DNA of 64,000 nt from Vulcanisaeta distributa JCM 11216 (GTDB lineage: Archaea > Thermoproteota > Thermoprotei > Thermoproteales > Thermocladiaceae), in the NCBI RefSeq assembly GCF_001315985.1, contig NZ_BBBI01000002.1, forward strand, positions 124,001-188,000, given 5' to 3'. Shown here piece after piece: positions 1 to 64,000 of this stretch; position 1 is the stretch's first letter; each line of letters starts with the position of its first letter. A model generated the notes under the pieces. The model saw nothing but the letters and a program-made list of their open reading frames with translations, was not told the origin of the DNA and ran no database searches. A program made the position numbers and the translations under genes.

Positions 1-86
1 CCGTAATACCTTAGTCATGCATTATTATAAATCTTACTTACAGTAAAGGTAATACAAGGACACGCGGTTTTCTAGCACTGCCTACT

Positions 87-943
87 TTATTGAAGACCAA
101 CGAGCGTATTATTATACCTAAGTAGCATTTCCTTCATCTTGAGTGCGTCCTTTTCTAGGAGTGGTGATTCGTTTATTATCGTTATCTCAATATCCTCATT
201 AGCCAACTCCTTGGCCAGTGGCTCGAATGGTGGGTTATTCGTGTCTATGGGCTCGTGCTCATCAACCCACTCACCCTTCTTATACTTAACACATGTGAAG
301 TGGGTGTGCATTGGCTGGTCACCGAAGTACTCATGCCATGTGTTTAAAACAGCCCTATAGTCTATTGAGCCTCCATTCCTGGCAAACACGTGACCCCAAT
401 CAATGACCGCAACAACCTGTGGATGGTTTATTTCCTTAACGAGCCTAAAGGTCTCCTCTAAATTGCCAAACTGGCTCTTCCTAGCCATGACCTCGAGACC
501 CAACTTCACGTTCTTAATGCCATTCTCCCTCATCCAATCAACAACCCTAAGAACACCATCCCTAACAGCATTGTAGCATCCCTCCGGCCCGAGCTTACCG
601 TAATAGGCAGGGTGGAATACAACGACCGTAGCGCCCATCGCCTCACCCTATCCAGGGACTCCTCAAGCCTCGCTATGCTCGCCTCAACCTTCTCCTTCTC
701 CTCACTACACAGGTTTATGAAGTACGGCGCATGTACTGACAACCTAACACCGAGCTCTTTAGCAACCTCACCAGCCTCCTGCGCGGCCTCCCTGGCCATC
801 CTAACGCCCTGTACAAACTCAACCTCCATGGCATTCAGACCAACCTCCCTAACATACCTAATACCATCTATCGTACCAGCACTCCTCTTCTTCTCCTTGG
901 CACCTATTGGAATCCCAGCAGGCCCTAGGAATACCCTAGCCAT
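87..943 (-). CDS. Endonuclease IV-like TIM-barrel protein (frameshifted)
   Basis: Resembles archaeal AP endonuclease family 2 (deoxyribonuclease IV, xylose-isomerase-like TIM barrel), which cuts 5' to abasic sites using metal ions. The N-terminal part has FLGPAGIPIGAK and LSVHAPYFINL (the HAPY strand with a metal-ligand His); the C-terminal part has VVFHPAYYG, LGLEVMARKSQFG, VIDWGHVFAR and HTHFTCV, typical of the metal-site order. The two halves lie in different frames: one base is missing near 640, between the segment ending DRVRR and MGATVVVFHP. Joined length is about 285 residues, normal for the family. A sugar-phosphate isomerase role cannot be excluded. Confidence 0.8.
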
Positions 944-1014
944 CGAGACAAAGACCTGAAAACTAACTAAAGAGTTTTGCCTCAGTGACCAATAAATAAA
1001 TCATGAGTAATACA

Positions 1015-1383
1015 TCACCCCCCCAAGCACCTCCTGGCCTTACTCACTAACTCGCTTGAGATGCCTAGTTCATCCTTAAGGACGACACCAATAGCCAGGT
1101 CTAGTGCGAGGGGGTAGCACCGGTCAACGATCCTCATTATCTCATTGACGTTGAACGCAAGAACCTCGACATTAGGTGGAACATCCAGGTCAAGAAGCCT
1201 CCTATGCGGTGGCTCATTAAAGCTGCCTATGACAACAATATCGACATCACTATCCTCAGCAAAATCACCCCTGGCGTAAGAACCAACTAGGAACACCGTA
1301 CCACGAACCCTATCAGCAACCTGCCTAGCCAACTCCAACGCCCTATTCCTCAACTCCTCACGCCACTTAATAATCCTCTCCAT
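1015..1383 (-). CDS. MNT-type minimal nucleotidyltransferase
   Basis: A 122-residue protein with the nucleotidyltransferase signature GSYARGDFAEDSDVDIVV around residues 34-51, the G-S...D-x-D motif that binds metal and nucleotide. Such minimal domains pair with HEPN proteins; in the studied HEPN/MNT toxin-antitoxin systems the MNT enzyme nucleotidylylates and silences the HEPN RNase. Here it overlaps the 3' end of an upstream HEPN-like ORF by about 30 bases, so the two are translationally coupled. Confidence 0.85.
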   Translation of the reverse strand: MERIIKWREELRNRALELARQVADRVRGTVFLVGSYARGDFAEDSDVDIVVIGSFNEPPHRRLLDLDVPPNVEVLAFNVNEIMRIVDRCYPLALDLAIGVVLKDELGISSELVSKARRCLGG

Positions 1384-1580
1384 AAATCCTCAATAAACGT
1401 TATAATCCTCTCGGCAGCCTTAATAGCCATTTCTGCATCATTACGTGTAAAGTACTCATAGGGCACATCCTCACTCCAGGCATCAACGTACCTAGTCGGT
1501 ACATAGAACTTATCGAGAAACTTACCCAAATCCATAATGTCAATAGGGACCTGAACCATCCTACCTAATTCACCGAGCAA
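1350..1580 (-). CDS. HEPN-domain protein, C-terminal part
   Basis: A 76-residue ORF whose sequence (FLDKFYVPTRYVDAW, then a helix ending AAERIITFIEDL) looks like the second half of a HEPN domain. The open frame extends upstream to about 1613 without a good start codon, and the usual first helix pair is not found in frame, so it is truncated or broken by an indel. It directly precedes and overlaps the MNT gene. Family assignment rests on this context and on the helical pattern. Confidence 0.55.
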   Translation of the reverse strand: MLGELGRMVQVPIDIMDLGKFLDKFYVPTRYVDAWSEDVPYEYFTRNDAEMAIKAAERIITFIEDLWRGLLSGVRS

Positions 1581-1708
1581 ATGAGTAATAGAGCGTTCTC
1601 TTAGCCATTAAAATTCATCTACTGAACTCCTCAACATCAGCACCAACACTCATTATCCCTGAAAGACTTGACTAAGACTAAGGTTAAAAGTGTATAAAGG
1701 TCCGAACC

Positions 1709-2820
1709 ATGAGTATTACTGAAATGCCCATCTACTCATGGCCATTGAGAATTTATGAACCATCAAGCGAATTACTCAGACTACCCAACGTTAGGGAGAG
1801 CCCATTTAGTGTAAAGCTCGAGAATAACAAGGTCAAGTGCACCCTATGCCATAGGCATTGCACATTATCAAATGGGCAGGTCGGTCTCTGCGGCATGAGA
1901 TTCAACGTAAACGGCAAACTCTACACAGCCGCATACGGCCTATTGACAGCGGCTGAATCAAGGCCGATGGAGATAAAGCCCCTATTCCATTACTACCCAC
2001 GCACATCAGCTGACAATAAGTACGTGGGGGGGCTGTAACTTCCCCTGTGCATGGTGCCAAAATCATCATTTAAGCAAGTTCGCCAGTTTAGACGGTGTTT
2101 ACGTACCACCTGAGAGGCTCATTGAATGGGCAATTGAAAATGGGGACTCCGGAATTAACGTAAGCTTTAATGAACCAACTATGCTAACTGAGTATGCGAT
2201 TGATGCTTTTAGGCTTGCAAGGGCGAGGGGGCCTGCATGCCTCGATTAACACGAATGGTTACTTAACCCCCCCTGAGGCCTTGAAGGCGTTGTTTGATGT
2301 TGGCATGGATGGTATGAACTCGGACATTAAGGGTGGTCGTGAGACGTATAGGCAGTGGTTGGCTGCTGATTTTGATAAGTTAATGAGTACTCTTGAGTAT
2401 GCCGTTAAGTTGGGCATTCACCTGGAGGTTACGTACTTAGTGATACCTGGTATTAACGATGATGAGGCTGATGAGGTAATTAATGCGGTGGCTAGGTTGG
2501 GCAGGGATGTACCGCTTCACATAACGGCTTACTACCCTGCTCATAAATTACGTAATCCACCAACGCCTGTTGAGTTAATTGAGGGTATTTGGAGGAGGGC
2601 CAGGAAGGAGCTTGACTATGTCTATGTTGGTAATGTACCTGGTCACCCAGGTCAGCACACGTATTGTCCAAGGTGTGGTGCTGTGTTGATTAAGAGGTTT
2701 GAGGATAGGGTCGTCGATGTTAAGCTGGTCGGTTATAAATGCCCTAGGTGCGGTTATGAGGTAAGGATTAGGGGGGGGTTCATTGGTAGGTATGGCAATC
2801 TATACAGGAGGTTCGTATAG
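1709..2820 (+). CDS. amrS: AmmeMemoRadiSam system radical SAM enzyme (frameshifted)
   Basis: Radical SAM protein of the PflA-like COG1180 group, usually encoded with AmmeMemoRadiSam partners. The first segment has the Cys cluster CTLCHRHC and LCGMRFN; the CX3CX2C iron-sulfur motif CNFPCAWCQN appears only after removing one G from the G7 tract at 2026-2032. A second +1 slip in a G5 run near 2235 must be undone to reach the segment INTNGYLTPPEALK. The C-terminus is a zinc ribbon with two CPRCG knuckles, as in this family. A TATA-like box (gtataaag, near 1693) lies close to the ATG. Confidence 0.85.
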
Positions 2821-2863
2821 TCAGTTCTGGGTCTTTTTCTTGGATCATCCCCCCCAAGCTTCG

Positions 2864-2880
2864 CCCTGGCCTAGCCAGGG
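2864..2880. terminator. Hairpin, 7-bp stem, between convergent genes
   Basis: CCCTGGC (2864-2870) and GCCAGGG (2874-2880) form a perfect stem with a 3-base loop. It sits in the 187-bp gap between the convergent radical SAM gene and the winged-helix gene at 3008, so a termination or processing role is plausible but not shown. Confidence 0.4.
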
Positions 2881-3007
2881 TGATCTACCTTGGGGACTCA
2901 TTACCACTTCATTGTTAATCCTCTCTAGGCTTGGTACGTGTATAATGCCTAGCTTAATAAGGGAGGCCATTATTATGGGCTATCAATACCCGCGTCTTAC
3001 CTAGGTA

Positions 3008-3385
3008 TTACTTAACATACTCATAGACTAGGTTACCCTTATCGTTAAGCCTCTTCCTAATCCTACCCTTACTACTTAGGCTCTCTATGGCCCTTAGAAT
3101 ATCAGCAACCCTAAGACCCCCCCTGGACTTGCCCCCCCAGGCCATTAACTCATCCTTGGTAATGACACCCCCCCTACTCATTATGTGGCTTAGTACGGCA
3201 TCCTCGGTACTGGAAGAATGCTGCTGAACAGTATTCTCAGGCTGTCTCGACTCCGACGCCTCAATTGGTTTGATTACGGCCTTAGTTTCAGTCTTTGGTT
3301 TTTCCTCAGTGCCATAGAGGAATGATGTTATTGATGCTGTTCCCTGTTCCTTGTTTTCCTCCTTCTTCCTAGCCCTTCTGGACAC
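3008..3385 (-). CDS. Small protein with C-terminal winged-helix region
   Basis: 125 residues. The first 20 are strongly basic and charged (MSRRARKKEENKEQ), followed by a low-complexity Glu/Lys/Thr/Ser linker to about residue 62. The C-terminal 60 residues (AVLSHIMSRGGVITKDEL, then ILRAIESLSSKGRIRKRL) look like a winged helix with recognition helix and wing. A DNA-binding protein of unknown target is likely. Two of its Gly-Gly pairs are encoded by C7 tracts. Confidence 0.65.
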   Translation of the reverse strand: MSRRARKKEENKEQGTASITSFLYGTEEKPKTETKAVIKPIEASESRQPENTVQQHSSSTEDAVLSHIMSRGGVITKDELMAWGGKSRGGLRVADILRAIESLSSKGRIRKRLNDKGNLVYEYVK

Positions 3386-3785
3386 AGTATATTGTCATTC
3401 CTAAATTTAATATTACTTACTACTGCCATTCATGGTATAATACTAAATAATTCAATACGTAATGGATTCATCAGGCATAAGTTACATTGTAGAGTGCCCT
3501 CATAGGTTATGGTCTTTAATGTTGCGTTGAAACTTTGACTTTTTGTATTGGCTAGGTTATATAATTCAATTACGATACTTTAGAGATCTTTTTATTTTTG
3601 TCTTCAGGTTTTATATAACATAGTCTTTTATTTTATTAATACTTTTTATTTTATTTAAATTAAGAATTGAATATTAGAATAAAAGAATAGAAATAAACGG
3701 CCTGTTCTTAGAAAATTGAAGAAAAACTTAAATAGGGGGTAGCTTGACTTTCATTTAATGTATTACAAAATAAATAGGGGGCGCT
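3386..3785. other. AT-rich intergenic region with promoter of surface-protein gene
   Basis: About 400 bp with no convincing ORF. A TATA-like cttaaata lies at about 3727-3734, and aggggg just before the ATG at 3786 could serve as a Shine-Dalgarno sequence, so the downstream gene is probably not leaderless. The rest is A/T runs without visible repeats. Confidence 0.5.
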
Positions 3786-4304
3786 ATGGAGATTTCACAT
3801 ATACTCGTAATAATCACTTTGTTCACTTTGGCAATAGCTATACTGGCGCCATTCCACTTTAATGTAGGTAGGCTTGGGCAAACAATATACTCACTGATTA
3901 GCGGATCAAGTGCCTATAGTGGTAGTAACCCAAGTTACATAGAGACGAGCGCCACCATGAGCAGCTCAGATAATATAGTCACAATAGCAATAACCATAAG
4001 AAACAACGGCAACAGCTCAATAATACTGAGTGGCACCACACTAATTGGATCTGCCAAATGCAACCTGAGTCCCTTAATAATTATTCCACCACAGAGCACA
4101 GGTGAGTTAACGCTGTCCATATACACAATGGATAATACAATGTCAGATCCAGTAACCGTAAACGTCGGCGGTGATGCATACTCAACAGGTACGCCTCAAA
4201 TATTTTGTTACGGAACCTACCTAAGTTTGGCGGATAATAACGGCTTCACCATAGTGTTTAGTACGGTTAATGGTGGTAATATTTACGTAAACGTTAATCA
4301 ATGA
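3786..4304 (+). CDS. Membrane-anchored extracellular protein, unknown
   Basis: 172 residues beginning with one hydrophobic segment (ILVIITLFTLAIAILAPF, residues 6-23), followed by a Ser/Asn/Thr-rich beta-like exterior (ITIRNNGNSSIILSGTTL). It resembles archaeal secreted proteins or pilin-like subunits held by an N-terminal helix. It lies 157 bp upstream of a large surface protein, suggesting a common cell-surface role. No family recognised. Confidence 0.6.
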   Translation: MEISHILVIITLFTLAIAILAPFHFNVGRLGQTIYSLISGSSAYSGSNPSYIETSATMSSSDNIVTIAITIRNNGNSSIILSGTTLIGSAKCNLSPLIIIPPQSTGELTLSIYTMDNTMSDPVTVNVGGDAYSTGTPQIFCYGTYLSLADNNGFTIVFSTVNGGNIYVNVNQ

Positions 4305-4461
4305 ACAGCATAATTTCCAGCGCATTTTATTTATCATTTCTATGAATTGAGGACCAAGACCTGCTGAGCCTTCTTTCAATTGATGATTATTGGTAGGGAG
4401 TATGAAAATTAGGTGTTCTATCCCTAAATAAAAGATAAAAAGGTCTAGCCAAGTAAATGGG

Positions 4462-6879
4462 ATGCTGAGTATGGACGTTAATTTTTCCATAGATTATAAT
4501 GTAAAGTTGGCAATAGGCATAGCATTAGCGATGATGGTAATTGCATTATTAATAATTGCGGGTCAGGCGATGGCTCAATCAATACTTGGTTATGAAGTCA
4601 CTGAACCACAACCAAACATGTTCAGCTACATAAACCCAACCACCATGGGACTCACGAAATACCCAGCTCAGTCTGGGGGGGTTAATGATACGACAACTGG
4701 AATGGTCATACTACTACCTAGTTATTATTTACCATCTCAGTACAATGTATCAACTGGCCAATACATAAACATATATGTTTGGTCTAATCAGTCGGTAACG
4801 GTTTACTTAATGAACAATGAAGAGTACTCGGCCTTCTCGTCGGGTGAATCGTATAACTACATTGGTGAGGCCAGCGGAGACGTTATTGAGAAGGCGTTCT
4901 ATATAGGTAATGGTGGTACTTACTATATAGTCATTGATAATAATAATAATCAAGGTACTGCGTTCGTGCTTTATGAAATAACAGAATCGCCAAACCCAGA
5001 GGGGCCTGTTTTTCCAGTGGGAATTGCCGATTATGGACTAGCCATGCTTCAGGGCAATTTAGTTGCATATGAATATTCCACGAATATGTTCGTTGGGGAG
5101 GTCACAATCTACAATGCAAGTACGATGGAGCCTAATTACTGTCCATCGCTGGAGAATGAACCAGGTAATAATTGGTTTAGTGTTCAATTAAATGTGGTGA
5201 TGCTTGTTCAAACAGTCAATGGTGTTAATCAATATTATTGGTTACAGAATGTGTTGGAGTTTAATTCTCAGGGTGATCAGTTTCAGGTTCTTGATAATGT
5301 TTGGAATGATTCGGGTAGTACTAGTGTGATTAATTCGGCGTTAATTAGTGGTAATGGTGGAGTGACTTCCTCAGGTGGTAGTGTGCTTTATTATGATTGG
5401 GGGGGTGTGGAACAGCCGGAGTCGGTAACCCTGCCATTCACCATTTACCTAGTCATAAAGACAGGACTAAGTAGCAACGGCTATCCATGGGCAGCCTTCG
5501 GATACTCACTAAACGGACAAACAACCACATGGTACGACAACATAACAATAAAGATACCATCAAGTTATGTGGACATCGTTGTAACACCGCCTAATCCCCC
5601 CCTATCAAGTAAGTACGTACCATTTAATGATGCTGAGTTGGTGGTTGCAGGCCCATGGAGTAGCGAGTGTACTGTAGCCAATACCCTAGGCGTAGAGTTG
5701 GGTCTTTACTTTAAGTATGGTAGTTACCTGGTTCCAATACCGTACATGTGGAATTTCGGCATGCACACGGCTGAATCAATATTTAATGCATCATCAATAT
5801 CCGTAGGCCCGGGCATGGTTTTTGTGAGGAACGGTTATGAAGAACCAGCATACTTAACGAGTTACTTCGCCTTACTTACAATTCATAATGACCTTAACGG
5901 CATATCGAATACGTCAATATTGGCCCCCCCAGGCACATTAATCAAGGTCAATGAACCAAGCATTATTATATTCAATAATGGGACTAGGTATGTATTTTAC
6001 GGCTATGTGATCAATGGCTCCGAGCTTGTGAGTAATGCAAGCCTTAATGTCGTCATTAATGGATCAACAAACATAGACATCGAGTGGATTAAGCAATACC
6101 TAATCAATGTAACAAGCCCAGTACCTATATTAGTAAATGGCAGCGTGGTAAGCACATACAACGGCTGGGTAAATGCCTACTCAACCCTCGCATTAGACGC
6201 ACCCGCATACTACGTACTAAGCAATAAAACAAGGCTGGCCTTCCAATACTTCTACGTCATTAATTACGAGCCATACTACACAATTAATTACCCATACAAC
6301 ATATCATTCACGATAAATTCACCAATGTCATTCACAGCAATATACGCGAGGCAATACCTAGTGAGCATAGTATCCACGGTGCCCATTTACATAAACAACA
6401 CAGCATATACGAACTACACGGACTGGGTCAACGAGGGGGGGTCAACACTGACGGTTTCAATACCAAGGTACTACCAATTCAATAACCAAACACGCTGTTT
6501 ATTCAACGGAAATACCACAACAATAATACTCACAGTAAACAGCCCTGAGGAATTAACCATAAACCAATGGACAAGGCAATACCTAGTCAACATAACAAGC
6601 CAATACCCACTGACCATAAATGGAACAACAACGATGCGATACATCAACTGGCTGAGCCAGGGAACGACAGTGACAGTAAGGCCAAGCATCACATTCATAG
6701 ACGGCCTCCTACTCCAGGAACCAGGTTACACAATTACGGTTAATGAACCCATTAACATGAACATCAAATGGACAGCGAACTGGGCGCTCACAGCCATGCT
6801 CTATTCGGCCATTGTAATCGCCATAGCATTAACAGCATTATTAGTAAGGAGGTCACGAAACAAACCAAGACTTAACTAG
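4462..6879 (+). CDS. Large surface protein with C-terminal QYLV repeats
   Basis: 805 residues with an N-terminal hydrophobic segment (LAIGIALAMMVIALLIIAG), a long Asn/Thr/Tyr-rich ectodomain, and a C-terminal membrane helix (LYSAIVIAIALTALLV) followed by RRSRNK. Residues ~530-780 hold about three related repeats of ~80-90 residues, each starting with (R)QYLV/INITS or a variant and containing a W-V/L-N/S turn and an NSP/NEP turn. This is the architecture of an S-layer or thermopsin-like surface protein. The leaderless ATG is set by a TATA-like run ending near 4442. Protease motifs were not seen. Confidence 0.7.
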   Translation: MLSMDVNFSIDYNVKLAIGIALAMMVIALLIIAGQAMAQSILGYEVTEPQPNMFSYINPTTMGLTKYPAQSGGVNDTTTGMVILLPSYYLPSQYNVSTGQYINIYVWSNQSVTVYLMNNEEYSAFSSGESYNYIGEASGDVIEKAFYIGNGGTYYIVIDNNNNQGTAFVLYEITESPNPEGPVFPVGIADYGLAMLQGNLVAYEYSTNMFVGEVTIYNASTMEPNYCPSLENEPGNNWFSVQLNVVMLVQTVNGVNQYYWLQNVLEFNSQGDQFQVLDNVWNDSGSTSVINSALISGNGGVTSSGGSVLYYDWGGVEQPESVTLPFTIYLVIKTGLSSNGYPWAAFGYSLNGQTTTWYDNITIKIPSSYVDIVVTPPNPPLSSKYVPFNDAELVVAGPWSSECTVANTLGVELGLYFKYGSYLVPIPYMWNFGMHTAESIFNASSISVGPGMVFVRNGYEEPAYLTSYFALLTIHNDLNGISNTSILAPPGTLIKVNEPSIIIFNNGTRYVFYGYVINGSELVSNASLNVVINGSTNIDIEWIKQYLINVTSPVPILVNGSVVSTYNGWVNAYSTLALDAPAYYVLSNKTRLAFQYFYVINYEPYYTINYPYNISFTINSPMSFTAIYARQYLVSIVSTVPIYINNTAYTNYTDWVNEGGSTLTVSIPRYYQFNNQTRCLFNGNTTTIILTVNSPEELTINQWTRQYLVNITSQYPLTINGTTTMRYINWLSQGTTVTVRPSITFIDGLLLQEPGYTITVNEPINMNIKWTANWALTAMLYSAIVIAIALTALLVRRSRNKPRLN

Positions 6880-6882
6880 GCC

Positions 6883-7723
6883 TTAAATTTTCCAAGCATC
6901 AACCATGCGCACATCCCCATCGGCCGATACGCGGTACTTATGGTACTCACCATTACCAAGTGCGCGGCAATTACCAACGAAACCCGGCCTGTAGAAGTCA
7001 ATCACGGTTGATGATGCGTAAAGCACACCACCAGGAACCTCACACTGATAAAGCCTATAATACGCCTCCCTAGCCTCTCTCTTATCATCATCAAGAACCT
7101 TATAATAACTACCAACAATCAGCGTGATGTAACCATCCCCCCCAACCAACGCAATGCCAAGGTTCGCGCCTGTCCTCACGAACTTAAGCAGCCAAGCTAG
7201 GTCGTCCTTGGCTATGTCACCCTTAATACGATTTGCAAGGGCCAAATTGGCGATGTAAGTATCATTAAACCTAGCCGCGTAATCCTTGTCAATACCAACC
7301 TCCCTGGCAATATCATCCCTATAGAAGGAACCATTATGGATCATGTAAAGCTCAAGGCCGTCCCTAGTCACGGCCCTAACAGGGTGCGTAGAGAATATGT
7401 TTTTAGGCGTGCCGGTGCTCGCGGCTCTGGCGTGCATCATCATTAGCACGGCGTCATCATTATTTACATTACTTAGAAAGCCCCTAATGACATTAATGGG
7501 GGGGTTATCCATGAATATGGCCCTCACGCTCCTATGATGAACCGCAAATGAGGAAGCAACATTAACGAACAGAACCCCCCCAACCATCCTCATGCCTCTC
7601 CTCATTAAGGAATCTCTTACCGTGTGGGTCCATGGATGCCGCCTGCACAAGGCTATTGCCGATGCCAACCAGGGTATCACCCGCATTATTGAACCTACCA
7701 AGGGCAACAACAAGCCTACACAT
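6883..7723 (-). CDS. Class II glutamine amidotransferase-like protein (frameshifted)
   Basis: Ntn-hydrolase fold. The true N-terminus is ATG-TGT at 7723, reading MCRLVVALGRFNNAG, so a Cys2 nucleophile is exposed after Met removal; the frame then runs to HEDGWGG and breaks at the G7 tract near 7575, where six Gs restore GVLFVNVASSF. Downstream, HARAASTG and ELYMIHNGSFYRDD are typical of GATase type 2 domains. A TATA-like tttattaaat lies about 28 bp upstream of 7723, supporting this start over the internal ones. The ammonia acceptor partner is unknown. Confidence 0.8.
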
Positions 7724-7818
7724 ATCCGTTGGGCTATGTGATGGGAATTTAATAAATGTTTTGCGTTTTACAATTGAACATAAAACTTATTAGGAGGTAC
7801 GCCCAATAAACAATTATA

Positions 7819-8763
7819 ATGTTTACAATAGCATTCATATCAGCAAGCGGCGGTGCGGGAAAAACAACCCTGGCTGTGAATACGGCGGCGTCCCTAGCCA
7901 TCGATGGACGCAAGGTGTTATTCATAGACTTTGACCCATCGGCAATGGCAACCCGAGTACTACTGGGTAGGACATTCGACGAATGCAACCTAAAGACCTT
8001 AATGAAGAGGCTCGTTGAATACCGTAGAGGTTACTTAAAAAGTATGCCCGTGATCAATGAATGTCTTCGTCAACATGTGATTCCAGGAAATAACGCGGCC
8101 TTTTACGTACTACCTGGGGGAAATTTAGATGAAATTAGCAGTGAAATAAAGAACGTACCTGACTGGGGATTACTTCTCAGGTCACTTACTGATAAGTTAA
8201 TGGAGGAAATAGGGTATGATTTTGATGTAATAATTTTGGACTCACCAAATTGGGTTTATCAATTCTTCGAAATGACATTTCCACTTGCCCCCCCACTTTA
8301 TGTGGCTATTACGAGGCCCGGTCTTCAGGAAATTAATAAGTTTGTGGACTTCCTTAGAAGGGTCGTGAATATGTTATATAACCAGAAAATCTTTGTTCCA
8401 AGAAATAAGAATTATGAAAGCTTAGTATCATACGTAGTTAACCAGTATAGATCTAACATGAAAGCACAAGATATCATGAAGGCTTGGCATGAGGTAAATG
8501 AAATCATAAGCAGAGAATTCCCAAATACACGTCCACTAGTAACTAATAACATGCTTGATAAGTATTATGGTGATGAGGATACCGAATTCGTAGGATTCAG
8601 GTACTTAGATGAAATGTCCTTAGACTCATATGTAGAAAGCGGCCCATTATACGTAAGGAAACGTACTACGAAGAGCACAAGACCCATTAAGCAGTTTGAA
8701 GCATATTATAAGTTACTGAAGCAGTTCATTTCAGAGATGACACCAGTGGAGGTAGATCACTAA
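7819..8763 (+). CDS. ParA/MinD-family ATPase
   Basis: 314 residues with the deviant Walker A ISASGGAGKTTLAVNTA at the N-terminus, Walker A' FIDFDPSAMATRVLLG and a Walker B-like VIILDSPN near residue 140. Such ATPases partition plasmids or position complexes. Eight codons of space separate it from the next gene (8788), so the two likely form an operon. There is no ParB-like gene. SD-like aggaggt lies about 20 bp upstream of the ATG. Confidence 0.8.
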   Translation: MFTIAFISASGGAGKTTLAVNTAASLAIDGRKVLFIDFDPSAMATRVLLGRTFDECNLKTLMKRLVEYRRGYLKSMPVINECLRQHVIPGNNAAFYVLPGGNLDEISSEIKNVPDWGLLLRSLTDKLMEEIGYDFDVIILDSPNWVYQFFEMTFPLAPPLYVAITRPGLQEINKFVDFLRRVVNMLYNQKIFVPRNKNYESLVSYVVNQYRSNMKAQDIMKAWHEVNEIISREFPNTRPLVTNNMLDKYYGDEDTEFVGFRYLDEMSLDSYVESGPLYVRKRTTKSTRPIKQFEAYYKLLKQFISEMTPVEVDH

Positions 8764-8787
8764 GTAATTAAACGCAGGTGCTGAAGA

Positions 8788-9141
8788 GTGGCGAGGCAAT
8801 GTAGGGAAAACGAGTACATGGCAATAATAGCACGCCGCCTAAATTGTAACGAACAATACTCAATAAATCTCGGCTTTATTAACGTAAAACCCGACCTGTC
8901 ATGCAATGGCATTGCATACGAAGTTGAGTGCGAGGACAAGGTACATTATGGCGTTGGGCAGGCCATAGCTTATCAATACGGTGGGTTAAAGGCAGGACTC
9001 ATAGTAATAACGACGGATGAGGACAACAATAAATTAAGTCAATTAATGAACTTCCTAAGGTGGGCACGTAATAAGCTGGGCATTGAAACCTATATCTTCA
9101 GGTGTATCCAGTATGACTGCGATTTATTAAAAATTGAGTAA
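8788..9141 (+). CDS. Putative PD-(D/E)XK nuclease-like small protein
   Basis: 117 residues, GTG start. The stretch VKPDLSCNGIAYEVECED fits the order D-(X)n-E-X-E of the PD-(D/E)XK fold, followed by GVGQAIAYQYGGLKAGLIVIT, which resembles the post-catalytic helix and strand of restriction-like nucleases. It follows a ParA ATPase at 24 bp. The usual Lys of the active site is replaced by Glu, so activity is uncertain. Confidence 0.5.
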   Translation: MARQCRENEYMAIIARRLNCNEQYSINLGFINVKPDLSCNGIAYEVECEDKVHYGVGQAIAYQYGGLKAGLIVITTDEDNNKLSQLMNFLRWARNKLGIETYIFRCIQYDCDLLKIE

Positions 9142-9478
9142 GCAATTAAAATAATACAAACAACTAGGTTGCATAAGGCATAGTACACGAATTCCTAGGC
9201 ATATGATAAATAATATAATATGGCAATACTAATATTAATAATGAACTATGAATTACCTATGGCGTGTGTGAGGTGGTTCGGGCGCGCGCATAATTTTCGT
9301 AATCATTCTATTCCTAATTAATGTTCAATTACTAATGAAGTAAACTATATAGATTTGTTGATAATGAATATAGTATTATATATTATGGATGCATTATTGC
9401 GTTATCTTTATGGATTATGTAAATTATATATAGTAAGTAATGTAAATACTTAATTGCCTTGCGGATTATTATTTCAAT
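9142..9478. other. AT-rich intergenic region
   Basis: About 340 bp, strongly A/T with no ORF worth keeping. It contains the promoter of the hydrolase gene: a TATA-like atacttaat at about 9445-9453, roughly 30 bp before the ATG at 9479. No inverted repeats were recognised. Confidence 0.45.
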
Positions 9479-10333
9479 ATGCCATACGCGATATCTGGTG
9501 ATGGTACTAAGATTTACTATGAGGTAATTGGTAGGGGGGTGAGCCATTGGTTTTGGTTCAGGGCTTTAGTTGGGACTTGACTGCCTGGCACTTCCAGTGG
9601 GAGTTGGGCTATAGGTTTAGGCTTGTCCTCATTGATAATAGGGGGGGTGTGGGTCTTTCCGACAAGCCGAGGGGGGGCCGTATTCCCTGGATTCCATGGC
9701 CGATGACGTGTATGCTGTGGTTAGTGAGCTTGGGTTTAGGTCTATTCACTTGCTTGGTTTCTCTATGGGTGGTATGATTGCCCAGGACTTCGTGCTTAGA
9801 CACGGTGATGTGGTTAAGTCCCTAATCCTCGTCTCCACGATGCCCCCCCACCTGGAAATAACCCCCCCAGAGCTTAGGCAGTTCACGGAAATGGCCCTTA
9901 AGCTCTATGATGACTTCAACATGTTCACTGGCGCACTGCAGGTTGCCTTTAGTGAGGGTTGGATTAGTAGGAATGAGCAGGTCTTCCAGGAATTAACGAG
10001 GATGTTCTTCAATAGGAGGATGCCTAAGGAGCCTACGTGGCCCAGTTGGAGGCGATGGGTGCTGATTTGACGCCTAGGCTTGGTGATATTAGGGTGCCGA
10101 CTACCATAATCCATGGGGGAGGCCGATAGTTGATACCCATTGAGAATGGGAGGAAGCTGTTCAGTGGTATACCGAATTCCAGGTTTGTGGTATTCCCCCC
10201 CGATGCTGGGCATGCCGTGTATATTGAGAGGCCCAGTGAGTTTAATGAGCAGGTTATTCGCCACGTGGAGCTTGTGAATTCCGGTAAGTTCAATGAGTAT
10301 ATTAAGCGTGAGGAGAGGGTAACCTATACGTGA
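9479..10333 (+). CDS. Alpha/beta hydrolase (several tract frameshifts)
   Basis: Alpha/beta hydrolase of the proline-iminopeptidase/3-oxoadipate-lactonase type. Visible parts: LVLVQGFSWDLTAWHFQW, DNRGGVGLSDKP, the nucleophile elbow LLGFSMGGMIAQDF (Ser), and VVFPPDAGHAVYIERP with the catalytic His. Frame changes occur at the G6 near 9533 (four expected), at the G7 near 9671 (five expected) and around 10115-10132. DNRGG and FPPD each have one residue more than the family motif, both encoded by seven-base tracts. One gene of about 280 residues is intended. Confidence 0.8.
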
Positions 10334-10356
10334 TTTTATCCCTGCCGTTAAATCAA

Positions 10357-11454
10357 TCACTTAATCTTTGCCTGGTCCTCGGGCCTAACGATCCACCTAT
10401 CGACATACCTACTCATGTTCTGAAGAACCACTATCCTACTCGGCTCATCCTCATCCATGTACCTGAAGTTACCACCAAGCCTATTAATCTCCTCGAGCAG
10501 CTTCAAGGCCCACTCCCTAACCTCCTCATGCCTAAGCATGTCACTCCTCTTCAGCCTAAACGTGGAGTGGCCCAGGTGCATGTAGGACTTAACCTCGATG
10601 AAGTGTGGGTTGCCGATTAGCATGAGCTTTGCGAATTCAGGTATGTACTTGAAGTCGTAGTTGAGACTCCTTATCAGGGTTATCCTAATGACCGTCCTCG
10701 TATTCAACCTACTGAGCAACTCAAGGCTCCTCAACCACCTCTCCCACGCATCCTCCCTATACATCACCGGCACATTAATCCTATAGAACAACTCCCTGTT
10801 TGGCGCGTTGCAGGATAGGTATAGCTGTGTTGGTAATGCATCCTCACGCTGCAGTCTCTCGAGCATTTCTGGGTGCTCTCCATTCGTGACTATGAACACG
10901 GACTTGGTGTTCGGCAGGTTCTTGAGGTACTTAACGAGTCGTGGTAGCTTTGGATAGAGAGTTGGCTCCCCCCCAGACAGTGATATTGACCAGTGTGTTG
11001 GCACCAAGGCCTCCTTAGCCCTGTCCTTGGACTTTGGGTTTCCGAAGTAGCCAGTCAATAGCCTATACCTCTCCCTAAGTATTCCCTGTACAATTTCCTC
11101 TGGATCATCAACCAAGTCCTCACTGGGTATGAAGGAGTCAAAGGACTCGGTCGGTCTCCAGCAGTAGACACACCTATTACTGCATATCATGCCCACTGGG
11201 CTAAACTCAGCACATCTGTGGGAACCACCTGCCGGTGCACCATAGAACTTAAACTTGTAACAGCTTTGTCCCTTAACCAGGGCGCTTTTCGTCCAGTGGC
11301 ACAGCTCGACGGTTGAGTGGTTGTATATGCCGTAGCTGGCCTTTATTAATTTGGCCTTTGTCTCGTCAGTGATCCGTATCCTAATCCTGCCATTAACTTC
11401 ACCAATTGTATGATACTTCAGTGATTCCTTAATTACCTGTTCGATCTTCTCCAT
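10357..11454 (-). CDS. taw1: 4-demethylwyosine synthase Taw1 (radical SAM)
   Basis: Archaeal TYW1/Taw1, which makes the tricyclic wyosine base at G37 of tRNA-Phe from N1-methylguanosine and pyruvate. It has the two iron-sulfur motifs of the family: spaced cysteines in ELCHWTKSALVKGQSCYKF and GGSHRCAEF, then the radical SAM cluster CSNRCVYCWRPTE. Further family features are SLSGGEPTLYPKL and YMHLGHSTFRL. The ATG at 11454 is preferred to the TTG nine bases upstream. Length about 365 fits the archaeal enzyme. Confidence 0.93.
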   Translation of the reverse strand: MEKIEQVIKESLKYHTIGEVNGRIRIRITDETKAKLIKASYGIYNHSTVELCHWTKSALVKGQSCYKFKFYGAPAGGSHRCAEFSPVGMICSNRCVYCWRPTESFDSFIPSEDLVDDPEEIVQGILRERYRLLTGYFGNPKSKDRAKEALVPTHWSISLSGGEPTLYPKLPRLVKYLKNLPNTKSVFIVTNGEHPEMLERLQREDALPTQLYLSCNAPNRELFYRINVPVMYREDAWERWLRSLELLSRLNTRTVIRITLIRSLNYDFKYIPEFAKLMLIGNPHFIEVKSYMHLGHSTFRLKRSDMLRHEEVREWALKLLEEINRLGGNFRYMDEDEPSRIVVLQNMSRYVDRWIVRPEDQAKIK

Positions 11455-11515
11455 TACTATCAAGTCACTATGTCCTAAATTTAGAAATATAAACTTTTAT
11501 CTAGGCACTATTCAA

Positions 11516-12171
11516 CTAAATAACGCCACCACCAATCCTCCTCCAAAGCGTGGAATACCACTCGGGTGCTTTTAGATCACTGGCGCTAATGGATCTATCA
11601 GGTGTATAGGGCTTTATGTCCAGTATTGGCGTTCCATCAAATAGGTCAAGCCCAGAAACCCTGAGGAACCTACCATCCTACCAACAAGCCTAACAATACT
11701 AAGGCCGATGGGGGGGTTCGGCCTATGTGGCGAGTCTGTAGCAAACACACCAACCTCAGGTAACTCCTCAGGGCTAATCCCAAACTTAACGAGCCTTCTT
11801 GGCCTGACCACGAGGACCCTGCGCTGCTCCCTATTGACCTTATTGAATAACGAGATTAGTATTAGGTGGGAGAAGCCGTCAATGCCCCCTTAATCCATCG
11901 GCAAATTCCTCAAAGACCTCGATAACGCCGTCAACGCCTTCATTGGATGCCCTTATCGCATCGTCACTAAGTCCATGCCTAACAATACCTATTGGCCTTA
12001 GGAATAGACCGTTCTCGTTCATTACGAAGTACTTTGATAATTCGTAAATGGCATCTTCATCCTTAAGTAACTCCGTTATTAATGAACTCAATAGACCCCC
12101 CCCTCCTTGGCCTTTCTTATTAATTCCCCGAGACTCACATTAATGAATTTTAGATACGCCGTTTTAAGCAT
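11516..12171 (-). CDS. trmO: TrmO-like tRNA m6t6A37 methyltransferase (frameshifted)
   Basis: TrmO/YaeB family, which N6-methylates t6A37 of tRNA. Segments: FLRPIGIVRHG, then (other frame) VLVVRPRRLVKFGI and VGVFATDSPHRPNPPIGLS, then (third frame) GLDLFDGTPILDIKPYTPD. Breaks are a G5 near 11886 (four expected) and a missing G near 11675. The family motif is HRPNPIGLS; the extra Pro is encoded by a C7 tract. If the C8 tract near 12100 is read as six bases, the frame opens to ATG 12171, giving an unusual helical N-terminal extension of about 50 residues. Confidence 0.82.
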
Positions 12172-12274
12172 CGCTAACCATTACCTCATAAGCAAAGTAT
12201 TGCGCAGTCCCGCGTGATTACATATTCTATAATTAGTATGTACTTAAATACAGATATATGATTTAGTTAGCGGT

Positions 12275-13048
12275 ATGGGTAAGTTGGATGGTAGGGTTTC
12301 GATAGTGACCGGGGCAGGGAGTGGTATTGGTAGGGCCATTGCGTTATTATTCGCCAGTGAGGGTTCTAGGGTGGTCGTCGTTGATGTGAATGATAGGGGT
12401 GGTGAGGAGACGGTAGGTATGATTAGGAATAATGGTGGCGATGCCTTCTTCATACATGCCGATGTGTCTAGGGAATCGGATTGTTCAAGTGCTGTTAAGG
12501 AAACGATCAATCATTATGGGCAGTTAGACATACTTGTGAACAATGCGGGAATTGACTTGCCAAGGGCGAAACCCAGTGCTGACTTCACGATTGAGGAGTT
12601 TGACAGAGTTATTAACGTGAACCTTAAGGGTGCGTGGTTAATGAGTAAGTACGCAATACCTGAAATGCTTAGGCAGGGTAGGGGCGTGATCATTAATGTC
12701 GCGTCTGTGGCCGGGTTGAAGCCGCTGCCGTATGCAATGCCCTACTCGGTTTCGAAGGCTGGCTTGATAATGCTCACGGAGGTTATGGCTGTGGAGTATG
12801 GCAGCAGGGGCATTAGGGTTAACGCTGTGGCGCCTGGGTGGGTTAGTACGCCGATGGCCGTTAGGGCCGCGTCTGCCTATGGAACAACGTATGAAGACTT
12901 CACAAAACTATTCCTACAGAGGATTACACTTGGTAGGTTTGCCGACCCGATGGAGATAGCCAGGGTAGTGCTTTTCCTGGCGTCTGATGACTCGTCGTAC
13001 ATGAATGGTTCCGTAGTCGTTGTTGATGGGTCAATAACACTAACGTGA
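12275..13048 (+). CDS. Short-chain dehydrogenase/reductase
   Basis: 257-residue classical SDR, NAD(P)-dependent, FabG-like. TGAGSGIGRA is the cofactor glycine motif, NNAGIDL the structural NNAG, and S..(x)Y-(x)3-K appears as PYSVSKAG. VVDVNDR after strand two favours NAD binding. The leaderless start is supported by cttaaata at 12243-12250, 28 bp upstream. The gene is intact and free of seven-base tracts, and its stop overlaps the next start. Substrate unknown. Confidence 0.88.
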   Translation: MGKLDGRVSIVTGAGSGIGRAIALLFASEGSRVVVVDVNDRGGEETVGMIRNNGGDAFFIHADVSRESDCSSAVKETINHYGQLDILVNNAGIDLPRAKPSADFTIEEFDRVINVNLKGAWLMSKYAIPEMLRQGRGVIINVASVAGLKPLPYAMPYSVSKAGLIMLTEVMAVEYGSRGIRVNAVAPGWVSTPMAVRAASAYGTTYEDFTKLFLQRITLGRFADPMEIARVVLFLASDDSSYMNGSVVVVDGSITLT

Positions 13049-13623
13049 GTTTGGCAATAATGGGTGATGGCATGTACGAGGAGCTCAGGCACTTTAATGA
13101 AAAAGTGGCGAGAGCCTATAGATTGGAAGAGTTACCACTGTGTTGGGTGTACATAGTAACAGCCAGGGTACTTAGGAGTATTGTTAGGCCGCCTGCGAGG
13201 ATTCTCGAGATTGGCCCGGGCACTGGCAGGTTGGCCAACATGTTGGCTGGGTATGGCTATTACGTGGTTGGCGTAGACATTAGCCTACCAATGCTCAGGC
13301 AGGCCAGGAGGTTTAACAGGCCTGACTTCATTAATGGCACTAGTTGGCAGATGCCCATTGTTAATGGCAGGTTTGATGCCGTGGTGGCCACACTCACGCT
13401 TCATCATTGGAGCAAGCGGGAGGAGTCTATTAGGATCATATATGAGTTATTAAGGCCTGGTTCTGCCTTAATCATTGTCGAGGCTGATAAGGATAGGGTT
13501 AGGTTTGTTGGTAGTCATGGATGTACCGAGAGGTGCTTTACTGAGTTGTTATCGCCATACTTTAGCATCAGTATTAGGAAGATGTTCCCGCTAATAATAG
13601 CCATTGGTAAGAAGTTAAAGTAA
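13045..13623 (+). CDS. Class I SAM-dependent methyltransferase
   Basis: About 190 residues with motif I ILEIGPGTGRLANML, acidic end of strand two VVGVDIS, and motif post-I/II FDAVVATLTLHHW. It overlaps the SDR by four bases; the start may be the GTG at 13045 or the ATGs at 13060 and 13072. The coupling suggests both enzymes act on the same metabolite, but no substrate can be named. Confidence 0.82.
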   Translation: MSLAIMGDGMYEELRHFNEKVARAYRLEELPLCWVYIVTARVLRSIVRPPARILEIGPGTGRLANMLAGYGYYVVGVDISLPMLRQARRFNRPDFINGTSWQMPIVNGRFDAVVATLTLHHWSKREESIRIIYELLRPGSALIIVEADKDRVRFVGSHGCTERCFTELLSPYFSISIRKMFPLIIAIGKKLK

Positions 13624-13651
13624 TTAAATTACGGCATGGGCTTAGCAATGC

Positions 13652-14071
13652 ATGAGCGGTTTGTATGTTAATAAATTAAAGAGGAGAGCCCTGAACGCAC
13701 TCCGTATTGCTGAAAATACTGATGATTTTGATTTAGCTATGTTCCTCATAGATCAAGCTCTTCAACTTTACATAAAGGCTGTTTATTTCGAGTTGTTTGG
13801 GTCTAAAGTTAGGGGGGGGTCACGGCATTAGGGAATTGATTGGCATGTTAACTAAGGAACTTGAATTTCAGGGCTTTAATGAGTTAGTGCGTGAGTTAAG
13901 GGATTTTGTGGTTTCTAATAGGGATGTTCTAATAATGCTTGAGGAGGCGTACACTGAGGGAGGTATGGCGAAATTAGTTATGATATTGATGATGTATCTA
14001 AAGCATTTGATGTGGCTAAGGAATTAATAAGATTGTTAGATAAGGTTGTTAGTAATGTCAAGTTGGGTTAG
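13652..14071 (+). CDS. HEPN-domain protein (two frameshifts)
   Basis: Starts MSGLYVNKLKRRALNALRIAENTDDF, followed by the HEPN helix DLAMFLIDQALQLYIKAVYFELFG and then, in another frame, HGIRELIGMLTKELEFQGF. The catalytic-type R/Q-X4-6-H is not clear. The frame breaks at a G8 tract at 13812 (four or seven expected) and near 13962, where one G seems missing before YGEISYDIDDVSKAFDVAKE. Its end overlaps the start of the MNT gene, the standard layout of a HEPN/MNT toxin-antitoxin operon. Confidence 0.75.
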
Positions 14072-14398
14072 GTATCACTTCGAGCATTTAAGGAGGTGGA
14101 GGGAGTATGCGGTGGCGGTTATGAGGCTGCCAAGGACTTGGTACCAAGCGTTAGGGTTTTGTCATTGGTGGGGGTTGCCGAGGGTAGGACTACGGTACTT
14201 AGTGACATAGACATACTAATAATCATACCGGGAGGAATCACTGTGAATAAGGGTAGGCTTTATAGGGACATTCTCATTAGGGCTATGGATGTCTACGGTC
14301 TTCCCTGGGACGCACCGGTAGAGTTACACATAGTCTACGATGATGAGAGTAAGTATTACCTCGAATCATCAAGTAAAGTCATTGAAATTAGGGCTTAA
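14055..14398 (+). CDS. MNT nucleotidyltransferase, antitoxin-like (frameshifted)
   Basis: Reads MSSWVRYHFEHLRRWREYAVAVM and then, after one missing G near 14121, AAKDLVPSVRVLSLVG. The core GVAEGRTTVLSDIDILIIIP carries the G-x-x-E...S-D-I-D nucleotidyltransferase motif. It overlaps the HEPN gene by about 17 bases. This is the second HEPN/MNT pair in the window. Confidence 0.8.
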
Positions 14399-14628
14399 GC
14401 GAAGCAGCCGTTTCTTAGGTAATTCCATACGATGCCTATTGATGAACCCTCAATTATTACTACTGAGGATGCAATCGCTATGTTTATTAATGATGGTGGG
14501 TCAATAACCATTGTAAATAAGGAAAGTAGAAATGCCAGACCTAATTGCGTTGCCGCAAGTACCTTAAGCAGTCCCTTATTCATGGTGCTGCACTTAACGT
14601 TTTTCCTTGATTGAATTACCTTCTCCAT
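14395..14628 (-). CDS. Small two-helix membrane protein, unknown
   Basis: 77 residues with two hydrophobic stretches (LAATQLGLAFLLSLFTMVI and LINIAIASSVVIIEGSSIGIV) and a basic N-terminus. Convergent with the MNT gene, overlapping by a few bases at 14395. No family recognised. Confidence 0.5.
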   Translation of the reverse strand: MEKVIQSRKNVKCSTMNKGLLKVLAATQLGLAFLLSLFTMVIDPPSLINIAIASSVVIIEGSSIGIVWNYLRNGCFA

Positions 14629-14715
14629 AGGTACTTAGAAAAATGGTTTTGCTAGATATTTAAGTATTGATGCTGTTAAGAAATGCATTAAATACCTTAA
14701 CTATTAACATTATGC

Positions 14716-16062
14716 GTGGCTTCATTAAACGAATTAGGACGTATCATTAGGGATGTTAGGGACTTGGTTGATGATGCCATAATTATGTATAGGAGGGTTA
14801 GGTGGTCGATGATTAGGTTTGCCAATAATGAACCCACGATAGCCAATAACTGGGTAACTCATGAAACAACGATATACATCGCCAAGTCAAGGAGGTACTT
14901 AACTGCGTCGCTCTCTACGTCAGATATAAACGCCATTAAGAATAAGATTCAGGAGTTGCTCAGGGAATTAAATAACATACCTGAGGATGAGCTTTACGTA
15001 CCGTTAACTCATGGTGGGAAGCCAAGCCAATTAGTTGGTAAGTATGATAGTAGGATTGAAGGCAATGTTGATAAGCTAATTGATGGATTAAATGACGCAA
15101 TCCAGGTATCGCTCAATGAGGGTTCACAGAGAAATGCGGGTGCAATGACCTTCGGCGTTGAGGAGCGTTACTACGTTGATAGTGCTGGGCTTGAGCTTGA
15201 TGATAAGGCTTCCTTCGTGGCCTTCACGATTAGGGCATTCATCGATGATTTAACAGCCACGTCGGTGTCTATATCCAACACTCTCGATGGATTTAAACCA
15301 AAGGATGCAGGTGCCGAGGCAGGTCACTTGGTGAGATTAGCTAAGGATTTACCAGAGGAGAGTATGAGTAGTGGCAGGTACAATGTGGTTCTTGGTCCGT
15401 TGGTATCTGCCCATTTATACGGCGTGATGACCGCCATGTGGTTTAACGCCTACTCAGTAATAACAGAGATGTCGGGCATTTCTAAGAATGACATTGGTAA
15501 TACTATAGCTAGCGAGGGATTATCAATAATGGATTTATCAAGCGACCCCCCCAGCGCCTTTGGTTCGGAGTCCTTTGACTACGAGGGCAATAAGACAATG
15601 AATATGGAGGTAATAAGGAGGGGAGTACTCACTGGGCTATTACATAATAATAGGACGGCCGCTAAATTCAATACAACCAGTACAGGTCATGCAGTTGGTA
15701 ATTGGTTACGGCCGAGACCGAGACATGCGGCAATAGGCACAGGACAATTACCCAGTGATATTGAGGCAATAGCGACTGAGCTTGGGAATGGCATTATCGT
15801 AACGAATAATTGGTATACAAGGTTTCAGAATGTTAAGGAGGGCATATTCTCAACGGTCATTAGGGATGTGGCGTTTTTAGTGAAGAACGGTAAGTTAAGT
15901 GCCAGGGTTCGTGGATTGAGGATTGCGGATTCCTTCAAGACATTGCTTAGGAACTTCGTCGACTCAAGCAGGGAGGCTAGGCAGGTTTATTGGTGGGACT
16001 CGCCACTACCTGGCACGGCGCCGTACGTGTTAATTAGGGATTTAAACATATCAAAGGGTTAA
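14716..16062 (+). CDS. TldE/PmbA-like subunit of TldD/E protease
   Basis: 448 residues, GTG start. PmbA/TldE-type features: IASEGLSIMDLSSDPP, the glycine-containing FDYEGNKTMNMEVIRRGVLTG and the C-terminal VRGLRIADSF. TldE lacks the metal site of TldD; the heterodimer degrades unfolded peptides. The tldD gene lies convergently, overlapping by four bases at its 3' end. The segment SDPPSAFGSE carries a C7-encoded Pro pair. Confidence 0.85.
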   Translation: MASLNELGRIIRDVRDLVDDAIIMYRRVRWSMIRFANNEPTIANNWVTHETTIYIAKSRRYLTASLSTSDINAIKNKIQELLRELNNIPEDELYVPLTHGGKPSQLVGKYDSRIEGNVDKLIDGLNDAIQVSLNEGSQRNAGAMTFGVEERYYVDSAGLELDDKASFVAFTIRAFIDDLTATSVSISNTLDGFKPKDAGAEAGHLVRLAKDLPEESMSSGRYNVVLGPLVSAHLYGVMTAMWFNAYSVITEMSGISKNDIGNTIASEGLSIMDLSSDPPSAFGSESFDYEGNKTMNMEVIRRGVLTGLLHNNRTAAKFNTTSTGHAVGNWLRPRPRHAAIGTGQLPSDIEAIATELGNGIIVTNNWYTRFQNVKEGIFSTVIRDVAFLVKNGKLSARVRGLRIADSFKTLLRNFVDSSREARQVYWWDSPLPGTAPYVLIRDLNISKG

Positions 16063-17509
16063 CGCGGTGCTTTCAAAACCCTGACGTTAGCCGCCCTAAA
16101 AGTAGGTCCACCTAAGTAGACAGGGACTCCCTGCTCCGGGTTACCCTTGCCGCAGGTTCCTGGGTAGAACCTGAGGTCATTGGCCACGGCATCCACGCTG
16201 CTCCACAACGTCTTTGTGTCGACCTCAATGAATGGTTCCCTAACCATGTACTTCAGTTCCCCATTCTCTATGTAGTAGGCCTCGAAACCCCCCCATAACG
16301 CCCAAACCAGCGTTTATCGTCAATGTTCCACTCAGTATATGAGGCGATGTACAGCCCCCCCTCCTAGTCTCCCTGATTATCTCCTCAGGTTTCCAATTAC
16401 CCGGTGCTAGGTACGTGTTTGCCATTCTCGGTATCGGCTCCTTATCAAACTCACTGGCTCTAGCGGCGGCATTACTTGATAACCCAATGTATGATGCGTA
16501 CTCCCTATTCATTAAGAACTCATTAATCACGCCATTCCTAACCAGGAACCTTGGCCTGGCAGTGACGCCCTCCTCATCGACTAGGTAGAAGCCGTAGCTA
16601 TTGGGTATTGTTGGGTCATCAATTATCGTGACCAATCCACTACCAATCCTGTAACTACCCAGGTAGTCCGGCCTGGCGTATGACTCACCGGCCTCGGCAC
16701 CCTCCCTACCCATGATCCTATCCAACTCCAGCGGGTGGCCTATACTCTCGTGAACCATTATACCCGCCAACTCGGGGGGGCTTAGCACTACATCCATTAC
16801 CTCGTCATGGGGGGGAAGCGGCCTAGCCTTATCAAGCACGTCCCTAATGGCGCTGACCTCCCTATCAACCTCACCATCAACGCCACTTAAAATCTCAAAG
16901 CCACCTGAACCACCGAACTCAATATTCCTCTGGGCGCTGCCTTTCTGCGGGTCATAGGCTATTAATGAACCGAATAGATAGACCCTGGGCACCCTACTCC
17001 TAACGTGGGCCCCCCCATCACTGGTTATGATTAACTTCTCAGTAATGGTGGTGCTCAGGAATAGGTTTCTAACCCTAATCCTGGGTTCAACCCTAGCATG
17101 AACATCAAGCTCGCTTAAGTACTTAATTAAGTACTCATTTGATAAATCCTCAACCCTAACCCTCTGACTAACATCATACGTAATCCTAGCCAGCCTCTCC
17201 CTACTAATGCTCACCTTCCTCCTCCTAAGCCTAGCCACAGACCTAGCCAACGACACGGCCCTACCCACAGCATCCCCTAACCGACTCCCAATCAGTATTA
17301 CTCGTAGCGGCGAAACCCCCCCACATGCCATCAACCAAGACCCTAACTGAAACACCGCCATAGGAGTAGCTGCTCAATGACTGAAGTGCACCATTCCTAA
17401 CATTAACAAACCTAACAGTATCAACCTGATATCTAACCTCGGCATAGGAAGAACCACTGCCCAGGGCGAGGTCAAGAGCCTTAGTCATTACATCCTCAGG
17501 CAAGCTCAT
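16059..17509 (-). CDS. TldD-like metalloprotease subunit (two frameshifts)
   Basis: TldD subunit. The zinc motif is intact: GIMVHESIGHPLELDRIMGREGAEAG (H-E-x3-H plus downstream acidic residue). N-terminal parts LPEDVMTKALDLALGSGSSY and DGMWGGFAATSN; family proteins have WGFA, the additional Gly being encoded by a G7 tract. The frame breaks at 17270-17275 (G4, three expected) and at the G7 near 16290 (six or three expected), after which YMVREPFIEVDTKTLW continues. About 475 residues in total, normal for the family. Confidence 0.85.
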
Positions 17510-17541
17510 TAAGTAGGCGCCAAATAACGGCTTTATAGATA

Positions 17542-17964
17542 TTACGTGTTTAATTCACCTATGTCCCTACATAGTGCCTCATAATAAGTACTTGGTTGCG
17601 GTATATCTTTGATGATTATCACCTTCCTGTTCCGTAGTACCAAGTATATTGAACCGCAATTGAAATGCTTAGCTAGTACTCCCTGAGATATGAAGCAGTC
17701 AATTACCTGCCCTAGGTCCACGGTCTTAATCCCCCCCATAAAACTCCTTATGGTTATTGACTTATCCTCTATGCAGTACTCATGCATTTGTTTCCATAGG
17801 GCATATGTACCTAGCATTGCGTACCATAGTGCCACAAAGATTATGTAGTTTATAATCTTTGACGGCGTTATTTCAAGAAATAATGAGAATATCGCCAGTA
17901 CTATTGTGCCCTTAATAATAGTCTTTTCAATCACAGGCTTAATGCATCTATGAGTATTATTCAT
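17542..17964 (-). CDS. Membrane protein with bacterial PH-like domain
   Basis: 140 residues with two hydrophobic segments (IVLAIFSLFLEI and INYIIFVALWYAMLGTYALW) followed by CIEDKSITIRSFMGG and SIYLVLRNRKVIIIKDIPQP, the strand pattern of small membrane-linked PH (DUF304-like) domains. Function unknown. It is transcribed away from the peptide transporter operon. Confidence 0.6.
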   Translation of the reverse strand: MNNTHRCIKPVIEKTIIKGTIVLAIFSLFLEITPSKIINYIIFVALWYAMLGTYALWKQMHEYCIEDKSITIRSFMGGIKTVDLGQVIDCFISQGVLAKHFNCGSIYLVLRNRKVIIIKDIPQPSTYYEALCRDIGELNT

Positions 17965-18026
17965 TTAGATGAGGTATCAAGTTAAGACTTTAAAATAATT
18001 AAAGCCATTACTTAATTAAAATAAAT

Positions 18027-19003
18027 ATGGCCCTTTTAGAGGTTAGGGAACTAAGTGTGGTTTACAGAACTCCCTTTGGTATTGTTAACGCGCTTAATGA
18101 CGTGACCTTTAACATCGACAGGGGCGAGTCACTTGCTGTTGTTGGTGAGTCGGGTAGTGGAAAGTCGACATTGGCCTTAGCCGTGTCCAGATTATTACCA
18201 CCCAATGCTAGGTATGTAAGTGGATCTATAATGTTTGATGGAATTAATATACTGAGGTTGAGTAGTAGTGAAATTAGGAGGATTAGGGGGGGTACGGGAA
18301 TATTCATGGTGTTTCAGGAACCAGCCACAAGCCTAAACCCCGTGTTTAAGGTTAAGGATCAGTTAATGGAGGCCGTGAGGATTAGGTATGAGAGGGAGGG
18401 CAACACATTCGATGAGAGTAAGGCAATTACTGAGATAATGAGTGTACTTAGGGATGTTAGGATACCTGACCCTGAATTAATAATTGAAAGGTATCCACAC
18501 CAATTATCTGGCGGCCAAATACAGAGGATTATGATAGCCATGGGCCTATTAATGAGACCTAAGTTGTACATTGCCGATGAACCCACGTCGGCACTAGACG
18601 TAACAGTACAGGCCCAGATACTTAAGCTGCTCAGGGATTTGAAGAGGGAGTACGGCATATCAATACTCTTCATAACCCATGACATAGCGGTAGCCTCAAT
18701 AATCGGTGATTCAATAATGGTACTATACGCAGGCCAATTAATGGAACTAGGCCCAACAAAAAGCGTCATTTATGAACCAAGGCACCCATACACACAGGCG
18801 CTGTTGAGTAGTATACCGAAGATTAGTAAGGCTGAGGCAAGTTGCCAGCAATAGGTGGTACTGTACCGAACTTACTAAATCCGCCAACAGGTTGTAGGTT
18901 CCACCCAAGATGCCCGTATAAAATGGATATATGTGGCAAGGTTGTTCCAAGCCTTGTTAAGGTTGATAATACATATGTGAGGTGCCATCTATATGGGCAG
19001 TGA
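18027..19003 (+). CDS. Oligopeptide ABC transporter ATPase, DppD-like (frameshifted)
   Basis: Walker A VVGESGSGKSTLALAV, Q-loop MVFQEP, signature LSGGQIQRIMIA, Walker B LYIADEPTSALDV, H-loop LFITHD. The usual C-terminal oligopeptide domain (PTGCRFHPRCPYKMDIC) is in another frame after a missing base near 18835. IRGGTGIFM has one Gly more than expected, encoded by a G7 tract. First gene of a five-gene uptake operon; its stop overlaps the start of the second ATPase. Confidence 0.9.
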
Positions 19004-19979
19004 TGTAATAATTAGAACCGAGCACTTGGTTAAAGTGTTCCTTGCAAAGAACTACGGTATAATAAACAAAATCCTAGGTGAGAAACCCCTCTTTGTTAGG
19101 GCTGTTGATGATGTTAACATTGAAATAATCAACGGAAAAACAACCGCCCTAGTTGGTGAGTCGGGAAGCGGAAAAACAACCCTGGGTAGATTATTAGTAA
19201 CCCTTGAGCGTCCCACGTCGGGTAGGATATACTTCCATAATATCGATATAACGAATATCAAGGGGGGGAAAGACTTACGAAACATTAGGGCCAAGCTCCA
19301 AATGGTATTTCAGGATCCATACTCAAGCCTAAATCCAATGATGAGAATCAAAGACATAATAGGAGAACCACTAAGAAACAGAGGCGTTAGGGATAGGGAA
19401 TTAAACGAGGCCGTGGCCAAGATAATGAGTGAGGTCGGGCTTGATTATTCATCATTAGCCACGAGAAGGCCTAATGAATTATCTGGTGGTCAGAGGCAGA
19501 GGGTTGCCATTGCGAGGGCGTTAATTACTAATCCTGAATTCATAGTTCTTGATGAACCAACCTCAGCACTGGATGCATCAACACAAGCCCAGGTACTTAA
19601 CCTTCTCATTGATTTACAAAGTAGGCACAATCTAACGTATTTACTCATTACACATAACATAGCAGTTGCCAAGTATATGAGCGATCTAATGATGATAATG
19701 TACATGGGTAAAATCGTAGAAATAGGAAACACCAGCATAATTCTAAAGGAACCATTACACCCATACACCCAAGCACTTATTGAATCAGTACCTGATATTA
19801 ACAAACCTGAGTTAAAACCACCAAGTGGCGAGGTCGGTAGCCTTGTTAATCCACCAAAGGGTTGTAGGTTCTACCCAAGATGCCCATTTAGAATGGATAT
19901 ATGCCGTGAAAAGGAGCCACCCGTTATAGAAACAAAAAATGGTATTAGGGTTGCATGTTGGCTATATGTAAAGAAATAA
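18993..19979 (+). CDS. Oligopeptide ABC transporter ATPase, DppF-like
   Basis: 328 residues, intact. Walker A VGESGSGKTTLGRLL, Q-loop QMVFQDPYSSLNP, signature LSGGQRQRVAIARAL, Walker B FIVLDEPTSALDA, H-loop LITHN. The oligopeptide-family C-terminus NPPKGCRFYPRCPFRMDIC is present. A G7 tract inserts Gly in IKGGKDLR. Pairs with the preceding ATPase to power the two permeases downstream. Confidence 0.92.
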   Translation: MGSDVIIRTEHLVKVFLAKNYGIINKILGEKPLFVRAVDDVNIEIINGKTTALVGESGSGKTTLGRLLVTLERPTSGRIYFHNIDITNIKGGKDLRNIRAKLQMVFQDPYSSLNPMMRIKDIIGEPLRNRGVRDRELNEAVAKIMSEVGLDYSSLATRRPNELSGGQRQRVAIARALITNPEFIVLDEPTSALDASTQAQVLNLLIDLQSRHNLTYLLITHNIAVAKYMSDLMMIMYMGKIVEIGNTSIILKEPLHPYTQALIESVPDINKPELKPPSGEVGSLVNPPKGCRFYPRCPFRMDICREKEPPVIETKNGIRVACWLYVKK

Positions 19980-20104
19980 TCTTGTAAAATACCTTGTATA
20001 ATATTGATAAAAGAAACCTATATCCTGAGATATTTAATAATGATTATTTATGAAAAATTGAAAATAATAATAATACTTAAAAATTAATTACATTGTTAAT
20101 ATTT

Positions 20105-22126
20105 ATGCCGGGGAAGGGATTATCAAGAAGTACGGCGATAATAATTGCCGTTATAATAGTCGTAATAGTAGTCGGTGTTATAGCCTATCTGCTATATAAA
20201 CCACCAACTAAAGTATCAAAACCTACTACCCCTACGTCTAATGTTACCACGGTTACGGTAACACCGACATCAAATAACACACTCGTCGTGGCAGAAACAA
20301 CACCACCAGATAGCCTAGACCCAGCAATAGCGGCATATACGCAGGACATGGAGATACTGTACTCATGCTATCAGACCCTGGTGATATTCAATGGCACCGA
20401 CCATCATCCTTCCTACCAGCCTAGCATATAACTGGACAGTCTCAAATAACTACCTCAACTGGACCTTCTACATAAGGCAGGGAGCGTATTTCCAGAATGG
20501 GGGGGACCAAATAAATGCGACAACGGTCTGGTTCAGTATTTATAGGTCAATAGTCATGAATCAATTCGGCGCATTCAACTTCCTTGACCTACTATACAAC
20601 GGTACAGTAGCTAGCACGACTGGTTACGCGACTCCCTGGGGGGGTGTTTGCCGTGCCATGGAGCAGATCTTTGGTCTTCAATTCCCGAACCCACAGACCA
20701 ACCTGACTGGCTATGAGGAGGAGTGCGCCAACGCCCTAGCCAACGTACTAAGCAACTTCAACGTACATAATCAATCCATAGTTGAACTAATGGAATACCC
20801 AGACCAGGCAGTAGTGGTTAAGGGACCATACGAGGTTCAATTCAACTTATTGGCGCCGTATTATGACTTCCTCGGTGTAATGGCTGGTTCATGGGCCATG
20901 ATCGTAGACCCCACGTTTGTGGACCAAAATGGCGGTGTACAGCCTGACCAATCCACATCCTACCTAAGTACTCACATGCTATGCAGTGGACCATACACAC
21001 TGTCCCAGTACATACCCGGTGAAGAGATAGTACTAACGGCTAATCCAAACTATTGGGCTGCAAAGAACCCACCAAACTTCATGCTCGCCCCTGCCCACAT
21101 ACAGAACATAGTCATTAAGTACTACACAAGCTTTGACGAGGAAATACTTGCGTTCAAAACAGGCTCAGCACAGGCAATTGACCCAAGCCCGCACGAATCA
21201 CCACCACCAATATATCTCTCAGCCATACTATCAATACCCAACATAGTCATGTACGGGCCAGTATGGTCAGGCGGTGATGTATTCCTCGTATTCGATACCC
21301 AGAGGTATCCGTATAACTTAACCGTGGTGAGGGAGGCCTTTGCATATGCGATAAATACCACGGAAATAATAGACACTGTACTAAAGGGGTTCGGTGCGCC
21401 ATACCTAGGTCCAATACCGCCATATCCGCCTAATCCATACTATAACCCAGGTAATTTACCGCCATACCCATATGATCCAAACAAAGCAATTGAGCTATTG
21501 GCAAGTGCTGGGTTCCAGCTAACGCTACCTAACGGTACAGTAATTAATCCAAGCGGTAAACCATTAACTGTGCATTTATGGTACATAAGCACTGACCTAA
21601 CATTCACGCAGGAGGCGCAGATGATACAGCAGATGCTCAGTAACATCGGTGTTAACGTAATACTTGAGGGTGTCCCCCCCGTGAGCTACCTTGTCTCTGC
21701 TATGGAGAATCCACCAACATCACCACAGTACCCAGGTTTCTTCCTACTTGACTGGTACCCAGATTGGTGGGACCCGGTGGCTCAGGAGGCTTGGTTCATA
21801 CTTAATGTTGACTTTGGAGGTATTTCCGGTAATGAGGCTTGGTACAATAACTCACTAGTTAATACATTAACCACAGAGCCGTATTCACGACAAACATAAC
21901 ACAGAGAGTCGAATTAATGAACCAGGTATATGCCCAGGTATATAAGGATGTACCATACATATGGCTATACGAACCCGCGTTCTACGGGTTCACCTATAAG
22001 TACGTATGTGGCGTTTTAATTAATCCGCTGATAACAGGCTTCTACTACCCAACAATGTACTTCTACAACGGTACAGGCGCGTGCATAAACTATTCGCCGA
22101 TATACACAACAACGGGTAGTTCATAG
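20105..22126 (+). CDS. Oligopeptide-binding protein, SBP family 5 (frameshifted)
   Basis: Extracellular peptide receptor. An N-terminal anchor helix (AIIIAVIIVVIVVGVIAYLLY) and Thr/Pro-rich linker precede the family 5 start ETTPPDSLDPAIAAYTQDME. ATG 20105 is preferred; cttaaaaatt lies about 27 bp upstream. Frames change near 20400 (after VIFNGTD) and near 21885, where a missing G separates NTLTTEP from TTNITQRVELMNQVY. Joined length is about 670 residues, typical for archaeal members. Confidence 0.88.
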
Positions 22127-22184
22127 TTAATATTATTTATTTAAGCGAGTTAAATTTAAAAATCATTAACAATTCTTTGTAATA

Positions 22185-23209
22185 ATGGGGGGGCTTGCCT
22201 CATTTCTAATTAGAAGAGGCATAAACATGGTAATAACGGTGCTTGGAGTGATCTTCATAATGTTCATAATAACACACGTAATAACACCAAACCCAGCGGT
22301 TGCATGGGCAGGTCCACACCCTGTACCATCAATAGTTGAGGCAATAACTAAGGAGTACCACCTAAATGACCCCCCCGTATATGTTCAATTCTACTACTTC
22401 TTAATAGCCGTATTTCAGGGCAATTGGGGTGAGGACCCAATGTATCATCAACCAATAATACAATTAATTGACGCCTATTTCCCAAGGACACTTGAATTAA
22501 CAATAGCCGCCATGATAGTAATAATAATTCTGGGGATTTTAACGGGCGCCATTGCAGCAGTACGTAAGAATACTCCAACCGATTACACGATTAGGGCGTT
22601 TTACCTAGTGACTTGGTCAATGCCGCCATTTCTGGTTGCCATGCTTCTTCAATTAGCCATAGCCTATGGATTAAGGTTATTACCAGCCACAGGCCTCGCC
22701 AATCCATTATTACCCCCCCACCAAAGCCAATAACTGGAATGCCAACGATTGATGCCTTGATAGAGGGCGACTGGCCATACTTCTGGTCAAGCCTTAGGCA
22801 CTTAATACTACCAGCAACCGCATTGGCGCTTGTGGCCTTTGGCATAATTTCAAGGTTGATTAGGAATAGCATGATTGATATTGCCTCAAAGCCATTCATA
22901 AGAACCGCAATAATGAAGGGGGGGCTTAGGGATAGGGATGTGGTATTTAAGCACATGCTTAGGAATGCATTAATACCCGCAATAACCGTATTGGCACTAA
23001 CCTTTGCCTCGTTACTCGCCGGCGCGGTGGTTATCGAGGATGTGTTCTCATGGACGGGAATGGGATGGCTACTAACACAGGCATTATATCAACAGGATTA
23101 CCCATTAGTAATGGCTGGTACCTTCATCGTTGCGGTTGGTGTCGTAATCGCGAATTTGGTGGCCGATATACTTTATGCGGTTGTAGATCCTAGAATTAAA
23201 CTCGAGTAG
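22185..23209 (+). CDS. Oligopeptide permease, DppB-like (frameshifted)
   Basis: Starts M-G-G-L-A-S-F with the first helix, FPRTLELTIAAMIVIIILG in the middle, and the EAA-type loop KHMLRNALIPAITVLAL. The frame breaks at the C7 tract at 22712, where five Cs restore LLPPPKPITGMP. Three more seven-base tracts (22186, 22372, 22918) add a Gly or Pro to otherwise normal positions (for example KGGLRDRDVV). Part of the peptide uptake operon. Confidence 0.88.
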
Positions 23210-24152
23210 GTGGGTGATATAGCCATGCAAATAACCGTAACAACTGAACGCAGAGTTTCATCATTAAGGCTCTTCATGACCTACATGATTCATAACCCAC
23301 CAACACTCGTTGGCTTCATAATAACGGTGGCATTCTACGGCTGGGCAATAATCGAGGGTGTACTACAGCTACTGAGTATGATACTTCATAACTCGGCAAT
23401 TGGATACGCATTACTACCGTACAATCCATTCGCGACAAACTATGCCGCTGCCTTTCAACCCCCCCATCAATTAAGCATGTATTTGGAACGGATAACCTGG
23501 GCAGGGACTTATTTAGTGAAATACTATATGGAACACCAACCGAGGCCCTAATTTCAATACTTGTTGTAGGATCCGCAATAATAATTGGAGGATTCATAGG
23601 CATGGTATCTGGGTACTTTGGTAAGTACGTTGATGAAGCTGGTATGAGGATCACCGACATGTTCCTGGCATTCCCAGCAATAATACTAGCGCTGGCAGTA
23701 GAGGCCATAATAGGTAGGGGCGTTATCAATGCGGCTATAGCCTGGTTGTTGTTTGGTGGCCAACATACGCAAGACTCTTTAGAGCCGAAACACTTAGGGT
23801 AAAGACGCAGTACTTCATCGACGCAGCAAAACTCTCTGGGACGAGCACGATAGGCATAATATTTAGGCACATATTCCCAAACGTATTAACACCAATTATT
23901 TCCTACGCAACCATTGATCTAGGAAACGTCGTGCTAACCTACTCAATAATAAGCTTCCTAGGCTTTGGAATACCACCACCATACCCGGAATGGGGGGGTA
24001 GGCTCGTGTCCGAGGGCTTTCAATACTTCCCAGCACCTGCCTGGTGGTACGCAATAATACCTGGCGTGGTAATAACAATAGTCGTAATCGGGCTTGCACT
24101 CCTTGGTGATGGAATATCGGAATACATAACGAGCGGAGGCATAACGGCGTAA
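23210..24152 (+). CDS. Oligopeptide permease, DppC-like (frameshifted)
   Basis: Second permease. Segments: N-terminal helix LVGFIITVAFYGWAIIEGV; after the C7 at 23459 (five Cs restore the frame) FGTDNLGRDLFSEILYG, the family's TDxxGRD motif; MRITDMFLAFPAIILALAVE; after a missing base near 23747, AAKLSGTSTIGIIFRHIFPN (EAA loop); and SFLGFGIPPPYPEWGGRL. Start may be GTG 23210 or ATG 23225. Last gene of the operon. Confidence 0.87.
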
Positions 24153-24730
24153 GTATTGTATCAATGAAAACAATCAGTAAGGATGTCCCTCATCAAATCT
24201 CAGGGTCTAGGGACTCATCATAAACATGACCAATAAGTTTACACATGAATATATTGATTTCTTAACTAAACGAAAGCTAAACACTACGTATACTAGTATG
24301 GGTCAGACTTGCCAGGTGATCAGCATCGAGTCAGCCAACCCTCTCTCGTCACCGCAAACGCTCATTACCCACGCACTTAAAGCCTTTACTCCAGGGAAAT
24401 AAAAATCAGCAGTGGTCTTTCACTTCACAGATCCGATACTGGGCCCTCATCACGAAATATTCATATTCACATCACAATTTATGCCCTTCTGTTTAACTCC
24501 GCAGAGCTCATCATGTTTAGTCGGAAGCGTAATCACGAACTGCCTACTGAACCTGGCAATAATCATGCCTTAATTACAAAGCCTTATTTGAGGCTCTCCA
24601 AGGAGTAAGTTTAACTCCAGCTCATCCATCAGTATGGGTACTAGTATAGGGCTTAACTAGGTTGTATAGTATGCGTAATTATTGGCTTATATGCACGATG
24701 CATTGCGCCTATATGCATGGCTCGGAGGGG
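24153..24730. other. Non-coding or decayed stretch before the integrated element
   Basis: About 580 bp without a convincing ORF on either strand. It contains two loosely similar tactagtat/gtactagtata patches (about 24289 and 24640) and stop-rich reading frames. It could be remnant mobile DNA; nothing specific can be claimed. Confidence 0.4.
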
Positions 24731-24785
24731 GGGTTGAACAAGGATTTGGTGGGCCCGGTGGGATTTGAACCCACGACCTACGGGT
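24731..24785 (-). repeat. Left attachment repeat: 3' half of tRNA-Trp
   Basis: 55-bp direct repeat, 54/55 identical to 33759-33813. On the minus strand it gives the 3' strand of the anticodon stem, variable loop, T arm, acceptor 3' strand and CCA of tRNA-Trp, plus 16 bp of 3' flank. The 5' half of the tRNA is absent, so it is not a gene. The single mismatch is at 24745, just outside the CCA. Interpreted as attL/attR of a tRNA-targeted integration. Confidence 0.85.
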
Positions 24786-24923
24786 TAAGAGGCCACAAAA
24801 ACGAGAAGGCAACAATCAACACCTCGGGAATGGAGCCCACGATTGATAAGTAGTTGAATTTCAATTACCCAACCAATTGTAAGCCGACCACGCTCATTCC
24901 AGCCCCACGGGAAGCTAATTAAC

Positions 24924-25211
24924 TTGCCCAGGCGTGGCTTTACAGCCATGATGAGCCAGGTGATGGAAAGGGCTAGGGAGTTAATACGCGAGGTTGGTGG
25001 CTCACTCATAATCCTTAAGCCCGTGAGGAATGGGAACCAGTACGTGGCTAAGCCCATTGATGAGACTGGCGAGGCACTACTCGAGATGGCCCGTGGCATG
25101 TACCTGAATGTGTTAATCATAACTGAGGATGGGCAAATAGGCTTCATCGCCAAGGCATCCGCATTCCATGGGAAGCCTGCGATATACCTGCCAGGAGGTT
25201 GGGTAAGTTAA
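24924..25211 (+). CDS. Small hypothetical protein of the element
   Basis: 95 residues from TTG 24924, or shorter from the ATGs at 24948/24951. Reads like one alpha/beta domain (VMERARELIREVGGSLIILK, MYLNVLIITEDGQIGFI). No family recognised. First ORF inside the left attachment repeat, followed by a strong hairpin at 25268. Confidence 0.5.
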   Translation: MPRRGFTAMMSQVMERARELIREVGGSLIILKPVRNGNQYVAKPIDETGEALLEMARGMYLNVLIITEDGQIGFIAKASAFHGKPAIYLPGGWVS

Positions 25212-25267
25212 TCGAGAGGTACTGGCTTGAGGACAAGTCATTATTATGCGTGATAAGCATATTAAAG

Positions 25268-25291
25268 AGCCCCGGCTGAGCCGGGGGGGCT
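25268..25291. terminator. Asymmetric GC hairpin (C4 versus G7 arm)
   Basis: 5' arm AGCCCCGGC, loop TGA, 3' arm GCC-G7-CT. The 3' arm would be a perfect complement if its G7 were G4. It sits between a plus-strand and a minus-strand gene end, a plausible bidirectional terminator. Relatives are at 28191 and 32574. Confidence 0.6.
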
Positions 25292-25297
25292 TGCGTA

Positions 25298-25672
25298 TTA
25301 AAATATATGTAGTAGACTATGTCCAGCTAGCTCGTTTAGGACATCCCTTAAGGTGGCTATGTCGTATACCACAATGAGTGTATTGAGCTCATCATTATCA
25401 AGCCTATAAAGCGCGTAGCCATCCTTTACCTTATTAGGAGCCTTATTCGTGAATACCTTAAACACTTTACTCACTATATTAAACCTCCAGGAGAGGAGCG
25501 CGTCGTTCAGCTTATCGAGGAAGTCTGCCGCCGCCTTCACAGAGCCTTTATTAAGTGGTACTACCACCATGTCGAGGGTCTTCACATCATTATCCCCCCC
25601 AATTACCTCCTTAAGGTCAAGTAGGTGCTCATCAACCTCCTCAAGGGGCTTCCCCTCATTTATTAAGTCCAT
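25298..25672 (-). CDS. Hypothetical protein of the element
   Basis: 124 residues, acidic and helical, with no recognisable motif (KAAADFLDKLNDALLSW, YRLDNDELNTLIVVYDIA). The ATG is preceded by an unusually strong Shine-Dalgarno-like aggaggagg about 7 bp upstream, unlike the mostly leaderless genes of the window. It follows the 25737 gene in the same direction, probably in one operon. Confidence 0.5.
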   Translation of the reverse strand: MDLINEGKPLEEVDEHLLDLKEVIGGDNDVKTLDMVVVPLNKGSVKAAADFLDKLNDALLSWRFNIVSKVFKVFTNKAPNKVKDGYALYRLDNDELNTLIVVYDIATLRDVLNELAGHSLLHIF

Positions 25673-25736
25673 GAATACCTCCTCCTGTATACTCCTTACA
25701 CTATAGCCGATAATCCATGACGACTCACCCTACCGG

Positions 25737-26006
25737 CTAATACGATACTATCAAACGGCCCGAAATACCCAAGCCCTTAGCCACGTCATCCCTCACCTCC
25801 TTAATCCTCTCCATATTAATCTCTAACCCAATGGCCCTTAACAACCCCCCCAGCACCTCATCTGTGGATATATCCTTCGCCGTCACTATGTACTCAATGA
25901 TTACCTTCACGGGCTTACCACCAAGTCTCTTCACCACCCTCTCAATTTCATCCCACTCCAAAAGAACCTTCAATGCGGTCTCCACTATTACTGACTCCAT
26001 ACCCAA
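25737..26006 (-). CDS. Hypothetical protein of the element
   Basis: 89 residues with two halves: a helix followed by VKVIIEYIVTAKDIS, then RAIGLEINMERIKEVRDDVA. No family recognised. Same strand as 26056 and 25298, spacing about 50-60 bp, so probably co-transcribed with them. Confidence 0.5.
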   Translation of the reverse strand: MGMESVIVETALKVLLEWDEIERVVKRLGGKPVKVIIEYIVTAKDISTDEVLGGLLRAIGLEINMERIKEVRDDVAKGLGISGRLIVSY

Positions 26007-26055
26007 ATAATTCTATTCACACTAGATTTAATATATTACTATCCTTTACAAATCG

Positions 26056-26817
26056 TTAAACCCTCCTCAATAAGTTACTCTTTTTGAGGTTGAGAATTAT
26101 ATCCTTAACTTCCCCCCCCGCGAATTGTGCTGGATTCACGTCCTGCGGCGTGTATATAACGCCCCCCCTTCCACTAATGAGGATTTGCATGTCCTTCTTA
26201 ACATTCTTCAACGTTATTGCACTGATAACCCCACCGCGTTTTATCAAGTCTTTAGTGACCTCGGAACCCTCAAGCTCCTCACCCCACATAATACTACCCT
26301 TAAGCCTAACGTCTGGTAAATCCCTAATCACAATCCAATTTAACTTACCAAGCCTCTGTATTTCCTCAATAAATTCGTGTGGATTCTTGAAGCTAATTGT
26401 GACTTTAGGGAGACTTGAAACTCTAAGTCTCTTTAAAACGCCCTCGAATTTCGGTAATGCCTCTGACTTATCAGAAATCGCTAGTAGCACATCATTTAAT
26501 TCTTGATTATTATAGGGATATAGGTACACCGTATATTTTTCCTTAACAGGCCATTCACCATTGATTATCGGCACGGAATTTATCGCCTCAAAATTCACGA
26601 TTAGGTACTCCTGCCCCCCCTGCATCAATGCTTGAGACTTAACCTCAATATAGAGGGGGGGTACGGAAATGGGGGGGTTCCTAATCCCATCAACATCAGG
26701 AATCCTCACCATCTGTTTATGATACTCGTACTTCTCGGTAATACTCCTCAACTTATTAATAAAGTCATCCCTATCGCTTAAGTCCCTGAAGAATAGTATC
26801 CATGCAATTGTCGGCAT
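26056..26817 (-). CDS. Hypothetical protein of the element
   Basis: 253 residues, soluble, mixed alpha/beta (YTVYLYPYNNQELNDVLLAI, LNWIVIRDLPDVRLKG, DMQILISGRGGVIYT). No nuclease, helicase or HTH motif was seen. It contains several Gly or Pro pairs encoded by seven- or eight-base tracts (26111, 26161, 26615, 26648, 26671), an unusual concentration. First gene of a three-gene minus-strand operon. Confidence 0.5.
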   Translation of the reverse strand: MPTIAWILFFRDLSDRDDFINKLRSITEKYEYHKQMVRIPDVDGIRNPPISVPPLYIEVKSQALMQGGQEYLIVNFEAINSVPIINGEWPVKEKYTVYLYPYNNQELNDVLLAISDKSEALPKFEGVLKRLRVSSLPKVTISFKNPHEFIEEIQRLGKLNWIVIRDLPDVRLKGSIMWGEELEGSEVTKDLIKRGGVISAITLKNVKKDMQILISGRGGVIYTPQDVNPAQFAGGEVKDIILNLKKSNLLRRV

Positions 26818-26950
26818 TATTAAACAAGAAGTTCTAAGGATTATTAAAGCTATTTTTAATAATAGACCAACTCGGCAGTACCAAGACCCTACTTCCCGAA
26901 AACTCCAGCCCGCTGACTAGGCTTGGCTTAAGCCATATTATAACCGAAAG

Positions 26951-26975
26951 CCTCGCCCTTCAGGGCGGGGGGGAG
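26951..26975. repeat. IS200/IS605-like terminal hairpin relic
   Basis: CCTCGCCC-TTCA-GGGCG followed by G-rich sequence and AGG resembles the CGCCCTTCAGGGCG hairpins at the ends of IS200/IS605-family elements. The arm is extended by a G7 tract. No transposase or TnpB ORF is next to it, so it would be a solo end. Resemblance is from memory of the family, not from alignment. Confidence 0.35.
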
Positions 26976-27042
26976 GAGATAAGTTATTTTATCCATAGTA
27001 CCTTATAACCCCCCCACAGTTAATATTAACTCCAGTGGTTCT

Positions 27043-27364
27043 ATGCCTCATCACGACTCAGAACCCCCCCAAGGCCCAGCACCAAGTAATCCGGGGGGAG
27101 GCTGGTATTAAAGCCTCATCAGTTGGCTTAAGTGATAATACACAAGCAAATACGGCGAGGCTAATTAAAGCCCAGGCCGGGCTTGGCGTTAGCATGGAGG
27201 TGGTACTCGAGTGGATGGATATAGAGTGCCCCCCCAATGGCGTGGTTAGAGTCCTCGGGAACAGGAAGGCAAATGCCTACTTCATTGAGGAGGGCTTCAT
27301 ACTCGTTGTTGGGGAGAACGCATTGGAGAGGGTTAGGGAGATTGTGTGTAGGGAGCCAAGCTAA
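27043..27364 (+). CDS. Hypothetical protein of the element (frameshifted N-terminus)
   Basis: The well-formed part is VSMEVVLEWMDIECPPNG to the end, with KANAYFIEEGFILVVGENAL. Reading the G6 at 27094 as G5 joins it to an ATG at 27043 (MPHHDSEPPQGPAPSNPG), giving about 106 residues. Unknown function; followed at 33 bp by the AbrB-like gene, probably an operon. Confidence 0.45.
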
Positions 27365-27397
27365 TTAGCAAGCCATGCCTCAAAAGCACGAGGAATT

Positions 27398-27691
27398 ATG
27401 AAGGTGACGGACATCAAGATCGCAAGGGTCTACACGAACAAGGCGATTAGGATTGGGAGGAGGGAGTACAGGCCAGGCGAGGAGGTCACTGTCATGATAG
27501 CCACGAAAAGTGGCTCAATTGTCAGGTTCAAAGCCAAGGTCGTCCAGTGGTCTGGCGGTCAGTACGTATACATACCACGAGCCATAATGAGAGCTTACAA
27601 TATTCAGGTCGGCGACGAGGTTATAATCCTCTCGACCTCAGCGAGTAATGAGGCTACCCTACGACCCCCCCTTGGGGTTAATACCAGGTAA
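27398..27691 (+). CDS. AbrB-like swapped-hairpin protein
   Basis: 97 residues. The C-terminal half GGQYVYIPRAIMRAYNIQVGDEVII matches the AbrB/SpoVT pattern (strand, IP..., hydrophobic helix, GD-V-I), typical of antitoxins and chromatin-like regulators; the N-terminal half may be a second beta unit. Its 3' end overlaps the convergent winged-helix gene by about 90 bases, so the exact stop is uncertain. Confidence 0.55.
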   Translation: MKVTDIKIARVYTNKAIRIGRREYRPGEEVTVMIATKSGSIVRFKAKVVQWSGGQYVYIPRAIMRAYNIQVGDEVIILSTSASNEATLRPPLGVNTR

Positions 27692-27915
27692 GTCCTAGTC
27701 CTCCCAGTCTCCTCAACCCTCCTCTCCACGACCTCCACAAGCCCGTACTTCTGAAACACTACAAGTATCCTAAACCAACCAGCCCCCCCACCGAGGTGGA
27801 TACTCCTCTTTAGGTAGGTGAAGTCTGCCTCCCCCCCACCAGCCTCGTGGAGAGCCACGAGGGCTTTAACCCCCCCCGTGACGCTTAGTTCCTCCCAGAA
27901 TTCCAGGAGCACCAT
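27604..27915 (-). CDS. Winged-helix transcriptional regulator
   Basis: 103 residues with a winged-helix layout: GGVKALVALHEAGGGEADF, then a recognition-helix region GAGWFRILVVFQKYGLVEVVE, wing RVEETGRTRTYLVLTPRG, and a final helix. LTPRGGRRVASLL probably was LTPRGRRVASLL; the extra Gly is from a G7 tract. Convergent and overlapping with the AbrB-like gene; likely a regulator of the element. Confidence 0.7.
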   Translation of the reverse strand: MVLLEFWEELSVTGGVKALVALHEAGGGEADFTYLKRSIHLGGGAGWFRILVVFQKYGLVEVVERRVEETGRTRTYLVLTPRGGRRVASLLAEVERIITSSPT

Positions 27916-28055
27916 TCACACCCACCAGTTCACACTGGGAATCCTAGTTTAATGTGTAACTGCACAAGGCACGCCCGTAGGCACGAACATACCCTTTGTG
28001 TAGTTGAACAAAAAGCTTATAAAACCCAAGTGCAAAGTGCAAACTTGAAAATTTT

Positions 28056-28181
28056 ATGGCACTAGACCAGACCCAAGGAGTTGAGAATAAATGTCTCGAT
28101 GAATTACCAAACTTCCTCAACAAATTCATCTACAACATCAGGGGGGGTACCAGTTTTATCATTTTAAACTACCCCAAGTGA
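28056..28181 (+). CDS. Small ORF (41 aa) with promoter and hairpin
   Basis: MALDQTQGVENKCLDELPNF..., ending ILNYPK. A TATA-like gcttataaaa lies at 28014-28023, about 35 bp upstream, and a GC hairpin follows 10 bp after the stop, so it is a complete transcription unit despite its length. The G7 tract at 28141 encodes a Gly pair. No family recognised; it may be the end of a broken longer gene. Confidence 0.4.
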   Translation: MALDQTQGVENKCLDELPNFLNKFIYNIRGGTSFIILNYPK

Positions 28182-28190
28182 GGAACCTCT

Positions 28191-28213
28191 AGCCCCGCTT
28201 CGCCGGGGGGGCT
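28191..28213. terminator. GC hairpin with G7 arm
   Basis: AGCCCCGC, loop TT, CGCC-G7-CT. Same design as the hairpins at 25268 and 32574; here the 5' arm has lost one G relative to them and the 3' arm carries G7 rather than G4. It separates two plus-strand genes. Confidence 0.5.
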
Positions 28214-28234
28214 TTACTATGGGGGGGTGGCTCC

Positions 28235-28891
28235 ATGGGTAGGGAGGCGTTGGTAGTGCTCCTTAGGAGCCTTGTTGTGGAGTACCTTGGGAGGAGCCCG
28301 TGGGTTGTTATTACTTCCAGGCGTATTACTAGGTTTCTTGTCAAGTATGGGTTTAGGCATGGTCGTTGGGAGTACATTATTATTGAGGGTGCCTTGAGGT
28401 GCCTTGCTGGTAGGGTTGGTGGTGTTGATTATACCCGCAGGAGTGCTGGTAGGGTAGGTTCGTTATTGCCCTGCCAGCTAGTGTTATTGGTATGGATGGC
28501 TTGTTCCTCGAGTGTGTTGATTACGCCCTCTCGAGGGTGCCCGAGGGCGTGAGGGCTAATTACCTAGGGCCCTCCTAGGGCCTTGTGGAGGGCTTGTACA
28601 GGCTTGTCAATGAGTTCGTGAGGTACGTCATTAACGAGCCTAGGTTTAGGGTTAATATTAAGCGTGGGGGGGACTCGATGATTAAGTTCAGCACTAGGGA
28701 CTTCCTTGAGTGGCTTGGGTCTAGGGGGGCTTTATCATTGGTAATAATGATGTTCATAGTATTACACTGAGGTTCAGTAAGTACCTTCCCGAGTCCTCGA
28801 GGTCAATGGGTACAGGCTAGCCCATAAGAGGCGGTACTGGAATGGCCACAATTCATACACCTGGTACTACATAATGCGGGATACTAATTAA
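28235..28891 (+). CDS. Hypothetical protein of the element (several frameshifts)
   Basis: Three overlapping segments in different frames read as one protein: MGREALVVLLRSLVVEYLG...RFLVKYGFRHGRWEYII, then LVEGLYRLVNEFVRYVIN and DSMIKFSTRDFLEWLGSRG, then YRLAHKRRYWNGHNSYTWYY ending at 28891. Shape (basic, helical, aromatic C-terminus) could be DNA-binding. No family recognised; at least three indels are needed, several at G runs. Confidence 0.4.
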
Positions 28892-28914
28892 CCCCCCCAA
28901 ATCCCCAACCAATC

Positions 28915-29491
28915 GTGCCCCCTTATAATCCACTTTGATGGGGGCCTGCGAGCCCAAAAACCCAGGTGGCGTTGGGACCTACGGCTTCCTAATCCTTGAC
29001 GAGAAGGGCAATACGATACATGAGGGTTATGGGATTGCCTGCGAGCCAGGCCCAGGCTGTACGAATAATATTGCCGAGTACACGGGCCTAGTCAAGGCCC
29101 TGGAGTGGCTTGTGGGTAATGGCTACAGTGCTCTAGGATTATAATACGCGGTGACTCCCAACTCGTGATTAGGCAATTACTGGGCGAGTACGGTGTTTAC
29201 TCTAGCCGATTAAAGCTCCTCTACGAGAGGGCTCTTGAGCTATTAGGCAATTTCAATGCTGAACTCGAGTGGGTTCCAAGGGAGGAGAATGCGAGGCTGA
29301 TGAGTTGAGTAAGAGGGCTTACATTGAGTACCTTGACAGGCACCCCCCCGAGCTCGTTAATGCCCTCAAGCCCTACCTAGCCACAGAGAGGCAGGTTAGG
29401 CTTCTTAAAAGGCTTGGGGTTGAGCCTCGTAGGTACTTGAGTAAGGCGGAGGCTAGTAGGTTGATTAGTAGGTTGTTGGGGGAGTCGTTAG
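28915..29491 (+). CDS. rnhA: RNase HI with C-terminal extension (frameshifted)
   Basis: Archaeal type RNase HI, which cuts RNA in RNA/DNA hybrids. Catalytic pieces are present: FDGACEP start (after reducing a C5 to C4 at 28918 and a G5 to G4 at 28938), the Glu in NNIAEYTGLVKALEWL, the Asp in IIIRGDSQLVIRQLLGEYG, and EADELSKRAY. GTG 28915 is the likely start. After the fold comes a small domain TERQVRLLKRLG...SKAEASRLISRLLG. If the G5 near 29478 is read as G4, a TAG at 29489-29491 ends the gene just before a hairpin. Confidence 0.75.
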
Positions 29492-29493
29492 GT

Positions 29494-29518
29494 GCCCCCC
29501 CGCCCCCCCTGGCGGGGC
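29494..29518. terminator. GC hairpin (C7 versus G4 arm)
   Basis: 5' arm G-C7-GCC, loop rich in C, 3' arm GGC-GGGG-C. Perfect if the first C7 were C4. It lies between the end of the RNase HI gene and the end of a minus-strand ORF, consistent with a shared terminator. Confidence 0.5.
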
Positions 29519-29523
29519 ATTGG

Positions 29524-29775
29524 TTAGGTGATACTAATGTTAAAGGCATTGAGTTCCCTAAGGAGCTTGATTGCCTCACCTGCATTACCGAATTCCGTAA
29601 TCACCTCGATTATCGAGCCCTTGGTAAGCACCACGAGGCCTCTCTCGGGCATGTATATGATGGATTCATCCTCATCAAGGTACACGTCATGATTGTTATT
29701 AATCAACGCCTTGAGAGGCTCAGGGCTTACTACCTCTGCCTTAATCCTCAATAGTGGCATGAATCGGCTTGGCAA
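29524..29775 (-). CDS. Small hypothetical protein of the element
   Basis: 83 residues; the core NHDVYLDEDESIIYMPERGLVVLTKGSIIEVITEFG reads as a real beta-rich domain. An antisense plus-strand ORF over the same bases is judged a shadow. Downstream of nucS on the same strand with about 10 bp between them, so probably co-transcribed. No family recognised. Confidence 0.5.
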   Translation of the reverse strand: MPSRFMPLLRIKAEVVSPEPLKALINNNHDVYLDEDESIIYMPERGLVVLTKGSIIEVITEFGNAGEAIKLLRELNAFNISIT

Positions 29776-29786
29776 GAGGCTCCTAA

Positions 29787-30479
29787 TTAGCTCGGGGGGG
29801 GAGCCTCCTCAACAAGCTTGAAGCCGTATTTTCGAGCAAGCTCCCTGGCTCCAGAGGTAAAACAGGGAGCCACTAGCAAGCCCTTGGCCTTTAGGGCTTC
29901 TGTATACCTCTTCAATTGGCTTATAGCCTGTAGGTCAGCACACTGGCGCTTGACCTCAATAACCCACTTGGCACCATCTGGGGGGGTTGTGGCTATAATA
30001 TCGGCAATCCCAAAGCCCGGCACCTCGTACTCAATGCCGATGACCCTACCACCTGGCAGGTACTTTCCAATATTATTGGCGATATAGAGCTTCAAGTCAT
30101 CATGAGTACCCCTCAACTCGAACCTGCCCTCGCTTGGTAATCCCCCCCAGCAAGCCCACTCAACCTCGTAAATCCTAATCCTAACCATTTCCCTTGGCCT
30201 CCTCCTGATTGCCACGAGCTCAAGCCCCCCCTGCTGGCTTTGCAGGATTGTTACCCTGGAGCCAGGTGGTTGCCAATTGAGCGGTTGGTAGCCCTCGCTC
30301 GTGTGTATTAGTAATGAGCCATCGGGCTTGATTATTATTAATCGCCAAGCCCTATTAGCCCTTGATGATGCCCTACCATCATAGTAAACCTCACAGTCAG
30401 CGTATAGGACGATGACTGCCCTATTTAATTGGCTTTGCCAATCAGCACCACAGGGCATGCCCCCCCTGGCTGGCTCCAC
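29787..30479 (-). CDS. nucS: Endonuclease NucS/EndoMS
   Basis: NucS, the archaeal (and actinobacterial) mismatch- and branch-specific nuclease working with PCNA. N-terminal DNA-binding domain: CEVYYDGRASS, LIIIKPDGSLLIH, LNWQPPGSRV, RRRPREMVRI. C-terminal PD-(D/E)XK domain: FGIADIIATTPP (Asp), WVIEVKRQ (Glu, Lys), ISQLKRYTEAL (Gln), GLLVAPCFTSGAREL. Start is GTG 30479 or the in-frame ATG near 30458. The C-terminus EAPPPS is encoded by a C8 tract. It lies inside a tRNA-bounded element rather than in an obvious core-gene context. Confidence 0.93.
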   Translation of the reverse strand: MEPARGGMPCGADWQSQLNRAVIVLYADCEVYYDGRASSRANRAWRLIIIKPDGSLLIHTSEGYQPLNWQPPGSRVTILQSQQGGLELVAIRRRPREMVRIRIYEVEWACWGGLPSEGRFELRGTHDDLKLYIANNIGKYLPGGRVIGIEYEVPGFGIADIIATTPPDGAKWVIEVKRQCADLQAISQLKRYTEALKAKGLLVAPCFTSGARELARKYGFKLVEEAPPPS

Positions 30480-30735
30480 GCCTAATTAGGGCGTTAGCTG
30501 TGGGATTCGTCGCGACCCATTGTTCCTTTTACCCCCCCCTCTTGGGGGCTTCCATAGTGTCATGCCCCCCCGAGCTAGTTATAAGTCCTTTCATTACTAA
30601 TTTCCAGTAGTACACCGTAATTATAATGCCCAGGGTCTTGATTACCGGAAGCTTGAAAGAGAGGACTGAAAGTCCATAAAAAGGAAATACATGATACATT
30701 TTTATACCCCCCCGCTTTATTATATAAAAAGAAAG

Positions 30736-31029
30736 ATGGATATGGCTGAAACCAAGATAAAGCCCATTAAGCTTCCGAGGGGAGTTATTGCGTATACTTA
30801 TGGCTCCGCGGTTGCCAGGATGTACGAATTCTTGAAGTACGCGCTCTTGAATAATAGGAGGAAAGAAGTCGAGGAATGCGTGAGGATTATCGAGTCTTGG
30901 AAGAATAGTGATAATCCAGAGGAGAGGAAGGCCTACGGATTGTTCATGTGGGGGGGTCCATATAAAGAACTCTATAAGAAAGCTAAGAAATACCTAGAGG
31001 AATCCTCTGGACTTGAGCTAAGTGTATAA
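30736..31029 (+). CDS. Small basic helical protein of the element
   Basis: About 97 residues from ATG 30736: MDMAETKIKPIKLPRG, then helices (YEFLKYALLNNRRKEVEECV, YKELYKKAKKYLEESSG). Lys/Arg-rich; possibly nucleic-acid binding. MWGGPYKEL has a Gly pair from a G7 tract. A/T-rich ttatatacc-like and tatataaaa sequences at 30700-30727 supply the promoter. No family recognised. Confidence 0.55.
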   Translation: MDMAETKIKPIKLPRGVIAYTYGSAVARMYEFLKYALLNNRRKEVEECVRIIESWKNSDNPEERKAYGLFMWGGPYKELYKKAKKYLEESSGLELSV

Positions 31030-31074
31030 AGTAGCATGGTTAAATAATTATACACATACATATAAGGTGATGTT

Positions 31075-32120
31075 ATGGCCTCTAGGCTTGGGAGTTGCAT
31101 ACCCATTGTTGAACGCATTCAACGCTTTATTAGGGTTAGAACCCGTGAATTCCTTGAGGAACTCATTCTAACGTTCACATGCGATAAAGTCGCTAATTAC
31201 GTATGCTTCGAGAGAGTACGTAATAATGCAGGCACTTACCTTGCTAAGTTAAACGGCGACTACGTATTGATTGAGAGGGTTATAGGTCCAAGTAATGAGA
31301 TCCTAAGCGTACTACCCAGTGATTTCGTCCAGAATGTACTAGGGCTCAGCCCAGGCAGTAATTATATATGCATAGCCATGCATGTTGATGCAAATGAGTA
31401 TTATACGGTTAGGTTTCATTTACGTAGACCCATTGAGCCCATACCCATGCATGCGTTTACCCAAGCATTAAGGAGGATGGTAGCTTCATTACGGCCGCAT
31501 CTTGCTTACATGATTATTGATACGATAACCACGCTCAACGCACCGTCAAATGCGCAGAAGCAGTACGTGTGGGTGTTGCTTGATGAGGAACACATGGATT
31601 TTAGGAAAGAGGACATGGAGATGGAATTGAATGGAATGAAAATGTTTAGTAGTTCTGTAATAAGTAAACTTGAAATCTTGGATTTTTCGCCAAAGAGCCT
31701 TGCATTCTCATTTGAAATAAACCCTAATACTGGGCCCATAACCTATAGCTACTATATTATACTTAGTTCATTTCATAGGCCATTCTCTTGGGCTTATTAC
31801 ATCACCGGTATTGGCGTCACTGCATTGGCACTATTCCTAGTAATCATGGGCCTCCTAAAGCCGATGGAGGCATACATGAATTACCTAATCGCAACCGCAC
31901 CAATACTAACAACGCTCATATTGCTAATACTCAGTAGTTACCTAATCCTGCCTAAGGATGTACCTTCAACACCAAGCTCATTGCGTTTCTGGTCCTAACC
32001 GACACGTTATTAATAATTGTATTGACATTACTCGTTATAGTTAAGATACTATACCCTACCATTATTAAATTGGCGTGGCATTTTATAAATATTCTTCTTG
32101 GCGCTGAGGGCAATAAATAA
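31075..32120 (+). CDS. Hypothetical protein with C-terminal membrane helices (frameshifted)
   Basis: A soluble N-terminal region of ~240 residues (FIRVRTREFLEELILTF, IMASLRPHLAYMIIDTI-like) precedes helices ITGIGVTALALFLVIMG and LIATAPILTTLILLILSSYL; after a one-base frameshift near 31965 it continues TKLIAFLVLTDTLLIIVLTL to a stop at 32120. About 348 residues. Unknown; possibly a membrane sensor of the element. Confidence 0.5.
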
Positions 32121-32306
32121 TGTGATGCAAAGGATGGATTAAAACCGATAAAAAGCGAAACCGCTAGAATCCTGCCTAAGTCCCTAATTACCGTTTTCGT
32201 GTCTACCTTAGAATTCAATGGGTATGTATCGAAGAAGCCCCCTTAACTTCAAGGGCTTTACAGGCCTGGTGTGGTTAGGTTCCTAGCCTAATTAGTGAGG
32301 CTTGTA

Positions 32307-32607
32307 ATGGGGGGGCTTGTGATTTGGCTCTGGTACTTTGACCCGCATCCAGAGGACTTAGAGCTAATGACTAGGTTACTTGTGTACCTACTTGGTACTG
32401 TGGATACCCTAGTCATTGCCAGGCACGGCTCCCAAGCCTAATCACCTACAGGGCTAGGGCATTCGGGGGGGACTTGGTCTTCATCCACAAAGCCCCCCAG
32501 TGGATGGGATTAGCGAATTCATTAGGGACTTGAGGAGCAAGGGCTTGAGATTCGGTAGGATTGTACTCGTGAAAGCCCCCCCGGCATTGCCGGGGCTAAA
32601 CGGCTAG
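32307..32607 (+). CDS. Hypothetical protein of the element (broken frame)
   Basis: Starts at ATG 32307 (GLVIWLWYFDPHPEDLELM, LLVYLLGTVDTLVIARHG); after one missing base near 32430 it reads LITYRARAFGGDLVFIHKAP, and after another slip VDGISEFIRDLRSKGLRFGR to a stop at 32607. About 100 residues, alpha/beta, Rossmann-like rhythm. The final codons run into the hairpin at 32574. Confidence 0.35.
32574..32597. terminator. Asymmetric GC hairpin (C7 versus G4 arm)
   Basis: 5' arm AG-C7-GGC, loop ATT, 3' arm GCC-GGGG-CT. A perfect palindrome if C7 were C4: the mirror image of the hairpin at 25268, in which the G arm is the long one. Positioned between convergent ORFs. Confidence 0.6.
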
Positions 32608-32826
32608 TGCAATTACTACAGTCATTATTAATAGTACAGTCGCTAGAGTGATGTGTCTCCCAGTCATGAGGCTTATCAACCACACGGCTAGCATTATCAC
32701 TGTAAGTGTGGTTAGTATTATTGAGAAGCCCGGAGCCATTGAGGATGCAATGGCAGTTGTGATTAGTAGGGCTATGTAGGATAGTACCAAGCCCCCCCAA
32801 TTCGGCACGGGCTTTTTAATCGGCAA
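32596..32826 (-). CDS. Small two-helix membrane protein of the element
   Basis: 76 residues: basic start MPIKKPVPNW, helix LSYIALLITTAIASSM, helix LTTLTVIMLAVWLISLM, then HITLATVLLIMTVVIALAV. Small hydrophobic proteins like this are common in crenarchaeal plasmids and viruses. No family recognised. Confidence 0.5.
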   Translation of the reverse strand: MPIKKPVPNWGGLVLSYIALLITTAIASSMAPGFSIILTTLTVIMLAVWLISLMTGRHITLATVLLIMTVVIALAV

Positions 32827-32862
32827 GGCCCTAATTAGATTGGCTTAACCCCCCCCGTAATC

Positions 32863-33246
32863 GTGAGCATTGGAGTCAAGTACCTAGAGCCCGAGGATGG
32901 CTTCCTAGTCATAATGAGGAACACTGTAGACATCCACAATGAGGATGACGTGATTAATATGAGGATTGAACAATTAAACTGCCCCTATGGCTTGCTAAGT
33001 GATTCCGAGACAGTAGTCAATGAGCTGGTGGACATTGTGAATGCCGAGGGCATTATTATAGCCTACCGCCTCAGGAAGCCAGCCATAGACCCACTCAAGC
33101 TGGGCTTGAGCCACAGGGATTATGAAGCTCACTTCACGAGACCAGTCCTGGTCTGGGTTGGGCACGAGGGCGATAAGCCAATAAGGCTTGGCAAGCTACT
33201 AAGGGGCTTCCTGGGCTTTAGGAAGCACGCCTGTTTTCTCGCTTAA
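32863..33246 (+). CDS. Hypothetical protein of the element
   Basis: 127 residues from GTG 32863, beta-rich at the start (GVKYLEPEDGFLVIM), with SDSETVVNELVDIVNAEG and YEAHFTRPVLVWVGHEG. Its 3' end overlaps the 3' end of the truncated integrase on the other strand by about 48 bases, marking a likely recombination junction. No family recognised. Confidence 0.5.
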   Translation: MSIGVKYLEPEDGFLVIMRNTVDIHNEDDVINMRIEQLNCPYGLLSDSETVVNELVDIVNAEGIIIAYRLRKPAIDPLKLGLSHRDYEAHFTRPVLVWVGHEGDKPIRLGKLLRGFLGFRKHACFLA

Positions 33247-33669
33247 GCCCTTCAAACGCTTTGCCTTTATGAACTCGTTTATTTCCTCTTTACTGACTCC
33301 ATACATGCCCTGCATTGCCATTAGGTAGTCACTCAGGTACTCCTTGACAAGGCTTAGTAGGAACTCCCTAAGTGCTGGGTCTACCCTGGCAGTGGCGACT
33401 ACACGCACAACGTCATCGAATGATGCCCTCCTCTCTGGGACTATACCCTTAAGCAGTAGTGCCAGCTCCTGGTCATCGAGGAACCTAAGGGCTTGACAAA
33501 GCAAGCCATCACCAACCCTAACCTCACTCCTCCTGACCTTCCCAATGTACGAAGAATCAACGCCGAGGTCACGGGGCTTAACACTCTTATTATTAATTAG
33601 GTATAGGATTATTTCCCTTCGTTGCTTGGGATTGACCTGGTCAATGTCGGTGAGCTGACAATCAACCAT
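33199..33669 (-). pseudogene. Tyrosine-recombinase integrase, N-terminal fragment
   Basis: 156 residues. The N-terminal HTH-like part (YLINNKSVKPRDLGVDSSYI, KVRRSEVRVGDGLLCQAL) and the segment EINEFIKAKRLKGLSEKT resemble the leader and core-binding domain of archaeal integrases. The frame ends a few residues after SEKT and no R...HxxR...Y catalytic domain follows on either strand, so the gene looks truncated by rearrangement. It starts about 105 bp from tRNA-Trp and points inward, the usual place for an integrase. Confidence 0.5.
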
Positions 33670-33758
33670 TGACTAGTCAGTGAGTGGCAGGCACGTATTT
33701 AAGCCTTCCGCGAATGAATTACATGAAGATCGGGAATGATTCGGTTACGAAGTATTTA

Positions 33759-33813
33759 GGGTTGAACAAGGAATTGGTGGGCCCGGTGGGATTTGAACCC
33801 ACGACCTACGGGT
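33759..33813 (-). repeat. Right attachment repeat within tRNA-Trp
   Basis: Partner of 24731-24785 (54/55 identity). It overlaps the 3' half of the intact tRNA-Trp, from the anticodon stem 3' strand through the CCA and 16 bp beyond. The match stops exactly at the anticodon loop, typical of integration sites in tRNA genes. Confidence 0.85.
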
Positions 33814-33853
33814 CTGGAGCCCGCCGCTCTGGGCCTTGCTGAGCTACGGGCCC
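33775..33853 (-). tRNA. tRNA-Trp (CCA anticodon)
   Basis: Cloverleaf on the minus strand: acceptor GGGCCCG/CGGGCCC, D stem GCTC/GAGC, anticodon stem GCGGG/CCCGT with loop CTCCAGA (anticodon CCA), variable loop AGGTC, T arm GTGGG-TTCAAAT-CCCAC, discriminator A, encoded CCA at 33775-33777. No intron, although many archaeal tRNA-Trp genes have one. Serves as integration target for the element to its left. Confidence 0.93.
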
Positions 33854-33917
33854 GGTTAGTATATTCATTGTTTGTTTTTAAGTTTTTTGCGGTGTTTGCC
33901 CATGGGGTATGGGCTGT

Positions 33918-34849
33918 TTAATACTTGTTGTAGAATGCCTGTTTCAGTGTTGATCCTATTAGTCCGATTACTGCCCTGGCGTGTGGTATTGGGAATCCAT
34001 AAATCCGTGGGTTACTCCGTTGAATCTCACGGTTACTGTCGGCACACCTGCCTCGGCGAGTTTCGCCGCGTATGTTTCTGCGGAGTCTCTCAGTGGGTCG
34101 TACTCAGAGGTTATTACTAGGGCTGGTGGTAGGTTGCTTAGGTTGTCCACGAGTATTGGTGAGAACCTTGGGTCGAATGCATCGGCGGGGGGGCTCCTTA
34201 GGTAGGCCCTGTTGAAGAATGCCATGGCCTCGCGCTCGAGGAATAAGCCTGCGGAGTATTCTCTAATTGTGTATGATGCCAGGTCAACCCCTACGAATGG
34301 GTTTATTAGGACTTGGTACTTTAGGGTTGGTCTTAGTCCCTGGTCCCTAGCCATTATTGCCACTACGGCGGCTAGGTTACCACCGGCACTATCGCCGCCA
34401 ATCGCCACCTTCTCAGGGTCTCCATTGATTTCCCTGGCGTGCTCAAGGGCCCACTTGGTTGAGTCGAAGGCGTCAATTACGGCTGCGGGGAATTTATGCT
34501 CAGGAGCTAATCTGTAATCCACGGAAACTACTACGCAGTCACAGGCAACGGCCAACTCCCTGCATAGTGGGTCGTAGGTCTCCACGTCACCTATCACGAA
34601 GCCGCCACCATGGAAGTAAACAAGTACGCCGAAGTCGCTGCCCTCCCTAGGCACGTAGACCCTGGCGGGTATCTTCGTCTCACTACCTGGTATTGTTACG
34701 TCATAGGCCCTGTAAATGGGTCTCCTTGGTTGTGATGTGAAGAATGCCCTGAACATCTTCCTGAACTCGTCAAGTGGTATCTTCGTCATTTGCGGCATTA
34801 CCTTGTTTAGTTCCTCGAGGATCTTCCTAACCGATGGGTCCAGAGGCAT
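33918..34849 (-). CDS. Alpha/beta-hydrolase esterase, HSL family (frameshifted end)
   Basis: Hormone-sensitive-lipase-type carboxylesterase. Oxyanion-hole motif YFHGGGFVIGD, nucleophile GGDSAGGNLAAVV, DYRLAPEHKFPAA, acid region EYDPLRD and catalytic His in VTHGFMD. After a missing T near 33985 the C-terminus continues IPHARAVIGLIGSTLKQAF to a stop at 33918. ATG 34849 (MPLDPSVRKILEELNKVMPQ) is preferred over upstream codons because a TATA-like aaatacttta lies about 28 bp before it. Confidence 0.9.
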
Positions 34850-34921
34850 ATTTGCTAGTTCAGGTTGAGGCTCTAAAGTATTTGCTCTATATAGATATTG
34901 AATTAGATATAAAAGCAAAAA

Positions 34922-35215
34922 TCAAGGCCTCCAGCCTCGCCTCCACCTGTGTCTATGCCTAGCGGGTTCTGGCGCCGATATAATGGTTACAAACGTATTA
35001 GACGCTGTATCGGCATCAAGCACGATTACGGAACCATCCTCCCTCTGAACAAGAACTGGACCGCAGGGCATGCTTATTAGCACTTTAACGATTGAACCAC
35101 TCATTAGGCCAAGGTCAATTAACCTATCACTGCCAGGCCTAACAATTCTCACCATTGAGTTGTTTGGTGCTTTATTTATTGGTATGCCTTCACTGCCAGC
35201 GTACATGTAAATCAC
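34922..35215 (-). CDS. feoA: FeoA-domain protein
   Basis: 97 residues with the SH3-like FeoA core: MVRIVRPGSDRLIDLGLMSGSIVKVLISMPCGPVLV, then SVIVLDADTASNTFV and a His/Arg-rich tail (RHRHRWRRGW). FeoA regulates or supports the FeoB ferrous iron channel. Its first codon overlaps the feoB stop, so it is translated from the feoB message. Confidence 0.88.
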   Translation of the reverse strand: MIYMYAGSEGIPINKAPNNSMVRIVRPGSDRLIDLGLMSGSIVKVLISMPCGPVLVQREDGSVIVLDADTASNTFVTIISAPEPARHRHRWRRGWRP

Positions 35216-37209
35216 CTTAACGTAATCATTAACGCAATATAGTACGTCACGTATGCTAATCCCAATGCTATTAGGAATTGAAGAATGGTATTAACCACCG
35301 TAAGTCTTAAGCCAACAACCTGCCTCTCCGTAATGAGTGTGGCAATGCATGGTGAGTAGAAGGTCGTGAAAACTATCAGGGCTATGGCTGATGGTAGCGA
35401 AATAAATGATTTTATGGCATATATCAGCCCACCCTCCTCAACACCGTAGAGTAGAGCCAACGTGCTTAACACAACCTCCTTAAATATATATCCGTAGACT
35501 AACGCTGCAGAGAATTGCCAGGGTATACCAATGGGGCTTAGTAATGGTGCCATGGCATTACCTATTACGCCAAGCCACGTCTGTTTAAGAAGTGCAGGGC
35601 TACCAAGGGCTTTGGGGCCTATTACGCCACTTGGTCCGCTTATTGATAGGAACCACATTATTACTACGAAAATCACTATTAACGTCCCAGCCCTAGATAA
35701 AAATTCATAGGTGTAATGCCAGACCTTCTTAATGAACGCTTTGTGCAATGGCAATATTAATGGAGGTAATGTGTAGGAGTACGGCACACTTCTACCTATG
35801 AATCTTAAACGTACCTTTGAGAAACTCGATATGATAATCACGCCAATCAGCGCTACGGCATAGGGTAATACCACAACGAGACCCATTAATTGCGGCATTA
35901 CGGCAGCAGCTATTAATGATATTATCACAAACCTTGCCGTACATGGTATGTAGGGTATCATTAAGGCGGTGAGTACTCTATCCCTGGCGCTTGGCATTGC
36001 CTTTGTGGCGGTTATAGCCGGTACATTGCATCCAGAGCCAGCAATCAGGTAAATAAGCCTCTCGAGGGTATACCAATGCGTCTTAGCCACCTTTCTATTG
36101 GAAATGATATCCTCACAATCAACCCAGAATCCTCTATGAACGCTATTAGGAGGGCAACCCCCAAAGACGTAGGGTATAAAGTCTATTAATGTGGCAATTC
36201 CACTCCATATCCCATCTACGATTAATGATTTAATTAACTCATTAGTTACGTAACTCGCAACGATACTATCTATCGGTAATGAATCAAGGAACATTGATAG
36301 CAGGTCCACCAGAGGTTCTAGGGCTAGGAATATGGTCTCAGCCAATGCAAATAGTAATAGGATAGAGATAATAGGGCCGTATTTCGGGTTCAGGAATAAT
36401 TCATCGTATTTGCTAATCAAGGGCTTTCTACCCTTTGAAACGAACTTATTAATTAAAGATCTCACAGCGTTCCATCGCATGGCCGCAACATAACTACTTA
36501 CGTCTCCAACCTCTTTACGAGCATTCTCAATAATTTGCCTAACATAGTCGTTATTTAGTAGGTTACCCATTAGCTCTCTCGTAACTGGGTTATCACTAAG
36601 TGTCTCTATCGCGAATCCCCCCCGCGATACCCCCAAAGCATTGGCTAAATCCTCTATGTATTTCTCGAGCTTATCGTAATTAACCACACGTACATTACCC
36701 TGCCCTACATCGCGTATTTTGATAATCATATTCTTCAAAACATCTAATCCAGAGCCCCTGACGGCTATTGTAGGTAATACAGGTATTCCCAGGGCCTTAC
36801 TTAACCCCTCAATATCATATCGAAAGCCACTCCTTGATGCTAAATCCATCATATTAAGGACAAGGATTACAGGCTTACCTAGCTCCATGACTTGAATAAG
36901 TAGGTAAAGGGTTTGCTCAGGATCAAGTGCCGACCCAACCACTACTATACCATCATAATCACCCCCCCGTAGTATCTCCCTAGCAGCCACGGCCTCATCA
37001 ACCATGCCGGCCCTAAGGCTGTAGGTGCCTGGTAGGTCTATGATTGATACCTTAATACCATCAATGCTGTATTCCACTTTATTTATTGAGACCGTGGTGC
37101 CTGGGTAATTAGCCGTATTAATAGTGACACCACTAAGTTCACTAAATATGGTGGACTTACCACAATTTGGTACACCAGCAATGAGAACTTTAATGACGTC
37201 GTTTCGCAT
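35212..37209 (-). CDS. feoB: Ferrous iron transporter FeoB
   Basis: 665 residues, intact. N-terminal G domain: G1 GVPNCGKSTIF, G3 DLPGTYSLRAG, G4 NMMD. The membrane part has two Gate-type regions with the conserved Cys motifs (GSGCNVPAITATKAM, IPYIPCTARF) and the C-terminal FYSPCIATL. It imports Fe(II) driven or gated by GTP. Promoter TATA-like gtttttaag at about 37239-37247 on the minus strand, next to the operator sites shared with the divergent gene. Confidence 0.95.
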   Translation of the reverse strand: MRNDVIKVLIAGVPNCGKSTIFSELSGVTINTANYPGTTVSINKVEYSIDGIKVSIIDLPGTYSLRAGMVDEAVAAREILRGGDYDGIVVVGSALDPEQTLYLLIQVMELGKPVILVLNMMDLASRSGFRYDIEGLSKALGIPVLPTIAVRGSGLDVLKNMIIKIRDVGQGNVRVVNYDKLEKYIEDLANALGVSRGGFAIETLSDNPVTRELMGNLLNNDYVRQIIENARKEVGDVSSYVAAMRWNAVRSLINKFVSKGRKPLISKYDELFLNPKYGPIISILLLFALAETIFLALEPLVDLLSMFLDSLPIDSIVASYVTNELIKSLIVDGIWSGIATLIDFIPYVFGGCPPNSVHRGFWVDCEDIISNRKVAKTHWYTLERLIYLIAGSGCNVPAITATKAMPSARDRVLTALMIPYIPCTARFVIISLIAAAVMPQLMGLVVVLPYAVALIGVIIISSFSKVRLRFIGRSVPYSYTLPPLILPLHKAFIKKVWHYTYEFLSRAGTLIVIFVVIMWFLSISGPSGVIGPKALGSPALLKQTWLGVIGNAMAPLLSPIGIPWQFSAALVYGYIFKEVVLSTLALLYGVEEGGLIYAIKSFISLPSAIALIVFTTFYSPCIATLITERQVVGLRLTVVNTILQFLIALGLAYVTYYIALMITLR

Positions 37210-37265
37210 TTACTTATCGAGTACCCACAATGATAAACCACTTAAAAACTATTCTTTAGGCTGAA

Positions 37266-37280
37266 TTAGGGTTACCCTAA
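37266..37280. promoter_or_regulatory. Inverted repeat TTAGGG-N3-CCCTAA (metal-regulator-like operator)
   Basis: Perfect 6-bp arms around TTA. It resembles DtxR/MntR-family boxes (TTAGG...CCTAA). It lies between feoB and the divergent transporter, upstream of the latter's TATA (tttata at 37289-37294). Confidence 0.65.
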
Positions 37281-37301
37281 CAGAAAGGTTTATAGTTTCC
37301 A

Positions 37302-37316
37302 TTAGGGCAGACCTAA
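37302..37316. promoter_or_regulatory. Second inverted repeat TTAGG-N5-CCTAA
   Basis: Same arms as the site at 37266, with 36 bp between their starts. It covers the expected transcription start between the TATA and the ATG at 37321, where a bound repressor would block initiation of the divergent transporter gene. Confidence 0.65.
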
Positions 37317-37320
37317 TGAT

Positions 37321-38100
37321 ATGCAGAGAACCATTTTCTCAAGTAAGTCATCGAAGATATGGCTTTTAGCAGGCATTATATCGGTGGCTATAATCATCGC
37401 TATAATGTCAATGCCTGAAATACTTGAACCCCCCCTTGCTAAGTACATAGTTAGGTCCATGGGGGGGCCCTACTGGCTACTTGCCGTGCTCATTGTTGGC
37501 GTGATACATGGCTTAAAGCCTGATGAGCATACCTGGCCTATCACCGTGTCTTACGGCCTAATGCAGAGGAATGTGAGGGGTGTTATCACCGCTGTTTCCG
37601 TGTTCGCCAGCGCCCTAACCCTGGTGTGGACCTTAATGAGCGCCTTGGTTGGCGAGTTAATGGGTTTACTTAATACCTCGGTTCTCGACCCGTATGTCGA
37701 CATAATCGTTGGGTTAACCATGATTGGGGGGGTCGCCGCATACCTAGTGTTTGGGAAGCATGGGGGGGATCACCATGATGTTAAGACCGCGGATTACAGG
37801 CTCATATGGATCCACGGCTTAGCCGCGGCATTCGGCGGCGACTTCTTCATTGTTCTAATACTGACCATAGCCATTGTCCCCATGATTACGGCCGGGCTAT
37901 CATTCCTCGTTGGCTTCATGTTTGGTTTCGGTTCCTGGCTTGCCCAGACCATCATAGTACTAGCTATTTACAAAGGCATTGTTAAGAGCGTTGGTGATTG
38001 GGGGGGCGTCGTGGCTGAGGCTGGTAGGATTGCCCTTGGCATATTGGGCTTATTCATGATCGGTCTTGGCGTTTACTCATTTTTCACTCCCAGCGGTTAG
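37321..38100 (+). CDS. NicO/RcnA-like metal transporter
   Basis: 259 residues with about six membrane helices. The motif GVIHGLKPDEHTWPITVSYG resembles the metal-binding H-x-x-(x)-D-x-H motif of nickel/cobalt (NicO, UreH) transporters, and GKHGGDHHDV is a cytoplasmic His-rich loop. It is divergent from feoB with shared operators, so iron or manganese is at least as likely a substrate. Four G7 and one C7 tracts encode Gly or Pro pairs in loops. Confidence 0.7.
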   Translation: MQRTIFSSKSSKIWLLAGIISVAIIIAIMSMPEILEPPLAKYIVRSMGGPYWLLAVLIVGVIHGLKPDEHTWPITVSYGLMQRNVRGVITAVSVFASALTLVWTLMSALVGELMGLLNTSVLDPYVDIIVGLTMIGGVAAYLVFGKHGGDHHDVKTADYRLIWIHGLAAAFGGDFFIVLILTIAIVPMITAGLSFLVGFMFGFGSWLAQTIIVLAIYKGIVKSVGDWGGVVAEAGRIALGILGLFMIGLGVYSFFTPSG

Positions 38101-38142
38101 GGAAAGCACTATTTTTAAACTGGTACTTGGCGCCCCAATGCT

Positions 38143-39195
38143 GTGGTTGCTACTGAAAGTATTAGGTTGAGGAGTTACTTATTTAATTACCCCGTTAATA
38201 GGCCCAGGAGACTTAGGTCAAACGTCCTCATCAGGAATATGGTTGCTGAGACAATGCTTAGGCCTGATGACTTCATAATGCCCATATTCGTTAGGGAGGA
38301 CATCAACGAACCAGAACCAATTAAGTCACTGCCTGGGCAGTACAGGTGGCCCCTCAATGATAAGTTAATTAACTTCGTTGATCAGTTAGTCAGTTCTGGC
38401 ATTAGGTCTATTATTTTATTCGGCATACCTGAGCATAAGGACGAGTGGGGTAGTTCGGCGTACGATGAGCATGGCGTGATACAGAGGACCATTAGATTCC
38501 TTAAGGACTCCTTCGAGGATAAACTCGTCGTAATGGCCGACGTATGCCTCTGCGAGTACACGGACCATGGCCACTGCGGCATTGTTAAGAAGTTGCCAGA
38601 TGGTAGGTACATAGTTGATAATGACTCAACAATAGAGCTCTACGCGAAGACCGCCGTGACATATGCGGAGTCTGGTGTCGATGTTGTTGCGCCGTCCGGC
38701 ATGATGGATGGGCAGGTTAAGGCCATTAGGGAGGCCCTTGATAGGGCTGGCTTTAGTGACGTCGTCATAATGGCCTATAGCGCCAAGTACGCGAGCTCGT
38801 TCTACGGCCCATTCAGGGAGGCTGCAGCCAGTGCGCCTAAGTTCGGTGATAGGCGTAGTTACCAAATGGACCCGAGGAATGCGCATGAGGCCCTTAAGGA
38901 GGTCGCCATGGACATTAATGAGGGCGCTGACATAGTAATGGTTAAGCCAGCAACGCTTTACCTAGACGTTATTAGGCTCGTGAAGCAGAACTTCCCGGAG
39001 ATACCGCTCGCCGCTTATCAGGTTAGTGGTGAGTATGCCATGCTTAAGGCAGCGATAATGAATGGTTGGCTTGATGAGAGGAAGGCCGTTCTTGAGTCAT
39101 TAATCGCCATTAGGAGGGCTGGAGCAGATTTAATAATTACGTACTTTGCGAAGGACGCTGTTAATTATCTTGATGAAATTGAGAGACTCTTCTAA
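38143..39195 (+). CDS. hemB: Porphobilinogen synthase HemB
   Basis: 350 residues, intact, without any seven-base tract. Condenses two 5-aminolevulinates to porphobilinogen. Metal site CLCEYTDHGHCG, first Lys in IMAYSAKYASSFYGPFR, Schiff-base Lys in IVMVKPATLYLDV, substrate region YQVSGEYAML. GTG start at 38143, with tatttttaaac about 28 bp upstream (leaderless). Confidence 0.95.
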   Translation: MVATESIRLRSYLFNYPVNRPRRLRSNVLIRNMVAETMLRPDDFIMPIFVREDINEPEPIKSLPGQYRWPLNDKLINFVDQLVSSGIRSIILFGIPEHKDEWGSSAYDEHGVIQRTIRFLKDSFEDKLVVMADVCLCEYTDHGHCGIVKKLPDGRYIVDNDSTIELYAKTAVTYAESGVDVVAPSGMMDGQVKAIREALDRAGFSDVVIMAYSAKYASSFYGPFREAAASAPKFGDRRSYQMDPRNAHEALKEVAMDINEGADIVMVKPATLYLDVIRLVKQNFPEIPLAAYQVSGEYAMLKAAIMNGWLDERKAVLESLIAIRRAGADLIITYFAKDAVNYLDEIERLF

Positions 39196-39289
39196 TCAAT
39201 GTCTTGGTCTAAAAATAAGTATTTATTCAATATACTTATTTTTATTCTAGAGAAAGCAATATAAATCCCTCTAACCACACCATGGCAGT

Positions 39290-40506
39290 ATGAATATCAA
39301 TGAATTTCTATCGGATAGGTCAAAGCTCATGAAGGCTTCTGAGATTAGGGAGTTACTGAAGTGGGTTACCGAGAATGTTATCTCCTTTGGTGGTGGGATG
39401 CCAGATCCATCTTCATTTCCGGCCAAGGAGATAATGGAAATCACGAAAGACGTACTCACTACAAAGGCCGAGAAGGCCCTTCAATACGGAACCACTGGCG
39501 GTGTTTTGGAATTGAAGGAGGAATTAACGAAGTTCATGGGTAAGGTGGGGATTAAGGTTAATGGCCCCCCCGAGAACATAATAATCACGGTCGGTAGTCA
39601 GGAGGCCCTTGACATAGTTGGCAGGTTATTCATTAACCCTGGTGATTACGTAATAACCGAGAGCCCCACATACCTAGCAGCCCTCCAGGCCTTTAGGATA
39701 TACGGTCCAAGGATAATTGGTGTGCCAATGGATGAATACGGCATTAAGGTTGATGCCCTTGAAGGCACAATTAAGAAGGTAATTGAGGATGGCGGCAAAC
39801 TTAAGTTCATATACGTGGTGCCCACGGGGGGGCAGAACCCAACGGGTATCACAATGAGTATGGAAAGGAGGAAGGCACTGCTCGAGATAGCCAGTAGGTA
39901 TGACTTATTGATAATTGAGGATGACCCATACGGCTACATATACTTCGGTGATGAGGAGCCACCAGCTAGGCTTAAAGCCATGGATAGTGAGGGCAGGGTT
40001 ATTTACCTATCCACATTCAGTAAGATAGCGGCACCTGGCTTAGGCTTGGTTGGGTTGCGGCTAGTGATGAGGTTATTAAGTGGTTTGAGCTTGCCAAGCA
40101 GTCCATTGACCTGCACACATCAACTCTCAACCAGTACATTGCCGCTGAGTTATTGAGGAGGGGCGTCATCGAGAGGAATATACCGAGGATTAAGGAAATC
40201 TATAGGTCAAAGAGGGACCTAATGCTTCAGGCGTTGAGTGAGTATATGCCTGAGGGCGTTACCTGGACCAAGCCATCGGCCGGCATGTTCATTTGGTTAA
40301 CAACGCCCGAGAAAATAGACACGGGAGAGATGCTTGGCGCGGCTATTAAGAGGTATGGTGTTGCGTATGTACCTGGTAAGTCATTCTATCCAAATGAGGA
40401 TAGGCACAACGACATGAGGCTTAACTTCACATATCCGACACCGCAGCAGATACTTGAGGGTATCAGGAGGCTGGCACTGGTCATTAGGGAGTATCTATCT
40501 CAATAG
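39290..40506 (+). CDS. Class I/II aminotransferase, LysN/Aro8-like (frameshifted)
   Basis: PLP enzyme of the 2-aminoadipate/aromatic transaminase group. Parts: ENVISFGGGMPDPSSFP, LQYGTTGG, GSQEALDIVGRLF, PTGGQNPTGITMS, IEDDPYGYIYFG, PLP-lysine motif YLSTFSKIAAPGLGLG. A missing G near 40052 shifts the frame, after which VAASDEVIKWFELAKQSID and FTYPTPQQILEGIRRLA continue to 40506. About 405 residues. TATA-like atataaat about 28 bp before the ATG. Confidence 0.9.
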
Positions 40507-40604
40507 TTTCAGTTTTTCTTAGTATTTTCTTATCGGTTTCACGATAGGTCTATTGCAATTATGTTCATGAATCCTTATAAATTACTAAGTAGTTTACTAA
40601 TGTA

Positions 40605-42154
40605 ATGCAAAGAAGTGATAATAACTCAATTAATAGATCGGAAATTAATAAACTAGGCGATGTGATAGGAATCGTTGAAAAAAGCATTAATGAAAGCAAT
40701 AAATTAATACTAACTGTTAGTTCAAGACTTAGTTATAACGACTTGGTTAATAAGTTCTTCATAGGTTCATACATCATAATAGTAAATCCTTCAACAAGTA
40801 ACGAAATCCTCCTCAGGATTAATAAGGTTGAACCAATCATAAATCCACCACCATCAATAAGAGGCGCGAACCCGACATATATTAAGGTAATTGGTGACCC
40901 AGTAATCTCACGGATCAAGGAGGGTGGGACCTTCCGTTTTGTATCGCTGTCAGTAATACCTATTATTGGTAGCTTGGTTGTTTATCCTTACATTGATGCA
41001 ATTAAGGAGTTCCTTGGATTGATGGGTAATCTATTATTTGGTAGGGCATTGATTAATGGGTATGAAGTACCAATAATGCTCAATGAGGAGGCGCTTAATA
41101 AGGGCTTATTAATAATGGGACAGCCAGGTTGTGGTAAGTCCCTCTTTATTAAGAAATTAATTAAGGAGCTGTACTCAGCAAGCCACTATGAAAATATTAT
41201 AGTATTTGATAGAACAGGTGAGTACACAAAGGATCTAGTTGAGAAGGGAATTGATGCCTCAGTATTGATTCCACTGGATGTGATGAAATTGGGTAGGCCA
41301 ATAGATATTGATGAGTTGAAGAATTACGTGGTTGATAAGTTACGCATGCTAGGTTTTCGTAAAAGGAGGGTTAAAATTTCAATAATCAAGTCAAGAAGTG
41401 ACGGCATCATATTTAATGTTGCTTTTCAAGATGGAGGCGTTGGTAAGTTAAGTATTATACCATTATCAATTCGGTTTAGGTGGTTTATAGAAAGGGCAAT
41501 TAATTATTTAGACCCGGAGGTTAGGTATGTTGTTGTAACGTTAATGATATCAAACGATAAGGCACTTAATACTGTACAGAGCTTCATTAGCGCCATTAAG
41601 GATCCTGAGCTAATTAATGCAATAGGAAGAGGCCCTATAAATAAGGCCATTGACCTTGCATACTCATTAAGGGATTCGGGATTCTTTGACGCCATTGTTA
41701 ATGTTGGTAAGGAGGATGTGGAACTTTCTGTTTTTAGCCCAATGAGGGCCCTAAAGAGTAGGGTAGTGGTTATTGATCTTCACGAACTTCCCAGCTCGTT
41801 AATTGGCATATATGAAGTAATCCTCATAGAGGACATTATTAAGTGGTTCATGAGTTCAAGAGATAATAAGGTTGTCGTGGTTGTGGACAATGCCGAAGGC
41901 TTATGGGCAATAAGGACCTACTGGATGCGCTGATTAATAGTGTTAGGATTGGTAGATCCCACGGCATACACTTCATAGTGGCCACTAGGTTATTTTCACG
42001 GAAATTATATATGGAGTTTGGTAATCTCATGATAATGAGAATGAATAGCTCAATAAAACTTAGTTGTCCCGATAGCCTAAACCTCCTCAATAATGAGTTC
42101 GTTCTAGTATCTCCACTGCTGAATATTAATTGTATAAAGGGCTCAATAGCGTAA
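40605..42154 (+). CDS. HerA-like AAA+ ATPase (frameshifted)
   Basis: N-terminal barrel-like region of ~120 residues, then Walker A LLIMGQPGCGKSLFIKKLI, IIVFDRTGEYTKDLVEKG, Walker B-type KVVVVVDNAEGL, and after one missing A near 41905 ALINSVRIGRSHGIHFIVATR (sensor/arginine region). Organisation fits HerA/DUF87 DNA-pumping ATPases, but NurA is not nearby. About 515 residues. AT-rich and free of seven-base tracts. Confidence 0.75.
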
Positions 42155-42187
42155 TTCTTAATTAACGGTTATAGCCCTTTAAAATAT

Positions 42188-42931
42188 ATGGTAACTATAA
42201 TAGCCGAGTTACCGCCATTAAGAAGAATTGACAACACAAGTAATTACTTAGGCATGATAAGTAGTGTTGCTGATTATGTAACGCATGTAGACATCCCTGA
42301 TTCCACATTTGCAACCCCATCAGCGAATGCAGTACTCATAGGCGCATTGATCAGACATAGTTATGGTAATGTCGAAGTTATAGCTAACATTAGAGTAGCC
42401 GATCACAATAAGGTTGGGCTTACGGCATTAATAATGGGCGGTCTAGCGAATGGCGTTAGGAACTACCTATTGATGAGGGGCGATCTTGGGCCTGGCGTTA
42501 CGGCAGTCCCTGATTTAACACCAATAAGTGCCATTAATTACCTAAGGAGTATTGAACAAGTCGGTGGTGCTAGGTTCGGCATCTCCATATCTAACTTTGA
42601 TGAAAGTTACATAAGGGAAAGGTTGGGTGTAAAACCCGACTTTGCGATGTTACAGTACACATTATCAATGGATGATCTAATGAGGGCCCTTAAGGTGAGT
42701 AGGGAGTTCAATGTTGATGTTTACCCAGCATTACTAATAATAACAAGTAAATCAGCAAAGGTGATAGGCAGAATACTCAATACCGAAGTCCCGGTAAAGC
42801 CAGACCCAATAGGCGATGCCGCTAGGAGAGCCCGTGAATTACTGCAATACTTCCCTGGTGTTTATCTGTCAGCACCTGGTGATTTTGATGCAATAGTGGA
42901 AACAGCCAAGGCCCTAAGGCAGTATTTATGA
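42188..42931 (+). CDS. MetF-like methylenetetrahydrofolate reductase-family protein
   Basis: 247 residues, TIM-barrel pattern of MTHFR: ELPPLRRIDNT, THVDIPDSTFATPSANAV, EVIANIRVADHNKVGLTALI, LANGVRNYLLMRGDLGPG. Lacks the C-terminal extension of longer homologues. It could reduce a methylene-pterin (folate or methanopterin analogue). Overlaps the 3' end of the convergent mrp gene by six bases. Confidence 0.75.
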   Translation: MVTIIAELPPLRRIDNTSNYLGMISSVADYVTHVDIPDSTFATPSANAVLIGALIRHSYGNVEVIANIRVADHNKVGLTALIMGGLANGVRNYLLMRGDLGPGVTAVPDLTPISAINYLRSIEQVGGARFGISISNFDESYIRERLGVKPDFAMLQYTLSMDDLMRALKVSREFNVDVYPALLIITSKSAKVIGRILNTEVPVKPDPIGDAARRARELLQYFPGVYLSAPGDFDAIVETAKALRQYL

Positions 42932-43891
42932 TTCATCCTGTTCCTCATTTTCCTCCTCGCCAGGTAACTTAAGTAATGACCTTACCTGCTTCTTAGCGGT
43001 GGTTTCGACCTTAGCCTCTAGCTTGTCCTTATACATGGCTATTATTGTATCCACGATACTCAGTATCGCCCTAGCCGTATCCGACGTGGAGTACTTCATT
43101 AGGAAGGGCTCGCCAAGGTCATTGGACTCCCCCCCAATCCTTGGGTCAAGAGGTATCATGCCGAGGTACGGCACACCGTACTTATCAGCCATCTCCTTAC
43201 CAATCAGCTTCCCAAAGATGTAGTACGTCTTCCCGGACTCAGGGCAGTAGAAGCAGCACATGTTCTCAACGACGCCAGTTACTGGTATCTTAACCTTCCT
43301 CGAGAAATCAATGGCCTTCTGCACGATCCTCTTCGAAACATCGCTTGGCGCAGTCACTATTATGCTACCGGTCATCTCGTTAGCGAGGGCCTGGGCTATC
43401 GTTAATGGGGGGGCATCGCCGGTACCCGGCGGTAAATCAATGAACAAGGCATCCAACTCGCCCCAGCGCACATTACCTAGGAAGTCCTTAATCGCCCTGT
43501 CAACCAATGGGCCCCTCCAAATAACGGCCGTATCGTCAGTGGGCAGTAGGAAGTCCATGGAGACCACCTTTATGCCGAATGGGCCCTCGGCAGGTATTAT
43601 CTTCTCATCCTCACTAAGGTAAAGATTAGCACCAACCAAGCCAAGCAACTTAGGTATTGTCGGGCCATACACATCAGCATCAAGTATACCAACCCTATAA
43701 CCCCTCATTGCGAAGCCCAGCGCCAGGCTTGCCGTGACGAAACTCTTACCAACACCGCCCTTACCACTCATTATTGCGAATTTAGTCTTAATTGTCTTCA
43801 TTGTCTGGGCTATCTCGCCTGTGTCTAATGGCCCTGCCTTCTGCACAGAGACCCTGATCTTACCCCCGCCTTGGCTACCTTGTGATGACAT
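42926..43891 (-). CDS. Mrp/Nbp35-type iron-sulfur carrier ATPase
   Basis: 321 residues. Deviant P-loop IMSGKGGVGKSFVTASLAL, Walker A' ILDADVYGPTIPKLLG, DLPPGTGDAPPLTIAQAL, and the CxxC NMCCFYCPESG that binds a bridging iron-sulfur cluster. Two motifs carry one residue too many, each from a seven-base tract: GDAPPLT instead of GDxxLT (C7 at 43405) and IGGESNDLG instead of IGESNDLG (C7 at 43130). Role: cluster assembly and delivery. Confidence 0.92.
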   Translation of the reverse strand: MSSQGSQGGGKIRVSVQKAGPLDTGEIAQTMKTIKTKFAIMSGKGGVGKSFVTASLALGFAMRGYRVGILDADVYGPTIPKLLGLVGANLYLSEDEKIIPAEGPFGIKVVSMDFLLPTDDTAVIWRGPLVDRAIKDFLGNVRWGELDALFIDLPPGTGDAPPLTIAQALANEMTGSIIVTAPSDVSKRIVQKAIDFSRKVKIPVTGVVENMCCFYCPESGKTYYIFGKLIGKEMADKYGVPYLGMIPLDPRIGGESNDLGEPFLMKYSTSDTARAILSIVDTIIAMYKDKLEAKVETTAKKQVRSLLKLPGEEENEEQDES

Positions 43892-43946
43892 GCGTATTAC
43901 AACTACACTTGATGTATTTAAAAATCAAACTCCTTAAGTTATTATT

Positions 43947-46187
43947 TTAGTACTGCGATATGAAGTCCTCAACCTTCGGAATCTCCTTAGGCAATCCCTT
44001 CCTCTCCCTTACCTTCATCACCATATCAACAAGCATGTTCTCAGGCACTGGCGACCACCTCGCGAACTGAAGGCTCCAGAACACCCTACCAGCAGTGGCG
44101 CTTCTAAGCTCGTCACTCAGGGTGAACGACTCCATAACAGGTATCTCACCCTTAATCGTCACCATGTACTCGGACTGAACCATATCAATGACCTTACCCC
44201 CCCTGTGCCTATTCAACACGCCAATCACCGAGCCAATGTTCTCCTGCGTCGTCTTAGCCTCTATCGACAGCATTGGCTCGAGCAGTGTCGGCTTGGCCGC
44301 CAGTATTCCAGCCATTATGGCATTCTTCGCGGCAGGCATTATCTGGGCCGGGCCCCCCCTGTGCGCTGGGTCCTCGTGAACCACCGCATCATGCAGTATC
44401 ACCTTTATACCCCCCCTAACGCTCCTGGGCCAGTGGGCCTGCCTGTATTGACCACCTAAAGCCCTGCACTATGTAATCCCTGATCTCCCTTAGGTATTGG
44501 ATACCCGTTGTCTTATCAACGAAGACGTTGATGTACTGCTCATCGACAGCCCATATGCCCTGGCCTCATCAGCATCCCAACCAGCCTTCTCCCTAAGTAT
44601 CTTGGCCCTATCCCTCGGGTCCTGGTCGTCAGTGACCTCGCCAAACTGAATTAACCTAATGGTCTCCTCATCAAGCGGCTCAACACTTATGTAAAGCCTA
44701 TTGTGCTTATTCGGCGACTTCCCCCCCTCGAACGTTGGTGACGCGGCCCTGACAGTCTCCCTAAACCTAACCAGCGGCTGAGATACCGTGAAGTCAAGTT
44801 TAGTCCTCTCCTTGAGTAACCACGTGGCTATCTCCAGGTGTAGCGTACCAACACCACTAAGCAGTACCTGGCCCGTCTCCTCATCAATCTTCAGGCTTAG
44901 TGTTGGGTCCTCAATAGTCAACTCCCTAAGGCCCTCAACGAGCTTCGCCAGGTCATTCGGGTTCTTGGGCTCTATGGCCACCGTGACCACGGGCTCACTT
45001 ATGTACTTCATCCTCTCGAATGGAGCAGCCACGTCCTTAATCGAGGCGGCCACTATGGTCTCGCCAGCCCTCGCATCATCAACACCCAGCAAAGCAACTA
45101 TGTTGCCGGCCGGCACCTCGGGTATTACGATCCTGTTCGGGCCCATGTATAGGTAAGTCTGTAGAACCCTCTTCGCTGTCTTGGCATTTATTAGGTAGAC
45201 CTCGTCACCCTCCCTAATAGTGCCGCTAAACACCCTGCCGGTGGCTATTAAGCCAGCGTGTGGATCCTTGTTCATCTTACTGACGGCTATCACCGTTGGC
45301 CCATCTGGGTCAGCCTCAAGCAATGCCTTACCAAGTGGTGAGTTCAGGTCGCCCCCCCTCCAGATCTTCGGTATCCTATACTTCTGGGCTACGTTTGGTG
45401 GTGGTACGTGCTCAACAATCATGTTCAAGATAGCCCTATATAGTGGGAATTCCTGCGCCAGTTCATCGACGTAGTTCTTCTCGTAGGCATCAACGATATT
45501 ACTGAACTTAAGACCCGCCTTAGCGGCCTGCGGTATCGTCACACCCCCCCACTTATGGAGCGCTGAGCCAAGCGCGACCTGCCCCCCCTTGGATGGGTCG
45601 ACCTTCCACTTGTCCTTGAAGGCTGGGTCCGCGTACATGTCGATTAGGTTGTTGAAGTCCTTAACTATCTCAATGATCCTCTGCTGAATCTCATTTGGGT
45701 TAAGCCTTAGCTCCTTGATTAACCTATCAATCTTATTAATAAAGAGTACGGGCCTAACCATCTCCTCCATTGCCTGCCTGACCACAGTCTCTGTCTGCGT
45801 CATAACGCCCTCAACCGCATCAACAACGACTAACGCGCCATCCATAACCCTGAGGGACCTCGTAACATGGCCCGTGAAGTCCACGTGACCCGGCGTATCA
45901 ACGAAATTAATTATGTACGGCTTACCCTCATACTCGAAGTACAGGCTTATGTTGGCGGCCTTAACAGTCATCTGCCTTAACTGCTCGATCTCGACATAGT
46001 CCATTGCCAATGCCTTACCAGCGACCTTGGGGGGGCTAAGTAAACCAGCGCCCATTAGTAGTGAGTCTGTGGTTGTTGTCTTGCCGTGATCAACATGAGC
46101 AAGAGTACCTGCGTTTCTAACCTGGGCGGGATTTCGCATCATTGATAGTATGTCCTCGATTTTCTTCTCAATGATCCTAACTGCCAT
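43947..46187 (-). CDS. fusA: Elongation factor 2 (tract insertions, two frame breaks)
   Basis: Archaeal aEF-2, the translocase GTPase. G1 AHVDHGKTTTTDSLL, G2/G3 DTPGHVDFTGHVTRS, G4 FINKIDR, and the domain IV region with the diphthamide area. Compared with the family, extra residues occur at SPPKVAG, KGGQV, KWGGVTIP, WRGGDL, FEGGKSPNKH, HRGGKV and HRGGPAQI, every one encoded by a seven-base tract. The frame is lost near 44555 (AGGGC for AGGGGC before IWAVDEQYI) and again near 44415. About 740 residues when joined. Since EF-2 is essential, these breaks are more likely errors than real disruption. Confidence 0.93.
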
Positions 46188-46370
46188 CGATAATCACAAC
46201 CCAGCGTTAAGTAGTCCTAATAAACCTTTCTGATGACGATATGGATAATGCCAAGTGAGGTTATTCATGATTCACCAAGTACCTACTACACGTGTTGATT
46301 AATGAATTCAATGAATCAGAACAATTGAGGTAATACTCGGCATTGATTGAGTAATTAGTAACTAACCTAT

Positions 46371-46892
46371 TTAATTCATTAATAATAAGCTCCCTCGAAA
46401 CCCCCCCGAGTATCCTCTCTTACATTCTATTCCCAATGAATAATCAATCAACAGGTAGTAAGTAGATGGTACGGCAATTTCCAGGGGCAAGGTCTCCAGT
46501 AGTAATTCCTTAGCCACACTAAGGTGAATGCTGCCATGCCTAAGGTAACGCCCACCACCAACACCGACCAAGTGGGCAATCTCGTGAGCAAGGACCTGCC
46601 AACCCCCCCAGTAGGCAGCGCAATCACCAAACTCACGCCTAATACGACTAACCCCCCCAATGTGGATGCTGACGGACCTAAACCTCCTAATATACATTAC
46701 ATAACCATAAACACGCCTATAACCTACATTACCATGAACATAAACACTACGTAAGTCCCCAGGAACACCAAAGTAATGAGCGTTATTAAACATGGAAATT
46801 ACAAAGTCCACGATACGCTTAGCACCAGCGCCATAGGCACTGAGCAAACTAATGATGGAGTAACTAACATTATACCTAACACCATTGCTCAA
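46371..46892 (-). CDS. Putative HExxH zinc metallopeptidase
   Basis: 173 residues with WQVLAHEIAHLVGVGGGRYL, a zinc HExxH motif in a hydrophobic helix, followed by a downstream His (LRHGSIHLSVAKELLLE) that might be a third ligand. No membrane helix or signal peptide; SprT/minimal-gluzincin-like size. TTG start uncertain. Three C7 tracts encode Gly pairs. Confidence 0.6.
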   Translation of the reverse strand: MSNGVRYNVSYSIISLLSAYGAGAKRIVDFVISMFNNAHYFGVPGDLRSVYVHGNVGYRRVYGYVMYIRRFRSVSIHIGGVSRIRREFGDCAAYWGGWQVLAHEIAHLVGVGGGRYLRHGSIHLSVAKELLLETLPLEIAVPSTYYLLIDYSLGIECKRGYSGGFRGSLLLMN

Positions 46893-47049
46893 TACCTTAA
46901 TCCACAGTGAGGAGGCAACGGCATTAATTTATAAGTAAAACCCATCAGTTCCAGGCTAATCTCCTCATTAATCGGCGGAGGTGCATATCATCATCATTAA
47001 GTAACTAATGTCTGACTATGCTTATAAAGTATTTAGCGCCATAAAGATA

Positions 47050-47740
47050 ATGGTCAAGTGGGTTAAACTCACAGTAATTAATGACAACAAACCAAACCCA
47101 CCACTACTAAATGACTGGGGATGGAGCGTACTTATCGAGACGGATAAGTGGACCCTGCTTTATGACGCAGATACGGAGTCGAGGGTTATGGAGAATAATG
47201 TAAGGGCCTTGGGCATAGACCTCAATAGGGTTGATGCCGCCTTCCTTAGTCATTACCATGCCGACCACTATGGTGGGTTTAAGTACGTTGGTGAGGTTAG
47301 GAGGGGGGTTAACGGTGTATGTTCCCGAGGTCGATAACGTATTACGCAGGTGGGGTCTTAACCCAGTTACTGTTGGGGATTCGAGGGAGGTACTTGAGGA
47401 TGCCTTTACGACAGGCGTCATGAGCGGTATGGGTGTTTATGAGCATTCATTGATCATTAGGTTGAGTGGTTATGGTTCTATCGTTGTCGTTGGTTGTTCC
47501 CACCCGGGCATTGATAATATCGTGAGGAGGAGCCGTGAATTGCTCGGTGATGTTTACCTGGTAATTGGTGGTTTCCATGGACCATCTAGGCAACAGCTTG
47601 ATGTTGTCGCTAAGTACTCAAGGTATGTATGCCCAGCTCATTGCTCTGGTGATGAGGCTAGGCGCTACGTGAGTGTGGCTTATAGGGATAAGTATTGTGA
47701 TGTTAAGACCGGTACCGTGATTAACCTACCAATGGGTTGA
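47050..47740 (+). CDS. MBL-fold hydrolase, archaeal DHPS-like group (frameshifted)
   Basis: Metallo-beta-lactamase fold with FLSHYHADHYGGF (HxHxDH), later GCSHPGIDNIV and IGGFHGPSRQ, the arrangement of the archaeal beta-ribofuranosylaminobenzene phosphate synthase-related group. A G6 near 47312 (five expected) shifts the frame between VGEVRR and TVYVPEVDNVLRRWG. ATG 47050 is chosen because ttataaagtattt lies about 25 bp upstream. About 230 residues. Confidence 0.78.
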
Positions 47741-47786
47741 CTCAACTAGAATGGTTCTTAAATTAGTGTGGCACCGTTAGCTGGTA

Positions 47787-48074
47787 ATGGCTAGTAAGGA
47801 CGTGGTTTTCAATGAGGTTAGGAGGGTTAATGGGGGGGGAGTGGGGGTGATTAGGGGGGGTAGGGTTAGGAGTAGGTCTAGGCCAAGTACTTGGCACAGC
47901 GTTGAGGTTAGGATTAGGAGGTTGAGGAGTGGTGAGGTTGCCGTGGTTGGTAAGTGCGATTGTGAGGCGTTTACTAAGGGTCACATGGTTTGCTGGCATA
48001 TACTTCATTTAGCCAACGTTTTCATTAGGAATAGGCGTAAATTAATTAATGGCCTTGGTGTGACAGTCAATTAG
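47787..48074 (+). CDS. SWIM zinc-finger protein
   Basis: 95 residues with CDCEAFTKGHMVCWHILHL, the CxC-Xn-CxH SWIM motif. The N-terminal half is Arg/Gly-rich (GVIRGGRVRSRSRPSTWHSV). Free-standing SWIM proteins occur in crenarchaea and partner with recombination proteins in some systems. A TATA-like cttaaatt is about 28 bp upstream. Contains a G8 and a G7 tract in its Gly-rich part. Confidence 0.8.
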   Translation: MASKDVVFNEVRRVNGGGVGVIRGGRVRSRSRPSTWHSVEVRIRRLRSGEVAVVGKCDCEAFTKGHMVCWHILHLANVFIRNRRKLINGLGVTVN

Positions 48075-48117
48075 CAATAGAAAAAGCTTTAAGCAAAAAG
48101 ACCACCAACTCAATGAT

Positions 48118-48705
48118 ATGCTTAGCCTACTGGCAATTGCAGTATTCATATACCTGACAGGGAATGGTTCGCAGGTCATGATAAATGTAACGACTCAGTC
48201 ACCGGTAATGCTAGTGAACATAACGCTACCTGTACAACCCCTAGGCCCAATAACTGTTGCAAATAGTACCGGCCAGTTAATACCATTTTACGTAAGGGGG
48301 GGTAATCAGTTATACACCACAACGGTAGGCCCAGGCAACATAACAATAACATACACACCATACATAGATACCCTAAGCAATGGAACACTACAACTCCAGG
48401 TAAACACAGACTACGAAACCCAAATCTTCATGGCCAATAACGTACTACCAACATCAATACCAATAAACATACAGAACTTCCAAGCCACAGGCAATGGAGC
48501 AATCATAACATTGGCACCAGGAAACTACACAATAAACTTCATAATAACAGGCCAGGTAAACACCACGAAGGCATCAACCACACAGCAGCCCGTAAGGACA
48601 ACCACAACGCAGCCGGTACCTTTCTCGACACTTGACTACGTAATAGTCATAGTAATAGTAGTACTGCTCCTATCAATACTACTAATCATTAGACGCAGGA
48701 GATGA
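48118..48705 (+). CDS. Membrane-anchored extracellular protein
   Basis: 195 residues: short N-terminal hydrophobic segment (LSLLAIAVFIYL), beta-rich Asn/Thr ectodomain, Thr/Gln linker (TTKASTTQQPVRTTTTQPV), then membrane helix YVIVIVIVVLLLSILLI and RRRR stop-transfer. Typical archaeal surface protein with glycosylated linker. Function unknown. Confidence 0.65.
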   Translation: MLSLLAIAVFIYLTGNGSQVMINVTTQSPVMLVNITLPVQPLGPITVANSTGQLIPFYVRGGNQLYTTTVGPGNITITYTPYIDTLSNGTLQLQVNTDYETQIFMANNVLPTSIPINIQNFQATGNGAIITLAPGNYTINFIITGQVNTTKASTTQQPVRTTTTQPVPFSTLDYVIVIVIVVLLLSILLIIRRRR

Positions 48706-48762
48706 TTACAAGGAGAATAGAGACAAAACATTAATAATTAATAAAATCAATACTGAGTAACC

Positions 48763-49239
48763 ATGAGCTTAAAAACACCACCATACACATTCGACGATTT
48801 CCAGGTAGGCATGAAAATGAAGTCCCAGGGATTAACCATAACGGAATCACACATCGTACAATTCGCAGAACTAACAGGCGATTACAACCCACTACACGTG
48901 GATGACGTATTCGCAAGGGAAACAATATTCGAGGGAAGGGTTGCACATGGACTACTCGTGCAGTCACTTGCCGTAGGCCTTTTCGCACCGCTTGTGGCAG
49001 GGACTACAATAGCCCTACTTGAGGTTAACTCAAGGTTCCTGAGACCCGTTAAGATTGGCGATACGATATACGTGGAGTCCGAGGTAATCGATAAGAAACC
49101 AAGCGAAAAATACAACGGCGGAATAATAACCTTCAAACACGAGGTCAAAAACCAAAGAGGAGAAACCGTAGCCACGATAGACGTAAAACTACTAATAGCA
49201 AGAGGACCAGCAACAAAGAAGAACGTACTCAAGACATAA
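48763..49239 (+). CDS. MaoC-like (R)-specific enoyl hydratase
   Basis: 158 residues, hot-dog fold. Catalytic pair in FAELTGDYNPLHVDDVFA (Asp, His), then VAHGLLVQSLAVGLF and SRFLRPVKIGDTIYVESEV. Hydrates trans-2-enoyl-CoA or a related acyl. Stand-alone gene with an A/T-rich promoter. Intact and free of seven-base tracts. Confidence 0.9.
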   Translation: MSLKTPPYTFDDFQVGMKMKSQGLTITESHIVQFAELTGDYNPLHVDDVFARETIFEGRVAHGLLVQSLAVGLFAPLVAGTTIALLEVNSRFLRPVKIGDTIYVESEVIDKKPSEKYNGGIITFKHEVKNQRGETVATIDVKLLIARGPATKKNVLKT

Positions 49240-49293
49240 GACCGTAAAACATGACAAGTAGCGCTTTTAAACCAGCCCTCTTCTACTATTAAC

Positions 49294-49369
49294 AGCCGGG
49301 TCGTCTAGCGGCCAAGGATGGCGGGCTTTGGACCCGTTGACCCCGGTTCGAATCCGGGCCCGGCTACCA
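49294..49369 (+). tRNA. tRNA-Gln (TTG anticodon)
   Basis: Acceptor AGCCGGG/CCCGGCT, anticodon stem GCGGG/CCCGT with loop CTTTGGA (anticodon TTG), T arm CCCGG-TTCGAAT-CCGGG, discriminator A and an encoded CCA at 49367-49369. No intron. Its 3' flank shares about 17 bp with the 3' flank of tRNA-Trp (see findings). Confidence 0.92.
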
Positions 49370-49541
49370 ACACCGAGTCATTCCCGATCTTCGCATCAAC
49401 TCCCCATACATTGGGAAGGTTAGGACGGATGAGGCGCACGTCAGTAACAGCTTGCTTTATGAAGCCCCCCCTAGGTTCCTCAATTATAGGAATTGACACC
49501 ACCTCTCAAGGGCGTCGTGCTTGAAAGGAAGGCAACATTTA

Positions 49542-49706
49542 ATGATAAGCCAAGGTGTTCCAGAGAGCATCGTGAATATACTCCGGGGCAGGGCTCCACC
49601 CATTGAGCACCGAGTCTTAGTCGAGTATTATTGGTCACTAAGACACGAGGAGCTAAGGCAATGGTACCTAAGGCACGTACCGTGCTACTGTGCTTGTGAA
49701 AAGTAA
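49542..49706 (+). CDS. Small protein with YWSxRHEELRxWYLRHxPC motif
   Basis: About 54 residues from ATG 49542: MISQGVPESIVNILRGRAPP, then YYWSLRHEELRQWYLRHVPC and CACEK. A second copy of the motif is near 51985-52070. Cys-rich end may bind metal. No family recognised. Confidence 0.5.
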   Translation: MISQGVPESIVNILRGRAPPIEHRVLVEYYWSLRHEELRQWYLRHVPCYCACEK

Positions 49707-49798
49707 TTGAGGTCGTGAATTAAAGTTTACAAGAACGATTCTGCGTAATCATGCAGGTTAGACTTATATACTTAGAGGGTTGTTTATTTAATAATAAG

Positions 49799-50305
49799 AT
49801 GAGTAATAATAGATTGGCTTTGGCTAAGGACTTGGTGCTCTTCATATTGAGTAAGGCGGGCGGGCGACTTGAGGGCGCCACTAGGCTTCAGAAAATAGCC
49901 TTCCTAATAGTCATGGAGGCTGGGGTAAGGGGGGGTATAGGCTTTGAGCCGAGTGAGTATGGGCCGTACTCACGCGATATAGCGGATGCGGTTAAGGAAC
50001 TCGAAGAGGAAGGCTTGATAGTAGTAAGGCGCGAGGCAGTCCCCGAGTCCGATAAGGGCTATAGGGAGGTTTACGAATTAGTAAGTAAGGACGCAGCGAA
50101 GCGCGCCGAGGAAAGCCTCTTTGGTTGGCATGTCTTAAGGAGGGGGGGTGTTGCCAGGGACGTTGTTTGGCTGTGGAAGGACGCACCATTAGTGGCGTTA
50201 ATAGAGTACGTTTACCGCAGGTACCCCGAGTACGCAACAAAGAGCCTGATTAAGGATAAGGTCGAGGACATAGTTAAAGCCCTAAGCAGGAGATACTCAT
50301 TATGA
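49799..50305 (+). CDS. Winged-helix-like protein with YGPYS motif
   Basis: About 168 residues from ATG 49799: LEGATRLQKIAFLIVMEAG, FEPSEYGPYSRDIADAVKEL and EEEGLIVVRRE. The LQK...YGPYS pattern resembles the SocA/Panacea-like antitoxin and related archaeal DNA-binding families. TATA-like cttatatact about 30 bp upstream fixes the start. Overlaps the next gene by four bases (ATGA), so they form an operon, possibly a regulator with its membrane effector. Confidence 0.6.
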   Translation: MSNNRLALAKDLVLFILSKAGGRLEGATRLQKIAFLIVMEAGVRGGIGFEPSEYGPYSRDIADAVKELEEEGLIVVRREAVPESDKGYREVYELVSKDAAKRAEESLFGWHVLRRGGVARDVVWLWKDAPLVALIEYVYRRYPEYATKSLIKDKVEDIVKALSRRYSL

Positions 50306-50889
50306 GTAGTGTTGAGTATCTATTTAATTGGTTAATACTATTATTTGATAAGACGCTTAGGGATACTCTAGATAATATTTACAATGTCTTTTTCCAATAC
50401 CTGAATATTGGACTTCAATGGAGCAACTATATAAGTGCTAATCGACAGTCAATAATATTAGAGATTAATCAAATAGTGAATTTGTTATTACAGGCACGTA
50501 ATAATGTGGAAATCCAATACCCATTAAGCATAATAAGAAAAACGATGTTCTACCGCTATGAAGCGCTTATGAGTCTCCTGCCGCGTTTCCTTGATTTAAT
50601 AATTAATGCTCACACGAAAATAGGCAATATTCTGAGAAGACTTAGGTTAATTTCAATAGGTATAGTAACTATACTAATAATTATGGCATTACTTACTCCT
50701 ACCGTCACTATATACGTACCACCATTTATGGAAATCCGTATGATCATGTACATCGCATATATAATGCTTATTTGCATATTAGCATTATTATTAATATACT
50801 CATTGGTTTACGTAGTACATACAGTAAATAATATCAGGAAACAGCTCAATGAATTAGTTAATGTTATGAATGAGGTTGGGCTACCGTAA
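50302..50889 (+). CDS. Helical membrane protein, unknown
   Basis: 195 residues: a long helical N-terminal half with coiled-coil character (ILEINQIVNLLLQARNN), two membrane helices (LISIGIVTILIIMALLTPTV and MIMYIAYIMLICILALLLIY) and a short cytoplasmic helix. Translationally coupled to the YGPYS protein. AT-rich. The pairing suggests a small regulated membrane system; no family recognised. Confidence 0.55.
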   Translation: MSSVEYLFNWLILLFDKTLRDTLDNIYNVFFQYLNIGLQWSNYISANRQSIILEINQIVNLLLQARNNVEIQYPLSIIRKTMFYRYEALMSLLPRFLDLIINAHTKIGNILRRLRLISIGIVTILIIMALLTPTVTIYVPPFMEIRMIMYIAYIMLICILALLLIYSLVYVVHTVNNIRKQLNELVNVMNEVGLP

Positions 50890-51185
50890 ACCACAAAGAG
50901 AAAATCAAAACCCATAATTACCTTATTAAAACAGAATATCTCACTTAGTGATACAAGCTATTTATCGAATTTAAAATGAAGTTCTAAATTCCGCGTGAAA
51001 CTCAATATTAGGAAATTGATTCCTCGAAATGCCTATAACACTGTGAAGATTGAAGAAGCATGGGGGGGTTAAAAATAATTGGGGGGGAATTAATTGTCTC
51101 ACGAACGTAACCATGAAACTGCAGAAAAGGACCCCTTTCTATAATCGTTTTCGTAATTGATTTTTTACGTTTGTGAATGTATTCC
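50890..51185. other. AT-rich stretch without genes
   Basis: About 300 bp with no acceptable ORF. It contains two G7 tracts only 12 bp apart (51062 and 51081), separated by ttaaaaataatt, outside any coding frame. Confidence 0.4.
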
Positions 51186-51532
51186 TTGATTCGTGAGGTA
51201 GTTTGGGATTACTTCATGCTGCGCATACCATTGGGTGTTGAGGAGAAATACATGTTTATTTTGAGGTTGTTTTTGCCCCCCCTATTTCATTATAATGTTG
51301 ATGTTACATATATGAATGGTTCGTTACCCGCCTGAGCTTTAGGACCATTCAGGAGACATTGGCTAGCGTGGACTTGTATGAGAATTGCGTGGGTTATAGG
51401 GTGATTGGTAATGGCATGGACTTCAGGGTTAAGGTTGGCGTACCCAGGGGGGGCTTAATGCCCGAGTGCCCAATGAGGACTGTGAGACTCAAAGACTTGA
51501 GGATAGTTTTTAAATGCCCCCCCTTGTTCTAG
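51186..51532 (+). pseudogene. Broken hypothetical gene
   Basis: Coding-like in two frames: LIREVVWDYFMLRIPLGVEE, FILRLFLPPLFHYNVDVTYM, then after a stop and shift near 51335 FRTIQETLASVDLYENCVG, FRVKVGVPRGGLMPECPM and LKDLRIVFKC to a TAG at 51532. Three seven-base tracts fall inside. About 115 residues if repaired. No family recognised. Confidence 0.35.
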
Positions 51533-52163
51533 TCATTACTATCAGCCAAGGGGTGACTTCCATGGCGGGCGGCCCTCATTTGCCGCCGCCGTGGAGTGGA
51601 TGAACCCCCCATTCTCATATTTTAAATGTTTGACGCTAAGACCCTTTTGTAAATGATGAGCTGAACAAACAACGACAGTCCGCTACTTGTGGCATATTAG
51701 TAGTTGTGCAAAGTTATTAATGACCGCAATATATTGTATATTAGAGATTGAATGAGCCTCCAATTAGATGCTGGGTATCCTCGTATCATGACCACCATCA
51801 CTTGGATTGAAGTTTATGAATCGCCTGTGAATAGAAACGCGTTGGCAACCAAACATGTTCACAATCTTTAGGGCCAAACTTAATGAAGCCCGTGAATCAG
51901 TTGGGGGGGTAACTGTTTCACGGGTTGTAATTCCCGCCTACGAATCGCCATAAAACAAAAGGCTCCTGGCACCAAGTGAGTATAATTGATTGAGAACTAC
52001 TGGAGCCCGAGGCATGAGGAGCTTAGGGATTGGTACCTGAGGCATGCACCGTGCCTGCTTTGCCGGTGATTTTTGCGGTGGTTCTTGAGTTACCGCGTCC
52101 CCCCCCACCCTAACCCCCCCAACCACCCAACCAAACCATACAACACAAACACCACACACCACC
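51533..52163. other. Degenerate region with gene scraps and an A/C-only tract
   Basis: No intact gene. It holds a copy of a 32-bp dispersed repeat (51858-51889), a fragment encoding YWSPRHEELRDWYLRHAPC near 52000-52060 (related to the small protein at 49542), and a stretch from about 52098 to 52168 made almost only of A and C, directly abutting the first CRISPR repeat. Confidence 0.45.
51858..51889 (+). repeat. Dispersed 32-bp repeat, copy 1
   Basis: Matches 53402-53433 at 30 of 32 positions (ttcacaatctttagggcc and the following bases). The two copies lie on either side of the CRISPR array. In copy 2 it abuts the start codon of a minus-strand gene. Confidence 0.7.
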
Positions 52164-52601
52164 CCCCCAATATTCTATTGAAATCTTCTCGAGAAACTTT
52201 ACAATACGTTGTATTCTTACGCAATATCCTTTCAATATTCTATTGAAATCTTCGAGGTTTGGTATGGTGAGTACTGCCACTCACACATGTGTAGGGACAT
52301 TCTTTCAATATTCTATTGAAATCCTCTTCGAGCAAAAACTCGTTAATGCACTTCAGAAGGGTGAGAAACTTTCAATATTCTATTGAAATCCTCAATTAGA
52401 CCCATATGGTTGTGGTGAGAGGAACGGATATAATAATACTTTCAATATTCTATTGAAATCTTCTGTCAAAAACCACTGTTGGATTCCCATCCCTTACAGC
52501 CATGACCTTTCAATATTCTATTGAAATCTTCTACATATTGCAAGATGCTTATGAATTAGCAAAGAAGGCTGATAGTCTTTCAATATTCTATTGAAATCTT
52601 C
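52164..52601 (-). CRISPR. CRISPR array, 7 repeats, 6 spacers
   Basis: 25-bp repeats at 52164, 52229, 52302, 52369, 52439, 52507 and 52577, spacers of 40-48 bp. Plus-strand core is CTTTCAATATTC followed by TATTGAAATC and YTC, with perfect inverted repeats TTTCAATA/TATTGAAA. Read on the minus strand each repeat ends in ATTGAAAG, the crenarchaeal crRNA 5' handle, so transcription is leftward. The 52164 copy is degenerate (CTTTC replaced by Cs), as expected for the leader-distal end. No cas gene is in the window. Confidence 0.97.
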
Positions 52602-53132
52602 CGTTTCGTTTGTTGATTTGCTTCTTTTTAAGTTTTTCCTTCTTGGTGTTTTGGTTTTCGTTGGTACATGTTTCTACTCTTAATTCTTTCGTTTCGTGCT
52701 TGTTCTCACGGTGTTCAAGCGGAATTGAATTGTTGTTCCCACGAAATTTCAACTCCTAAACACCGAGCCTGTTCCAACGATGCTTAGTGCTTTGTAAAAC
52801 GTGGGGTGTGCATGAGGTCATGCAAACTCCACGGCTTTGTCTTAATGCTTCTCGGGAGGGGATTTTTCCCTGGTTGTGCATGGCATCGTGCCTGAGAAGC
52901 CTCTCACCATGCACCACATAAGTGCTTATTGATTCTTGGTTTGGGTTGTTGGGTGGGTTAGTAACGGTAACAAAGTCAGATTGTGCAAGCACCCAACCCC
53001 AACTAAGGGCCTACATGCTTAAATGAGACAAAATAGGAATGCAAGGTACTGCGGGAAGCGCCATAACCATGAATCAAATCCCCCAATTGATACTTAAAAC
53101 GCGCCATGCCTTCTTTGTTGATTTTCCTCGTT
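52602..53132 (-). promoter_or_regulatory. CRISPR leader and flanking non-coding region
   Basis: The ~130 bp right of the last repeat are pyrimidine-rich on the plus strand (purine/A-rich on the transcribed side) with cttctttttaag at about 52621-52632, a minus-strand TATA about 25 bp from the first repeat. This fits a leader. Beyond 52750 there is an ORF-like stretch on the minus strand and an inverted gcttctcggg/cctgagaagc pair (about 52848 and 52891); no gene is claimed there. Confidence 0.6.
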
Positions 53133-53402
53133 TCAAGTGTTTTGTTCCCTCTTGAGTATTATTGCTGCTTCCTCGCTTATGCAGTATACCTTCCTGCCTA
53201 GGACGTATCTCGAGTTCAGTAGGCCAGACCTAACCCACCTCTCAAGCCTACTGTAAAGCCCCTTCTCAGTAATCAAGTCCCTGACGAGAGGGTAGAGCTC
53301 AGAAAACGTAGCGCATTTATTCCTAATCAAGTAGCCAATTACCGCCCTACCTACATCATCTAACGGGAGATTCATCAAGGAATCTCGACAATCAAGAAGC
53401 AT
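53133..53402 (-). CDS. Small winged-helix protein next to CRISPR leader
   Basis: 89 residues: LDDVGRAVIGYLIRNKCATFSEL, VRDLITEKGLYSRLERWVRSG (recognition helix) and YVLGRKVYCISEEAAIIL (wing). Likely DNA-binding. It is the nearest gene to the CRISPR leader but no Cas-regulator family was recognised. Its start codon abuts a 32-bp dispersed repeat. Confidence 0.6.
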   Translation of the reverse strand: MLLDCRDSLMNLPLDDVGRAVIGYLIRNKCATFSELYPLVRDLITEKGLYSRLERWVRSGLLNSRYVLGRKVYCISEEAAIILKREQNT

Positions 53403-53433
53403 TCACAATCTTTAGGGCCGAACTTAATGGAGC
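53402..53433 (+). repeat. Dispersed 32-bp repeat, copy 2
   Basis: 30/32 match to 51858-51889. It lies immediately upstream of the minus-strand gene starting at 53402, so the repeat may carry a 5' untranslated or promoter segment that was duplicated. Confidence 0.7.
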
Positions 53434-53614
53434 TCGGTTTAGAGTAACTGCATCACGCACCTGTAGTAAAGCTCTGAAGGTCCGTGAAACAATTGGTACA
53501 TGGAACCGAGGGATTTGTTTCTCGTTTTTGGCTTCGTAGTCACGAGCCGTGGCCTTGTGATCTAGGCCCAATTAGGTGTATCTCTTTTTGGTAGGGTTTT
53601 AGTGGGGGGGTGTT

Positions 53615-54781
53615 TTACCTTGCTCTGACTTTTATGGTGCTTCTTGTCATTGGTAATACTGGGAGTAGTGCTAGTACGCCAATTAGTGCTAGGGTTGTGT
53701 TGAATAGCATTGCCCAGGTTGCACTGATGGTGTATATTAAAGCAAATACTAGGCTTCCTAGTATACCGCCGAGTGCCTTGCCTGTGTATAGTATCCCGCT
53801 ATTTACCGTGGAGAATCTCGTACCGAAGACTTCACCGGCTACGTTGAAGTATAGTGTAATCATTGAGCCCCCCCCTGCAAAGCCTATTAACACCGTGGAT
53901 GCCGCTACCTGGCCGACCCAGAGTAATACGGCTCCGATGGTTAGTAGAACGTTTAGGAGAAGTGTAGTTCTCAGTATACCCAACCTATCTGCGATAAATC
54001 CGAAGAACGGCCTCATGCCACCACTTAGTAGGGGGGGTAACACGGATATTAATGTAACGAGCTCCCACTGCGGCAGTTCTTTACCGACCACAGGTAATTC
54101 GGAGGATACCACGGCCAAGGGAACGACGGCCCCCACGAATGACGCATAAATCAACCAAAACCTGCTGGTTAGAATCACCTGGCCAGGCCTTTGCCCAGTT
54201 AGCTTTGTTGGGTACTCCGAAAACCACAGTAGTATGGGTAGTACGGCCACCTCAGTGAGCCCTATGGCCAACGTGACCACGCCGTAATTTGGGGCCATTG
54301 ATATGAATGGGTTGGCTATTGCGGAGCCCAGGCCGAAGCCCATGGACACGATGCCCGTGGCGAACCCCCCCATCCTATCCCTAAACCACTTCATGGCCAT
54401 GTTAGCGGCTATGCCATAGAGTATGCCCTCACCAACACTGCCCATGGACCAAAACACGTAGAAGTAATAAATACTGTGGGATGCGTAGGTTCCCAGGAAA
54501 CCCAATGCGGATAGTACCGAGGCAACTATACCGACCTTCCTAGGCCCATCCCTATCTGCGAAATGGCCACCCACTGGTTGGAATAGTGACGAGAATATAC
54601 TAAACAATGCAAAGCCTAGGGCCACCTGGACAATGCTGGCCTTAAATCCAGCCATCAAAAGCGGCTCCAGCGCGTTCCAGGAGTATTGGTAAAGCGAGTT
54701 GAAGCACATGATCACAAAACCTATGGCGAGGAACCTGCCTCTATCCACAGTCACCTCACCAACGAGGGGGGGGCAACCCAA
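53615..54781 (-). CDS. MFS transporter, oxalate/formate-antiporter-like
   Basis: 388 residues with about 12 membrane helices. MFS signatures: GGHFADRDGPRKVGIVASVL between helices 2 and 3, and GFIADRLGILRTTLLLNV between 8 and 9; FGLGSAIANPFIS in the middle. Substrate unknown, likely a monocarboxylate by resemblance to the OFA group. Three tracts of seven or more G/C occur, all in frame. Confidence 0.85.
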   Translation of the reverse strand: MGCPPLVGEVTVDRGRFLAIGFVIMCFNSLYQYSWNALEPLLMAGFKASIVQVALGFALFSIFSSLFQPVGGHFADRDGPRKVGIVASVLSALGFLGTYASHSIYYFYVFWSMGSVGEGILYGIAANMAMKWFRDRMGGFATGIVSMGFGLGSAIANPFISMAPNYGVVTLAIGLTEVAVLPILLWFSEYPTKLTGQRPGQVILTSRFWLIYASFVGAVVPLAVVSSELPVVGKELPQWELVTLISVLPPLLSGGMRPFFGFIADRLGILRTTLLLNVLLTIGAVLLWVGQVAASTVLIGFAGGGSMITLYFNVAGEVFGTRFSTVNSGILYTGKALGGILGSLVFALIYTISATWAMLFNTTLALIGVLALLPVLPMTRSTIKVRAR

Positions 54782-54843
54782 ACCCCAGGTTCTAATAAAC
54801 TTTAACCACTAAGTTAATGGGAATCAGCCAAATTCCGCAATTC

Positions 54844-55600
54844 TTAACTTATTGAAATTGTACTCGACATAGATTGAAGAATAACGTGGGTTATGCACTT
54901 TGATTGCATAATGTATTTTGAGCCCGTGCCCTCTATTGCGCCTCCTGGGTATGTTACTGAGCTTGATATCGCGTTTATTTGTAGGCAGGTGTTGGGTGAT
55001 GTGTCTATGGTTATTGATGAACCTGTCGCATTGATTCTGTAGTTTCCTGGCCCCTGTATTTTGATTATGCCTGTTGTTGCTGATATTTCCAGGGTTGCGT
55101 TGCCTATGCTTTCTAGGTCCATGTTTATAACCGAACTTGATAGGTTTAAGTCGGCATTACCTATGTTGTTGACTTGAATGTTTATGATCGATGCCGAGTC
55201 GTTGAAAAGAAGTTCCTTAACTCCTGGTGGTAGGTATACATTTGTGCTTACTATGCATGTGAATATGGGGGTAGAATTGTTCCCTTGGGCATGTGGTTGA
55301 GGATAACTGTATGTATAGTGCATTGCCTGCCTGTCTTGATGTGTAGTTTATGCTTGGTTTGGGTATTAGTGGGGTGTAGGTTATTACGTTGCTTACTTCA
55401 ATTTGGGAGCCGTTGTATGTGCTTACATGTATGGAGCCGGGTATTTCTGAGTTTATTGCCACTGTAGGTTCTATACTGTAGTTCGTGTTGTACGTGACTC
55501 TGGGTAGTAATGCTGGTACTACGTATATTACTATGTACGCCACCACGGCAATCATCATTATTACAATGGCAGCCTTAATAGCGCGATCCATCCTAATCAC
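54844..55600 (-). CDS. GIN/DUF4097-like adhesin-type protein (frameshifted)
   Basis: N-terminal membrane helix AAIVIMMIAVVAYIVIYVV, then a beta-helix-like exterior: IINIQVNNIGNADLNLSSSV, NMDLESIGNATLEISATTG, YRINATGSSITIDTS. The repeated short strands resemble GIN (DUF2807/DUF4097) domains. One base is missing near 55290 between NALYIQLSSTTCP and NNSTPIFTCIVS. Third gene of an operon with an ArsR-type regulator and a small membrane protein; start GTG 55600 overlaps the previous stop. Confidence 0.65.
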
Positions 55601-55883
55601 TCCTCCATAGCCCTCTTAAGCTCATCCATCTTAGTGCTCAATTCACTGATCCTACTGCTTAACTCGGTTATCTGTCTCTCTAGGTCGCGCTGGGCCTATT
55701 TCTCTCCCTGATTACCCTTGCCCACACTGGTATGGCGATGATTAGTACCACGAAGGCGAATGGGATGCCATCAATGCCTGCATAAGCCACGATGAAGGCA
55801 ATCGACACTGCTATGGCGGCCCACACAATGGCAGTCACAATTATCAACCCTCTCTCACTTAATCCGTTGCTCATCGCCACCAC
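55597..55883 (-). CDS. Small membrane protein with C-terminal coiled coil (frameshifted)
   Basis: Two helices (IIVTAIVWAAIAVSIAFIVAY and IPFAFVVLIIAIPVWARVI). One base is missing near 55690; beyond it the other frame reads RDLERQITELSSRISELSTK and MDELKRAMEE, a clear heptad coiled coil, ending at 55597. About 95 residues. It starts inside the end of the ArsR gene, and its stop overlaps the start of the GIN-domain gene. Confidence 0.65.
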
Positions 55884-56186
55884 CCATTAACTTCACTATA
55901 TAGTCTGGGTCCACGGTCAATTTGAAGTCCACCAACTGGTAATACCTCAGGGCCCTCGCCTCCCCCCCAGGTATTAACTCCACCCTTGATACCACCAAAC
56001 CAGCCTCTGGAGCTTGTTTAGGTGAACCTTCGCCAATGCCCTGCTTATGCCAAGTCTCTTCGCTATGTCTGCCAGGTAAAGGGGGGGACCATTCATTTTC
56101 AGTAGGGCGATTATCCTCAGCCTTATTGGGTGGCCCAGGGCGTCCATTGCCCTTGCCAAGTCCTCCAGGGATTTTACCTCCGTCAT
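55855..56186 (-). CDS. ArsR-type winged-helix regulator (frameshifted)
   Basis: LARAMDALGHPIRLRIIALL, LADIAKRLGISRALAKVHLNKL, a typical ArsR-like HTH. After a missing A near 56005 it continues AGLVVSRVELIPGGEARALRYYQLVDF. No Cys metal site visible. About 110 residues. NGPPLYLAD likely was NGPLYLAD (C7-type tract on the coding side). First gene of the operon with the small membrane and GIN proteins, which it may control in response to envelope state. Confidence 0.8.
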
Positions 56187-56426
56187 ACATATCGATCAGG
56201 TAATTAAAAAATTACTAGTTTTTAAACATTATCCAAGTATTCACAAAATAACTAACTAGATAGGGACAACGTGTGAGTCATCGATGATGGAAGCCACGCT
56301 TAATAATGTGCGTAAATCCCATTAAGGAGACGTGGGGGCTTTGCCTTGTTGTTTTAACGGTATTGTGTTAATTAGGTGAAAGGAGATAGATGCGGGGGGT
56401 TAAGCCATCTCACAATATTCTTATGG

Positions 56427-57184
56427 TTAAGGCCTTGGATGCAGAACAACCACCCTACTGGGTCTTCCCAATTTTTCATGGGTCATTACTTTAACATACT
56501 TGCCTGCCCTGCTCATTGCTTCATTTAATTCCTCCTGTGTTGGTCTTCTCCAGGGCGTGCCTGGTATTGGAATTAATGGGTCGATTATTAGGACTGGGTC
56601 CCTCGTAATGCCTGTCAGGTATTTCGCGATTCCCTCTATGTCCTTGGCATCGTTTAAGCCAGGTATTAACACCGTCTCAAAAACAGCCTTAATATCATTC
56701 TCTACTAATCGCTTTATATTCCTTAGGACGGGTTCGAGGGGCTTGCCCGTGTATTTAATGTGCCTGTTTGGGTCGAGGGTCTTAATCCCAATGACAACCT
56801 CGCAATCCCTGCATTGCCTTAGTTCATTAAGTAATTCATTGCTTATTTCGTAGGCATTGGTTAGTAGTCTTATTCTCAGCCTTCTATTATTCAATTCCCT
56901 AACTATCATAGGTAGGCTGGGTCAATTGTTGGTTCTTCGCCTCCGAGGACGGCCTCTTCCATGCCGTATTGATTAATGGCGTTATCAATTATTTCCAGAA
57001 ACTCGTTGATGCCCAATAACCCCCCCTGGAACCTCAACCTAACTAATTCATCATTGCCTAAATGGTGGTCCCATGGTGTCAGCTTCCTTATGCACCATGG
57101 GCAGTTGAAGTTGCATCCTAGGAATTGCACATAGGCTGAGTGCAGGTCTATGTAATACGTTATGTGGCTGATTCTTGTGTTCAC
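56427..57184 (-). CDS. Radical SAM protein, PflA-like (frameshifted)
   Basis: CX3CX2C cluster in FLGCNFNCPWCIRKL, GGEEPTIDPAYL (SAM-binding GGEP), then after a missing C near 56910 LRIRLLTNAYEISNEL, ETVLIPGLNDAKDIEG and LIPIPGTPWRRPT. About 250 residues. Activating-enzyme type; no glycyl-radical enzyme lies nearby, so the target is unknown. Confidence 0.82.
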
Positions 57185-57313
57185 ATGGTTGGTTAGAAAT
57201 CCTATTTTTAAGCATGGTCATTATTAAAGTAAGGTTAATAATTCATTGCACAAGCCTTATTTTGATGCTGATGACTTGCCCAACTGATGAGTGATGTGGA
57301 TTAGGGGCTGGGC

Positions 57314-58152
57314 TTAGGCAATAGGCTCTGCACCGGCGTTTTTCAGTGCTGAAATGGCTATTTCCTTATCATCCTGAGGCCTATTACCGGCAATACCCAT
57401 TGCGAACATTGAGCCTGGAGCCTAAATGGTACTCCACCGGCCGTTACTGTAAGTCTCTCATTCCAGCCAACGCCGTAATTAATACCGACTTCATTAACCA
57501 CGGCATCTGATGGAACCCTAAAGGCCGCCGCTGTCCAAGCCCTATCACGTGAAGCCTCAATATAGCCGTAGGGGCCCCCCCCATCCATCCTATAGATCAG
57601 TACTGGCCATCCCCCCCACTCATCAACTATTGTTATGGCTACTGGGCGTAGCTTCTTCTCAATGACGTGGCTAATCGCGGCATCGGCAATCCTCCTCAAT
57701 GACCTAAGCATATCCTCGCCTGTAAAGTCAATGTGGTCCTCCCTATAGAATGCGCTCAACCCAGCCTGTGCTATTGCCTCGTCCTCCTCAGCGGAGCCGC
57801 CGCTATGCCCTATGCCGCCGATGACCTTATTACCTGAGACCACGGGTACTGAGCCAGGGATTATCGTGAGTCTACCGCCATACTTAACATTGAGTCTCCA
57901 ACCCTGACCTCTAGTAATAACCTCGAGAACCCTGGCTGAGGTCTTCATAGTTGCCGCGGTCCAGGCCTTATCAATTGCTATGTCGAAGGTCGCGGGTAAG
58001 CCGTTGTCTCTACGCTCAGCCGCGATTACGTGGCCACCCTCATCAACCACGGCAAAACTGCCTGGTAATACCCTATTGTCTCTTGCATACCTAATCATTG
58101 CATCAATCATCTTCCTGGCGACGTCGAGGGTTATAGTCCTTGGCGCGCTCAT
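57314..58152 (-). CDS. Tandem GlcG/HbpS (DUF336) protein (frameshifted end)
   Basis: Two DUF336 domains in tandem: domain one TLDVARKMIDAMI, AVVDEGGHVIAAERRDN, KVIGGIGHSGGSAEEDEAIA; domain two AITIVDEWGGWPVLIYRMDG, SRDRAWTAAAFRVP. After a missing G near 57420 the ending is MFAMGIAGNRPQDDKEIAIS up to a stop at 57314. GlcG-like proteins accompany glycolate or hydroxyacid oxidases; here the partner is the FAD enzyme upstream, overlapping by four bases. Confidence 0.82.
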
Positions 58153-59373
58153 GACTGCACACCCCCCCTCCTAGCCCTTGGGTCAAAGCCCCCCCTCTTA
58201 GGCTCGAGCCTGAGTCCTGACTGCATTAATAACTCAACAACCTTCTTACCAAGCATTGGCGAGGCGGATACGCCGGCTGGTCCAAGCACTATGTTGACCC
58301 AGTTTGGTACGTAGTCCGGTATGTCTACCACGAAGTCATGCCAGCCGGTGTCTGCGTTTGTGTATGCCATGAAGCCTATGAACGACTTAACAACATGCTT
58401 CTCAAAGGGTATTTCGGGGAATAACTCCTTGGCGACCTTGATATTGTGATTAACGGCCTCCTCACGGACAACCCTATCACTCCTATACGTGAGCTCGAGG
58501 TAAATGCCTGACCTGGCGAGACCGTAAATATTGGGTAGCACTGCCTTTACATGAGGCATGTCCTCTATCCTAGGCAGTACGTGAACCTCATGACTTATTA
58601 ACCTACCAACCTCCTCATCAAAGTCTGTCAAGGTGCCCTTTAGCGGCACGATGGAGAAGTTTCTCGCGCCGACCATCTCGGCAATCCTATCAACCTCAAT
58701 ACCGGCCGCATTAACCACAAAGGTCGACTTAATGACTAAGCCCTGCCTAGTATAGATACTGTATGTTATTCCCTGCCTCTCAATCCTAACAACCTCCTGG
58801 TTGAGTAGGAACTCGACGCCATTAGCCCTGGCATTCTCGGCAAGGGCCTTGGCAACCTTAACGGGGTCGGTTATGCATAGGTTTGGGTCGTGTAAGGCTC
58901 CTAGAGCGCTTGGTGTAATGTATGGCTCCATATCCAATAATCGCTTCCTATCCACAAACTCAAGGGGGGGTTGAAAGCTACCCTCAGGTATGTAGTAAGG
59001 CGCGTTGGGCTCAAGTGATGATTTAAAGGCCCTTGAGTAAAGCCTTAGGTACCTCCTGAAGTCAGCCTTATCCCTAATCAACCAAAGACCACCAATTCTC
59101 CTCAATGGGAAACCAAGCTCATCAGCGAGCTTCGGCCAAAGCGGTATGCTCTTAACATTCAACTCGGCATGAAGAGTACCTGGCCTAAAGGTTAGGGAAT
59201 CACCGCCTTGGCAGACCAGGTTGTGGTTCGTGGTCGTGCTCTCCAGGCCAACATCGTTATGCCTATCAATAACTGCAATACTAACGTTGTATTGAGATAA
59301 TTCACGGGCAACAGATACCCCCAGCAATGCCACTGCCAATAATTGCGACGTCGAATACAAGTGACCCCAGCAT
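58149..59373 (-). CDS. FAD-dependent oxidoreductase, LhgO/DAO-like (frameshifted start)
   Basis: DAO-superfamily flavoenzyme resembling L-2-hydroxyglutarate oxidase. The Rossmann motif FDVAIIGSGIAG lies in a frame beginning at ATG 59373 and joins the main frame when a G5 near 59327 is read as G4 (VSVARELSQYNVSIAVID). Later motifs: ESTTTNHNLVCQGGD, VNAAGIEVDRIAEMVG, VLGPAGVSASPMLGKKVVEL. About 408 residues. Operon with the GlcG-like gene. Confidence 0.85.
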
Positions 59374-59439
59374 AAATACTTATGCCTATCTTTTCTAATT
59401 TAAGCACCGCCTATATATTAATTATATATTTAACAACAA

Positions 59440-60391
59440 TCACTCCCCCCCTGAATATACCAGGTATTTAATGCCATTAAACTCAACCTCCCTGGTCAAA
59501 CTCCTTATCTTATCGAGAATCTCCATACCTAGGTTATTCCTCCTGATAACGTCCATCACCTGCTCAATAGTCATTGGCTGTATCTTGAGTATACTTAATA
59601 AGCTATTTACTGGGTCATTCCTATCTATATGAAACTCCCCCTCTCTCAATATAGTCTATTATGAAGATCCTATCACTATTCACATACCTCGAAAGCACCC
59701 TGGCAAGGTTCATTAGTACATCGGATGTTGGTGGCTTAACCCAGGGCTCAGCGGGTGGTCTTGTGGGCACCATCATGTAGACCCTATCCGGCCTGTACCT
59801 ACTTAGGGCATCGCCAATACGTTCTATCTCATCCTCATTATCATTTACTCCATGAACAAGCATTACCTCAGTCCATATCTGCCCACTAAACACCTCACGG
59901 AATCTCTCAATACCCTCTATGAATTTGTCAAAGGTTATATCCCTATGGGGGGGCCTATTAATGAGCCTAAACGTTCTCTCACTTCCAGCATCAGTACTTA
60001 CCTTAACTACATCCAGCTCGCTTAACCATGCCCTGACATTCTCATCGATTAGCTTGGCACCATTGGTCAGTATTGCCAAGGGCTTATCCTGATTATCCCT
60101 TGCCCACTGAATTAACTTGCCCAGGCCGGCATAAAGTGTTGGTTCTCCATCGCCGATAAATGTTAGGTAGTCATAATCCCTAGTCCTCACTGCGATCTCC
60201 AACTCCCTAATAATATCCTCGGGTGGGTAAAACATCCTTAGGTCATTTATTACGTGCTTGGTCCTGCCCAGTTGGCAGTATATGCAGTTGAAATTGCAGT
60301 ACTTAAGCGGAACAACATTTACACCAAGCGACCTACCTAATCTACGTGAGGGCACTGGGCCAAAGACATTGTGAAACATAAAAATACCCAA
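59440..60391 (-). CDS. Radical SAM protein with C-terminal winged helix (frameshifted)
   Basis: COG0731-type radical SAM: FGPVPSRRLGRSLGVNVVP, cluster YCNFNCIYCQLGR, FIGDGEPTLYAGLGKL, ILTNGAKL. The main frame ends RIFIIDYIERGG; reading a G5 near 59640 as G4 joins it to EFHIDRNDPVNSLLSILKIQ, IEQVMDVIRRNNLG, a small winged-helix domain ending at 59440. About 316 residues. The fused form occurs in other archaea. Function unknown. Confidence 0.82.
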
Positions 60392-60629
60392 ACTGCTAGT
60401 AATAGGCTTAGGTTAAATATTTTTATTAAGTGTTGCATTTCTATCTCTAATTAATTAGCAATTGAAAGCATGAATAAAAGCAACTAAATGCATGCTCTTT
60501 CTACAGGTGTATATATGATAAAGCATTATACACTTTGGGAAATCATAATAATACATGAATAATATTCACTTATTAGAAAGTGAACCTTTTAATTAATGAT
60601 TATTGCTTAAAGAGTTTTCGTAAGTTTTT

Positions 60630-60800
60630 ATGAGGGTGCTCTATATTAACCTTGTGATAAATCAAGGAGTTGAATACTCAAGGAGGATTTACCAGGAGGC
60701 CATGTCACAATGCCTAAGGCCGTGGTACACTGATGACTGTCGTAAATGTAGGCTAGGATTCACTAGATGCTTAACCAGTTACTTATCGCTATTGAATTAA
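60630..60800 (+). CDS. Small Cys-rich ORF (56 aa)
   Basis: MRVLYINLVINQGVEYSRRI, then CLRPWYTDDCRKCRLGFTRC: four cysteines in about 20 residues, a possible zinc or iron-sulfur knuckle. Its end overlaps the start of the next gene (ATG 60767) by about 34 bases, suggesting coupling or one protein split by an indel. Confidence 0.4.
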   Translation: MRVLYINLVINQGVEYSRRIYQEAMSQCLRPWYTDDCRKCRLGFTRCLTSYLSLLN

Positions 60801-61294
60801 GGGAATGTTTAAAACATTGGTGTGAAAGGCATCATGTGAATTACATATTCCCAAGCAGGGAGTGGGTAAATGCCCTCTGTACAGGCCTTAACGGCGATAG
60901 GGACTTCCTTAATGCGATTAATGGTTGGAGAATAGACGTACTACTTGTCGGCAGGAACCTAAGCCCAGGCGTAATAAACCATCTACAGAGAACGTACGGC
61001 ATTAATAAAATTGAAACGATAGGCGTGCTCTTTAGGTTTAATAATTCATGTAATGAAGCCTCCCTCATTATAAACCCGGACATTAACTCATACCAATACG
61101 TGGTCATTGCCGATTACGATGTATGGCTCAAGGTCCTCAGTGGATTAAGTGACCCGGTAACGACCATGCTCAGTGTATTTAGGAGGTTGGAGGTTAGGGG
61201 GGGTAGTATGGTGACGCTTGTGAGGTTGGCCGCCAATATCGTATCGCCAATGGCGAAGGTAATTATGAAAATACCAACGGAAATAATAAAGTAA
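60767..61294 (+). CDS. Hypothetical protein
   Basis: 175 residues: Cys/Trp-rich start (LRECLKHWCERHHVNYIF), alpha/beta middle (RIDVLLVGRNLSPGVINHLQ) and basic helical end (VRLAANIVSPMAKVIMKIP). No family recognised. A G7 tract encodes the Gly pair in EVRGGSMV. Confidence 0.5.
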   Translation: MLNQLLIAIELRECLKHWCERHHVNYIFPSREWVNALCTGLNGDRDFLNAINGWRIDVLLVGRNLSPGVINHLQRTYGINKIETIGVLFRFNNSCNEASLIINPDINSYQYVVIADYDVWLKVLSGLSDPVTTMLSVFRRLEVRGGSMVTLVRLAANIVSPMAKVIMKIPTEIIK

Positions 61295-61328
61295 AAACGT
61301 TTAATTTTTAATGAATTATGTTGTTATA

Positions 61329-61645
61329 TTACCACCAATGCCACCAACGCCTTCCGCCATGCCACCCTCCGTAGAACCAACCCCAGCCTGGGCCCCACGG
61401 TGCGGGTGGGTATGGGTAGCTTGTGTACCAGCTCTTGAAGCTCTTGCCAAGGTCTGTCAATTCCACGTATTCCTCATTACCCTCCTTAACAACCCTTATC
61501 AAGCCAGCCATTTGCAGAGCGCTTATTGCGTAATCAAAGCTGCGCCGTATAGTGGTACCCTACTTCTTAAATCACTCATCTTTATCCTATCCGTTATTTG
61601 GTTTAGTATTATCCACGCACCCCCCCACCTCGTCATGCCGAACAT
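61329..61645 (-). CDS. PadR-like winged-helix regulator with Trp/Gly tail (frameshifted)
   Basis: MFGMTRWGGAWIILNQITDR, IKMSDLRSRVPLYG, then after a missing base near 61545 FDYAISALQMAGLIRVVKEG and YVELTDLGKSFKSWYTS: a one-domain winged helix. The last ~30 residues are extraordinary: repeated Trp/Gly/Pro (APWGPGWGWFYGGWHGG, RRWWHWW). A G7 tract probably added a Gly in RWGGAW. It lies convergently close to the downstream end of the sugar transporter permease gene. Confidence 0.65.
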
Positions 61646-61736
61646 TCCTTTCACCAATATCGCTTCTGATATCGGATTTAAAAACCTTTCTCATCATGTA
61701 TTCATATGAATACTTAATTAAAATGAATACACTTGA

Positions 61737-63428
61737 TTATCCCTTTATACCACCGATGTTGAAGCCCTCGAGCAACCTACCCATTATTACGTAACTAAGC
61801 ACCATGACTGGTAACGCAACCACAAGGGCCGACGAAGCCAGTAATCCCCCCCAATCAACGGCCTTACTCCTTATTGCCTCTATTGCGAATATGGTTACTG
61901 TCTGTGCGCCCGTTGGTGGGAAGTTGAATAGCCATGGGGGGGTCTCCGTTAGTATTAATGGGTAGAATAGTAACTGCCAGCTTATTATGAAGGATAGTAT
62001 CATTACCATGAACCAACTACTCCTGGTTATTGGGGGGGCTATGATCCTAAACAACGTATAAGTCGAGGAGGCCCCCTCAATCTCAGCCAACTCCTGATAC
62101 TCATTCGGCAGGTCCCTGTATATATTGAAGAGGAGCCAGGCGGACAGTGTTACCGTGAATATGGGCTCGGCGAGTATCAATGCCCACCAGGTGTTTAGGA
62201 GTCCCGAGTTCATGAATAGGGTGTATATTGGGAATATGAAGCTTGTGGATGGTAATGAGTATAGATATATCGTGATTAGTAATAGCCAGTAAATGTTTTG
62301 CTTAGACATTATGTATGATGCTGTGCCTGCCAATATTGCGGAGATCAATGCAACGAATGCACTAACAATGAGGCTTGTGGAGATGTATGATGCAGAGTTC
62401 GTGATTGCGTTCACGAAGTAATTTATTGTAAAGGCGACTGGGTATAGTATTGGTGGTGATATGAAGTCGTAAATGTTCGGCCTAAAGGCGAGTACGACCA
62501 TCCAGTAAACAGGAAATAGTAGGAATAGTAGTATTATTACTGTTAATATCCACAGTAATGAGTCATAGATCCTATCCGGAATCTTAATCGTAGGGAGCCT
62601 CACGTAAAGGCCGCCGCTACGCATGACGTATAACAGCGCCACAGCTGGTAATGTGGCTAAGGCCGCAAGTAACGCTGCAGCTGCCTCACCGCCGGAGAAG
62701 TCACCAATGAAGTATAGTAAATCGAATATGAGTAGGGGCAGTGTTGTTGATGAGTAACCAGGCCCTCCCTCGGTCAATACGTAGGGTATGTCGAAGTTAC
62801 CCAATTGAAGCACGAATATCACTAGGAATGCCGTAAGCACAATCTTGAAAATATAGGGCAATGCAACACCGCTATAGTACTGTGAGAGGGAGGCACCATC
62901 TACCTGGGAGACCTCCTTAAGCTCCTTACTAATTGACTTAAGCCCACCAATGATCATTAGATAGGCAAAGGATGTGCTGCTCCATACGCCAACAATGATC
63001 ACAGACCATATTGATAGACCGGGTATTGTGGTCATGTTTAGCATGGGTATATGAAATAATTTAAATAGGTAATAGAACGGCCCGTACATTGGGTCGAAGA
63101 GTGTGTACCAAATCATCGATGATGATATGAACGGTATTGTGTATGGTACAAGTATTATTAATGACATCGGTACCTGCCACTTCATGGGTAAGCTATCAAC
63201 CCTGATGGCCAACACCAATGCAAGCATTGTTGATAATAATGCGGTCATTGTTGCGAAAAGCAATGTGTTATAGAGAGCCAAATTGAATGTACCTGGTGGA
63301 AAATCTACTATTAAACCCTTTATTGAAGTTGGGGGGGTAAAACCAACGAAGTAGAAGGTTAGGATTAATGGAATTAGTCCAAAGGCAAGTATGTATATTA
63401 AATACGGTATTAACCAAAACCTCCTCAT
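61737..63428 (-). CDS. Fused sugar ABC transporter permease (MalF-MalG type)
   Basis: 563 residues joining two permease modules normally encoded separately. First module: LILVPYTIPFISSSMIWYTL and EAA loop VDGASLSQYYSGVALPYIF; second module: from about residue 285 with ILLFLLFPVYWMVVLAF and EAA loop ELAEIEGASSTYTLFRIIAP. No frameshift separates them, so the fusion is real in this sequence. It would form the whole membrane channel with the binding protein upstream; the ATPase is outside the window. Confidence 0.85.
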   Translation of the reverse strand: MRRFWLIPYLIYILAFGLIPLILTFYFVGFTPPTSIKGLIVDFPPGTFNLALYNTLLFATMTALLSTMLALVLAIRVDSLPMKWQVPMSLIILVPYTIPFISSSMIWYTLFDPMYGPFYYLFKLFHIPMLNMTTIPGLSIWSVIIVGVWSSTSFAYLMIIGGLKSISKELKEVSQVDGASLSQYYSGVALPYIFKIVLTAFLVIFVLQLGNFDIPYVLTEGGPGYSSTTLPLLIFDLLYFIGDFSGGEAAAALLAALATLPAVALLYVMRSGGLYVRLPTIKIPDRIYDSLLWILTVIILLFLLFPVYWMVVLAFRPNIYDFISPPILYPVAFTINYFVNAITNSASYISTSLIVSAFVALISAILAGTASYIMSKQNIYWLLLITIYLYSLPSTSFIFPIYTLFMNSGLLNTWWALILAEPIFTVTLSAWLLFNIYRDLPNEYQELAEIEGASSTYTLFRIIAPPITRSSWFMVMILSFIISWQLLFYPLILTETPPWLFNFPPTGAQTVTIFAIEAIRSKAVDWGGLLASSALVVALPVMVLSYVIMGRLLEGFNIGGIKG

Positions 63429-63494
63429 ATCGGCTCAATTACTCACCGTAAAAATTAATTTTTAATTTTTAACACAATTATGACTTAGGTAGTA

Positions 63495-64000
63495 TTAGCC
63501 TGAACAGGAACCGTAGGTTTGAACAAGGGCGTTTACCCAAGACGCAGCGGCAGTATTCATTGCCTCCTGAGCACTCACTTGCCCAAGTAGATATTCGAAT
63601 ACCTCCTGGTTAAAGCTTGGTATTAACTCTGGGTATGTTGGTGGTATGTTTGGCGGGTTTGCCCAGGCGTACTGAGCAGCATTGTAAACGGCATTAAGTA
63701 ATTCCTTATCATGCGGACTAAGCGTACTATTACTCAGTAGCATTTGGAATGCCTCCTTCGATATTGGGAACTTATGGAAGTACAGGTACTCATATACCTG
63801 GACCTGAGGCGATACCAGGAACGCAAGGAATTCAAGGGCCAACTGCTTATGCGTTGAGTACTTACTGACGGCAAGGAAGTTAGTGCCGGTCTCGGCGTAG
63901 CCACCCGGTAATGGTGCTAGGCATGTATCATTGTACACGCTTGATGGTAGGTATGATAATTGGCTAACGAACATTAACGCAGCAGGTGCGTACTCGGCAT
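63495..64000 (-). CDS. Sugar-binding protein, C-terminal part (runs off window)
   Basis: Family 1 extracellular solute-binding protein, truncated by the window edge. Visible: LAPLPGGYAETGTNFLAVSK, HKQLALEFLAFLVSPQVQ (typical helix), LIPSFNQEVFEYLLGQVS and the end SWVNALVQTYGSCSG. Frame stays open to 64000. Same strand as the fused permease, 67 bp upstream of it: one sugar-uptake operon. Confidence 0.85.
   Translation of the reverse strand, partial: AEYAPAALMFVSQLSYLPSSVYNDTCLAPLPGGYAETGTNFLAVSKYSTHKQLALEFLAFLVSPQVQVYEYLYFHKFPISKEAFQMLLSNSTLSPHDKELLNAVYNAAQYAWANPPNIPPTYPELIPSFNQEVFEYLLGQVSAQEAMNTAAASWVNALVQTYGSCSG

Follow-up and report, generated by a model that had tools for sequence, protein, structure and literature searches.

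A probable deletion derivative of a pNOB8-type element in the tRNA-Trp gene of a Vulcanisaeta-like archaeon, with a tRNA-Lys-type loop at its distal end

The element and its attachment sites

The 64-kb stretch of DNA analysed here (the window, whose coordinates are used throughout) contains a block of about 9 kb lying between an intact tRNA-Trp gene and a displaced copy of that gene's 3' half. The host is a hot-spring, Vulcanisaeta-like archaeon. From the tRNA-proximal to the distal end, the features of the block are as follows:

33775-33853 (-): intact tRNA-Trp(CCA), the target gene rebuilt at the integrase-side junction (ARAGORN, Rfam)
33759-33813 (-): attL, the integrase-side copy of the 55-bp repeat (repeat search, blastn)
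33728-33745 (-): arm motif ACCGARTCATTCCCGATC, between the tRNA and the integrase
33199-33669 (-): pNOB8-type integrase, truncated and lacking the catalytic domain; homology covers codons 1-146 (33669-33232) and is followed by 10 unrelated codons
32863-33246 (+): C-terminally truncated gene, 66% identical to a gene of genome G004 at ~1242.1-1242.6 kb, cut at the integrase junction
31075-31998 (+): protein without assigned function, hydrophobic near the C-terminus (by eye); relatives at 146 kb in G004 and in a tRNA-Arg(UCG) element of G006
30691-31029 (+): small gene, partner of the preceding gene in G004 and G006
29787-30479 (-): NucS-like endonuclease (NucS_N, NucS_C), with a 65% match in the G004 element
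29524-29775 (-): small gene with a 58% match in the G004 element
28929-29754 (+): RNase H-like gene spread over three frames (interrupted in the assembly)
28585-28770 (+): fragment homologous to a G004 gene at ~1244.5-1245.0 kb
27604-27915 (-): small protein; PHROG transcription regulator match not significant (E 0.3)
27398-27691 (+): MazE/AbrB-like regulator, just under the Pfam cut-off; its G004 relative is above it
26056-26817 (-): orphan ORF, no family
25737-26006 (-): orphan ORF, left out of the family-library scan
25298-25672 (-): orphan ORF, no family above cut-off
24858-25211 (+): distal-end gene, 36% to the distal-end gene of the G004 element
24785-24809 (-): element arm of attR, reading GTGGCCTCTTAA, with a tRNA-Lys(CUU)-type anticodon loop
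24731-24785 (-): attR, the distal repeat copy: the displaced 3' half of the tRNA and 16 bp of flanking DNA

A repeat search delimits the direct repeat as 24731-24794 against 33759-33822, spaced 9028 bp apart, with 54 of 55 positions identical over 24731-24785 and 33759-33813. The same repeat was recovered by blastn within a 14.5-kb stretch and, since the E-value there is ~4e-25, it is not a matter of chance. The preliminary description of this DNA had reported the same 55-bp repeat and spacing, and had taken it for the 3' half of tRNA-Trp plus flank; this can now be refined to 39 bp belonging to the tRNA, starting immediately 3' of the anticodon and running to CCA, and 16 bp outside it. Its further statement that the complete tRNA stands at one end only agrees with ARAGORN and Rfam, both of which call a tRNA at 33775-33853 (-) and neither at 24731. 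An intact tRNA at one end, its 3' fragment at the other and the direct repeat together mark a tRNA-integrated element (genomic island). Neither the truncation of the integrase nor the tRNA-Lys-type anticodon loop in the distal repeat had been noticed at that stage.

The unoccupied site expected for such an element is found in two relatives. In genome G002 the sequence to the left of 24731 matches at 90% over 557 bp, up to 24728, and this is followed by 12 bases and then by the match to tRNA-Trp. The match is confined to these 557 bp next to the junction, and G002 gave no match to the dpp genes that lie farther to the left. G003 gives a shorter, 79-bp alignment (84.8%) across the same join, with the remaining left flank 2.5 kb away. 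In G001 and G004 the left flank and tRNA-Trp lie ~0.75 kb apart, in G005 and G006 the contig breaks at this comparison, and five other genomes of the same genus offered no usable pair of flanks. Among the best candidates scored (at most 12 per genome), no relative had element DNA at the same place. The earlier proposal of site-specific integration is thus supported both by the empty-site comparison and by the N-terminal part of a tyrosine integrase adjoining the tRNA on the same strand.

The truncated integrase and its relatives

The integrase gene has the position of a pNOB8-type gene: it adjoins tRNA-Trp on the same strand and is not split by the attachment site, but it is truncated at codon 146. 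Over residues 1-146 the protein is 84% identical to a 430-aa integrase of G004 with Phage_integrase and archaeal integrase domains. Beyond codon 146 it is fused to another gene's truncated 3' end; in G004 that gene lies 37 kb away. The junction can be read from both sides, from the integrase and from the gene at 32863-33246, which lacks its C-terminal end. The C-terminal part was not found within the element, the catalytic residues R..YxxR..Y are absent, and there is no catalytic domain anywhere in the window; the G004 integrase has the motif YELR. That relative alone shows full-length homology to plasmid integrases (34-37% identity over at least 80% of the length, n=12, exclusively from Sulfolobales and including pNOB8 at 35.6%), the window protein covering residues 1-146. 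What is left of the gene shows no decay of its own, because its dN/dS is ~0.05 against G004 (with dS saturated), and the retained N-terminal part may, judging from this sequence comparison, keep a function. Viral contigs contained no relative of the integrase, and phages six weak partial ones.

The whole element is most closely related to a 46.4-kb one in tRNA-Lys(UUU) of G004, bounded by a perfect 45-bp repeat with copies 46,429 bp apart and carrying the 430-aa unsplit integrase. Homology between the two takes in both ends, the integrase N-terminal part and six further genes or gene pieces. The gene order is not that of a simple deletion, the NucS-like gene and the gene at 29524-29775 being inverted relative to the rest, and two element genes have relatives elsewhere than in the G004 element, which also counts against it. 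In the G004 element HerA-like, T2SSE, KaiC-like and MoxR-like proteins score above the family cut-off, and ParA-like and vWA-like proteins below it. In G000, homology to the integrase N-terminal part occurs at three further places (contigs C6, C12 and C24). The C6 locus adjoins tRNA-Lys(CUU), with the N- and C-terminal parts in two frames and a repeat of its own at 8,953 bp.

The tRNA-Lys-type loop and the change of target

The loop in the element arm of attR reads CTCTTAA and is of tRNA-Lys(CUU) type, whereas tRNA-Trp has CTCCAGA; of the last 7 nt of this arm, 6 match Lys(CUU) and 3 match Trp. The arm is also identical at 20 of 24 nt to that of the G004 tRNA-Lys(UUU) element. The attachment site is nevertheless a hybrid, since the T-loop and the discriminator base are Trp-type, not Lys-type, in both repeats, which also have the 16 bp outside the tRNA in common. 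At the other end, exact copies of the arm motif occur in 25 genomes only here, at a tRNA-Gln (49372) and at the tRNA-Lys(UUU) of G004. We have used exact copies alone because, with two mismatches allowed, the reversed pattern outscored the real one (24 matches against 9, 3 of them exact), and inexact matches were set aside as evidence.

Taken together, it seems very probable that the block is a site-specifically integrated element with a once pNOB8-type (classical, unsplit) integrase that has been internally deleted and stranded, and that came from a Lys-type site into tRNA-Trp. Most likely it is a stranded deletion derivative. The loss of the catalytic domain is most simply explained by an internal deletion, and it would leave the element unable to excise itself, save where the intact sites are acted on by a related integrase present in the cell. 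On arrival the element would have had an attachment site of tRNA-Lys type; it apparently went into tRNA-Trp by way of the common tRNA 3' half, with strands exchanged, in all likelihood, on the 3' side of the anticodon within the block common to the two genes. Given the hybrid site, this passage from Lys to Trp would require a crossover or a gene conversion, a point against it.

The intact repeats (54/55) and the exact arm motif would also suit an integrase-less mobilizable passenger (cis-mobilizable, or satellite) whose sites are used in trans by the integrases of other elements, with the kept N-terminal part perhaps helping or regulating. The open, conserved state of this part and the three further loci in G000 point the same way. 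However, identity to the other G000 integrases is only 39-52% in the N-terminal part and no occupied/unoccupied difference was seen within the species, so that we find this somewhat unlikely. A still less probable history is homologous recombination between a Lys-type and a Trp-type element, giving a hybrid with mismatched ends and not integration at a second target. It would explain why one end has the Lys-type loop and the other has Trp-type sequence, and modules are indeed common to elements of this family, but recombination of two integrated copies would move the chromosome flanks, and beyond 24731 lies the native tRNA-Trp flank of G002 and G003. In a possible variant the partner would have been a free circle bearing a Lys-type site. 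Finally, the N-terminal fragment beside the tRNA recalls a suicidal SSV-type element, in which integration splits the integrase and leaves int(N). Here the repeat lies upstream of the integrase start and not within the gene, the far end has no C-terminal part, and the full-length relative at tRNA-Lys(UUU) in G004 is unsplit; this reading is hardly credible and was rejected.

Besides the element in tRNA-Trp, one other of the six elements with paired ends has a foreign tRNA signature at its far end. This G004 element in tRNA-Gly(UCC) shows the feature more clearly: its far end reproduces, without a mismatch, 74 nt of a Gly(GCC)-like gene together with the intron. It is possible, and we suggest it tentatively, that Vulcanisaeta pNOB8-type elements switch target by strand exchange in the 3' part of the tRNA (T arm and acceptor end), which many tRNA genes have in common, keeping the former host's anticodon loop, and even its intron, at the far end. 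If so, these elements would transfer both introns and 3' halves between tRNA genes and be a vehicle for tRNA intron movement in Thermoproteales. Intron transposition among the tRNA genes of this group has reportedly been proposed in an earlier study; attachment sites with a foreign tRNA half and an intron make an integrase-borne route testable. The distal repeat likewise offers a way of reading an element's former host tRNA, and the tRNA-Trp case appears to be an archaeal element caught after a change of target, with the unoccupied site as a control. In the literature searched, a limited survey, we found no precedent for a target switch recorded in attachment sites.

As for a more general scar of past elements, the motif TTCAA just after the tRNA was rejected: it is present in 3 of 24 tRNA flanks even in G003, a genome without any match to the element's integrase, against 6 of 27 in G004 (counted among the first 30 loci per search, repeated flanks once).

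Comparison with known systems, and gene content

With the integrated conjugative plasmids of the Sulfolobales (pNOB8 and its relatives) the element has in common the integrase family, by way of the intact G004 relative. As described in the available portions of two papers (PMC8371274, PMC3293823), these plasmids also have the integrase beside the rebuilt tRNA on the same strand and a 40-50 bp attachment site at the tRNA 3' end. They differ in that the tRNA-Trp element has no catalytic domain and no transfer or replication gene that we could find, and in that none of 72,556 plasmid records matches the HerA-like ATPase found in the G004 relative. The accessible text of the review adds that related archaeal integrases use different tRNA genes and that mismatched secondary sites strand elements (PMC8371274).

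The putative provirus ArcVen-P3, which measures 9.5 kb and has 55-nt repeats in tRNA-Ser, is alike in size, repeat length and kind of target but, as far as the available part of its description goes, has an SSV-like split integrase and virus-related genes (PMC4158269), whereas here there is a truncated pNOB8-type integrase and no structural virus gene was found. The Caldiarchaeum tRNA-Thr insertion, in the part of the source available a proposed pNOB8-type event whose attachment site carried a tRNA intron (PMC3293823), resembles the G004 tRNA-Gly element in its intron-bearing site; there, however, the target tRNA gene gained the intron at a 1.8-kb insertion, while the G004 element has another tRNA's fragment at its far end.

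We detected pNOB8-type integrase elements in Vulcanisaeta, Caldivirga and Thermocladium, which places them beyond the Sulfolobales, the only order in the review's table of such elements as far as it was available (PMC8371274). A limited survey of the open-access literature turned up no paper on such elements in these three genera.

Among the 10 ORFs scanned, Pfam and PHROGs revealed no VirB4/HerA-type or pilus genes of an integrative conjugative element, PHROGs at E <0.001 gave RNase H only and no capsid or other structural gene, and PADLOC had no match. A provirus was rejected on this absence and on the lack of integrase relatives in viral contigs, and a defence island was likewise discarded.

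A biological meaning for the runs of seven G/C was also rejected. Their peak is absent in 8 of the 11 genomes sampled (at chosen loci), including the nearest relative G006, and the run at 22713 breaks dppB; the excess looks technical and breaks some reading frames. The distinct style ascribed to the enclosed genes in the preliminary description is in part a product of the assembly. Throughout the window there is an excess of runs of seven or eight G/C (143 in 64 kb), although they are denser in the element itself (38 in 9 kb).

The tRNA-Trp site and its unoccupied counterparts

The 55-bp direct repeat lies where the preliminary description had placed it (positions 124,001 to 188,000 of contig C2 of the source genome, G000, a 2.42-Mb assembly in 65 contigs, form the window), with 54 of its 55 positions identical and the copies 9,028 bp apart. 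Only one end carries a whole tRNA, as had been claimed: ARAGORN and Rfam place tRNA-Trp(CCA) at 33775-33853 on the reverse strand and call no tRNA at the second copy. The repeat, described earlier as the 3' half of this tRNA plus flank, can be refined to 39 bp of tRNA, beginning just past the anticodon and ending with the encoded CCA, and 16 bp downstream.

The site-specific integration proposed from these marks is borne out in relatives. When the left and right flanks were compared with eleven other genomes of the genus, the unoccupied join was seen in both G002 and G003. In G002 a left-flank match (24172-24728, 90%) is followed 12 bases later by the start of the tRNA-Trp match in a three-junction alignment; the dpp genes farther left of the window element have no match at this site. 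In G003 a single 79-bp alignment (84.8%) crosses from flank to tRNA, the main left-flank match stopping 2.5 kb off. About 0.75 kb separates the left flank from tRNA-Trp in G001 and G004, with no match to element DNA in between among the best candidates (at most 12 per genome). The two flanks sit on separate contigs in G005. In G006 the match extends 49 bases beyond the tRNA and the contig stops 24 bases past the end of that match, and an element at this tRNA-Trp site is possible. The remaining five genomes have no usable flank pair. Our confidence that the window block is an integrated element is high.

The truncated integrase and its intact relative

Two features are compared here:

33669-33199, reverse strand, same strand as the tRNA: window integrase open reading frame, adjoining tRNA-Trp
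G004 C1:1204433-1250906: tRNA-Lys(UUU) element with a perfect 45-bp repeat, spacing 46,429 bp

By itself, the window frame gives no significant Pfam match. It is 84% identical to residues 1-146 of a 430-aa protein of the G004 element, which has phage integrase and archaeal phage integrase domains, and there the homology ends. Differences over the shared part are mostly silent (dN/dS about 0.05 by our own Nei-Gojobori count, with dS saturated). The defining features applied here to classify the element and its integrase are those given in PMC8371274 and PMC3293823. Eighteen plasmid records match the 430-aa protein; the 12 that span at least 80% of it all come from Sulfolobus, Saccharolobus or Acidianus (33.7-36.7% identity), and the pNOB8 host record is 35.6% identical. 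In phages there are six weak matches, none of which spans more than 80% of the query, and no relatives encoded in viral contigs were found. Within the family, the N-part is matched in 14 of 25 genomes, G000 included, and the nine named loci belong to Vulcanisaeta, Caldivirga and Thermocladium.

Past codon 146 the window integrase reads into the 3' end of the gene at 32863-33246, which also lacks its last part when compared with its G004 relative; the latter lies 37 kb from the integrase in the same convergent orientation. Such a fusion, with both ends lost, is the trace expected of a deletion, and there is good reason to regard the integrase as truncated. Besides the integrase N-part, the two elements share both attachment arms and six more genes or parts of genes. 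The G004 element encodes the full integrase, methylase-like, T2SSE, KaiC-, MoxR- and HerA-like proteins and one of 750 aa with no family assignment; its ParA-like and vWA-like matches are weaker. Two window-element genes are inverted relative to the G004 order and the pair at 30691-31998 has relatives elsewhere (in G006 within a 19.6-kb tRNA-Arg(UCG) element), so that the window element is also mosaic. We consider it a stranded derivative: the event is real and of an ordinary kind, the state in which it is found unusual.

Paired ends and apparent changes of tRNA target

Fourteen tRNA-side stretches, the window's among them and some cut short by contig ends, were searched for a paired end, and a repeat was found in eight. 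Four of the eight include the anticodon and stop no more than 3 bases from where the tRNA call ends:

G004 tRNA-Lys(UUU): repeat 45/45
G000 C6:73776-82770 (L097), tRNA-Lys(CUU): repeat of 46 columns with one gap, spacing 8,953 bp
G002 tRNA-His: repeat 42/42
G006 tRNA-Arg(UCG): repeat 47/47

L097 is a second element of the source genome, close in size to the window element, with its integrase N- and C-parts in two frames. The weak tRNA-Arg(CCG) repeats of G006 (87.5% over 40) and G005 (94% over 35), whose loops differ, were excluded as unproven pairs; that of G005 could be another mismatched pair. The other two repeats are those of the window and of G004 tRNA-Gly(UCC).

The window repeat begins two bases past the anticodon. 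In place of the tRNA-Trp loop, CTCCAGA, its distal copy has CTCTTAA, as in tRNA-Lys(CUU). Of the 24 nt preceding the shared block, 20 are identical to the arm of the G004 tRNA-Lys(UUU) element; the last seven match the Lys(CUU) gene at six and the Trp gene at three. On the simplest reading, an element with a Lys-type site would have entered tRNA-Trp via the block common to both genes. Against a clean switch, both window copies have a T-loop and a discriminator base of Trp type and also share the 16 bp beyond the tRNA; either copy-to-copy conversion or a pre-existing hybrid site would thus be needed. We hold with moderate confidence that the window element changed its tRNA target, its far end appearing to record the other tRNA.

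A second such case is offered by:

G004 C1:2085608-2101224 (L104/L195): tRNA-Gly(UCC) element, integrase adjoining the tRNA

A fragment 15.5 kb from this tRNA has 74 nt identical to the 3' part, intron included, of a Gly(GCC)-like gene at 1584544 in G004. ARAGORN calls that gene a tRNA-Leu with intron; its loop and its resemblance to the Gly(UCC) gene are our grounds for naming it Gly(GCC). In G008, tRNA-Gly(UCC) stands without an element, and the sequence after it matches the flank lying past the fragment (the alignment is gappy near the join), implying that this flank belongs natively to Gly(UCC) and that the fragment is of Gly(GCC) type. The exchange would then fall in the last 24 bp common to both Gly genes, unless the old Gly(UCC) had that intron; the intron in G008's own Gly(UCC) is a different one. 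This apparent tRNA switch is clearer than the window's.

Other integrase traces, repeats and G/C runs

The window has exact copies of the arm motif ACCGARTCATTCCCGATC at two tRNA genes, tRNA-Trp and tRNA-Gln, against an expectation of 0.02 when as many as three mismatches are allowed, and across the 25 genomes its only other exact copy is at G004 tRNA-Lys(UUU); it is a candidate integrase or promoter site of this integrase subfamily. At 49294-49706 tRNA-Gln is followed by this motif and by same-family integrase pieces (residues 34-60 and 377-431), with another C-terminal piece 2.2 kb on (51947-52066); to judge by these remains, the locus is a second, decayed integration within the window. In another genus of the family (L039, L041 and L048 of G012, G014 and G015, and possibly G013 C82), a relative of the integrase N-domain and an ABC-transporter permease (BPD_transp_1) form an in-frame fusion, in which the N-domain may be a domesticated remnant of an element of this kind.

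C runs of five, six and seven number 11, 2 and 75 in the window. At its seven-G/C runs, relatives have four in 46, five in 11, six in 7 and seven in 2 of 66 comparisons, a count limited to alignments of at least 400 columns and to pairs in which 11 or more of 16 flanking positions match; G002, itself affected, is included. At chosen loci in 11 genomes, the seven-run peak is present in G000, G002 and G022 and absent from eight. The excess looks like a technical, sequencing or assembly error, which would explain some broken frames. Among the genes interrupted by seven-runs is dppB, near 22713; no such run lies inside the integrase N-part.

The hairpin GCCTCGCCCTTCAGGGCGGGG at 26950-26970, which may resemble the ends of IS200/IS605 elements, has near copies in many family genomes. 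Copies of the intergenic stretch 24499-24633 lie at G000 C1:53891-54024 (81%) and in G006 C5 (77%); judging from these, it is a dispersed repeat.
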